Position numbers and translations under genes: made by a program. Of a stretch of DNA of 64,000 nucleotides, positions 1-64,000 are shown one piece after another. Positions within the stretch are counted from its first letter, which is position 1, and every line of letters begins with the position of its first letter. Where the stretch lies: contig QEYB01001296.1 in the NCBI GenBank assembly GCA_017562135.1, positions 310,001 through 374,000 on the forward strand, written 5' to 3'. This stretch comes from Dipylidium caninum (taxonomy: Eukaryota > Platyhelminthes > Cestoda > Cyclophyllidea > Dipylidiidae). Below the pieces are notes generated by a model. That model did no database searches and was not told where the DNA came from. It saw nothing but the letters and a program-made list of their open reading frames with translations.

Positions 1-3000
1 TTCGTTCCTCGTCTTTATCCAATTTGCCATGCATTTGCTCTGCTTTTTCAGGTGAGTAACCGAGTGCTTAAACAGTTGTATATTCTTGCTGAAATTTCTA
101 ACCCGAAAAGTTGGTCGCAATATAATTTTTATGCCCATCATCTTTTATGTGATTAATCGACGACTTTTCTTTATCGATCGTGTGCGTGAGCACAAATTCG
201 GCTTTGTACCTGATGACCAATCGTATATTTTGTTTTTTTTACAAAGCATACTAATATACATTAAATAAAATAGGGTGAGAGTGATTTTGAAGAGAAAAAC
301 TAGTAGTCCCTTACGTATTCCCATAACCTTCTGTAGTATGTCGCCCCTTTTTTGGGAAAAATAAATTATACTAGATGGAGCCTAATTTCGTAGAACACGC
401 TCACCGATTCATGTACATACGCCATCTTATTGCAGCAATCACTGGTTTTAAGACATATCTATCAAAGTTTTATTGCTCAGGCAAAATATTCCATGCAAGA
501 CTTGCTTCGTGTAATAAAGAAATTAACTATAAATATTCACGGTTTTGGTGAAGAAGGAGGTTCTCCACTAGTATCTCATAAAGATTCTCTTACCATTTTT
601 GCTAATAAATGTTCAACTGAGAAATTTCTAAGTGCGAGGTAAACGTTAGCCCTGAATTCTTAAACCCGATGGTGAAGATATTTATGTTGGTACTTTTGAA
701 CCCGTAGCGAGGTAATACTGATGATTTTGGTTATTCTCATGCATCGACATTAAAATCAATGTAAATAGACCTGATTCAATGTCTACCCCGTGCAATGTAG
801 GGTATTCATCTAAATAAATAAGGATGAAGGACGTAAAAACAATCTTGTAAATAAATTTTTAAAATGAGTTTGGAATCGACACTGCTTCCCAGTTTGTTTA
901 CAAATTTCTAGAGAACGTTTTTAGTTTCTTCAGCTTTCATAAACTTGACTTGACCAATGATGAACTATGGCAAACGACAGCTTAATTAGCCGATAATCAC
1001 AGGAAACTTTGCGTATTTTCATTCTTATGCACAATCCGGTGTTTGACGCTGAGTATCTACTGTGAGAATTTGCTATCATCACTTTTACTATAATAACTGC
1101 GCGAAACTGTGATTCCTGTGAAGGAGACAGGATGGCTTTTGCCAAGTAGTAGTTTGCCTTGGCGTTTATCCTTTTATATCAGATCGAATAGGGTTTATTC
1201 CAGACCTTACGTATGAGCGCATTAGAAAGAAATACACAAACGACTTAGAAGACATAAATTTGTACCGAACACACCCCATTTTATGCTCAATGAATTCACG
1301 GCAGGAGTTCCTGCTTCATAGTTAACTATTTAAATTATGTCCGTAGGGTTTAGTAAACAAACGTCATCCCGTAAACCTGGATACGCATGTTCCTTGGGTT
1401 GATAGCTTCACTCATTGAGGAGACTGGTAGATAAACAGTAATTTATTAATCTTCATTGTGCGAACATGGTCATTATGCATGCATGTAGTGATTTATACCA
1501 AACATGAAACCAACAGCCTGATGCATGTTGGAAATAGTAAACACGTGTCTTCATCGCATACGTAGAATAGACGAGACGAGGATAAGAAGTTTGGCCGGAC
1601 CACTTGAGAAAGTTTTCTCCAGAGTCGCGAAATGGTTGCTCGCAAAGTGGACACGCTGATTGAAAAATCCAGCTCCTTTAATCCACTCGTGCATTCTCTC
1701 AATGCCGAGATTCATGAACGTTAATCTCGGCTGCTTATAGAGAATAGAGTATGGGGAGTTGTTGTGTCAACCTAGTGCTTATATGCTAAGACAATTGTTT
1801 CTTCGGAAGAGAAATCGGAACACAATAAATCTTCCCATAAGTGGTTTAGGAAAGTGGACTGCAATGGACGGAAGCGCCAACGACTTTTCACTGTGTGGTT
1901 GCGACAACAGCATCCATTGTGATTGTGCTAACTTGAGGGTTGATGTCATTAGCAATAAAGTAGAAGATTGTCATGAACGTACCTGTCGTTTGGACTGTCC
2001 AGTCTTGTAAAGCTCAAGTGCAAAACCGCTAAATGGTTTTGCTCAAGTTGAGCAAACAAGGCAAGAACCCGACGGAATATCTATGCGGACGCATTCGTCT
2101 CGAAACAGAGATTTCTCGGGACACAATATCACTGTGTTGCATGCTTTCTCAACCGGCGTTTGCTCAAATTCATTCGGGTTTGAAGGGCAAATGCTTTACT
2201 CCTTCCATTCTTTTGTAAGTTCATGTTGATTTAAGTAGATGGAGAATCTGAGTGATAATGCCGAAAATTCGTGGATTCCTTGCCCACCATAGTGAGAAGT
2301 GGCATTCGTGGTGAGTATTTACTCGGCCATGGCAAAGACGTGTTTGCAATTGATGCAGAGAGTCGGTCAAGTTCTCAATGTTCTGAGAGCAGCAAACAGT
2401 GGTTGACTGCACGCGAAGAGCAGAGAATCGGTCCGTACGCCTGTTTTAAGTTGTCTCCCGACCTCCATCCGCCACTGCCTAGTGTACACGCATCACAGTG
2501 ATCTTAACGCCACAAAATCACCTCCCTCCCTTCCTCGCTCCCTCTTCGCCTCGTCGACAAAGCATGGGCCTCCTCACTAGTACCAGTTCACCATGTCATC
2601 TCGACGCCTACATGTGGGACAATAGCCTCGCCGACGCGAGCTCCTCGCTGGTGCCCCTGATACGCTTGGCCGGCAACGGTACCCATTATTCAGCAGTGAG
2701 TTTTTGTGACCGACTGATTTAGTCAAGAGGTGTTTGGCATCTAACGCGATGCGCATGCATACACACCGTAAAGACGGTCGATGGTCGAAGAGAACTCATC
2801 GCGTTGAAAGGGTTGCCTCCCTACGGAATGTGCCTCAAAGGTAAAAGGTGCACGAAAAAGCGGGGTGTCGGTCTTGAGGCGAGCGTAGGTAGCCGAAAGT
2901 TTCAAGTAAAGGAACTGAAAGATGCAGTTTTGTGAGTGGTACAGTTAATTTACATGCTCTGAAATCAGCCACTTAACGTGTAGTCAGAATTTCGGTATCG

Positions 3001-6000
3001 AGGTGGCATTCGGCATTGAAATCCGTATGTGGTCGTTGCATATGACTTTTTAAAATTGTAATCCACAACCTTCGCCTTTAAATGAAACTTGAACAAAATG
3101 TAACTTACCAGTCCATTGGGGGCCTTTGCGTATGTAAGAAGGTGGTCATGCCATTGTTTACGACAACTCTTTCGAACTCCCTCGGCAATATGCCTGCATC
3201 CTCAATGGCCAGTGAAGGGGTCTCTCAGTGGCCTTGAACAGTTAATACTCGCTCATCGGACGGGAGAAAAACCCGATTGGCTTGTGCACAAAAGCAACAG
3301 CAAACTATCAACGTGAGACGTCTCTGAGCACGCAATAATAGTAGTGGTGAGTCAACGGCGGCGTGGAAGTTGAAGTGTAAGGCTTGTCGAGACGAGTACC
3401 GGTGTGCGCAGATGCCAGGGGATCCTGCCTACAATGTCACCTGAAGTGTCTTCGAGCATTTCAGTATCGGAGGTGCGTACGCCACACATCGCTCCCGTCT
3501 CCCGTGTACACTTTCGAGTGGGGTGGAATTCCAACGCCTTGCTAAATTGATCCTAACAAGAGTTGCTTTAAGCGAATCGACATGTAGAATGCTGTAGTCT
3601 TGAACTAAGAGCTGCGGAGTCGCCTTACCTTCTAGGGTGATTACCATCGCAGTCGCTACGCCCCGTCGACGCTTCTCCGCCTGCCGGGTGACTGTGTGCG
3701 TAGGATGGCGGAGCAGCAGCGTAGCGCCCAATCGCTAAGATTCTGATTCTGGGGCTTAATTAACCCCGACTGGCATGGGACCAATTAATTTCTAGATGCG
3801 CCATCGAAAGGTGGCAACGCGAAGCTCGAGCATATTGTATTCACCGGAACAGTGGCCCCTCGCCTCCACACACTTTAGGTCAACATGTCTTTCGGCATAT
3901 AACTGAACAATGTGACTAGTGTGCGAAGGTGTAATTTGGCTGATAGCGACTCTGGTTGTATCAAACAAAGGCATTGGCGGCTGGCACGCCTCGGCCAACT
4001 TCAGTGTGATCCACCTCTCTCAAATGACATGGGCCTAAGCGACAAATCTCGTGTGTAATGGGAGACCACCTGAACATTGATTCGCCGACAAGCCGAGATC
4101 TCAACGCACCTTCTCCACTCTTTTACTTACGCTTCTAGCTTAAGCCGCTCTCTCGACGCTCATTGGCTCCTTGGCGGGATTGACTTGGAGATGGGCACGT
4201 TTATCTGCTCCTCACAGCCCCGAACTGACCCCGAGCGCTTCGCGAGCATCTTCATCCAGTGGGGCTAGTGGGACCAGGCACCAAGCGCAGGTCGCGAAAA
4301 TCCGCTTTGCCAATAGGAGCGACTCTTGCAGATTCGCGTTTTAGCCATTTGTTTGATAAAACAGTTTTAATCTTGCAAACATTGAAGTGAACTCCTTAGT
4401 GCTCTATTAAATCTGACACCAGGTGCAACTCAGGTGCACAGTGCCTCTCGATTGTCGGAGACAGGCAAAGGTACACATTGTGGTCACCATGAAACAATTC
4501 TACTGGAGGTACCTCGAAAAGACTAGCAACAGCATAAAGTCGGCAAAACTCGACGGCTGGCTTATACTCTTTCGCCTCTCACGAAACCTCGTTAGTGTCT
4601 CGGTACGCGGATCGCTGGAAGTGACTAGGTAGTGCCAATCGCTCATCCGCTGGTAGTTTTCTTTGCGGGAGAAACGCATGTGAGATGGAAACAATTACGT
4701 GTCTCCTCTCCTCTCGTTCAACTGCGCTCCAGCCTCGCCCCACAAACCTGCCCCCGCTTCCCTTTACTCTCTCCCCTCACCGACCCCCACCTTCATCCTC
4801 CCCTCCCCAGCCCCGGCCTATGCCTTGTGTGCGACACTTGCGGAGTGCGCTAGAGTTGCCTGAATGAAGCATGACACGAGAGTGAATTATTAGTACAAAG
4901 TGTGAAAGAGAGTCGCCCTTTGAGTAGCTTCTCCTCGCATAAAATGAGTTGAGTCAATTTTCTGCAGGTATGCTCCAACTGGCTCACAGCAGCGTTCACA
5001 GTAGATCGGTACTTGATGATATGCCATCCTTTCATCGCCAAGCGTTGGTGTACTCTGCGCCTGAGCAAGGTGGTGATAGTGGCGGTGTGGGTGGCCAGCT
5101 TCTGCTACACTCTCCCTCGCTTCTATGAGTATGTCTACTTCACACCGTTGCCCCATTCCATGGCGGAAGACTCGCGGTTGCTCCTACCCAGCCACTGGTA
5201 CCGGCTCTCGGCCTTGGGCGACTCCAACTCCTTCCGTTTCGGCTACCATCTGTGGGCGTGGTGCGTCCTTGTTATTGGCCTGCCCTCGCTCCTTATTGCC
5301 ATACTCAACATCTTTCTCGTGCGAGAGATCAACCGTTCAATTGAGCGCATGCGCTATGAACAGGGAGTCAAAATGAGGCGACACGAGACCGACATCATGC
5401 TGATCGGCGTCATCGTCATCTTTTTTGTCTGCCAGGTAAAACCACCCTGTCCTTCTCCTGCTCCTGCTCCTCCTTCTCTTCTTCCTGTCCGACTTGATTG
5501 GGCAATTTGTTTTGTCCAAGGACCGTATCTGGTTATCGGCAATGGGGACGTGAATATTTGCCTCACCCCATCTCCAGCTTCTCCGTTGCCTCAAGTAGTG
5601 CTAAAAAGCATTTCGAGTTCGCTCAATTATATAGGATGTAATTGTAATACGAAATTCTCAAAGTACACAGGGTTACATGGGAGGAAAGAAAAACACAGGA
5701 AATTTAAGTGTTGACATTCCCATCCCGCCATTACCGAACCCTTCAAACGGCTGTCGAAAAGCCTATTATTAGCTGACCCGCGAGATGATTCACTAAGTAT
5801 ACAACGTGAGACGCCACTCTACCAACAGTGGAATCTCCGTGCACGGGATTTCAACGGTTCCTACTCCACGTGCAGCTCTGAATGAGATTCGCGGAAAGTT
5901 GCGTGATGTTCCCCTTTCGCAAAGTGAGGGCATCGTAGGCGATTTTTCACGTGTCCGCGCAGACAACTTGAAGTGGGGGGTGAGCCGGACGGGCGTATTT

Positions 6001-9000
6001 CTTTCGCAAGGCGGAAAGAGCTCGAAGAATTAAACCCGCAAAAGTCACTTATTCTCACACCTGCCGAGGTAGAGTTGATCGATGGAGATGATAATCAACA
6101 CGGAAATCTGGGCGGATGAGGTCAGTGTCGACCTTAAATTAGGAAGTGAAATAGTTGGCAGCCGCCTCCATCGTTTGAGGTGGTCATCGCACTTCGCCAC
6201 TCTCACTCCAGGGGCACTGCGTGGAGGATGAATGCGGCTTGACATTTGTTTCCTCATGCACTGAGACCACTAGAGTAATAAAAGTCGAGGGGGTAGTTAT
6301 GCCATAATATCTTCATCCGCCGTCGGCAAGGCCACGTCGTGTGGCACAAGTTCTCGTTGATGAGCGGTCTAAACAAAATAAGTCGAGTGGAAGAGGGTAA
6401 AGGATAATTTTGCGCCCAAAAAAATTTTGTCAGGCGCTATCTTTGGTATTCACAGTCCCATCCGAGTGTCGTTTAACAATTATGGAGTCATGGGAAGTGA
6501 AAAAACCGATGGGTCGTTAGGCCTCGGGCTCTGTAGGGTCACCTTATGTGACACCAATAGACGGCGACTGAAAATCGGCTCCTGAACCAGTGCCAATCAC
6601 GTTTGGTTGCGACTTGAGCAGTTTCGTGTCTTGGCGACAGTCACTCCTTCCGGGTGTCTCCGAAATGTTCCGTTGGCTTCTAATGTGCCCTTTGCCGTGA
6701 CCTCTGTGTACGCCTCACTGTGACCTAAAGTGATGAGATGCTGATTCTTCCATCTCAGTTGGCATCTTCACCCCCACAGGCCGTTGTCTACATAGGCACT
6801 TTAAGACAGTACTGGCCCGAGCATTGTGCAGCACGACGGAGTGGTGTCACTGTATTCCAAAGAGCGCAGGGACAACTTACCCACTACTAGGTGTTAGAAC
6901 TCTGAGTCCGGACGCGGATTGCCTCTCTTCCTTCTCTACCGCTCTCAGATGAACTCTCGGGAGTAGAATCGAGTCGAAATGCTCAGGAGAGGAAGCCTTC
7001 CATTCGTTCCTCATTCCACCCGTTCAATGCTGCCCAGACCACTAATTTTGGCAGCAAACAAGTAGTCCTTCCGTTGTACGCCCATCCCACTTTTAGAGAT
7101 TCCGTAAAATTGCACCCACTCGACGAGGTTTATCTATACCAAAAGACTGGGGGATGACAGTGCTGTGCATAGTATCAGTGAGGTGCCATAACGACAAACT
7201 ACGTCGAAGTTCAGTCTGGTTTGCTCACCACTTTCATCTTTACACGGGCTAATTCTTCTGAAGTATTGACGCTTCCTTGAACACTTGCCTTCCTGACGCA
7301 AATGGAGAAATTATTTGGTCAGCATGAGGACGCATCAGGGCTGGAGCATCCTCTGACTCGAGTAACACTGCGAGGGCCAAAACGGCCAACATTCTATGCC
7401 GTCAGGCTTAAAGAGGGATATCCATTTCTTCACGGAAGACGCGTAATGGGTCACAATCACATTCCCTCGTGGCGAATAACAAGGCCGAGCAGCCCTAATG
7501 ACGACGTAGGGACCCCGTCGGAGGAGCGTATATTTAAATAAATACCTCATTGCTACCAGTTGTAATGGGACGACACGATCGGTAAACGTACGCCATGGCG
7601 TAGGAATGATGAAACCGGCGGCTCAAATTGTCAAACGCACCAAATGTAAAGTATTCTCCACAATCTACTTGTAGCACGACGGTCATGCCTTGCGTCTGTG
7701 CGACATCTGCCCGTTAATGATAAGTCGAGGAGTATCCTAGCACCAACCTATGAACTTCGTGATCCCCTAGGCTTTCCTGAATTTCGTAATGATGTTTCCT
7801 GCCTCGGCTAAGATACCCTTTTAGGCGGGACTTCGTCCTAGACACGCTCCTCTTCTCAAGAAGTGAGGTGATCGAGACGGCTCTTCAGAGAGTCGTTTCA
7901 GCGGTAGATGTATTTTCGGGAATACTTTTGGTGTACAGGCGCGTGATTTGCATAATGGACCTTTTTAATGGATAATCTCGTTCAACTTACGTTCTGAAAT
8001 CTATTCACAAACTACATTGTATGCTAAAGTAAAGTAGAATAAGCTTGCGTTCGTATGTGATTATCAAAAGGCTCGTTCGATTCTTGGCACGCGGCGTCAC
8101 AATTACTTCTTCCGACTTGCGTGTGGCACCTACAGGAGGCGATTTTCCACTTATACCACAGAAAGTCATTGTGATCCAGTCTGTCAGTGGCTGCGGCCGC
8201 ACTTAACCGAATAGCATTTTTACTTCACTTGGCACCGTCACAGAGTTCCCTCGATGTTACGCTAGTCAGAAGCAAATTTCGAGGAAACAGACGAAAATAC
8301 GCCACCTTGCCTATGGTGTGGGACGAATAAGGTGTTAGGAAATCAGAGTGACGAGGGCGAAAAACACGGCTTAGTACCACTTTCAGCGGGAAACTCGTGG
8401 ACATTAAAGGAAGAGGAGCGAGCAGTAACGAGGGAGGCAGACTACTAAGCAGTGCCACGCTTACTTCAACCCAGAAAGTGTGTCCCGTCGGGTCTTCTGC
8501 TACTTCCTCACGTTTTGCTGATGGTCTAAGTGCAATTGCGGTAGGTGGACATATTATGGGATCTTCGCGAGCAATTCACTCCCACTTTCAACTGTTTCTA
8601 CTCCCAAGTCTCCACTCCAAAATGACTTCTCGAGTGATCATGTCTTTCTTTTTAACCCTCCTGCGGTAGATTCCCTCCTCCGTCAGCCACGTAATGTGGG
8701 GCATTCGCAGTTACCGACACGACGAGTCGGTGCCCTGGCTCATCTTGAATGAAGTCGGTAACCTCTTTGTGATTCTAAACGCTTCAATCAATATTATCCC
8801 CTACTACCTCTTCGGGAGACGCTTTCGCACCCTTTTCCTGGTGATTTACTTCGGGCGGATGAAAAGCTGCGTAGGCATGCGTCGAAGTATGGCGCCTCTT
8901 AGTCACCAACCGATTCCCCCAACGCCTATCGGACGATCACGATTGCCTTCCAGACCCAACACTCAGCCCACTCTCCCGTCAACCCCCTCCCTGTCCCCGC

Positions 9001-9269
9001 CCTCCCCGCCACCGCCGCCGCTAGGGAGACCGGCTCCTGTCCTCTCATCATTGCAAATTTGGACGGGAAGAACAGTGCCTTCGTGTGAATTCGCAAATGT
9101 AATAATTATCCAAACTACTGCCATTCTTTTCATGTTTTTCGCGCATGATGCATTAGCACTGGTGAAAGATAAAACAAATTGGGATCTCCTTCAACAGCAA
9201 AAATGTTCAATTTCTTCACGAAAAAGCTTTCCTCGTGTATTGAACCTTCGAGAGCTCTTCAGGGCTTAA
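1..9269 (+). CDS. FMRFamide-receptor-like rhodopsin-family GPCR, 5' truncated by window edge
   Basis: Three exons join in phase 0: 1–51, 4968–5435 and 8670–9269, giving 372 visible residues. The splice at 51/4968 reads ...CHAFALLFQ then VCSNWLTAAFTVDRY, a continuous TM3 ending in the DRY motif, followed by LMICHPF as in FMRFamide-type peptide receptors. TM4, TM5 (WAWCVLVIGLPSLL) and TM6 (DIMLIGVIVIFFVCQ) follow. The second splice gives FFVCQ/IPSSVSHVMWG, and TM7 ends in NASINIIPYYLFGRRFR. In place of NPxxY it has NIIPY. The N-terminus, TM1 and TM2 lie upstream of the window. Donors are gtgagt (52) and gtaaaa (5436); acceptors are ctgcag and gcggtag. The C-tail is proline-rich and then has an odd hydrophobic stretch. 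A donor-like gtaggc just after GRMKSC (about 8870) could mean the true tail is spliced elsewhere. Ligand unknown; a plasma-membrane neuropeptide receptor is inferred from the family. Confidence 0.82.
52..4967 (+). other. 4.9 kb intron of the peptide GPCR
   Basis: Starts with gtgagt and ends with ttttctgcag. I see no second gene inside it. The open frame at 2498–2722 begins with a plausible Met but shows no domain and is not needed for the receptor reading. Confidence 0.7.
5436..8669 (+). other. 3.2 kb intron of the peptide GPCR
   Basis: Starts with gtaaaacc and ends with ctgcggtag, joining TM6 halves in phase 0. No recognisable coding sequence or repeat array was seen inside. Confidence 0.7.
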
Positions 9270-12200
9270 TAGTCGCTCTTTGAGGCTGAGGGGTGTTTCG
9301 TAGTCTAAAATTAGTGATATTTCCAGCCATTGATACAAATGAGCCTACCCACTAGACATTCCACTTTGCTTGAATCCAAATGCTTCTCCCAATGCGTAGG
9401 CTCTCACATTGCGAGTTTTCGAGGAGGAGCTGTGGAGAGGTCACCGAGAGGTATGCAAAGGGTTATCCTAAAGCAGAAGTTGTTCACACTATAGTGTGTG
9501 CATCACGCCACAGAATTCGGTCCCTAGTATTGAACATGCTGTCGTCGTGTATAACTCATCCGTTCTCCTACCGTGTCGAGAGAAAAATATGCTGTAGTCG
9601 CTTTCCATACTCTTTCTCTTCTTTCTACTTAATGCCGAAATGTGGATGGACCTCGGAGTACACAAGGTGCGGTCCGTTCGCGTCAAAATCACTTTTGCGT
9701 TTGATCCGTGGATCAGAGTAAACCGACTGGATGAGTTGATCCTACGCATCGTCAGTCCAAAGGTTGCCTGCTGGGCGCAAGGAGCGCGTGTAATCAAGCA
9801 CGCCCAACTGTGCCACCTTCCGTTGCCCCTGCGTAGCGCGCGCTCGCACGGATGTGCCAGGGGACCGATATAAACGTTGGGGGGTGGGGGGGGGGGAGAA
9901 CGGAACCGCAGAAGCACCGTAGGCAAAACAGAGGTTTACTTGTGTAGTAGGATAATGTACGAAGCCTCAGATCCTCTTGCTTCCTTCCCCCAGACCACAT
10001 CAAATACACGGAGGATGTGCCTGCGAGATTTTGGAGCGGATAGAGCTGGGAAAAAGGGCCGGTTAATTGGCGCGCTTATGATTTGGTGGAAGGAAACTGT
10101 TATCGTAATTTACAAGCCAGTAGACGTAATCATCACAGGGCTGAGAGTTTTGGTGAACTTACAGTGAAACACCCCCAAACCCATTTGTCTATGTTATCAC
10201 CTTTTACATAGAAGAATACCCTCAACTAGGCTCAACGAGCCGATAGATCCGAACAGGAATCTGCTGGATTGCTTAAGGACTTTTGTCCGGTTCACCGTAC
10301 CGAATGTTATCCAAAGAAGTTCGCCTTATATTCTATTTTGTCATGGAACGCAACCTTACTTCCGAACTTGAGACATTAGGCTAGGAAGTTCTTACACTGG
10401 CCTTAGCTACCGTAATCTATTCTATCCTTGCGGCAGTGAGGTAAACGATGGGAGGAATTGTCACAAAATCAAAAGGACACAGCGACAAATGCTGAGGGAC
10501 ACAAGATGGCAGAAGATTGAATATGGTTCATTTTGCAGAAAAACAATCAATGTAGGCTGAGCATCATGAGGCGGCGTGTCCATACTGTCGTCCTTGCCGC
10601 TTTTCCCTTCGCCCGCACTGCTGGCCTGTCCACGACCAAGTCGGTGGTGGGATGCCTCCGTCGAAATTGCAACATCGTTACTTCCTCACGGCTTCGCGTT
10701 GTTGCATTTGCACCGGGATTACCTAAATTCCCAGCATTGTTGAGCGCCTGCGTTGTTGAGTAAACGACGGCTTCGCATAGTGGACTCTGCTAGTCCCATC
10801 CCACCAATGTTTGTCCGGACTCCTGGGCCTCAACACTTTAAAAAGCGAGAATCCCACACTTATGCGCCAGAGGCGACAACCACAAGGCAGTAGATAGGAG
10901 AGAGATCCACACCAAGAGCTCATTAACTATAACCACCGGCGTGCGTACGAGGGTAACCCAAAAGTACACGTGCCTCATTTTGGCCCCCCACGAGGAGTCA
11001 AGTACATGCGTGCTTAAGTATCTGCTGCTCGTCATCAGCATTGAGGACTTGGTTTACTTGCAAGGTAGTCAATGTCTTCTACGTGTATGCGAAAGGCAGA
11101 TCTGTTGTGAATCGCCACATTTCATGGAGGCCCCCTTCGCTTTTGACCCAACCACTCGACCTGATAGGATCCGGGCACTGGCCAAAATTAGGTGCTTGCT
11201 CGGCCCGTGAGCTTTGGTAGATCCCGCTGTCTTTCGACTTGCCACACTGGTTGGTGGGATTTGCGGTGTTTACCCCATCCCGCGAGAGCAAGTTTGGGGT
11301 AGAGCATTCACATTACAAGTCGATAAGACCATTGTAAGGCTCCTCGCGTTCTGGAACCATTCCCCTTAGAAGAGCCGCAGTGGAGTTACTGTTACCGATG
11401 GTAAGCGTTCGAGCCGATGGCAATCGTGTCAAGTTTTGACTCGTTTGGGGTATATCCGGGCCCAGTCGTTGAACCTACAAAGAGGCCCTCCCCTTGGAAG
11501 GGCTTCATTCACCAGTTGAGTCGGATTCGGACCGGTTTATTGGACCTCTTGTCACCGACGCCACCGTTTAACTCCGAAGTTATCGCCAGTTTGTGCTTGT
11601 GTGAAGCCCCATCAGCTTCGGAGAAATGCGCTTCCCACATCTTGAAGGGTTTAACTTGCGGGGAGCTCCTAAAGGATGTCTCAACTACCCTATAATCGCT
11701 ACAGCAGATTTTAGGTTACTACATCTGGGTGGGATAGGTTTCTACAAGAACAAGTGCCCACTCGTCAAGATATTTACCACATGGCATGTGAGTTTCCTTA
11801 TGAGCATTAAACAACGGGGCAGCCACTCAACTGCAGAGATCCACAAATTTTTAATAACACAGAGCAGCGTCCTCAGAAGACCGCTTTAGAGCGATCAGCT
11901 GCCAGGCTCGCGGACATCATCCCCATGTCCGGGCGCAATCGTAGGTTCCACCTCCCTTCTGTGGTGGGCATTATTAAGGCGCGTAGCCGCTGGCGCTCGA
12001 GGGTTGAGGCAGCGGCAAACAAACAGCAGTTGTGCTACATCTTGAACCAGTGATTGATAATGAGAAGGCTGAGCTACAGCGGCTATAGGGACCGGGTAAA
12101 TGCAAAGGCATGCATCTGACTAGGAATAAATTTGGCGTACTTTTGTTTCACGTGACTGCACTTGCTATTGTTTAAACCGACGAGGTGTATTTTCAATTTC

Positions 12201-13627
12201 GATTGAATCACTTTGGTATGATTGTGGTAATAAACAAATCGTCGAGGCATTTTAACTCCACTTCATTTGTACTATCGCGTAGCCACATGTTCATCCTCTT
12301 CCATTGAACACCTCAACCTCTGGTGGAGAGGCGCATTCACGCAACAATGCGCATCTGCATCGAGAAGTTTCGAATGGTTGGTTGGATGTTCGTATTACTC
12401 TGGTACAATGGCGGTCAAGTGAAACTCCCGCGGCTTCACACGAAGTTCAACTTCAGTCTTACTTGAGGAGGAGTTGGGCAGCTGTTCTCACATGCTCGGG
12501 GGTAGGCAAAGCTGTCACGAGTGCCGATTTAATCAAAATAAGTTAATTTTACTTAAATCCGTGAGTAGGGCGGTGATTTCGGGTGTCCATACGAGATGTA
12601 TACATTCCGAAGTGGAGTGCCTAAAGCATCCACGAATAGGTGATGAAAAGCGTGGCAGCAAGCCAACATCTCTTCTGCCAACATCGGTGTAGCACACGAA
12701 GAAGGTGGGAGTTGGGCGAGCAGGTCGTTGGTGCCAGCGTCATCTCATGCGCCTTCGCGTCAGAGGCCTGAGAGAGACGAGGCCCCGTGCCACTGTACGC
12801 TCCGAAGTATTTGCAAAATCAAGTGAATGGACCCACGTGCCGTCGGTCACGGTTGCGTGTTTACTGTTGGTGGGGTATATGAGCCCCACCGACCGCCCGT
12901 CGACACAGAAACTGCCATCAGTCCAACTGGCACGGTATTCTCTCTCTTTCTCTCTCTCACACTCACAAAACTTTACTCGCAAACTCCTCATAAATTTGCG
13001 TCCTTCTTACTGCCTTGAGCGAAATAACCCTGCCCACTCACCCGAGTGAGGTTATGCGGGCACATGGTCTGATGTCAGCCCACTACTGCTAATCAACATT
13101 CCCGTCGTGTAGAGCCATTTCTGTGTCATGAGTGACGCAAACTTTCCTCAGGTCGCGCGATCATTTATCCCGTGATTTAACAGAAATGAAGGGGCTCTGA
13201 TCTGAAACCGTAATGAACAGAGTATGCCACCTTACCCCCGATCAGCGCATTTCCACCACCTTTCGGCAAAGTGCTGTAGTCCGCTAACAGTTGAATCAAA
13301 AGTGACAATGCACAGACCATTCTGTTCTCGCCATGTTTACCATTCTACAAGGTCGAGTACTGATTAACTGCAAAATAGCTCAATCTTTGTTGAACGGTGA
13401 ACACATGTTTGCTCGTTTTGCAGGAGGCTTTTCGCCGAGGCAGGGTGGTCGCTAATCTTCAAAGTATAAATTACAGTCAACATCAATTGGGCCCACCTCA
13501 CCTCCGTCAACTCCACTTCCTCCTTCTCCCACCCTCCCCCAGTGAATCACATTATGTGCCAGAAAGCGGAATCAGCAACGTCTATACTGCGAAAGTGTAG
13601 TCTCTAGGGTCAGCGCTCAAGTCACAC
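9270..13627. other. Intergenic stretch between GPCR and serpin
   Basis: No frame in this stretch shows a domain, a splice-consistent exon chain or a transmembrane pattern that I could support. It holds one long G-run (9879–9896) and a CT-rich patch near 12950. It should also contain the 3' untranslated regions of the GPCR and the serpin. Confidence 0.5.
9879..9896 (+). repeat. Poly-G tract, G-quadruplex-prone
   Basis: Six G, one T, then eleven G in a row on the + strand, about 610 bases downstream of the GPCR stop codon. A G4 fold is possible from base composition alone; no function is implied. Confidence 0.6.
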
Positions 13628-15395
13628 TCAACGAGGGTCAACAACACGAGCGATGAAGAGAGGCATCTCCAAGGCCGAGTCGTAGATAGCGCAGTAGAAC
13701 GGTTGGTCAACGACGAACGGACTGGGCGGCGGTGGAAGGGACATTAACATGATGGAAATTGAACTGACAGCCGCTGCCTTGACGCCGGCCTCATTCACCT
13801 CTAGCATTGCCACTTGTTTGGCTTCATCGGCGTAGAGTCGTGGATCCGAGCTTATGCCTAGAAAAGAGTGGAAATGCCAACCGGTCGAACCCTGAGATTA
13901 TTGTGCCACGCGTAAGTGATTAGCACGGTTTTAGACCTTGAGAATGGCAGAATGGAGCAGAAATATGGCAGAAAAAATTCAGATCGTGCGAAGAATGAGA
14001 CTTTTCGGTGCAGCACAGACACTGCGAAACTCCTCACCTGTCAGGTTAGCAGCGCCTGGAGTGAAGAGGCGTCGTACCCCGAGAAGAGAAAGGACGCGTT
14101 TCAAGTCAATTTTGTGCTCAATTTTGAATTTAGGCAGAGCGAGTTGAACCTGCGTATAATTCTCGCTCTTGTGGAATATTTCCCATTTGAAGTCATCGCT
14201 CTTCAGGTCATTCTCGATGGCGTTCAAGTCGAATCGACTCTTGGGTAGGAAGATGAGGAAGAGGAACTGGTCATTCTAAAAAAGATCGCATATTTAAACA
14301 GGCACTTTGCCGCACCCATCGCTTTTGTGTAGCTCAAGTATGAAGTCTTCATACCTTGAAACGTTTAACCACCACCCTGTAGTCCTCTTTGTCTATATAA
14401 GCCATCCGCGTTTGTAAATGCATCATGGGCACTTTCACTGGCACATCTTTCTTCAAATAAAAGTCCGATTCTACCGTTTTATTCTCCGTAAATGCTTTCT
14501 CCCATTTTTCTACAACATGAGGAAGTCTTCCCAACACCTTAAGACACAAAACTCTTGGGCCAGCCCTTATTCTCACCTTTGAATGATATCGCATTTAATA
14601 GGACCATAATCGTCGCGGCACTCAGTTCGTCCTTCGATTTCAGAAACTTTTCGATCAGATCATTCGTGGACGAACGAGCCCATTGATTAATTCTGTTAAA
14701 CGCTTCCGACGTGTTGAAGAGGACCTTGACAGTTCTTAGTAGGAATGTATGAAAGCCTCACCTCCTCCACGTGGTCTCCCTTCAAAGAGGTAAATTTTTT
14801 AATGAATGCTGAAGAAATTCTCAGTCCTCTCTTCAGGAAGGCGGCATTGGAGAGCGATAGTATTTGTCTGCCGTCTCTGGCTCTAGAATTTTGGACAACT
14901 GTACGAATTTTGTTGAGCGTTTTCTCAATGTCCGTATAATCCAATCTCCTGCATGCTTCCTTCTTCTCCTCCCCAAGAATCGCTTCGCATATCTCCTTGG
15001 CGCTCTCGCCTGACGGGCCTTTGGAGACGAGGAGAGAGGACAGTAGCACTAGCACACTCAGGGGCGAGGCCACATAATTTTCCATGTTGCCTACAGACAG
15101 GAGGTGAAGGCTAAAGGCAGCTTAAACGTAGGTTTCATAGTAAAATATAGCATGTAGTAACGGCCTTGGGTTGCGCAAGGCAGCCGCTGTGAGGGCTGGG
15201 AGCGCAGACCTGAGGAGTTATTTTATTTGCCTCCCAATCTGCTAGGAGTACGCCCAGGGCAATAATGCGGGAGCCGGTCAGGCATCAATGTAAAAATTGA
15301 AGGAGAGACTTGCCATTAGCCTTTAACGAGGCTTCGAAAAATCCGGCATTGAAGTCTTTGTGCGTGACGATTTCGGTCGGCGCTCCCCTGCACAT
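13628..15395 (-). CDS. Serpin, intracellular type, probably inhibitory
   Basis: Six exons on the minus strand: 15395–15314, 15090–14762, 14724–14577, 14509–14355, 14275–14038 and 13857–13628. All phases agree and give 393 aa, the usual serpin length. The start MCRGAPTEIV leads straight into helix A with no signal peptide, so a cytosolic or leaderless protein is likely. Family signatures in order: NMENYVASPLSV, AFLKRGLRI, INQWARSSTNDLI, VLLNAISF...WEKAF, VPMMHLQ, LPKFKIE, LFTPGAANLTG, LEVNEAGVKAAA (hinge) and FVVDQPFYCAI. The Gly342/Val343/Ala345–347 hinge fits an inhibitor. Counting from Glu340 as P17 puts P1–P1' at Met356–Ser357, as in alpha-1-antitrypsin, which predicts elastase- or chymotrypsin-like targets (inference). 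Exon 1 ends at a GC donor (gcaagt); intron 2 is only 37 nt. If the GC donor is wrong, Met at 15085 is the alternative start, but helix A would be lost. Confidence 0.9.
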
Positions 15396-15617
15396 CTTGA
15401 TCTAAAGTATCAGGTCGTTCTCTGTGAAGAGGCTCAGAGTGTCTGCAGTAAATGCCCTGACCGACAATTTAAATGTTGGCATCTACATCTGAATAGTGTG
15501 CATTTATGTTATTGTGCTTCGGGAATTGTTTTGTTGGGTGCGAATGATGTAACGGAATTAGTCAATGTGGGAGTACTTACTGGCTCAACTTAACCTCAGG
15601 TTCGATTGCGTGCCCCA

Positions 15618-15623
15618 TTTATA
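15618..15623 (-). promoter_or_regulatory. Possible TATA box for the serpin
   Basis: TATAAA on the minus strand, 223 bases upstream of the proposed serpin ATG. Only the motif and its position support it; a 5' UTR of about 190 bases would be needed. Confidence 0.3.
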
Positions 15624-15980
15624 CCCTCGTGGACGGCCACTCTATTGGCTGACGTCGGACTGCGCGCATTTCAAACCATCAGTCGAGAACAAGCTGCGTC
15701 GACCTCAGTCAAATTCAGCCGCCTCGACGGTTATTTAGACATCATTTGAAGACGCCATTAAAAGCGGGGTTTAGAGACGATATCTTTGGTATAAACGAAG
15801 GAACTGACGTGAGGCCACAGCGAAAAGCTCCAGAGATGACTTGAGACAAAGTGCTAAGAGAAGTCAAGTTATTCGGGATAATGTCTCTTACGCTGTCCTC
15901 TCCAATATGTTGTTCATATGAGCACTTTCTCGTTGTTGACGAGGATAAACGAGACCGTCCATTTAGTTAGGGGATTAAAT

Positions 15981-16012
15981 AGTGTAGTCGTGTAGTGTAG
16001 TGTAGTGTAGTG
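15981..16012 (+). repeat. Short tandem repeat, TGTAG unit
   Basis: About six imperfect copies of TGTAG/AGTGT in a row, with one variant copy (tgtagtcg) near the start. A simple microsatellite in non-coding sequence. Confidence 0.8.
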
Positions 16013-19000
16013 AAGTACATCTCTACGTGTATCCTCTCCTGCTTTATGCTCTTAAGCCCACCGTCCGCCCCACCTCCTGCCCATATACCTTTCTCTCCGC
16101 CCCTAGTGAAGGCCACTTCAGGGTCATTCCTCCCTCCTCGCACCTTCTCCTAGGTTGAGTGGGAGGCCCATTCTATCTGATTCCCTCGGTTTGTTGCCCG
16201 GTTACGTGCGATTTTGCGTTCAAACTCTTCACTTAAAGCGAACTATAACCTTCATTTCACTGCCATCGAGTCCGCGTCTCCGATGATTGTCAAAATTTAA
16301 CACTATGGCACAAAGTGTCGAAGAATTGTGTGCGAGCTGCTCAAGACACACGTATTTCCTCATAACTAGAGACGTGGCACGTCTTTAAGTTGGGTTTTGG
16401 CGGCAACGTTTGCAAACGCTTCATATGAACGACCGGGTCTTGTTTTGCCTTAATCTCAAATAAAAGGGGTCTGACTTATCGGACACGCCCCGGGCCTGAA
16501 GCAACACCCCATGGAAGCACAGATGTGGCTACGCGTCTTGCCAAATGGGGCGCCGCGCTTGTGCCACCCCGTCTCCTCGGTGACACAACAGCAAACGTTT
16601 CTTTCCCCCATGGAAAAATCGCGCACCGACCTTTTGTGCACTCACCGGCTTGACAGCTTCATTTAACCCCTTCATCTGCTGCCTCACACAAAAACCTACA
16701 CTATTTCTAAGTTCATGGAGTTAAGTCATTTTTACCACTAATGAATAAGTTATTTTTAGGCCAACAACTGTGATTTAAAAGGGCAGGGAGGCGAGTGAGA
16801 GATAACCTAGATTCCCAGCATTTAAACACCCTTAGATGAAAACATTCATGCTAAAACCACTTTATATTTATTCCTGGCTCGGCGCCTCGAATCTTGACCG
16901 CAGGCCAGTCAGAGACACAAGTGAATCTCGAAATTTGGGTCTGAAGTTTGTGGCCTCGTCTGCTGATCTGACAAGTGAGTCGAAATCCTTATAAAAATGT
17001 GCATCTGAAAATTCGTCCAGGAAGTGCGGTGATAAGACACCTCGATTCACTCCTTCGCCCGCAATTAGCTTTCAGGGAAAAGGTCTGATACCATGTTGCT
17101 TGCTGCTGTGCGAAGCGTCGAAAACATATTTGCAGACGTGGCAGATCCGGTCATAGGCAGCTATTTGCGAAGTCAGGTGGACAACGCGTGAGTGCATGGT
17201 GCCATCCGACTCCCTCGAGGTTCTCCTTTACTTCTCGGTCTGCACCGCGACGCGTGGAGCTCGAGACGGGCGGCTCGAAAGGCGGTTCCAAGGCCTATGA
17301 GGCGGTAATGGAAGCAGCTAAAGAGAGAAAGAAAACTAGTTCTACCAGAGACGGCCTTTTGGTCAGTTTTTGCCATCAACCTCGCAATAGTTTCAGAACA
17401 ATAGCTATCGCGGGATGCAGAAAGATGTAAACAGTGGCCGTCGGAAGGTGAGGGAACACTACAGCGGCTTTCGCGAACACAAGTCCGTTATGGTTCGTTG
17501 CACAACCACAAAGGTGTCTTCCAACTAACAACCCTAAATTGTTTTGAATTCACGATTATTACGTAAATTTGGGCATTAAGGTTTCAATCAGAAAGGAAAA
17601 GCGTTTGAAAAATTGTCCTTTCAGTGTGTAGTCGAACATGTTCTCGAAGCACCCCGACAATCCTCCTCACTAGCTGCAGCCTCCCTCCATCACCGTCCGG
17701 AACCACCAGATGCGTATCTTCGAGCCGACATCAGAGCAGTAGAAGCGAATGTTTAGGAGGGAAAAGTGGTAGCGGCCTAACGTGATGCAGATCGATGTCA
17801 TGTGGAATGAAGTTTAGATTGGCACCGGTAAACGAGGTGTGGAGATGTGCGCTAGTCAGAGCTGCGGGGATTGTATTTGGGGTCAAAACAACAAAACCTT
17901 CGATGGCAAGGGACGAACACGAAAGAAGTTTAAAGCGGAGGCCAATAAAGTAAACAAATCGCACACCAAAATGGTCAAAATAAGCTTATGAACTTACAAA
18001 TTGTGTGAACCTTGGCAGTTTTGTGTGCATGTCAGCAGAATTGACAATTAGGTTAACCAAACATAAATAAACAATGCATTTTGGTTTGCAAGGTCTTCGT
18101 GGAAAAGTCCACTCCCGAGCCCACATGACGCCGCGAGCGTGGGTCACCGTCGTTTTCACGCCTCATGGGGCTTTCGTGTTTGAAGCAGGAGGCCACTGCA
18201 CCTGCCGAATCACACTCACCTGCAGCTGATCACAGCCGAGGACTGCACTGGGATCCACGTAACTGCAATCTCCAATCAAAATCTCCACTCACTCTCGCCA
18301 CAGCTTCTCAAAAACAATTCGAATGCGCTCCCCGCGATGCGTACACGGTGGCATAACCTCTAGTCCACACAGTTATTTAACCCTCCACTCCGTAAAAAGG
18401 TAGTGAGGGTCGTTTGTATGATAAAAAAATTGCTGTACTCCCCACATTCATTACCTCTCCTGTTCATTCAGCTATGTCATCCACCTACTCACTTTCTGGT
18501 GTATAAATAAGTTCATATATCTCAGTTCTTCCCACCCATGCAGGCTCCTACCACAGACCTATTCACTCGGTAGCTATCGAAATAATTTGAAAAGTGGAAT
18601 CACTGCACAGCCGTGTGACGTCCATCTCAGTGGAGACGCTCAGAGGCGCCAGACCGGCAGGATGTTCCCGTAATGGAGAGCAAATAATATAAACAATAAC
18701 CCCCGAGATGTGTGTGAATCTGTACGTAGTATGAGGGGTAATTATCAGTTTAACACGACTTTTATGCCGTTACTAAGACGGTCATCCAGGCTATTTGGTT
18801 TTGTTTCGCTCACGCCAAGACCCGCCTAGGAGAGGCCTGTTGCGCCTTCTCTGGCTCCCAACCAGTGGAACGTATCTTCGTTGTACTGGCAGCCTAGGGG
18901 CTTGAAGCCAGTACTGAATTGCTTTATAACACTAATAAATGTGAAATTAAGGAGTGGTAAATAAGGAGAGTGTGCTGCTTCCGAGTTATATACTCCCATT

Positions 19001-21040
19001 CTTTCACGACTCCAAGTTGCAGAGCAGATAGCTCATGATACAGAAACTGCATCTTCTGGTATTTGGAACAGAATTTTTCCCCTCGCAATGCGGAAGAGCG
19101 GTTCACCTTTTTGCGACTAAAGTATGCTCCGATGTTGATGTGAGGTTCTCCCAATGTCGCCAGCCACTGTCGAACGAATTACATGTTACTGGCGGATTTG
19201 AGTAGACACAGCAGGCGGGAGTGAAAAAGCGTTCCTCTGGCCATTCGCGTAGGCGGGCTTCAGTGGCGCATAGCACGAACCGGCCGCACTCGGCGTTCCG
19301 TCAATTTCTTCCCGGCACATTGCCACAAGTACACGAAGAGGCTCAGGGCGGGTCTTGTCAAATGGTGAGAGTCTCAGAGCGACGCGATGCCAGAGAACCT
19401 TCACAATTTGGCTGACTTAACTACGAAAATTCTACCATCTCCTGTCAAGTCGTAGTAGGCGCACTTAGTGCCTAGAATACTTTTAAGATATAAAAATATA
19501 TTCTGCCTCTGATCGGAACGAGTTCAACGCTTTCCTATAGAGTAAATACTAATGATTTCCGACATCATTATGCCGTTTCGCACTCCAACGTTATTACCAC
19601 AGGGAAAATGCACTGCGAGAAATCTGCGATCAAACGACCATGACGACAGGGGTCAGCGAGCGCGGATGGTGTTAAATTCCCCCTAAGCTTTATAATCCGC
19701 AAAAGAGAACGATGCCTGTATGGCATTATTTGTCAGTCGCTCACATAAAGCTGCTGGATCATTGTGGTATTAAAACCGGTGGGTTATCTCCACTCGACGG
19801 AAACCGCAGTCTACAACCCCCAAAGACAAGTGCTCAGAAAATCACTTTACAAACGATCAGATTCCTCTTCCCATCGTCAATTTCAACCATGTCGTAGTGT
19901 GGACTTTATTCGTACAAAATACGAATCAGTAGCCCATATAGCACAAGCTCTTAGCAAGCGACGAAAGTTTCTTTTTCTTATACAAAATAGTTATTAGTGA
20001 CTTCGACTGTACCTAATTGCGTGAACCTCCTTAGTACCGTAAAGTGATCACGGGCGATACTTTCAACTGCGGCCAAACAGATTATATTTTGTACGTAGGA
20101 TAATTTAACGGGCAGCGAAAAAGGGGACTTCGAGCGGTTGTGCGCGTAGCCCCGAGGCCTCGTGTGAGTGGCCAGTGTGCCTCTGGCCAATTGCTTCCGC
20201 TTGACCTAATTCCGTGCGAAGCTGGGCATAATGGGCTGACGTCGTCGATACCCGGCTGAGGAGGAATCCTCCTGTCGGTGAGTGAAGTACGAGTCAAGTG
20301 CGCTGAGAAATACTCCTTTTGAACAGAAAGAAGCCTGATTACACCCCTTGTTTAAGCAGGTGCGGAAAATCACTGCATGGCCAGGTGAAGACGCCGCGGT
20401 GAACCATCCGATGACGCTGCGAGCATCTTAGCTCATTAGGAAATTCAAAGAAATAAGTGAAAAGTTTTTAATGGCTTCTGGTAGTCGATGTTTAGGTAAT
20501 TTTGAGATATTCGAGTTTTGGCATGAATTAGAGAGACGAAATTAGAACATGGAAAGGCACGGTGCGGTAGAAAGGAGGATGCTCCCTAACGCCTGCAACT
20601 CATAACTTAGATCGACGCAATCAGACTTTCTACCATCCTTCGCAAGTATGAAGTTTGCTGCTCATGCGCTTATACCGCGGCAAGGCCGGCGGTGTCCTCG
20701 CGGGTCGATGCAGGCTGACCCGTATTCGCGGCGTAGCGCCTCCCTTGCCCACTCCCGATTGGCCGCGTGGCAAATTGGGTGCGCCAGGCATCCTGCGATT
20801 GGCCAGCTCCGTGGAGAGGCGGGAAAGGTTTGCAGCAATAGTGACAGCCACCAGAAGCATTCAACAGAGGCGTCCCGACTCTGCTTCTACCGCAACACAA
20901 GAAGCGGCAATCGGACAGGCAAACAGTGGAGGCTTGTACGCCACCGTCTGGGGAGATATTACAGTTGTGCGAGAGTGAGTAACAACTCCAGTCTTCTGTT
21001 TTCTCTCTCGGCAAGAAGCCTCCTACCTTATCAACAACCC

Positions 21041-21052
21041 TTTTTATTGCAG
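21041..21052 (+). promoter_or_regulatory. Splice acceptor just upstream of the collagen start
   Basis: Pyrimidine-rich tttttattgcag ends 12 bases before the collagen ATG. It is either the end of a 5' UTR intron or a spliced-leader trans-splice site; the sequence cannot separate these. Confidence 0.5.
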
Positions 21053-21064
21053 TTCTAAGACAAC

Positions 21065-27944
<6,880 letters not shown>

Positions 27945-28213
27945 GTCCCGGCGTCAGTTCTGCCACCAACCCAATGACAACAGCAATCATAGTGACTGGG
28001 GCAGTGTGACATGTTTTTCTTCCTCCGCCTGCTCCCCCTCTTCTACCTGTTGACCCACCTACGCGATTTTGGGGCGGAACTAAACGAAACCCAACTTTTG
28101 TCCGCCTGCGTCAAATCCCCGCTTCCACTCCCTCCTCCACCCCTTCTTCACCGACCCCATCCTCCAACCCGTGATTCTGGTGTACATTTACGACGAAATC
28201 GGTGCTTTTGGCG

Positions 28214-28219
28214 AATAAA
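28214..28219 (+). terminator. Polyadenylation signal of the collagen
   Basis: Canonical AATAAA, 270 bases downstream of the collagen TGA, the first such hexamer after the stop codon. Confidence 0.7.
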
Positions 28220-30708
28220 GTGAAAGTGCAGCCATGACGCCTTGATTATTTTAATTTTCGCCCTTTTTTTCACTATCCTTCAAGTCCATAGACAAAAGCA
28301 CTTTTGCGACATTTTAGTACGAAGCTTCGCACATACTAGCGTTACCAAATAAAAATCAAATATTTTTTACTTACACCTACCGAAGTCAACTCACTAAAGT
28401 AACCGACAAGGAAGGGGTATCGCTTGTTGCTCCTGCGACCTGGTCATCTACCCTTCTTTTGATTAATACACCTTCCGTAGTTAAGTTGACAACAGAGGGT
28501 ATAGCACCTGCAAGTCTCCATAAATGCCCATGGTCTCGAAATTGCGATACGCCGACTTAAGTTGCTTTGAACAGACAGTAGGTGAAGGCATCCTAAACCC
28601 CCTTCGACTTGCTGGGTAGTTGTCCACGACTTTGGCCTATCCCACAAAGTTCTGCGTTCATGGGTGCAGGATGTGATTGCATTTAGTGTGCTTGTCAGAA
28701 ACCGCATTGATCGGTAACCCACTAGTGAACACGTACATACGTGTATTAGATCGCAAACTATGAAATGGGCGTTTTTGTTCAGTCTATGTTCGAATAAGAC
28801 TCGATTTTTTACTTATACTTATATATAAAGTAAGATATTCTTCTTGCTCATTTAATGAAAGTTTTCATGTTCGTATGTCACTCTTATTCTATTTTTCGTC
28901 AGAATCAGCTGTAAACAAAACGGAATTCACACCCATTTTTCTTATATCACTTCAAAGTGCAGCATAGCACAACTCAAGTCTTGAGGAACATTAGTAAGTT
29001 ATTCGAAAAGAGGCCGGCTAATGAAAAATGACCGGCGCTAGTGCCAAAAATTGGGCTCTAGCAATTTGAGCATCGGCAAGGAGCCTCGAAGAAAACCATC
29101 GGGCTATGTTTAGAAGAAGGAATAATGAGGATGACTGTGGAATTCGGTACACATAAAACTATTCGTGAACTTTGGTCTAAACTAAGGAATAGCTATACAT
29201 ACGGCTGTGTTAAAACAATATCTGCACATAATAAACAAAAAGGCAAAAGTTAAAACCATATGTGTCTGTCGTAAGAAACGACATAACTGCGGATGATCGA
29301 GCACTTCGAAAGCAAGTGCGCGCTTTTTGCTACGCAATACATGATTGCCGGGTTTTTACACCAACTTATCACTTGTTATGAAAAGCGGCTTTTACGTGAT
29401 AATGCAAAACGACCGAGCAAATAGGTGGATAAGAATAAAACCCACCAACACACACATAAGGCGAAATCTCATTAAATCAAAATTAAGATTACCATAATTC
29501 TTACGAAATGCCCGGAGTGATTCATTATTCCTTTCTATAATACAACCAGGTGAAAATAATGACATCGCTGGCGTCCTATTGCCATGGAATTGATGATAAA
29601 CTTAAGACAAAATACAACAAGCATCGCCCTATTGGCACAGCGCAATATTCCTGCATGACAATGCAATACCAGATGAAACCGCAATTACGGTTATCAAATC
29701 AAGTGATTTACTGTATGAAATTCTATCACATACCGCATATTCGTCCGTAATTTCAAACCGATTATTGCACTTTACATATGCGCGAATTGGTTATAAGGCA
29801 AAAACACATCAATCGAAAGGGTATTATGATAGATTTCGATTCGTACTTGTTACCTCCAAAATAAAGACATTTTCAAAAGGACAGATTTGACTTACCCAAT
29901 CGCTATAAGAAACTAGTAGATGCCGGTGGATATATGTCAATTGGATATAACGAACAATGTAAAGAATCGTGCTCCTTGTCTCCTACGTACAGTCAATTCC
30001 CATTGCATAATTTCCAAACTAATAACTTATACCGTCAAACTGAACTCTTGATGTCTACTACTCTTGCCGGTTAAATATAATTTGACAGTCCAAGCATGCG
30101 CTTGGTGGGTGAGCTGTTACATACGAGTTTGAGAAAACTATTTGATTAGGTTTAATCTTGTCTTGCTGCGATCTAGAGGCCTAAGGCCTTTATAAATTCG
30201 TAAATGTGTTTTGTTTGCCCGAAGCAAAAAATGACCAACCAGAGGTCCAAATAACTACCGAAAACCGATAGGTCCTTCCTAGTCTTAGTGTCTACATCGT
30301 TTGCAATTTGGATTTGCGGTGCTACCAAACCCTCTAGTCATTTTATCTGATGCACACAGAAACTCGAATATAGATATTCGTTGCTATGGGTCATATATAC
30401 CAATGCTTTGAGTACAACGCCCCATTATTTGTTTTAGCAGAACCATGTTATAATGGACAGCAACTCTTAGTGGCAAAGGTCATGGACACCCAAAGTAGCC
30501 AATCGAAAACGACAAAGGTCGACGGTGTGAGTTTGGCCGTGTTGGGGCTTTGACTTCGTTTACGATTTTTAGGGTAACACCGCCAATATGCCGACCTTAT
30601 CAACTTGTACCCACTGTTATTTTGTTGTTTGTTTTTATCCGTCTTGAGAGCGTGGCCACCACAAATTTGATCCACTCCTCTTAATTTATGTTACGCACTG
30701 CTAATATC

Positions 30709-30720
30709 CTTTCCCTTCAG
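30709..30720 (+). promoter_or_regulatory. Splice acceptor 5 bases before the TELO2 ATG
   Basis: Pyrimidine-rich ctttcccttcag ends five bases before the ATG, leaving almost no 5' UTR in the genomic exon. This spacing is typical of a spliced-leader trans-splice site; a 5' UTR cis-intron is the alternative. Confidence 0.55.
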
Positions 30721-30725
30721 GCCTA

Positions 30726-33120
30726 ATGATGTCTTTCGACATGGAACATCTTTTGCGGCTAATTGAAATGTTACCATCCGGAAGTTCCAATGAGGATACT
30801 ATACAGGAGTTGCGGAATAGTATTTCTAACTTCAATATCTCACCCGAGTCTCTTAATTCTCAAACAATATTTTTATCCAAGTTAGCTGCTAAACTGTTTT
30901 TGAATCTAAATTCTCCTTCATGTTACAACCTCCTACTGTTTGCTACGTCAAGTGCTAATGCAGACATTTGGTTTGGAGTTCTGGTCTCCCGAATACAACA
31001 GAACGATCAAAACGTTATGGATATTCATCCTTGTCTCAATCTGCTCTCAATGTACCTTCTCGAGTTTAGACGCCTCCCCCAACTTTTTTCTACGATAAGT
31101 AATACGGCTGATTGCTTACCGAGTTCCGCTCGTCATACATTCTTAATTGAAAGGACCCGTCGCCTTATTAATCTTCCCACAGTTATAGCCAATTCAATCA
31201 AGACTATTGCTTCTAGGCGTCTCTTCGAACCGAGTGTGTACTTCCCTTTCATTATAAAACATGCAGCTGAGGTTAATTATCCTCTTCTTAACGGCGTAAT
31301 TATTTCACAGTCATGCCTTCTGGGTTTTGGAAAAGAGGTTTGGACAGCAATTCTTCAACAACTTTCTCGTTCAATAGAAAGCTCAAAAGTTTGGGATACA
31401 GCAATTCCTCATATTCAGGAAAGGGCGTTAGAGGCAACTTTGGTCCCGCTTCTTACCCATGCGTCCCATCCTTACTTTGTGACTCGGTACCTCTCTTCTG
31501 CTATTCATTCTCCACTGCAGCATCAGATATTCCGCCTCTTTCATCGTCTTTTACTTTTCCGTAAATTCCCATCTCCTCGAGTTCCAATCAATATATTCGG
31601 CTTCTTGAAGGAGGCTTCCACGGATGACTTAGTTACAAAAGTTGAAAATGATCTTGGTTTACATCTCTTTCAGTGTTGGTCTGATTCTACGGCTCTTCGA
31701 AACAATTCGTCTCAGAACCGTATTTACCTAAATCAGGCGCTTGTTGCCTGGGTCAACATATTTCAAGATTTTATCAATAAGTCTCCTCTCTACTCCACAT
31801 TTGTTTCCCATGCCCTACAGGGTATATCAGTACATCTAGCTTGCAATTTTGAGGAGCAGAGAATTTTGGGTATGGCCGTTGGTGAGTGGTTAATGGGTCG
31901 GCTTCATATCGGTGAGAATGCTGTAAATGAAGAAGGAAAATTAAAAGTGCTAAAATTTGAATATGCGGAAAACGAAGCTGTTAGACTTGTGAAACCTCTT
32001 TTCAACCCCATCCCACCTTACCAGTTGTCCGAAAACGAACCAGACGAAGGTAAGCGATTTCTCATTTACGTAGTGTCTAGGACACACTTCAGTCTCAGAC
32101 ATTGAGGGACTTTTCGCCCATTCCCTGGATTCTAAGCCCAAAGCTTCGAATAACTTACCCATAAGTCTGGATAGTGATGATGATCCAGAAGAGGATGAAA
32201 TGAGTAGAGGTTTCAAATCGCTCCCTGCTTATGTAACTCCTGCTCCTTCCGACTGGCCTTTCCGCACTCGCCGTCCTCATTACTTGCGGGAGTGTCTCGA
32301 CGGCCTTGGAGGTGCTAAAAGCAATCCAGACGATTTGGCCAGCAATGAGATTTCATTGTCATGCTTTGCCCACGCAGAAGAACTTATTTATCGTCATCGC
32401 GGAAGGGCCGTGGATGAGGTCGCTATCGCCTTCGCGGATACCCTGCTCCACACCGAACCTCCCATCTCTCCTCACACTGAGAAAGTGGATACTTCTCGAC
32501 ATCGTGCCCTCGTCGCCTTAGCGGTGGTTTCCCCTAAACGGACGGTCCGGTACCTCACCGGCCAGCTGACTCAGCCCGGTCTCGCGATCAACCAGCTCCA
32601 CATAGTCATTGCGGCACTTACCGAAGCTGTATGCTGCCTCGGTTCCAAGTTCACCCCCTTAGTCGGCGATTTTTTCTTTCCCATGCTTCGAGCAGCTGGT
32701 ACTTTACTCAAGCGCGAATCCAGTGTCTACACACATCTTGATGATGCTGTGTTGGCTAGAATTATGGCTTCTCTTGGAACCATGTATGCCCTGGCGTGCC
32801 ACTCACCAATGATTTTTCGAATGGCAGAGGAATTTTTGGCTCTGAGCTCTGCCATTCTGACAACCGCGTGCGATCCTGTGGTTCGCAGATCATTCCTCGC
32901 CGCTCTGAATGTTGTTCTTACAGCCACGCCCTCTGTCCTGTTAACTTCTAACTACCAACTTCTGGTTAATCCTACTTTAATAGATGGGCTTATCAAAACA
33001 TTGAACGACGATCCCAATTTGGATTGCCAGTATATGGCAGAAGTTGCTATATCCTTCCTGCGTAATCATTTTACGAATTTAACCGCTGCCGATCTAAATA
33101 GACTTATAATAAAAGAGTGA
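30726..33120 (+). CDS. TELO2: TEL2/TELO2-like protein of the TTT complex
   Basis: Two exons, 30726–32049 and 32099–33120, separated by a 49-nt GT–AG intron in phase 1, giving 781 aa (human TELO2 is 837). The protein is almost entirely helical in character, with HEAT-like leucine patterns. An acidic stretch follows the splice (SLDSDDDPEEDEM), then PHYLRECLDGLGG; the Tel2 C-terminal domain in other animals begins with the same acidic-to-YLRDCLE pattern. In known systems TELO2 works with TTI1 and TTI2 and Hsp90 to stabilise PIKK kinases (ATM, ATR, DNA-PKcs, mTOR). Downstream, TRIP13 starts 336 bases after the stop on the same strand. The second Met (MMSFDMEHLL) could also start. The call rests on the C-terminal motif and overall layout, so another HEAT-type protein remains a small possibility. 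Confidence 0.8.
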
Positions 33121-33298
33121 TACCTTCTTCCCCTCTTTGCTCGATTTTTCTTAATGATATACGGAGTATATTCGTTTCCTACAGTAGTTTTTGGAGCTCA
33201 TTTAGCTCTTTTCTGGTTGTATTAACATGCAAGTGTTTTTTTCCTTATAGCTTCCCTTTTAATTTTACCGTATTTTCTTATTTTGCGTTCATCTTGAG

Positions 33299-33304
33299 AA
33301 TAAA
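33299..33304 (+). terminator. Polyadenylation signal between TELO2 and TRIP13
   Basis: AATAAA 179 bases after the TELO2 stop and 153 bases before the TRIP13 ATG, so the upstream transcript can end within the short spacer. Confidence 0.6.
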
Positions 33305-33440
33305 TATAAATGCTTGTAAACAGAAAAGGTAACATTTGACAACAATATGGATAATTGACCGTGGAGCTATGCGTTCTGCACGTCCCGAAAGCCGGATGTT
33401 TTGTGTAATTTCTCTCCCTTGTTTACTCAAAAATGGCCAT

Positions 33441-33452
33441 TCCTCCGCGCAG
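33441..33452 (+). promoter_or_regulatory. Splice acceptor 4 bases before the TRIP13 ATG
   Basis: tcctccgcgcag ends four bases before ATG. With TELO2 ending only 336 bases upstream, this fits trans-splicing of a downstream gene, though the pyrimidine tract is modest. Confidence 0.45.
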
Positions 33453-33456
33453 CTGA

Positions 33457-36329
33457 ATGGAGTTTGACGAACCGATTGAGGTAACACCAGGTGCTGAGGT
33501 AACAGGAGATAACGGAATGGCCGACAAATCGCGTACTTCGCTTCACCAGCCCATCATTCATGTGGAGATTCGTCTCACACGTGGTAGCATTGCTTCCCGC
33601 GATTCCGTGTGTCAAGCGGTTCAGACCTACTTACGCGCCAAACAGGGCGCTTGCAATCTTCCCTCTCTTTGGGAACCCGTTACCGACAAAGATTCATCTT
33701 ATGACCAGACTTTTTTCACCGAAAACATTGCCTCTGTCTTTGTACGTCTTCACAAAGCCCCTGATGGTTTAGCATCCTAGCGCATTTCAAGTTGATTTGA
33801 GATCTTAGCTTTTCTTTTTAATTTTGGTATTTTTATTGAATCTTTAATGCGAGCCGTATTTGTAGTTAGGTGTCCAAAGTTCTTACATTTTTCGAAACGG
33901 AATAGTTTTGGTAGATTTTTTAGATCGAGGTTGGCCTCAATTCATGTCGAAAGTTGTTCTAAGTTGTGAAATTTCGTTGTAGTGTTAAACATATGAAAAC
34001 TTATCAGTTTTTTAATCTACCTATTACTTAAATCTCGAGGGCCCTAGGTAAGTGTATGGCGTCTATTGCATTTGAGATTTGTATATTGTATAGTTGAGTA
34101 CGGAAGATACGGACTGCCCAATTAGCAAAGACTCGGCTACTCATTCGGCCGTACATTTAGAGACAGCTCTGCTGGTGTATCATGTTTACCGCCTTGTCTC
34201 GGGTGACGAAGCCATTCCCACTCATGAGACTCTCGAAGTTTCTTCCGAGATTATCAGGGGCGGCACCCGATGGGCCCTACCCTCTTCTGCCTTTGAGGGA
34301 CTTTGGGATTCCCTCATTTACGATTCCACGGTCAAAAGAGATCTCCTCAAGTACTCGGAAACTTCTCTCCTCTTTGCTGACTATGAGGTACTCTCCCCAT
34401 TTCTCCTTCTAAGTGACCCAAGCGTTTGTGTGAAAGTGTTGCTCCGGCAATGTGTTCTGTACATCGTTAATAGTTCTGAAAGTTATTAGATAAGTCTGGT
34501 GTTTATTTGAATGTGTCAAGCCCACGCCAATTTTTTGAACCTAATTAGTCCCGCTCGTTAAGCAGGTGTTATTCAAATTTTGTGAGTCTCCTATTTTTTA
34601 ACCAAGGTATATTCCTCATCGCTAGATTGTCCCGTCGAATGTTCTTTCTGTCTCTTCAAGGTGAGTCAGCGTGTGATTGCGTGGAATCGTGTCATTTTTC
34701 TGTATGGCCCCCCGGGAACAGGCAAAACATCCCTTTGCCATGCCCTCGCCCATAAACTATCTATCAGACTCTCCCATCGTTTCACCTCGACGGCGTTGAT
34801 CGAAATAAATACGGTCAATTTGATGTCCAAGTGGTTTTCTGAGTCAGCTCGTCTCGTTTCGCGGATGTTTTCGTCGATTTTTGAGTACCTTGAAGACCCC
34901 GACCACCTTGTTTGTCTGCTTATTGACGAGGTTGAGAGTTTAACTACCGTCAGAAAGTCCGTTGCTTCTGCCTGCGAGCCCACCGATGCGCTTCGTGTTG
35001 TCAACGCTGTTCTGACTCACCTGGACCAGGTGCGGTAATCTTACAATCTTTTCTACTTACGGCGTTTCAGCCATAATAGTGTCGTCAATTTATCCTTAGC
35101 TCAAACATTATCCCAACGTCCTCGTGATGGCAACTTCCAATGTAACCGGTATGGTTGACTCCGCATTTCTTGATAGAGCGGACATTCGTGCTTACATTGG
35201 ACCTCCATCAGCTGTGGCAATCTACTCCATTTACACCTCCTGCTTGAACGAGCTCATCCGGGTCGGTCTCATAGAACGCCAAAAGTCCGGTCTCCTAAAC
35301 TACCGCGTCTTGTCAGCATTACAATTCACTGAAAGTTCAGTAAGCTTCTTCTCTTGTAGTAGTTTGAAACTTCAAAAGCCACTCAGGCAATTTGTTACAT
35401 TGACTAACCAGATTGCAGTATTGCGAGTGCGAACTTCATGTTGCCTGCAGTACCGTTGATTTTTTGAAATGAGCTTTTTATTGACTAATGTCCTAATGAG
35501 TCTCTTTGGATATATGTTTTGTTTTTGCAAAGTGATATTTGTTTCGACTATTTTCGCTTCTTCCATGCACAGCACCAGCGACTATTTGGCAAATACAATA
35601 CTTTCAGAGAGCTAGCAGAAGCCTCTTTCTCCCTGCATTTCTGTATTGAATACCACCAACAGGCTTTGCCTTTGTTCTACTTCGTATCGCGTTAGTTACT
35701 TGCTTTGCACATTTCATATGTGCAAGACAGGTTCTTTCAAACAATACATTGAAAACGCGTTAGGGCTTGAGTATGACTTAACTGAACTCTTTTACATGTG
35801 TACTTTATGATTTCTTTCCTCAATTTGGGCAACGTCTTCATTCGTCGAAGCAATGGTTGTCCTAACATTCCGGTAAATACAGTATCTGCATCTCTATCGA
35901 TGGTTCTTATAAATGAAGGTGACTGCTCCCAGCCTGGCAGTGTGGCGTTTGGCACAGCGCAGCGTCGGTCTCAATGGGCGGACACTGCGGAAGTTGCCTC
36001 TCTTGGCGCACGCCTTCCATGTGGACTCCAAGTACCGCTCTTTTCGTGGCACTCTTCCATTCGCCCGATGTGCGGTCAATGGTAGTGAAAATGAGTCCTT
36101 TACCTCAATACAATCCTCGTCATCTGGCACAGAAAGGGACCCCTTGAATGCCGTCCCCCTTTCGGTTTTCGTTGAAGCACTCCAACGAGCTGTAGACTGC
36201 CGATTTTTTGACCAACAACTTTGCGCCAAATCTACGGATGAACCGAACTCGGACGCGACACTGAAAGGGACTAGTTGTAGTACCAAAGTCGCTATCAACA
36301 CCTCCAACTCAGTTTTCACTGGCCTTTGA
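33457..36329 (+). CDS. TRIP13: TRIP13/PCH2 AAA+ ATPase
   Basis: Five phase-0 exons: 33457–33741, 34094–34387, 34661–35029, 35100–35339 and 35919–36329, giving 532 aa. The N-terminal domain has WALPSSAFEGLWDSLIYD, close to the TRIP13 motif WVLPAAEFHGLWDSLVYD. The AAA+ core shows Walker A GPPGTGKTS (residues 209–217), pore-loop SKWFSESARLV, Walker B LLIDEVESL (Asp282/Glu283), ALRVVNAVLTHLDQ, sensor-1 TSNVT, FLDRADIRAYIGPPSA and sensor-2 GLNGRTLRKLPLLAHAF. By family it remodels HORMA proteins (MAD2, HORMADs) in the spindle checkpoint and meiosis. It is about 100 residues longer than human TRIP13 (432): a Ser-rich insertion sits between LAHAF and the last helix (VFVEALQRAVDCRF), and a low-complexity tail follows. 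ATTAAA at 36374–36379 may be its poly(A) signal. Confidence 0.95.
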
Positions 36330-36889
36330 ATATGTACTTAGTTGTTTCGTTTGTATTACTTAAGAGTATTTTTATTAAAAAATACGTTTTATAAAGTGAA
36401 GTATTTCTGATCCCCAAGTTTGTCTGGAATTTCTAGTAAATGTACAGCATTTTCGACATCATCCTATGATTTTCCATTAAGTCTTGAACGTATTTACGTA
36501 GAGTTGAGTTGGCCCATTTGTGTCGATGCCCCGGTCATGCAATGATACCTTCCATACCCCTGAACAATTGAAAAGACCAGTTTCCACGACTCATTTTCTT
36601 GCTCAGGACACTACAATTAGGACCACAAAGGGGAGGATGCGGTCTCAACAATGAATCTCATTCATGACAAAAGGCCCTCCAGTGATTATCCTCGTCATTG
36701 CGGCAAAAAATTGCTGAGGACTTTTAGAAATCCTGCCAGACAATCATGTTGCAAGATACGTGAACGCCTTTCTTGCCAGTTTGGGTTGTGCACCTTCCGT
36801 GGTTCATGCTCATAGGTTTTGGATATTCCCACTGATGATTGGTTAACTGAAGAAGCGGAATTAGTGACAGAGTGCATGCTTACAACTAG

Positions 36890-38401
36890 GCTGAATGGCT
36901 CATCAGCGGTGTGGCCGACGCCCAGATTGCCTGCGCCATCCACAGTCTCTTGAATTTCTCCATAACTCAAGTCGGCACATATGCGATAGCATTCAGAAGA
37001 CTCTTGATGCGACGTGTAAGCAATGCGACAGCTGTCGTATGGATGTGGAAGACGACTGTATCGGCCGAGTTTTGCAGAGCATAAACACTTCCGATAGTAA
37101 ACTGAGCCTGGCTACAATGACTGATGCTCACTGTCATTTGTTAGCTGAGGAATTAAATCCTAGTATTGGAGGAAATATTGTGGTTGAAATTGTGAAGGGG
37201 CTACGTAATATTGAACTTTTGCGAAATAGTGTTGTTACCCTTTGCGGAACACTTACCAAGCGCCTCCCTTTGGTGTTGGACAATGGCCTCTACGTCTTCT
37301 GCGCCAGCTTCGTTGAACTCACTCATGAAGATGTGGATGAAGTGAATCAGTATAGGGATTTTATTTTTAAACAAAAGATTGAGCTTACGAAAGCTGCTGG
37401 CCAAATCCAACAGCAACTGAGCTGGTGGAAAGATGTTGTGAATAATACACAGTCGACACTGAACAACCTGGAGAAGTTAAGAGCCAGTTTGGAAAACATT
37501 AGGATTAACTGGCACAGTATTACGGAGGCAATTACTGAGTGGATCAAACAAGATTGTGAATATCCAACTCAGTTGACTAACCGCATCAAACGGAACAAGG
37601 AGGCGACGCAAGATTTATTGTTTGAAAGTAAGCGACTTGAAGAGACGGAACAGCATAAAGTGACGGAACGCCGTCACCTTAAGCTGCAGATAGAAGCCCT
37701 TCAAAAACGTCGTCGGGAGCTGTGCGTCGCTCTGGGAGTTGTCCAGCGCGCAAGACGGTTCAATGGGACGAAATTAATGGCGATTGATAAAGCGACTTCT
37801 AATTCGACGAGCTCACCAACTACGGATGACGGCAGGAACTGTACATCCAGTCAAGATCACGGAAGGAGTTCTACCGTCGGAAGGACGTAAAACTGGACAA
37901 AGAAGAGAACGACTTAAGGACAGCCTTGAAGAAAGTGAATAAAAGGATTAGTGACGGGACGCGGGCGATTGAAGAAGAGGACCACCAAAAATTCATAATT
38001 GCGAGGCGTAAAGACGAGATTCAGATTGAAGTCGCACAGATGAAGAAAATTTCAGCTGATTGTAGGGAAATTCTATCGCAACGTGGAAAAGTCCAAACAT
38101 TCTTGCAACTACAAAGAGGAGTAGTCAATAAGTGCACGCGTGGTAAGAGTTTTCATAATTTATTAAATTTATTTGAAATTGTGTAGTTGGATGTGCAGGT
38201 TCCTTCTACTTCTCCAGATTAGCTTTGTTGTTTCGCCCCACTCATCTCCGCCATTCTTATCCTTTACCGCATAAACTTGTGGCAGTGAGTGGTGCCACAG
38301 GCTCGGCAGTAAAGGATTGGACTCAAGTAATGGGGGGGAGAATCAAATTAACGACAGTAGTTTATGTTCTTTTGATGAAATGTATCTCAATCATTGACCA
38401 G
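36890..38401 (+). CDS. Unidentified coiled-coil protein, partial model
   Basis: I do not recognise the family. A phase-consistent exon chain is 36890–37015, 37078–37721, 37856–38142 and 38199–38401 (420 residues, continuing after a gtgagt donor). The first exon reads AEWLISGVADAQIACAI..., then a 62-nt intron joins MRR to SINTSDSKLSL. The middle is long helix with heptad-like leucines and many Lys/Glu (KLQIEALQKRRREL, then KLDKEENDLRTALKKVNK). The 37721/37856 splice is inferred because the reading frame must change before the frame-B stop at 37827; donor gtgcgt and acceptor tcaag keep phase. An earlier exon ending DDWLTEEAEL (about 36815–36863) would fit only with a 26-nt intron. Start and end are not located. 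A cytoskeletal or centrosomal role is possible, but nothing in the sequence proves it. Confidence 0.5.
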
Positions 38402-39119
38402 GTGAGTGAAATAGGATTTAAGACGCGGAAAATTAACAGTTAGCCCAGCGTCTTCGATCAACCCTATTTCCACGACAATTTTGGCCAGGTTCTGGGTGTT
38501 CCCGGGGCATTCACTGTCTCTAATCACGTAGGGCAAATGGCAACTAAGCCCTCTTTCTAAGCACAGAGGCTTGTGACATCTATTGTTCCCCACTATGGAC
38601 AACATTTGTGTTGGGCTCTCAGGACCATTGAAATAACAGTGGCGTCTGTGTGCGTTGCTAATCCCGACGGGAATAATAGTTCTCAGCGATGCATGGAGCC
38701 ATGGCAACGCACACTTCAATACGGTGGTTCAAGTGAAAGCCAAAGGAAACAGTAAAAAATGTTTTCGACAAAAGCGAATAGGTGAGGCAGAAGAACTCTT
38801 GCCCTTAGCTCCTTTCATCCTATCTTCTTTCCCTTAAAAGCTGCCTTTTTACTGGACGTCGTATTTTCATGCAAATGGATATGTAAATATTCCCCTCGTC
38901 AAGAAGTGCAGTAGAAATCGTGCAGACGGTGAGACATTCAAGTAATTTAATAAGATTTGTGCATCATTCACCACTTGCTTCTGTGTAATGAAGGAGAACT
39001 GAGCGCGTCTTAATACACTTAAAACGTGTTGATGCACCCTCCTTGGATTGCAAAAATAGGTAGAAATGTGTTCATCCGCCATTCGGCAGACGTCAGGAGA
39101 CTAGGTTATTCACACGAAC
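38402..39119. other. Unassigned stretch between coiled-coil gene and Death-domain gene
   Basis: Probably holds the remaining 3' exons or 3' UTR of the coiled-coil gene and the promoter of the next gene. Short open frames here lack recognisable features. Confidence 0.4.
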
Positions 39120-41342
39120 GTGATGGTGGGAGGAGGAAGACCGATGAATTGCATTTACTCCTTTGAAGGCTCAACCCCTTTCGAGGAAGCGTGTGTATTC
39201 GTGACGAGGCGAGTGCACCACGAGTGGCCCCGTCTTTACCTTCACCTGCCGATGTGCCCAGAGCGATGCCGTGAGCAGCGTCAGCACGACATTATCGCTC
39301 TTCAGGGCTTTGAACGCATGAACGTAGTGCTTCCGCGCAATCGCACACCCGTTGAGGACGCAGCGGCGGCTCTTGCCAAGTGGGCTCTACTCTCGCGTCG
39401 CCACGTTGATGTCGAGGGATTGGCAACCGGCCTCCACCTCGCTGGATGGTCTGCCTGGTCCAGAGAGGTGGAGAGTCGATGGAGTCAGAAGATTAAGGCT
39501 GAGGCTGAGACAGATGAGGCGTCGGCAGAAGCAGCGATGGAAACAGAGACAGAAGATTTCTTACCAGCTGGTAATGAGGAGAGATGTCTAAGTGAAAGTG
39601 GAAGCAACACTTCATCCAAGTCCCAACTTGACCGGAGTTTTTGTGCTTATGAGCACCGGAGCAGAAGTCGGCAGTCGACGTCGTCGAAAAGTGCATCTGA
39701 AAGCGGATACCCGAAGCGGCAGGTGCAGAACTCACTTGGCGAGAATAATAAAGAATGTTTTGCTCCTTCACTCGGAAGCACGACCCTAGGTGGTGATGAA
39801 GAGATGGAAGGTCCACACCAAGATAGTTATAGGGACGAAAGGCAGGAGGATAAATCACGTGGTTCAACAGGCCCATTAACTAGCGCTGAGAGAGGCTCAC
39901 CGACAAGAAGACAGAGTCTCTCGTCTGAAGGAGAAGCAGAAGCGAACGGAGGAGGCTGCAAAGATTTCAAGGGGAGGTTACCGGCCACGCCTGTGGATAG
40001 GAGAGTAGATGTCGATAAGTTGCACAAATCTAGCCAGGACCTTGAAAACCAAACCACTTTTGGCGACCTATCGACATATTCTAGTCGCAGAGGGTTTTCA
40101 CGGGGAAAGGAGTCTTTAGAGAAGAAGAGAAACTATAGGAGAGCCTATAGTTGTATGAGGAGTAGGGCTAATAAAGTAAACCTCTCCTTCAACCAAAAAT
40201 GTAACGCGAACATGCAGGAAGAATCAACGGGAGGACCAAGCAAAATAACTAATTCAGTAGAGAACATCCTCCCCAGGTCTGTAGGTAGGCCCTCCAAACG
40301 TGTGGCAAATGAAAACTCAGAATGGCAAAGTGACTCCGACTTGGGGTCAATGAAGTCGGAAGTGGTTGAAGCATTTGCTGACGAGTCAAAGGCGTTGAAA
40401 GGTGATCCTGAAAAAACAGCGAACAGAGAACAACAGTCCCAGAATTTCTATGAAGTTATGTCTCACCAGCATGACCGCATGCTAAGAACAGACAATGAAG
40501 AAGAAAATTTTGGTGCTTCAGATGGCAACAGAAAAAGCTGTGAAACAAATAATTTGCCTTGTTCTGGGAGGTCAACCGCGAGGGATTCGCTCCCCATTGC
40601 TAAGTGCGAAATGAAGACCAAAGCGTACAGCGAGGTGGGGGGCGGGAGGAGGCCTGAGAAAGGCCGCACAGCGGCCTCCGAAGGTACTCCAGAGGGGAAG
40701 GGTGATCCAAACTTAAAGTTGAGGAATAATGCCAAGTGCAATGCGGTTAAGCGTCACAATGCTGACGATACCGCCCTTGATCTCAACATGAAATCACTAG
40801 CAGATAGGGAACTTGAAGTCCATTGTCAGCCAGATAGTTGTGTGAATAACCACTCGAATGAAAGATGTGATGTCTCAGAAAATGTCCAGTTGAGAGAAGC
40901 GCCAAATATGCCGACTGCAGAGGACGGTGACTCCAAAACAAAGTTCGTCGAAAATACGTCTGAATCAGGGCAACCAGAGGAGAGGACCCCAGAAGATCAA
41001 AAGGGGATGCAGTCCTTAAAGCCGAACGGGTCGCACGAAACACCAAGTAAGGCGGGAGGTGTGGAAAAACGGGGGCAAGTGAAAGAGCGGAAGGGGAAGT
41101 CGGCTAAGGAAGTGAGAGGCAAAAGGAATACAGGTTCATTCTCAAAAAGGATGAACAAATTCACGGTCAGTAGTACTGCAGAAGAAGGCTCTGGACATAT
41201 TAGCAAGAAGACCACAGAATCGGAAATAGTAACCGGAGCATCACGGCTAAGTGAAGTGGAGAGCAAATCAAGCAAAGCAGAGAAGAAAGAGAAGATATTC
41301 GGGAATAAAGAAGATGGAAGGCGAAGAAAGCCGAAGAAATAA
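39120..41342 (+). CDS. Death-fold domain protein with long charged tail
   Basis: A single uninterrupted frame of 740 codons. Residues ~22–118 resemble a Death domain: an EWPRLYLHL helix matching the W-x-x-L-A core, then AAAALAKWALLSRRHVDVE and LATGLHLAGWSAWSREVE, which match the family's LLxxWxxRxG..ATVxxLxxALxxIxxxD pattern. The remaining ~600 residues are Ser, Glu, Lys and Asn rich, with no predicted fold and basic clusters near the end (EKKEKIFGNKEDGRRRKPKK). Death domains mediate homotypic contacts in apoptotic or NF-kB signalling and in ankyrin and UNC5 tails. The identity of this protein is not clear; it could be a free adaptor, or the last exon of a larger gene whose upstream exons I could not find. 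Start chosen at the first Met; a second Met is at codon 2. Confidence 0.6.
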   Translation: MMVGGGRPMNCIYSFEGSTPFEEACVFVTRRVHHEWPRLYLHLPMCPERCREQRQHDIIALQGFERMNVVLPRNRTPVEDAAAALAKWALLSRRHVDVEGLATGLHLAGWSAWSREVESRWSQKIKAEAETDEASAEAAMETETEDFLPAGNEERCLSESGSNTSSKSQLDRSFCAYEHRSRSRQSTSSKSASESGYPKRQVQNSLGENNKECFAPSLGSTTLGGDEEMEGPHQDSYRDERQEDKSRGSTGPLTSAERGSPTRRQSLSSEGEAEANGGGCKDFKGRLPATPVDRRVDVDKLHKSSQDLENQTTFGDLSTYSSRRGFSRGKESLEKKRNYRRAYSCMRSRANKVNLSFNQKCNANMQEESTGGPSKITNSVENILPRSVGRPSKRVANENSEWQSDSDLGSMKSEVVEAFADESKALKGDPEKTANREQQSQNFYEVMSHQHDRMLRTDNEEENFGASDGNRKSCETNNLPCSGRSTARDSLPIAKCEMKTKAYSEVGGGRRPEKGRTAASEGTPEGKGDPNLKLRNNAKCNAVKRHNADDTALDLNMKSLADRELEVHCQPDSCVNNHSNERCDVSENVQLREAPNMPTAEDGDSKTKFVENTSESGQPEERTPEDQKGMQSLKPNGSHETPSKAGGVEKRGQVKERKGKSAKEVRGKRNTGSFSKRMNKFTVSSTAEEGSGHISKKTTESEIVTGASRLSEVESKSSKAEKKEKIFGNKEDGRRRKPKK

Positions 41343-44300
41343 GAGACTGGACAAACCCTCCCTTTCCCCCCCTGCCCCCAATAATACTCTGTATCCCCAT
41401 TTTTGAAAGATAGGGATGGTGGTGGAGGCCCGAATAGGGATATTGGCTTGTGGCTAAAGTCGTTCAGCTTGGATGTCGTAGAATTTCCATGGATTACAGA
41501 ATGGAGCCGCGACACTGCAAAGGGGTGAAATGCTTCGTGCAATTGTCCTGTAGGGAGATTACACGGCATCAAAACTCTCGATTGATTGCGTGCTAGCCTC
41601 GTCAACCAAGTGCCCACTTTCCTGCTTGCCTTGTGCATAAGCCCACATTTTCACTCGAGTGCAAATACAGTAGTCATAAGCCAGGCGGGTTATGAGGTGA
41701 GGCCGGCACCCTGGGGCATTGCCTTAATGGGGGCGTCCGACGCCGCACCAACTGGGCCGTAGGTCACCTCCGAGGTCGCGGACGCGAATCGCATAACGAC
41801 GTCGAGTTGGCGTGAAACGCCCCATTCATACACCACGGCGTTTCGATGATTCATGTGCGGCATGTGTGAAAGCGGCGGACGGGGCGTTCTGAAGCCACAT
41901 TCGAGTTGGGGACACGCATTTCGTAGGGTCACTCAACGGCGCAGCTGCTCACCCTTTCGGCCAGTAGACTGTGACGCCTTCGTCGCCCATCGCACGCGCA
42001 CCAAGACGCTAAGACAACGCGGTCACACACTGGTGAATGCAGACCAAAAACACGAGTTTTCTACTATAGAGAGGCAGGGGGGGGGCAGGCTGGGAGCTAG
42101 ATGTCCCCACCCCCCACATCCCTCCTCATGCGGTGTAGTAACACTGGGAGCATAGTGAGAAATTTTTTAGCGAAATGCTACCTTAATGGACTTTTAATAT
42201 GCAATGTTTCAGCCAAAGTTATTTGCACTTTTTTTCACCGATGATCAGGAAAAAAGAGGTTCACTTTCCGTACGTGAAAACCTCTACGAATGCAAGCATT
42301 AGTAGCGGGTTTGGCACAGCACATGCCTCATCCAATTTTGTGGGGCGACGCGTATGTGATCGCGGTGGTGTGGAAAAGTTGACGGGGTGAGGCGATTCCG
42401 AGTGCCACCCGCGCCCCGGTCACTGCTTCGAGGAGGGAGGGCGCCGGGCGGGCTTTGATGGGCCACGGCGACGCGAAGGCGCTGGCAACGGACGCGAGGT
42501 GACAAGGCCACCGAAGCCTCACGCCAAGTTGACTCACCCAAACTATCATGTGTAAATCAGCTTGGAGGCGCAGTGATGTCGCATTTGGCCGGTGCCAACA
42601 CCTTCACCCCATGAAAACAGCGCTTCGGTCAAAGTAGGGGGATTGACAGTTCGGATCCCGTAAACTCAAGAGCCAATGCAGACTGGAGTAGAGATTGCGT
42701 TCACGCATACCGCTGTTTAGTTTGAAGTAGTCCTAAAGAGAGGTTCACGTAGTCTTCGGAGTTGAAAAATAGCTCATAACTCTGTCATGTCGGATTATAA
42801 CCAAAGGTTTCAGAATTCTCAACGGAGAACTTTGTTGTCACGAAATCACACATACAAATCAGAAAACACTCCGAGTGTTCATTTACGCGTATTGTTATTC
42901 TTCCTCGTCGGGTTAGTGCGACTTTCACGAAAGTTCGCAGGATATCTCTTTTTGGCTGACGGTTCTGCAACAAGCCGCGTGTTGTTTATATAACTTCAAT
43001 CACACAAGGGAAGACTACTACCGAGGCTTCATTCGTGCGAAGAGTTCGATCCCTTTTTCTACGAAAATGAAATTCGGACGATGTGTTTTCGTCAACAAAG
43101 CACACTCTGTTAAAGTTATTTCCCGGTCGCTCTTATCATTTCACAGTTTAAGCGTCACCAAATAGTGGCGGATGATAATGCGGATGGCGGGGCGCACTTG
43201 GCCAATTTATAGGTGGCTAAACTGTCTTCTCCACGCAGTACCCCACAGAGCCCATTTTTAGGTTGAGGGCTAACACTAGCGAGGGATTCGGAAAGTATTA
43301 ATCTGCGCCTAAGACGACCCTGAACCGTCCATTTTAGTTAAATAAATACTGCGTGGCCTCTACCCAACCGCGGACCTCGCTCAACGAAGACCGCCCGCTC
43401 CACGCCGCGATCGGAATGAGGGCCGGGGCAGTGGCACTTCCGAGTCAGTTCCACTTTCTCGGCCTTTGGTGGAACAAGCATAAGCCCAAACGTTCTGCAT
43501 TTTTGCGCGCAGACGAGACTCGTCCTTCCACCTGGATCAGCAACTCGTCGTACTGCTTCTAGTCGCCATCCCTTCCGACAAATATGAGGCCTCTCAATAA
43601 AATATACTTTTAGCATATCTTTGCCTTCGATTAAGCCATTGTAGTATGAAAGAAATGGTAAGCCCCAAAGGAGGTAGCCTTTACGTAAATTAACCGACAA
43701 CCGAGTAAGTTCCTTTGGGAAAAGAGACAAAAAGGCATTAGGCCACCACCATCGAGAGTACTCCGCAGTGTCATTATTTACTTCTTCCAATTACCACCGT
43801 CGCTCCGCAGTCAACCCCGTTATAATGAAATGGGAGGAAATTCCAGTCTGCGTCCCAGCCTCATAAGCTGTTCGAAAAAATGAACCATGAAGAGATCTAT
43901 TTCCGCGATAAATTTCCGAGCGGAACCTCAGGAAACAAACCTGCCGTGCGCCCACCCTCCACAATATCGCTCCCTCCAAGACCCACAGTGGAGGCCAGTG
44001 GAATCGAGTCAGGCATTTTCACCGATAGGAGCACTGTTTAACGCCCACCACAGGACTTTTACCCTTAATATCGTGAAGTCTCTATGCTTCGGGCAACACG
44101 TAGCTCATTGCAGCGCCATATTCATTTCGTAATTCACTTGAAAGAAACGAGAGATACGGAAATGGACTATGCTTTATTTACAATCAGAGGAACACAGAGA
44201 GTATAAGAAAAATAAAAGCTCATAAGAGAGCAGGTGACGACGGTTTCGATTCACGACGGTAATTGTGGCGGCTCGAGCGTGCGAGTTGGGGCCTTTTTCT

Positions 44301-45153
44301 CGATTTATTCCATTCATCCACCCCGTCGGGACCAAGAACCGCGGAAAATGAGACACCTAACTAAAAATCCTTCTTGTGGATCATGAAATCAACCGATCCG
44401 GAAGGCGAGCAGCTGGCTTGCTGATTATTTGAATTAAAAATCACATTAAGGGGCGTGATAAGTAAAAGATGACACTCAGACGAAGAAAGGCCACATTCAA
44501 GTGCACAATTATTAAACATTTTGGTGTCACACCAACTGTACTGTAAAAATGTTAGCAGAAAAGCACACCAAGGGACTGGAAAATATAGATACCATTTAAT
44601 AGAACAGAATTGGAGCGCAGTAGAAAGCACCTCAGGTGGGCTGTGGGCACAACTTCACGCCCTGAAGGGGGCTTGGCCCGGGGCTCAAAAGATTTACACA
44701 GACAAAACAGTTGCAAAAATCCGGACACTGAAGCTCAGGGAAATACGGAACCAAGTTCTCGAATGAGCATCGTAGATACGTTTCGGCCACACCCATGTAG
44801 CACCTGCATTTGTAAATTAAACACCAGAAGTTGATTTATCCTTAATTCTAGAAATTCGCCCCACGAATCGAAAATTGTCTTGCCATATTAAGTTGTCTGC
44901 ATTAAAGGAAAGCGAAGTTTGTAGGCCCATGAAGACATAAAGAAAGGAAAACAAAGGACTTCTCCTTAGTACCGTTGTACTAACATACACTCCCATCCAC
45001 TGCCAACAGCAAGCCAGCAAAGGAATAGCATGATATAATGTTCCACTTAACAAATGCCCTATTATTGGTTTAGCATCACTTGTTGCAAGTGCCATCCAAG
45101 GCGCAACATCTGATCTGTGCAGGGCTTACTACAATTCTTCTAAGGAAAGAGGA
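41343..45153. other. Gene-free stretch between convergent genes
   Basis: The Death-domain gene (+) and the cyclin (-) converge on this 3.8 kb. It holds a nine-G run near 42077 and TTTATT at 44173–44178 (AATAAA on the minus strand), a possible distant cyclin poly(A) site. Open frames such as 43338–43790 (-) show no domain. Confidence 0.5.
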
Positions 45154-48100
45154 CTAAATTATGAATTCCCAGAAAACATGCGCGAAGCAACCATCACAAA
45201 AGCGCGGACGCAATTTCCTTAAGAGCCCTATATAGGAAAAAAATAGGTAAACTACTAGGACATACGTTCTGCAGTACTTGGAGACGACATGTCGCCTGAT
45301 ATTATGTCCACCAGGAGAGGTTGTGCGCTCAGTGGAGCGTCGAGAAACTGTCAGACGCGTCCTTGACCGTCTTACAGACCTTGAAAATGTAGGTCTTAGG
45401 AGAGTTTGCCCAGCCGTCCCCACATCCCCATCTGCCCCCAAGTCTATTTCCATCTCTGTCTCCACCTCTGTGTCCCCGCTTCCCGCTTGCAAGCATGCCC
45501 CACGAGCATTTTCAGCCAACATTTGAAGGGCACGTCGGTGATACTGCAGAGCAAGGGCTATCAGCTCTTTCTCCTCGTAACCAGTGATGTGCCGAAGAAG
45601 AGGTGGCCATAGAGGACAACGTTGCTTTTCCATTTCATGTAGCTCTAGAATGAAATTGCACTTTTCCTCCTCTGGCATTTCCCTTTCTTCTTTCGATAAC
45701 TCTTCGTCCGGTATAACAGATTCGGAGACCGATTTTGTGGGGGGCACGAGTCTGAATGTTTAAATAGTATAATTAAAATCATTGAAACAGGACCAAATCC
45801 CCAAAGATAATTATTAACAAATCGAAGCAATCTGATAAGAGAAATGAATTAGCTTTAAGAGCATTGAGGTCAAAGTGCCAATCTCATATTTCCTGAATAT
45901 TCAGGCACGAAGTATTTCTGAAGCTATATTTACTGGTTTCGATACTCACTTCAGGGGGGTACCGGGGTCCACGTGACAGTCTGTGGACATATGACCGTCT
46001 CGACCGCAAGATCCCACAAAGGATGTGTAGAATGCCTTGTAGCGCTCGTTTGAAAGAAGGAGACTGTAGAGTTCCGCAATTTGGGGTGCCTTACGCCAGA
46101 GAGTGTAGGACGGATTTCGGAGAACGCGGCGAGCCAACCACAGGACGGCGGCTGCCCTCTTTGAGGCACGAGCCATGCTAATCTCGTAGTCGTGCAGACC
46201 CACGTCCAGCAGAAAACGACACATACAATCCAACTGTACACTTTGAGAATCCAATAGCTTAAAATGCGAGAAATGACTGGTCTCATACTGCACATGATCA
46301 GCATTTCACTGTAAGCGAAATATAAAAATTTCTGTCATTTCTCTTGATTTAAACACCTATCTGCTTTTCCATATGCAGTAAGTACCAAGGAATATGACCA
46401 AAAACTCGTGAGTCACAAGGCCGCAAAAGGCAAGACTTGTATTTTCCTGAAAAAGCTGTCCAAAAATAGATAACCGTAGAGAAGCATCGTGGCTCCAACC
46501 AGCGTAAAAGCGTTGACTCTTCCATTCTAACGTTAGCGGCCAGGGAATCCGCAAGCCACTTTGACGTTTAATTACACATTCTTATCGATCTATCGGAAAA
46601 CCAAATTAAAGAATCCATCGACGCAATCAATTGTGGACAGGTGGTAGCGTGGAGGACATCAGGTGTGGTTATAATGTTGCGCAGCTAACCCGAAAGAAAT
46701 ATCGTAGATAGAAGAAGGGATTTGGCCAGTGCAGGTTGAAGTCAATGGATGTCAAGAGTTCCTGCTCGGCAATCACCAACTGCCCATGGGAGTAAGCACT
46801 GCTCGTTAAAAAGACGAAGTCCTCAATATCAGGCGAATCCAACTCCTCCAACTTACACGCCACCACAAAGGCCACACTTGCGAACAACTGGATTTCGGTC
46901 CTACAACAGAGATGGCGAAAGTACCTCCTAACCCCTTAACATCTCGTTTTTTTAACAGGTTAATGAGGGATTGCATGAAGAGAAGCCAATAAATTAGAGG
47001 TAAGCAAGTGAGAAGTGTTGCGGATAAAAATAAGCCAGGAGACAAAGAGCAAGACAACCATATATCACTCTAAGCTTCAACGAATGGTATTGTATCGTTG
47101 CATTATCAAAAATAAAACGAAAGCACTTGCACTATAGGTATCTCCAGAATCTAATTACTAACAAATGCAGGGAAATCCCATTAGAAACATGCTTTCATTT
47201 AGAATCTTTAACAAGAATCGTTGAACCTCAAATAAGAATTCGACTATTGTAACCATGCAAAGTGTGATTGAATGGCCAAGTAATAGACACATGATGAAAC
47301 CAAGGTCAAAGTTTATTTTACACATTACTGAATAATTAATCTAACGCAATGAAGTTAATTAATTAATTCAACTACATTTCCATTTTAGTCCGATATGTAT
47401 TGTCTAGTCAGTTTCGTTGGTATTAAAAACCATACCCGAGACTAAGTTCATAAGTAAAGGTAATAGAAAAACCAGCTTATTTAAGCACTCAAACGAAAGA
47501 TAAAAGAACAAATAGGAGATTGGAAAAATGAGCGATTTAAGAATAGGAAGTAACGACGATAGACTCTGTGGTAAAATACTTTTGGATCGAGCGAGGACTA
47601 CCAAAAAAAGCGTAGAGTAGACTCCAAGCCAAGTGGAGTGAACTACTAGAGAGGGAGAAGTTCTCCTGAATCTCCACCATCCAATCTGCCAAGGTAACGA
47701 GCATATCAGATGTAATCGGATGGCCCTGACGCGCCAAAAAGTCTCTTGTCTGAAAACAGGTCTAAAAAAGAGGTGAATAGTATCGGAAAATGATATATTC
47801 TGATAAAAAATATCGTGATTATAAATGGAAATCTACGTGTCATCTCTATGGGGATGTGACCCATTAGAAGTCAAACCTGTAGTTTTTAGGAGGATAGGAG
47901 ATATATGTGAGAAGAAAGAAATATTCTGAGGTTAAAATAATGCCACAGAGGGGGAAAATAGTGAGGGGGTATAAACACGACAAAGCACGGATAACGATAA
48001 GGTTCTTAGGGAAGTGCAACCAATTTTTTGATACAAGCACCAGCGAAATATAGTAAATCACACTAACGGCCCCCTATGTCCTAACTCGGAAACAATCAAG

Positions 48101-48923
48101 TATCTATCTCCGAAGAACTCAGCATCGCAAAAAAACTAACACATTAGAGAAGGAAAAGTAGAAAATAATCAAATCGGCACTTAACTTTGCCAATTAATAA
48201 AGGAACATAAGGCTCTACGTCGAGATGAACGTATGGGCAAGTGATAACAGTTTGAGATAATGTCAATTGACTAAAACCTTTTTTTCGCGGAATCGTTCAT
48301 GAGCTATTATACGTAGGAAATAATCCATATTAGAAAAACTGCCTTCGATGCATGGATAGTCAGACAATCGCATTTCAGAGAATAAGGATTCCAGGTCGTT
48401 GAAAGTAGCCCTGACGATGTCGAATGCAATCTGAAGTTCATAAAGCACATAAGTAAGATATCTGACGAGCGAACTATATTGCCCATAATATATATCTTTT
48501 TATAAACCGAGCAGTAACGAAAAAATAGTGTGACAAACAATATTGTATAAATTACCACAGGTTGTTTTGGAGATGAAACTTCACAAGGACCTAGCAGTAG
48601 AAGAGAGTAAAAGGTAATACGCTTGGATTCCAAGTAAATAAACATGGAAATAGGCTTACGTGATAATGATGAAAACGAACGACTCGTTTCATTTTTGTGC
48701 TTCAAAACACCTGTATCAGCTTTTACACCTTTAGGGTTGGCCAAACACCCAAATCTGGATTCAGCACGGAGAGATGGATTAGGGCGTCCCGATTTGTATA
48801 AGTTTTCTTGAAAATAAAACCCACAAAGTGTTTAGTTTGGGATGAAAGACACAGTGAGAGTTGCTGAAAACAATTACCTTTGTCAAGAGAGGGATCGCAG
48901 GAGACATATGACCTCTTTGACAC
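45154..48923 (-). CDS. Divergent B-type cyclin, closest to cyclin B3; 5' end not located
   Basis: Eight phase-consistent minus-strand exons: 48923–48878, 48806–48660, 48590–48556, 48430–48278, 47761–47580, 46900–46690, 46287–45950 and 45751–45154 (569 aa visible). The first cyclin box shows HPITSDMLVTLADWMVEIQENFSL and QLFASVAFVVACKLEEL...IEDFVFLTSSAYS, matching the B3-type DWMVEVQENFEL and IASKYEE signatures. The second box shows FLLDVGLHDYE, ASKRAAAVLWLARRVL and then, after an insertion of roughly 100 residues, LWPPLLRHITGYEEKEL. A degenerate destruction-box-like RFGCLAN lies in the N-terminal exon 48806–48660. By family it would activate CDK1 in mitosis. The acceptor for exon 7 could also be at 46257, removing 10 residues in frame. 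The last ~30 codons are hydrophobic and may be read-through past an unseen donor. The initiator is uncertain; Met at 48944 is possible. Confidence 0.75.
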
Positions 48924-49944
48924 CTGTTTGAATAAATGTAACAATTATCTATACCTGAATGGTTTCATTTGATAACGACCTCAGGATTGGTCGACCGTCT
49001 AAGCTTATATCATTTACATGGGATTTCACATAAAACGAGCCTTTGTTCACCTCTGATATATGGTTCATTACCGGATAATAAGCGCTGGACCCTTATTTGA
49101 CTCTCAAATCCTAACACTGAACGACGCTAAACAGACCAGCCAGTATCTCGATATCACCAAACCCAACACTGAGGCCACTTTAAATATTTGTAAATCTGGT
49201 CAAGGTCAAAGAAATTTTTTTAGTGAGTGATTAATGTCCAAATGTGTTGCCATTAAACCACTTACAGCTGAGAAACACACTTTCTTTCCGTTAGAGGTTT
49301 TATAATAATCGAAGTTAGGAACTGGAATTGCTTGGAGCTGTGCTGTCTATACCAATGACACCATCAACTCACTCATACAGCTTAACCTTTCCACACTAAA
49401 TTATATACTTTATCCTATTAACGAAGAATGAATCACTCATTTTCTCAAATCTGTGATTGTCTGCACCACAATTCGGATGATTGATTGACCCCATTCATGC
49501 CAGAAGTGAAACTCTATGATATATTTATTTTCTCATTGCAAATAAGGAGGCTGCAGCACCTAAGAGTAACAGGCATAAATCAATTGAGATATTGATCACT
49601 GGCGTGTATTGTGTATAGTCTTACTAATAGAAAGTTTAGTTCTAGCGTGAAAGTGACCGGAAAGGCCTATATGCCAGAGGAAACAAATCAGTATGCATGC
49701 ATTGAGAAAATGGATTATTATCACAGACCCAGCGGCAAATTTAGATAATCCCATCGGTTATTAACTTCGTTCATAAATGCAAGAGAGTGTCTTTCGAACA
49801 CTCAAATTATTAATAACTTCAAATGTACATTCTGCATATTCAGCCTGCTCCTACCGCAAATTGTTCAGTGGAGATTTGTCATCATATTTAGCAATCTGAA
49901 TATAAATTCAAATCATTTCTCAATCACTCTAACCCCCTACCCAG

Positions 49945-49964
49945 ATAATAATAATTATAATAAT
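49945..49964 (+). repeat. Short ATA/TAA-rich simple repeat
   Basis: Imperfect trinucleotide run (ataataataattataataa) in AT-rich non-coding sequence. Confidence 0.6.
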
Positions 49965-52900
49965 GTTCTCTTAGCTCTGTGCAAGTTATTAGGGCTGACA
50001 GGATTCGATACATTACTTTAACATTTTTAACTCTATGCTGGTCAATACATGCCTTAAAGGGACATCTAGAGTGATAATCACTTTAATTTACATTACCTAT
50101 TGTAGCTGCACTCGACTTCTTAGAAGTAAACTGCATGGGGAAGTCGTTTTAATAATCACCTTGATGTTTTGCCAGTTCAACGATCTTCATGGCTGAACCT
50201 CAGTCTAAGCGGCTTTGCTGTAGAGAACTTTGTTGCAATTTTAAATCTGTGCACTAATGCAGTCTTCATGTCCCTTCTTTCAACGCTAACCCAACTGGAT
50301 ACGAATGAACGGACGACCTGCAAAATCATAAAACTCGAGCTTTGGAGAGATCGGGTTGTTAAATTCTGAGGGCTTGAAATAAAGTGCGTAGATAATTAGA
50401 AGCGTGATGCAACGAATTCAAAAGGCGATTAGACTTCATATTTATGTTGATAGCTCAAGTTTCAGAATGCTGTTGTAACTTCCCGTCACAATGAGTAGTT
50501 TTCTGAAATACATTGTGCCCTGACCAAGGTGTCTGAGTGTTCCACGTAGTACTTCACATTTGTCGTTTACAGTGGCGTTAAACATCCATCGCTCACAGAT
50601 ATTTCTACGGTTTAACATTCCCTGTCCGTCGCCTTTTAATATGCTTTTTTAGATTAAATACACGTGTATAAAACAGCCTATTTGGCGCAGTACCTCAAAC
50701 ACTCTTAAACATCGCATTTCACGCTCCTCGGGATGTGGATTTGCGGAAATCTTTATTCTAAACTATCATCGCAGGCATATAAAGTACCTTGATTAATTAG
50801 TATTTTTGTAAAGTGTATTTTTGCTAAAATGGGTTTATTGGTGAAGTCACGTAATTAGTGGCACAAGGCAGACGCTAAGCGCAGTTGCCGACTTTTCGTG
50901 GAGGTTGATTCACTTTGCAATGTTTTTGGTTTTTTGAACCGTGCCACATTTTAGGAGTGAAAAAATCTGCAACATTTTATCTGGGCGAGTGACAAAGTGG
51001 CGAAACATTCTCCGCAGGTGCTTACTACTGTCTGTTCCGCATATCTAAACTTCCTCTTCATGTGTGAAAAAGGTATGCACTGCTCAGCTATCTGAGATTC
51101 GTCTCCGTTAGACTAAAATGAGGCATTTCATTCCCCGTGAGTGAGATCTGTGGAGTCATTGAGGACGTTTATCATTTTACAACGTAATTGTGAGGGCAGG
51201 CAGGGAAATAAATACGTGCACAAATGAAAAGATATTGTGACGAGCGGTGGGAAACACTAGAACACAATTAAAAGCTACTACGATTGTGGTTTAAAATAAG
51301 CCGAAGACTGCGTGTTTGACGGAATACTCCTCCCCCAAAAGTTGTTGGTATAAAGAGATAGGAGCAACTTCACACAAGTTAACAACATGTGCTGGGAAAT
51401 AATTACAGTCGCATTCCTCCGTGAATAATTAAGACTTTTGCCTACCAATAGAGTAGGCTATAAATTCAGTCATCAAATATCACTGAGATTTATAAAACAT
51501 GGAGGAAAGGAAGTGCTGTGTGTAGAGGAGGCACTCTACCTAATGTGAAGCAAATGAGAATAACGGCTTTCGACCTCTGTGATTTCACTTCCTTTTTCCT
51601 TGTCATACGGAGTGGTAGTGGGACTGCGTGGACTGTTTCAACGTGCCACCCCTTTTGTTGGTTAACAACACCAAATTCAGCCAGAACAGAGAGGTGTCCA
51701 GGCAGAGTGTGGACCGGCCTTAGGCAATATTTCCTAAATGCATTGTTCCTCACACAGTCTTTGCACTCTATGCAAATTTTGATGGTTCCAACCTTTGTCT
51801 GATCCCCATAATTATTTGTACCACAGCCACAATAGGCCGGCTTGCGGAATAAATGATTCTTGGAACAAAGCGAAGCACAACCTAAAGGTTTATTGTTCAA
51901 TATGGTGCTAAAATAGTACTTCTACAAGCTTCGGTCTGTCAGACATGTGAGGAGCAGACCGAGGCCTCTGCCCCTAGTGGTGGATAACTCGGCAGACTTC
52001 TTTCGCGCCTGCGAACCCGTTGATGGCCGTACCCCTTAATCCACCTTACGACCCGTGAGCCGGGTCGACCGCGATTCATTTACAGTCTCATCTCAGGCTG
52101 TAGTCAATTACAAGAAAACGAGCAGGAGAGGAGAAGGTCTGGTAGCCTATACGAACTACACAGCTTGAGTCAAATTTAAAGCATTTGGCTAGGGCGGGTG
52201 TAAGAGCGAGGGAGAAAGTGGAAAGTCCGTGGCGGGCTCCTCCTCGCAACACGTGAAAGAGTGTAGTGGTAGATGCTACGATAGCCTCAGCAAAGTCAAC
52301 AAAGACAGAATCTAATGGTCCAGTTCAGGTGCGTTTTCTGGTAGTTTGGCGGACACAGATGCTGTAGAGCCCCAAATGGAGATCTTATCAAGTGGTCCCT
52401 GTTGTTGATGATTGCAGCGGAGCCTCGAGTGCAGAGTCCCTTGGTTTTCAAATCATGGTCATTTTATCAACCTTAATACCTCAGTGTGAATAACTTTTGT
52501 CCTGAACGGACATAAGTATGCGAAGGAACAGGGAATGCTGTTTTCCCAATGCGTGCCTCCCCAATCGCAGCACGGATGACGCCAGTTTGCGTGCCACCGC
52601 TCGAGCCAGTTTTGAGGCCACCTCCGCGTCAAAAGGGAGGAGGAGGCGACACTCGGCAAGAAGAGGAATGTCTGATTGAAGTTGGTCGCTAAGGCGGTAG
52701 GTGAGGGAAATTAGAAATTTGCCTTGAACAACCGCGAAAGAAAAATCCTCTACAACAAAAGTGTTGCCGCCATTTTGATATGAAGAAGAATGGAAATACA
52801 CCGCTATGCATACCTCAGGATGATTTCATGCACGAACCTGTGTGCATGACTTTTACGAGTTAGCGCTGCTTCAATCACAAGCCTAATTCGTTTTTTGTCA

Positions 52901-55269
52901 GCTGCTATGCCAAAAAACACCACAGTGTCACATTTTTTCAATGCATGGAACTCCGGGGCTAAAAGATTTCTCTGAGTCAAAAGTCTTTTTTAGTCGCACT
53001 CCCTAGAACAGCTGGCTACCACGAGCCCTAACGCCTCGACTTGTGGTTTTCTGCCCTGTTGTTGGTGTCAACCTCCAAATGATAGTGTGACAGAATGGAT
53101 TAATGAAAGTAGAGAGGTGAACCCGACCATACGAGGTTAAGGTGCGGCCTGCTTTAGGGTCGACCGACAAATCACCACAAATAGCAGGACACGAAGTAGG
53201 GCGGTTGTGCTAACATCATCCTCTATAAACAGAATTTTAATCGTCGGTGGCCTTAAGTGCAAGACAAGTGATGGATGACTTCTTTTTATAGTCGGTCTAT
53301 CAAGAGGCCTCGTCTTCGGGGTTAGTCATACGTCAGCCAACATGACAAGTCACAAATTTCGAAAGAAAGTGGTTCTATACCTTTCTCACATTAGGTTAAG
53401 ACCTGGTATCGTCCTCGCCTAGTTAGAATGCAGGTTAGAACTGGTAGCTACCACGACCAAAACACAAATGAGCACGTGGCCTGGCTTTGGGCGTTCCACC
53501 TCCACACATGTCACTCCTGGCCGCCTCCGTGTATTCTCTGAGGCGCTCAACGCGGAGCCCCTGATCAGGCCCGTTCGTGAGCCACTGGGTGGATGCGGGG
53601 AGGAATAAGTGGGTACCCTGAGGAGGTGTTTCTTTCCTGAAAAAGATAAGCGATTGCAGAGGCCGGAAGTAGGGTTGTTAGCAACATAGCAGCTGTCGAC
53701 GCAAATTCGCCTATTATTTACTGCCTTCGGCTCAGCCGCCCGACTTAGTAGTCTGTTGGTGCCAACAAAGGGGAAATTATACAATTTCCTCTTCATTCGC
53801 AACGGACAATCATGATAGTGAATTTTAAGAGATTAACATTAAATAGTGTAAGGGCATGAAGCAGTTGCATCCCTCAAATCTCCAGTGCATATAATGGATT
53901 ACTGAATTCCTGAAATTTTTCGCGAGTCTATGGGACTTTTCTCCTTATTTATGTGTTCCGAAAAATTTTGCGTCGCTCATAGGGAACGAATTAGCATTTA
54001 ATATGGCTGGATCGTAGTATTTTCGGTTATCTGTATTTTAGTCGTATAAAATAAACTGTTAAAGTAAATTTCTCTCACTTAATTTTATTATTTCCTAAAG
54101 AAGGAAAGATACCACTTTGAAGGTTGTGATGCTCGCATTACAGTAAATAATAAGAGTTGAGCCTTTTAAGTGAGCCTTATCAAGATCGCATCGTCTTGCC
54201 TACCTAACGCGATCACCGACAAGGCTTCACCCGCTCGATGAGACTCTCCTTCCGCTGTTCACATGAAGCCGGCTGTCATCTATTTTGGCCTCTCAAGAAA
54301 ACCCTAGGGAATCATTAACAAGGTCAAACGAATTCTGCCTTTACCACATGACCACAACTTTCGCACAATTCAGGGGACTTAGAATGAGGGAGAACGGGGA
54401 TAAAAGGGGAATGCTTTTGATATTCAACCCTAACGCCCACAGTAGCCGAGCTGCACTGCATGAATGCGGTTCACATGATTCCGAAGCTGCAGACGTGAGG
54501 GCGTAATTTAGCTACCGCAAAAAAACCACTTGTACGGAATATCGAGATTGTTGCTCTACGGTGAAAGTGGGTGCTCCTCTGGCAAAATCACTGGGTCCAA
54601 CGTGTGCTGAGAACCCTCCGCGCTGCATCACTGCTCGCGAATGGGCGGAGGACTGCCGAGTGGGGGGTGCGCTGATGGCCAAGGCACTACCACTTGGTAG
54701 GTATTATAGCTTAAACACTCGCTCGCGCTTTCTCATTAAGCACCTTCCTTTCAGTCTGTTTTCTGTTACCTCCTGCAGCCACAATGGCGTAGGCTTGAGG
54801 GGGAGGGGGAGACGGGGATGAGGGGCGCGACGTGCAGCAGACTCCCGTTTATTCGTCCAGTATTTCCTTGATTTCTTCTCACTACTTTTTCCATCAAGTG
54901 AGGCATCGTCATAGAGACTCACATGAGTTAGGGAGAGCACTCGCTCGCCCTACATCTCTGATGGTTATATTGCCTTCCGACGCTCCCCACATTGTCACTC
55001 AAAGCTGCAATATGCCGTTTTAGCGTCTCTTTGCCCACTGATCTAATGGCCCTCCCCATACCCATGATTTCGTCCACATACTCAGAGAGGTCTAAACGCG
55101 TCCGTACCGGGGAGGGGAAAGGGCTCAGGGTGACACCCCACTCCTCGCGCAGTCCCCATGTGTCGCGTTCCAAAAGTTCCGCGTATGAGCTCGTCTTCGA
55201 ATTAATCTGGTGGCTGCCTCCGAGTTACCGTTGGTTAGTCAGTGGAGGAGGTGCGAAGGACTTGATTGG

Positions 55270-55275
55270 TTTATT
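55270..55275 (-). terminator. Polyadenylation signal of the SMB receptor gene
   Basis: AATAAA on the minus strand, 151 bases after the stop codon of the receptor whose last exon ends at 55426. Confidence 0.65.
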
Positions 55276-55425
55276 TTAAAGGGCCTCGAAACTGCTCTCT
55301 GATCGTAAGGACAAACACTTGACAAGCAGGAATGGGACCATTTTGCACAACATCTAAAAACGTCGATTTAATACAAATGGCGCAAGGCGCAAATGGGTTC
55401 TCAAACAAACGTTAAGTTGTGTACG

Positions 55426-58400
55426 CTAACACCTTGAATTCCCATCACCTTGTGGGACAGGCCTATTTCTTTTGGGGAGCAAGACTGAAGTCCACGTCTT
55501 GGAAGTTACCCAGCTTGACCTATCCTTGTCGCGTGAAGTGGACTGTTGCGTGCTGGAAACAGGAACTACGAATTTCCTACAGCACTCAGGCAGAAGATTG
55601 GCTAGCGCGCGTCTCGCCTTGACGCTGACAAGCATGGAGAGCGCGATCACCCCGCCTTGAGCACTATTAATCAAGCCCAGCAGCCTTCGCATCACGAGGA
55701 GTTGGGACCACCATCCTGCAAAGAGCTGCACAAACCAACTGGCGCCGAGGATAATGGCCAATTTGGCACAGACTCCTGCTAGATTCTTCGACTTCTCGCG
55801 GCGTTTCCGTTCGTGTTCATTCTGCGATGGGGAGCTCGTTTGAGCCTCCTTCGCGAGACGACAGATTTCAACGCAGACGAAGAGGAGGGCCAGGGAGTTG
55901 AAGGTGATCATACTTCCTGCGGGTATAAGGAACCAAATGACCAGTCCGCCAAGGTTTGTGAACCAGGCTCGAGATCTTTCTGGACAAAAGCCTGGGTAAA
56001 GGACAACCAAAGACTTTCCGAGGACTTCCACTTGGGTAATATTGAGGGTGGTCACCTCAGCTCCCGTCCCGGCCTCTTCCGGGAAGGAGGTGAGGAAACG
56101 AAAAGCACTTTCGTTTATCGCAACGGCAGGTATAACGGAGCAGAAGGGAAGAATGATCGCTATTGATAGATACTTCCGGAACCGCTTTTTCGGGCTGCTG
56201 TGGCGATATCCACGAATATGTGATGACCTTGACTGTAAATATGAAAATAAAAAGGGTAACACATAGCTAGAAGTTAAGTAAACCTTAATTCCGAGGGGGG
56301 GGGAGAGGGGGCGTCTACTCACCCCCTGATGTCGTGCTCTGTGCATTCAGTGATGCGGAAACAATGTGACATTGCGAAGACTAAACTCCCTTATGTGAAC
56401 GCTAACAACTCCATCTCCCCATCCCCAGTCTCACGTTTCAAGGGGCGCAGTGGAATTTACTAGGGAGAAAACGCGGCTTATTTTCGCATCGGCAGATGTG
56501 GAGACGAGAGCCGACTAAACTGGAAAATGTTGAGCATCGGGGTGGATTCGGCTAAGAGGACGACGGTGGACGGCGTGAGCAGAAGGGAAGGCGAGAGGGA
56601 GGCTTGACGAGGCGACAAGTGGACGTTATTTTGGGGAGCCATGGCGCGAATGACAGCAGAGCATCGAACCCTTTCCTGCCTGCCACGGCAGAACTGCGGC
56701 ACAATGAATTGGGAAGAAACTCAGGATCATTCTCTAGACTCGTCTATTATACCATCCCGGTATCAAGTAATTCCCTTGAAAGTTGGCAAAGGCCTCACCA
56801 AAACACCCTCAATGTTAGCTGTTTACGTGGATAAAACTGAGTGGGAAAAGAAAGAAAAGGACCGAGGCCCTGATTGCCCAACGAGATAAGACGAAGCAAT
56901 GACCGTCATAGTTAGGGTTTAGGGGAAACGAGAAGTGCTCTTCTGGTGCTACAACTCTTTAGAGAAGCATTTCTAACATCTTGGCTGCTTCCAGAGGTGA
57001 GCTCAAAGTGGACACGCGATGGAGCATCGGTCATCAGAGCGGTCTCTTCGTGTCCGGTTCTACTTACCACTAGTCCTCGAGATGCGGTGCTCTACTGGTC
57101 GGCTGCCGTTCTGTCTTTCTGTCTAGGTCCTACTACTCTGAAATTAAGGGGAAGTGAGTTTCTCGACCTTGGAAACAGTCTCGTCAGAAGTCGACGACAC
57201 TAACAGACAGAGGGGAAGACTTTCTCGCTATCGCCAGCAAAGACATCTCTTGCAGTTGTCATCCAATCACAATCAGTCCCCCACCTGATTGCGAGAGCAA
57301 GGCGGACTTGCGATGGTACCGCCTCAAATATTCTACACTGATCCCCTTGAAGAGGCTCTTATATAAGCTCGTTTAACTCGCTTTAGGTTACAACATTTCA
57401 AGTGGAAAGGGGTTATGAGCCTGGCCTCGCCTCTCATGCCATCTTTACGGTTGCACTTACTTCAACACAGTTCAAGTGACTCCAGCCGGTCCACTGTGTA
57501 ACTTGTGCTTGCGTATTTATAAACAAACCAGGGTATTTATTGTCTGCAAAAAATGCGACGTAATGTTTAGTTTAGCATTCGATAAGGAGAAAAGGCGAAG
57601 AATATAGTTCACATGAAGCAACCGCAAAGGTCCTTGGGTCGAAGCCCTACCATGACCCTAAGAGGAGGGTGCTTGTCCTGTCAGCGAGGCGAAATACTAA
57701 GGAGCCTCTCGGCGAGAGGAAATCACAACGTCCACCTTACCGCTGTGCCTTATAAAGACAGGGCAACCGAGGGAGGAGTCTGCGTCATTTGAGCCCGACT
57801 TGCAACGCGGATGCCAAGTGGAGGCTATGAGTTTTGGTTTTTCCTAACAGGCTCCGCTTAAATTTACTCTGAGTTGGGTGGAATTTGGACGCGTGATGCA
57901 CAACTGCAGTCGCCCGCAGTGGTTTTCACCAATGACCTACCTCATAAGCGGATTTCATGACCGCTTTCCCTTCCCTACTTATGGCGACCGTTAGAGTAAT
58001 GGTGCCCTCTCTTCGTCTACCTTTGCACAAAAGGGAAAAGGCGCAGTAAGGACGTCGGCTAAAACTAGGCCTAGGCTAAAGTATGGTTGTGAGTTCGATA
58101 ACCGCAGTTTCAGAAGTGAGTCCAAGTGCACCAGAATGCCATTTGGAGGCCTAGTTTAAAGGGCGGGACTGCCTCGAGAGACATCGGGTTCTTGTCACGA
58201 TAACGCCAACTTACCGTGGCTTTGTCCCATTGGCAAGTTAGGGCATTCCAACAGATGATTACGCAGTTTTTGCAGTTGCCGAAGGTGGCGAGGAGTTGAA
58301 CTGCAAAAAGTGTCATCCAGGCGAAACTGCAGAGAAGGGAGTAAAGGAGCAAAGCCGCCATGGTGACACAAAACTCGCGATTCCCAACCTGAGGTACAAC

Positions 58401-59366
58401 GAATGCAATCAGTAAAAAGGTCATTTCCATCGTCAAAAGCGCCATCCCAAGTCCCATTGTTAGCATTCCCGCGAGGGATCGCCGCAAACTGGCATTCACA
58501 CTGTAGACGACGAGGACAGTGATCACTCCAATGATGGAGAAGAGGAGCAATGCTATCTGGAGCCAAATGTAGGCTTCATTTGCCTCATTGCTTTCCTTGT
58601 CCGGGTTGGTCGAAACACTGAAGTTCAGTGTCGTATTCGAGTCAACTTGGTAAAAATCGAGGGGAAGGGTAATGTATGGATTGTTGAGATATTCATCGGG
58701 TATGACGAAGAGGTCGTCCATGCTAAAGAAATGCATATCTACACTGAGCCGTCTGAAACCCAGAGGTGTGCACGGACGAGTAAAGCCCTTCGGCAGTTTT
58801 ACGCTCACAAGGCATTCCGTTTCATTATTTTCTTCCTTACAACCTAAGTAAACTGGCGAGAAATGTACCTGGTCCCGAAGCAGGCCGTTGCATTTGGCGC
58901 AGTACATATTGGCGTACAGTCGTCTGTCGAGGAAACTCACAACAGGAACGACTGAAGGCAAGTGGGTTCGAAGCCATTGTAGCACATCATCCTCCCTGTC
59001 GACTATCGACATCAGGTTGGCTTCTTCGCAGCCTGACTTAATTTCTTCGCTGATTGCCTTGTCTGGGCACTGAGCGATTGCGCTGACATACTTGCCTCCT
59101 GGCATTATCGTGTCCTCCAGAAATATATTTTCGACACTCATACATCCTGATGACAGTGCGACCTCCTCATGAGGCAATGCAGGCGGTGTGCCCTTCACGG
59201 CAGTGCAGCAGTCGTTCAAGGCATGACATATGTCGTCGCAGAAACAGCCCTCGGCGTTCATACATCCGCCTAGGAGGGCGCTCCGGAAGTCCTCCCCGCA
59301 CGCCTGGAAGGTGAGGAGAAGGGCGAAGGCTAGGCCGAGCACAGGCACCATTCCTGCTGGCCGCAT
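55426..59366 (-). CDS. Class-B-like 7TM receptor with somatomedin-B-like N-terminus
   Basis: Two exons, 59366–58215 and 56232–55426, with a 1982-nt phase-0 intron (gtaagt…tttacag), give 652 aa. A signal peptide (about 1–24) is followed by six cysteines at 35, 41, 43, 47, 53 and 54 in the SMB core pattern CFCDDICHALNDCC. Next comes an ectodomain with AIAQCP, YANMYCAKCNG (151–161) and TECLVSVKLPKGFTRPC, plus N-glycosylation sites. TM1 is at about 267–290, TM2 297–322, TM3 332–360, TM4 404–423, TM5 478–506, TM6 535–558 and TM7 566–588. Cys332 (start of TM3) and Cys466 (loop 2) can form the usual disulfide. TM6 GASWFVQLFAG and TM7 AQGGVIALSMLV fit adhesion/Methuselah-like class B receptors. The loop between TM5 and TM6 is basic. 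No GAIN/GPS cleavage motif is visible. Ligand unknown. It is head to head with a paralogue at 61340. Confidence 0.88.
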
Positions 59367-61339
59367 CTTGCGCTAATGACCACGGGTAGCGGTGTCGCCT
59401 TGGCGCAAACACATCACTCCGTGGCGCGAGCCGATTGGCCAACTCGAGAGGGCAATCATTTGTTCGTTTTCAGCAAACGCCCCCGGCGTATCAAACTCTG
59501 TACTGTCAGACTGTATCAGAGGGGTCATTGCGATTTCTCAACGCTGCCTGTTATTAACTGGGACTCCACCCGATTTGGACAAATCCAACTTCGCAGGCGC
59601 CTTCGTACACTGCATTTTTGACTGGGAGGGGATTCGCAAGGCATAAAGGCCGTCATCTGCATTAAGGGCATTGATACATGACTGGGTAAACGTGTCCCAG
59701 GGAATAGAAGTTGCCGGAAGGGAAATTTATCCAAGTGAAATGTCCTCATTTGAACCCCTGATTATAACAGAATAAAGCAGGAGCCTTCTGTCCAGAAAAT
59801 CCTGTGGGCCTGTGCAAAAGCGCTCCTATCGACGGCTTTAGTACCAACATTGGGAGTTGTACTGCGGATCATATGCAGCGGGTGTTGGGATTAATTGCAT
59901 TAAATAATGTGTCTTAAGGGCTCATTGAGTGGGGAACCGTATGATAAACGACAGATGAACTTTATGGCAACGGCGACTCCGACTGTGGCCCTGTCCAAGA
60001 CCCCCAGGGGTTCTCATTTTCTTTTACCTACGGTTTAGATCTCAACCTCGTAGACTCTTCTTCCTGATTCCTGTAAGCTTTGTGGGTACTTTGCGAGGAT
60101 CTGGTCAAATTTTGATGAATGAGAACTTCTAAATAGACTAGGATGTCCCGTGTGGCACGAGGTGAGTTGACTGTTTTGACTGGACAGCCTTGTGACCATT
60201 CGCCGCTTCCCCTCACCGTTACACGGCAGCATCCTTCTTTAGCACATGCACGTTGCACATTCCTTTTGGAAGCTTGCCCTTGTGTGGGCGTGTTGGATTT
60301 CAAGCGGGTTGGTTATCTGCAACTAAAGCTCCTTAAGCATGTGTTTTGATGAATTTCACAAATACTAAGTGAATGTTACCCAGGCAGATTGCAAAGAGGA
60401 AGTGCTTCAAGTTCATGCCGTTTGAATTATATTGACAGAAGATGTTTCTTTGGCTGCCATCGCACTTCCTTTTCGCTTTAGATTATGAGTGAAACGCCCT
60501 TGCAAACCAAAGCTGTTTCATCCTTCATTTACTTCGCTCTGACTAGTACATTTAAATTGCTTCGGAGAGCGTGTATTTGCCCTCCGGTGCGTGGTTTCAT
60601 GAGCGTCAAGTGGACTGGAGCAGGCGAGTCAATAACGGATGCTGTCTAGTAAATGTGTGGTGGTCCTGGTATTTTATGCCCACGAGACTGCAATAATTGG
60701 GCCCGTGTCAGGCGAAGAAAGACCCCGTGGATGAAAGTAATAGCGCCAAATGCGGTTTGGGGTCAACCCCACATTTGAATAAGTTAGGGCCTTTTTCATC
60801 ATTAAATTAGTTAAACCTTCACTTTATGGGGTGCGACGAGTTAATGCATATCTTTGATTGTTAGGGGTCTAATTAACATCTCTGAATCCAAGTCCTCCAT
60901 CTCCAGCAACGGTGGCAGCACCTGCTATGCAGGATTAGCTTATTCGGCTACACGAATCTAGTTTGTCGAGGGAGAAACACCCTTATGCCAACGCTGAACT
61001 CAACTTATAACAGAACGCCTAAAAGCCATGCGTTGGTTGTTTCTACATTTTGTCATAACGACCCTGGTGGCCCTCGATTGTGCTTTCGCACAGGTAGCGC
61101 GGCTGTCCGATTGCCCGCAGTGGGATTAGGAAGCCCACCGCATATTATCGACGGCCTGGCTGATATAGCCTCCCACGACCTCGAGGAACGCTGGCTTAGC
61201 CGTCCAATTCGTCAATTTCACGTCCACCAATGAGAATCAGCGCATATTCTCATTGGTGAGAACCGCACAACACCATACACCATACACCAAGCATACGCAA
61301 GCCTGCTGTGCATAAAACGAAATACCCTGGCATTCAAGC
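59367..61339. promoter_or_regulatory. Shared upstream region of two divergent receptor genes
   Basis: 1973 bases separate the start codons of two paralogous receptors on opposite strands. No third gene is supported inside. The side next to the + strand gene carries a 13-base perfect inverted repeat with CCAAT in each arm, followed by two ACCATAC units. Both promoters, and possibly shared control elements, must lie here. Confidence 0.6.
61225..61258. promoter_or_regulatory. Perfect inverted repeat with opposed CCAAT boxes
   Basis: Arms caccaatgagaat (61225–61237) and attctcattggtg (61246–61258) are exact reverse complements with an 8-base spacer, 81 bases before the receptor ATG. Each arm holds CCAAT, the core of NF-Y type sites. 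Could act as a paired promoter element or form a hairpin. Confidence 0.6.
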
Positions 61340-62416
61340 ATGCTAATGGTCGTGACTCATATTGTGCTGCTTCTGGTGCAGCAGGTATGCGGCCAGACAT
61401 CGGCATCCGGTGGATCAGACGGGAGCCTTGAGATTGGTGCCTTTGGCAATTCCAGCGATGACGGGGTCTTGGCAGCAGAAGCCCGTCGGTTGGTGACTCC
61501 GATGCAGCAATGTATCGGCGTCATGCGCGGTATACTCATAACGGCCGGAATCCACTTGGAGCCACGTGTCATGGCTATCGCTCAGTGTCCGCAAAGTGCT
61601 CCGTCCGACCTGGCTACCCTCTGCTCCACCGAGGTTCATGTTTTTCCCCCAGGAATGGGTTCTGTTAGTGAACTGCAGAATCAGCTCCTCTCCAAAATTA
61701 ACGTCGGAGGCAGACGAGCCCTTGGACAGCATCTAAATCTAGCTATCCGAAAGGTTTCCCCACTTGCCGATCCTGAATCGGGTGACATCTATGCAAACAT
61801 TTACTGCGCACAGTGTCACAATATCTTTCCTAATAAGCGCATAAGCCACCTTCCAAAAAAACTCCTCTGTGACCGTATAAATGGTGTTACTAAGTGCTTT
61901 GTCGGAGCTAAAATGCCAAAAAATGTGAGGTTCTGTGAAGAGAAAACAGCTAGTCCACGATTCACCTTTACTTGGGATTCCATATTCGAACTCCCGGAGG
62001 AGGATGAGGAGTACGAGGAAAAAACCCTCACAGAATCAGTTTTTGAGATCGCCCAATGGTGCTGCTGTGCCTTCTCAATGGTGGCATTAACCTTGGCCAT
62101 TTGTGTCTTCTCCACCTCGGCTCGATTGAGAACACCACTACCCGGAAAAACGATGATTGCCCTCTGTTCCACTCTGCTCGGTGCCTTGTCCACCTTTCTC
62201 CTCGGCAGTGGCGTCATGGACAGCCTAACTGAGCCCCTTCGACCGATGTGCGTCATCTTCGCCTGGCTCCTTCAAATGCTTCTTCTCTCTGCTTTTGTTT
62301 GGATGGCCATTTTTGCCGTAGAATTGTTTCGCACTTTTGGTCTCACTCGTATTTTCCAACGTTTCTTGTTGTGCCTTTTTTGCAGGAAGGCGAAAAACAG
62401 TAGGACGAACGCAACG
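61340..62416 (+). CDS. Class-B-like 7TM receptor, paralogue lacking the SMB module; 3' part outside window
   Basis: The first exon runs from Met (signal peptide VTHIVLLLVQQVCG) to a gtaata donor at 62417, 359 residues, phase 0. The ectodomain shares AIAQCP (79–84), YANIYCAQC (151–159) and KCFVGAKMPKNVRFC with the receptor on the other strand, and the motif starts at the same residue number in both. The six-cysteine SMB module is absent; a Ser/Gly-rich stretch takes its place. TM1 is at about 235–257, TM2 268–290 and TM3 304–331, with Cys304 at the start of TM3. The exon ends right after TM3 at ...NAT, the same place and phase where the paralogue splices (…KAT). TM4–7 should be in a second exon; the paralogue's intron is 1982 nt, so here it would fall beyond position 64000. 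A stop nine bases into the intron ends the unspliced frame. Confidence 0.85.
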
Positions 62417-64000
62417 GTAATATTGTGATTTCTATGCGATGACAAGTAATATCTCTCGAGCTCGTAGTAATAACCATGTTTATGCAATCCACGAACCCAT
62501 TGCAGGAGGCAGTGAAATAGACTGGGATCGCGTCCGTACACTTGTTGGCTAGAGTTGCCTGTGGTAGTAATGTGGATGGTCACCTCTTGGGAAGGACAGC
62601 TAACTAATCACATGCCGTTCGTTCCTGGCAATCGTCCTGTTAATGTATGGCTGTGCACTCCCCCATATCCGCCTCTCACACGTAACTTGCTGATGCATCT
62701 CGCATCATGAAAGAGATAATCTTTCCCGTCGATCAGCCTTTTTCACTTTCTTATTTCGGTCACGTCCACTTCCGTACTTAACATTCTGACCAAATAGCTT
62801 CCGGTACTTGTCCCCACAGAGGCCAACGAGGCAGGAGGTAGCGAGGCTGTACTAAACTGCAAACTTGTCACTAAGATGAGGTTGCGCTGCCATGCCTGTC
62901 CGCCCCCAACGCTGACCACTTCAACCATCTATTTTTACCTCTTGCAGCTCTCTGTTTATTAGTGTCTTGCCGCTTCCTCATAGTTTTGTATGACTTAATG
63001 GGAAATTTCAGTTGAACCATCATTGCATAAAGCCATCAACCGACAAGGAAAAATAGTAGCCAACAATTGTGGAATAAAATCCTACTTATCTCATAGTCAG
63101 GAGCCCCCTTCCGCACCGTACGCCCAGGGGTGCTCTGAATCTCCGGTTTCTTTAGCCTATAAGGCGGCTTGCGGAGATTCGACTGTCAAAATTGCGTGGC
63201 GAGACAACTAGAAGGCTGTTGTACGGTCTCCCCTTTTCGGCATTTATGCTCCACAAAAGGTGTGAATTTTAAGCTAACCTATTAGAGAACGCCGTTTGAC
63301 CAGCGATGCACGGCCGAGACACCACCCAGACGTAAAGCAGCCCGGTGTGGTTGTTCATTCGCTTTTCGGTCGCTTTTTTCGGGAATTTTTTAATCTGTTC
63401 CTAACCACACAAATGTGCCCGCAGTTCATAGAAGAACTTAAAATTCATTTCTTGGCCGATGGTCGGGAAATTATAACATTGCCTGGAAATCTGAGCCACC
63501 TTGTTAGTTTAAGAACTGCGCCCCGACGGATTCTATGCCTTTTCGGTAATGTTAGCCTTTAGTGGATCAAGCAGTCGGAATTTAAAAACTTCATTCATTT
63601 AGGTAAATCACTACTCGATTTAGGTGGAAAGGTTTTGGTTGGGAAACATTCACTTTCCCATCGTTATACGCCTGGCCTTCGCATCAGATGATCATTTGCT
63701 CTCACTCAACAAGAGCTTTTCATGTTTCACCGCACAGTTTGGGAAAGGAAAACTTTACAGGGGAGCACACATTATCTCAGTTGAGATCCGATAACCCTGA
63801 AAAGTGGAGTGTGAACTATGACAGAGAAATTAAGTGTGCCCAGTGGGGATCATTCTGAAGCGTTTGTTATATCTTGTGGGATCTCACTAAACCATGTATG
63901 TTTACTCTCTTTAGTCCATGATGCTTCAGGCGCGCGGATCGGACCCGAATCCCACCCACCGATTTAAGTGCCAGATGAGTGTAGCTAGTCTATTTCCGCT
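62417..64000 (+). other. Probable intron of the truncated receptor gene
   Basis: I found no sequence resembling the paralogue's TM4–7 exon here. An open frame at 63296–63562 has no receptor features. The segment is best read as intron continuing past the window end. Confidence 0.5.

What the first reader, a model, noticed from the sequence alone, without database searches (positions are those of the whole stretch)
55426..62416. Head-to-head pair of paralogous 7TM receptors sharing a YANxYCAxC ectodomain
Seen: two receptors on opposite strands, 1973 bases apart, share AIAQCP, YAN(M/I)YCA(K/Q)C at the same residue number, a C...K-x-PK-x3/4-C block, and an intron in the same phase right after TM3. 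One has a somatomedin-B-like module, the other has lost it (or never had it). Inference: a local inverted duplication of a lineage-specific receptor family with a possible bidirectional promoter, and divergence in ligand binding through the SMB module.
Basis: partly seen in the sequence, partly recalled or inferred. Interest (0 to 1): 0.75.

Follow-up and report, generated by a model that had tools for sequence, protein, structure and literature searches.

The report
Paired tapeworm receptors with built-in agonist
Two related cell-surface receptor genes sit back to back in a genome that is most likely a tapeworm's; they belong to a receptor family that a coral also has, one of them has likely lost an adhesion-type module, their signalling halves were likely made alike again after the sensing halves had diverged, and each is predicted, at low confidence, to switch itself on with a short stretch of its own chain.

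Summary
M (minus strand, 652 aa) and P (plus strand, 621 aa) are head to head, 1,973 bases between start codons, each with one phase-0 GT-AG intron after TM3. P's missing second exon starts inside the window (63915-64703). In their own genome each finds only the other. Tapeworm orthologues of both types exist, so the pair is old. The ectodomain is not flatworm-specific: its Pfam domain is on 59 of 63 relatives from outside the tapeworm set, among them a coral protein with an SMB domain, so P has most likely lost SMB. New here: (1) M and P share 32% in TM1-3 but 49% in TM4-7, although orthologue and outgroup pairs show no such gap; a Spirometra gene is P-like in TM1-3 but slightly nearer to M in TM4-7; the break lies around the intron. 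Ancient gene conversion of exon 2 explains this best; uneven selection is a serious rival. (2) A pre-TM1 motif, [WMF][DE][DSN][ILV][FLI], is in 25 of 25 tapeworm proteins and 0 of 63 relatives; AlphaFold models of two orthologues place it where adhesion GPCRs hold their tethered agonist, in matching register, though no GPS/GAIN is detected. That part is low-confidence. A shared promoter is untested.

The parts
58215..59366 (-). M gene exon 1: signal-peptide-like start, SMB-like module, YANxYCAxC ectodomain, pre-TM1 motif, TM1-TM3
   Evidence: model; orthologues P0001-P0008
56233..58214 (-). M intron, phase 0, GT-AG, 1982 b
55426..56232 (-). M gene exon 2: TM4-TM7 and C-tail, stop
59205..59264 (-). 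SMB-like cysteine core CMNAEGCFCDDICHALNDCC (residues 35-54)
   Evidence: pattern; Pfam PF01033 E 0.13, below cut-off
59064..59081 (-). M AIAQCP block (residues 96-101)
58890..58916 (-). M YANMYCAKC block (residues 151-159)
58701..58727 (-). M pre-TM1 motif FSMDDLFVI (residues 214-222), predicted tethered-agonist-like segment
   Evidence: motif; position in models of orthologues; known stalk
61340..62416 (+). P gene exon 1: signal-peptide-like start, YANxYCAxC ectodomain without SMB, pre-TM1 motif, TM1-TM3
   Evidence: orthologues P0009-P0023
61574..61591 (+). P AIAQCP block (residues 79-84)
61790..61816 (+). P YANIYCAQC block (residues 151-159)
61967..61993 (+). P pre-TM1 motif FTWDSIFEL (residues 210-218), predicted tethered-agonist-like segment
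62417..63914 (+). P intron, phase 0, GT-AG, 1498 b
63915..64000 (+). P gene exon 2 (TM4-TM7, C-tail): the part inside the window; it runs on to 64703 in locus L004
59367..61339 (.). 1,973-base stretch between the two start codons; shared regulation possible but untested

Best explanation
The locus holds two paralogous seven-helix receptors back to back, sharing the ectodomain of a receptor family that includes a coral protein, and they likely arose by an old inverted duplication after which P likely lost its SMB module, gene conversion likely re-homogenised exon 2 (TM4-TM7), and each receptor is predicted to be switched on by its own pre-TM1 segment. How it would work: a ligand or matrix partner binds the diverged ectodomain (SMB-like plus YCAxC module in M, YCAxC module alone in P); this would free or reposition the motif [WMF]-[DE]-x-[ILV]-[FLI], which is predicted to lie in the helix-bundle pocket like the stalk of adhesion GPCRs but without GPS cleavage; the similar TM4-TM7 halves would then couple both receptors to the same or similar G proteins. 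Shown: gene models, paralogy, family motif, SMB-like pattern, the crossing identity pattern, motif conservation. Inferred: inverted duplication as the origin, SMB loss, gene conversion. Predicted at low confidence: tethered agonism. Untested: ligand, G protein, expression.
Against: Motif pLDDT is low (ten-residue blocks 53 in the M model and 48 in the P model); VIA gives only end points of alignments; both models used the same 33 sequences in different order. The models are of orthologues, not of the window's own proteins. The motif pattern was drawn from the tapeworm sequences themselves. Rooted exon-2 trees reject none of P+Spirometra (in the best tree), M+Spirometra (p-AU 0.433), M+P (0.276), so who converted whom, and when, is open. 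The C-tail, on the same exon, is as diverged as exon 1 (M-P 23%), so a converted tract would have to stop near TM7. The best split in the second scan is residue 399, not the junction itself (65.8 against 61.8). P alone and P+Spirometra also show a raised two-tree gain (30.0 and 34.9; 100 shuffles each, maxima 31.4 and 32.7), so part of the signal is ordinary difference between the halves. TM1-3 is only 110 columns. Only one Diphyllobothriidean protein was found. Orientation in other species was not seen.
Confidence: 0.55

Rival explanations
1. No conversion: one old duplication, with TM1-3 diverging unusually far between M and P (new ligands) while TM4-7 was held by a shared G protein. The exon break is then a functional border, not a recombination border.
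For: The C-tail on exon 2 is not homogenised; the unrooted exon-2 tree has M on one side, P on the other and Spirometra between (100/99 on both branches), which a single history also allows; P alone shows some difference between the halves.
Against: M, P and Spirometra are equally far from outgroups in TM1-3 (24, 26, 25%), and TM4-7 is not the more conserved half in outgroup pairs (45/39) or orthologues; a Spirometra gene that is P-like in TM1-3 is nearer to M than to P in TM4-7.
Confidence: 0.35
2. The chimera arose by recombination in the phase-0 intron: a copy of one gene's exon 2 was joined downstream of an already diverged exon 1, rather than by gene conversion of an existing exon 2.
For: Same phase-0 intron place in both; the raised stretch of the split scan contains the junction.
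Against: No repeat of 30 bases or more between the two introns in 54000-64000, though the event is too old for that to tell; the C-tail should then be alike too, and it is not.
Confidence: 0.15
3. The pre-TM1 motif is only a linker or a dimer contact; AlphaFold put it into an empty pocket because it is hydrophobic.
For: Low pLDDT; the pattern is in none of the 63 relatives, whose pre-TM1 region differs.
Against: Kept in M and P although the ectodomains share 22%; spacing and structural register match the known stalk.
Confidence: 0.55
4. The two receptors are not close paralogues but separately acquired members of the family that happen to be neighbours.
For: M-P identity in exon 1 is only 16-34% by segment.
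Against: Same intron, 50% identity in exon 2, sole mutual hits in the genome, the motif seen only in tapeworms in both, tapeworm proteins together against seven outgroup proteins (99/98 in TM1-3, 100/100 in exon 2).
Confidence: 0.04

Closest known systems
SMB-bearing adhesion-like receptors: NvX (Nematostella) and PARF1 (planarian)
   Same: Class B-like 7TM with an SMB domain (PMC3261222, passages read: PARF1 receptors have one SMB, one member two; two S. mansoni receptors also have an SMB)
   Different: P has no SMB; M's is below Pfam's cut-off; pre-TM1 motif not seen in relatives. No named NvX or PARF1 sequence was compared here
The PF28443-bearing receptors (61 of 63 unnamed, one coral, one skate without PF28443)
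   Same: SMB core (29 of 63), YxNxYCAxC (58 of 63), 7TM
   Different: Longer ectodomain; each of the five relatives counted has two YxNxYCAxC modules where M and P have one; motif absent in 63 of 63
Mth/Mthl receptors, with SMB members in Nematostella, lancelet and acorn worm
   Same: Class B-like 7TM; SMB in some members (PMC4768249, parts 1-2 of 3 read)
   Different: No Methuselah_N domain listed for M or P; that paper reports no Mth/Mthl in Platyhelminthes; no Mth/Mthl sequence was compared here
Adhesion GPCRs ADGRD1, ADGRF1, ADGRG2
   Same: Nearest solved 7TM by sequence (ADGRG2, E 3.2e-6 and 4.4e-7); among the nearest by fold; stalk-like hydrophobic spacing
   Different: No GPS or GAIN model listed for M or P; ectodomain of about 260 (M) and 230 (P) residues

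Membership tests
Adhesion GPCR (class B2) | Class B seven-helix domain | tested here: met
Adhesion GPCR (class B2) | GPS motif / GAIN domain | tested here: not met
   No GPS or GAIN family among matches with E up to 10 for M and P exon 1 or for P0004, P0009, P0013, P0020; HMMER's filters drop most weak matches
Adhesion GPCR (class B2) | Tethered agonist in the 7TM pocket | tested here: inconclusive
   Motif placed there in both orthologue models but at low pLDDT
PF28443 / YCAxC receptor family (as delimited here) | YxNxYCAxC ectodomain | tested here: met
   25 of 25 tapeworm proteins, 58 of 63 relatives by a slightly wider pattern; PF28443 precomputed on 8 of 8 M-type, 4 of 15 P-type, 59 of 63 relatives; the model itself was not at hand
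NvX / PARF1 | SMB domain, M receptor | tested here: inconclusive
   Cysteine core present in 9 of 9 M-type; Pfam E 0.13, below cut-off
NvX / PARF1 | SMB domain, P receptor | tested here: not met
   Core absent in 16 of 16 P-type proteins, of which P0010 and P0012 start late
NvX / PARF1 | Groups with named NvX or PARF1 sequences | not tested
   No protein named so was returned
Methuselah / Mthl | Methuselah_N ectodomain (PF06652) | tested here: not met
   Not among matches with E up to 10
Methuselah / Mthl | 7TM falls in the Mth/Mthl clade | not tested
   No Mth/Mthl sequences were in the trees

The most novel reading that the evidence does not exclude
A GPS-less, GAIN-less receptor family in tapeworms carries its own encrypted agonist next to TM1, with the stalk's S3-S6-S7 spacing rebuilt in a new sequence, and the back-to-back pair has traded its signalling exon by gene conversion while keeping private sensing exons: two sensors, one engine, activated without proteolysis.
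Probability: 0.25. Interest if true: 0.75.

Novelty: new variant of a known kind. Interest (0 to 1): 0.5.

Why it matters
If the motif is an agonist, tethered agonism does not need the GAIN/GPS machinery, and a short synthetic peptide would be a ready tool for orphan tapeworm receptors. If exon 2 was converted, the locus is a natural experiment in keeping two receptors on one signalling half while the sensing halves diverge, testable in published tapeworm genomes.

Tried and rejected
Lineage-specific family: rejected, a coral relative with the same Pfam ectodomain. P second exon wholly outside the window: rejected. Recent species-by-species conversion: no sign; in exon 2 M and P stay apart across species. 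Clade tests: discarded, I had left Pwin out of the P group; redone. Stem lengths as printed by the tree drawing are half-branches at the root; distances are quoted. Rooting the exon-2 history: not resolved. Shared promoter: CpG at 58000-62499 and repeats at 58800-61900 (five short inverted pairs, two of them joining the two coding regions, one over the AIAQCP codons) decided nothing. Ectodomain fold: M residues 1-261 matched no solved chain by sequence at E up to 10; the ectodomain was not folded alone, so nothing is said about its fold. RNA families and tRNAs in the window: none. Papers: SMB + GPCR + Echinococcus 0 hits, Stachel + Methuselah + GPCR 0 hits; the listings show no title or abstract start that names this pair; the library lacks most subscription journals. 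PMC13197933 (first 300,000 of 412,533 characters) holds none of six terms such as GAIN-less or flatworm. PMC6114109 (passages) says that 4 adhesion receptors have been described in E. multilocularis, and databases already name single members (P0012 GPCR family 2, P0010 Adhesion G-protein coupled receptor G4), so the genes as such are not new. Rows dropped: P0003 and P0015 (gene models lacking or garbling part of the 7TM) from all trees and identity tables; six exon-1-only proteins (P0006-P0008, P0021-P0023) from exon-2 trees and identity tables; 7 of the 63 relatives used as outgroup. The profile search returned none of its own tapeworm rows, so its silence on other flatworms means nothing.
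Full report
Where it lies. The window is G000:C452:310001-374000 of an unnamed 106.3 Mb genome in 920 contigs. Best local identities of the orthologues are 63-67% for the well-covered Taenia and Echinococcus proteins and 49-55% for Hymenolepis, Rodentolepis, Mesocestoides and Anoplocephala, and P groups with the taeniid proteins (95/91), so the genome is most likely of a cyclophyllidean tapeworm; the species was not identified.

Gene models. M, minus strand: exon 1 59366-58215 and exon 2 56232-55426, 652 aa. P, plus strand: exon 1 61340-62416 and exon 2 63915-64703, 621 aa. Introns of 1,982 and 1,498 bases are GT-AG, phase 0, at the same place after TM3. P's second exon was found with M as query (E 9.9e-55, 50% identity); 86 bases of it are inside the window. 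In the own genome M and P find only each other, apart from one row at E 0.035 with three stops inside; searches there score only the best candidates, so distant members could be missed.

What they are. Pfam gives 7tm_2 above cut-off for M and for P exon 1. Nearest solved sequences are adhesion GPCRs, ADGRG2 first. No GPS, GAIN or Methuselah_N model is listed. M's N-terminal cysteine segment is SMB-like: CxC[DE]xxCx(4-6)CC is in 9 of 9 M-type proteins, 0 of 16 P-type proteins and 29 of 63 relatives. Pfam scores it below cut-off in M (E 0.13); of the ten proteins only the coral one is above cut-off.

The family is wider than flatworms. A profile of six proteins (five tapeworm, one other) returned 63 proteins; 59 carry the precomputed Pfam domain PF28443, whose name I could not see, as do 8 of 8 M-type and 4 of 15 P-type proteins. 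YxNx[YFA]C[AVI]xC is in 58 of 63, and [YF]xNx[YF]CAxC in 25 of 25 tapeworm proteins; five unnamed relatives counted (P0024, P0077, P0079, P0080, P0081) have two copies each, the coral and the skate none of the strict pattern. Only two of the 63 are named: a coral (P0083, with a Pfam SMB and PF28443, and YKNHHCAQCHG at the motif) and a skate adhesion receptor that has PF01825 (GPS, name recalled) but not PF28443 (P0086). Since SMB occurs with this ectodomain outside tapeworms, its absence from P is most simply a loss. PARF1 (planarian) and NvX receptors are described with an SMB in PMC3261222 (passages), and SMB-bearing Mth/Mthl members in PMC4768249 (parts 1-2 of 3), which found no Mth/Mthl in Platyhelminthes; I had no named sequence of these for a direct test.

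Age of the pair. M-type proteins came from Taenia, Echinococcus, Hydatigera and Hymenolepis, P-type ones from these plus Mesocestoides, Anoplocephala, Rodentolepis and Spirometra. Orientation elsewhere was not seen.

Two halves, two histories. Mean identities in TM1-3 / TM4-7 (24 proteins): M-M 72/73, P-P 70/68, outgroup pairs 45/39, M-outgroup 24/20, P-outgroup 26/20, M-P 32/49. In all 55 M-P pairs TM4-7 is higher, by 9.5 to 22.6 points; no M-M, P-P or outgroup pair exceeds 7.6. Spirometra P0020 is 63/48 to P and 34/53 to M. Bootstrapping columns, Spirometra is nearer to P by 28.9 points in TM1-3 (20.0 to 37.6) but nearer to M by 4.8 in TM4-7 (interval of P minus M -10.4 to 0.6, so not excluded to be zero). 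Mean tree distances in TM1-3 / exon 2 are M-P 5.68/1.77, M-Spirometra 5.87/1.39, P-Spirometra 0.92/1.53, M-M 0.48/0.41, P-P 0.57/0.61 (trees); the long ones are near saturation. A scan for the best split of the TM region peaks at residue 379 of 21 places tried; with a simpler model it is a broad high stretch, 56.5 to 65.8 at all places tried from 369 to 402, highest at 399, and 61.8 at the junction 384/385, against 20.9 +- 5.6, maximum 42.9, in 200 shuffles; without Spirometra 52.2 against a maximum of 36.2 in 100. Against: P alone gains 30.0 (100 shuffles, maximum 31.4) and P with Spirometra 34.9 (maximum 32.7), M alone 4.2 (mean 4.4); the C-tail is not alike (23%); rooted exon-2 trees decide nothing. 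I read this as ancient homogenisation of exon 2, most simply gene conversion between the inverted copies; direction and date are open, and uneven selection remains a serious rival.

Verdict. A real, well-bounded gene pair; old members of a wider receptor family rather than a flatworm invention; with two features that I did not find in the papers searched, a homogenised signalling exon and a stalk-like motif without GAIN. The first is well supported as a pattern, the second a testable guess.

Noticed in passing
4953-5711 (+): Open frame with a rhodopsin-type 7tm_1 match (E 2.7e-15), so the window holds a third GPCR of another class.
   Followed up: no
about 21900-27202 (+): Collagen gene: at 26012-27202 triple-helix repeats and a fibrillar collagen C-terminal domain, with 18-base periodic repeats upstream.
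   Followed up: no
32074-33117 (+): Telomere length regulation protein domain (Telomere_reg-2, E 1.7e-13).
   Followed up: no
14699-15121 (-): Serpin match (E 4.8e-8).
   Followed up: no
34586-35035 (+): AAA ATPase domain (E 1.4e-16).
   Followed up: no
L002 448-2043: A second class B frame of the same genome, with a cysteine- and tryptophan-containing stretch that looks like a GPS (recalled motif) followed by GSFAIAMM before the helices; a natural comparator for the stalk-like motif.
   Followed up: partly
L016 1180-1635: The only SMB match found in the own genome with the Pfam model (E 9.9e-7; M's own module is too weak to be listed).
   Followed up: no
   Followed up: no
   Followed up: no
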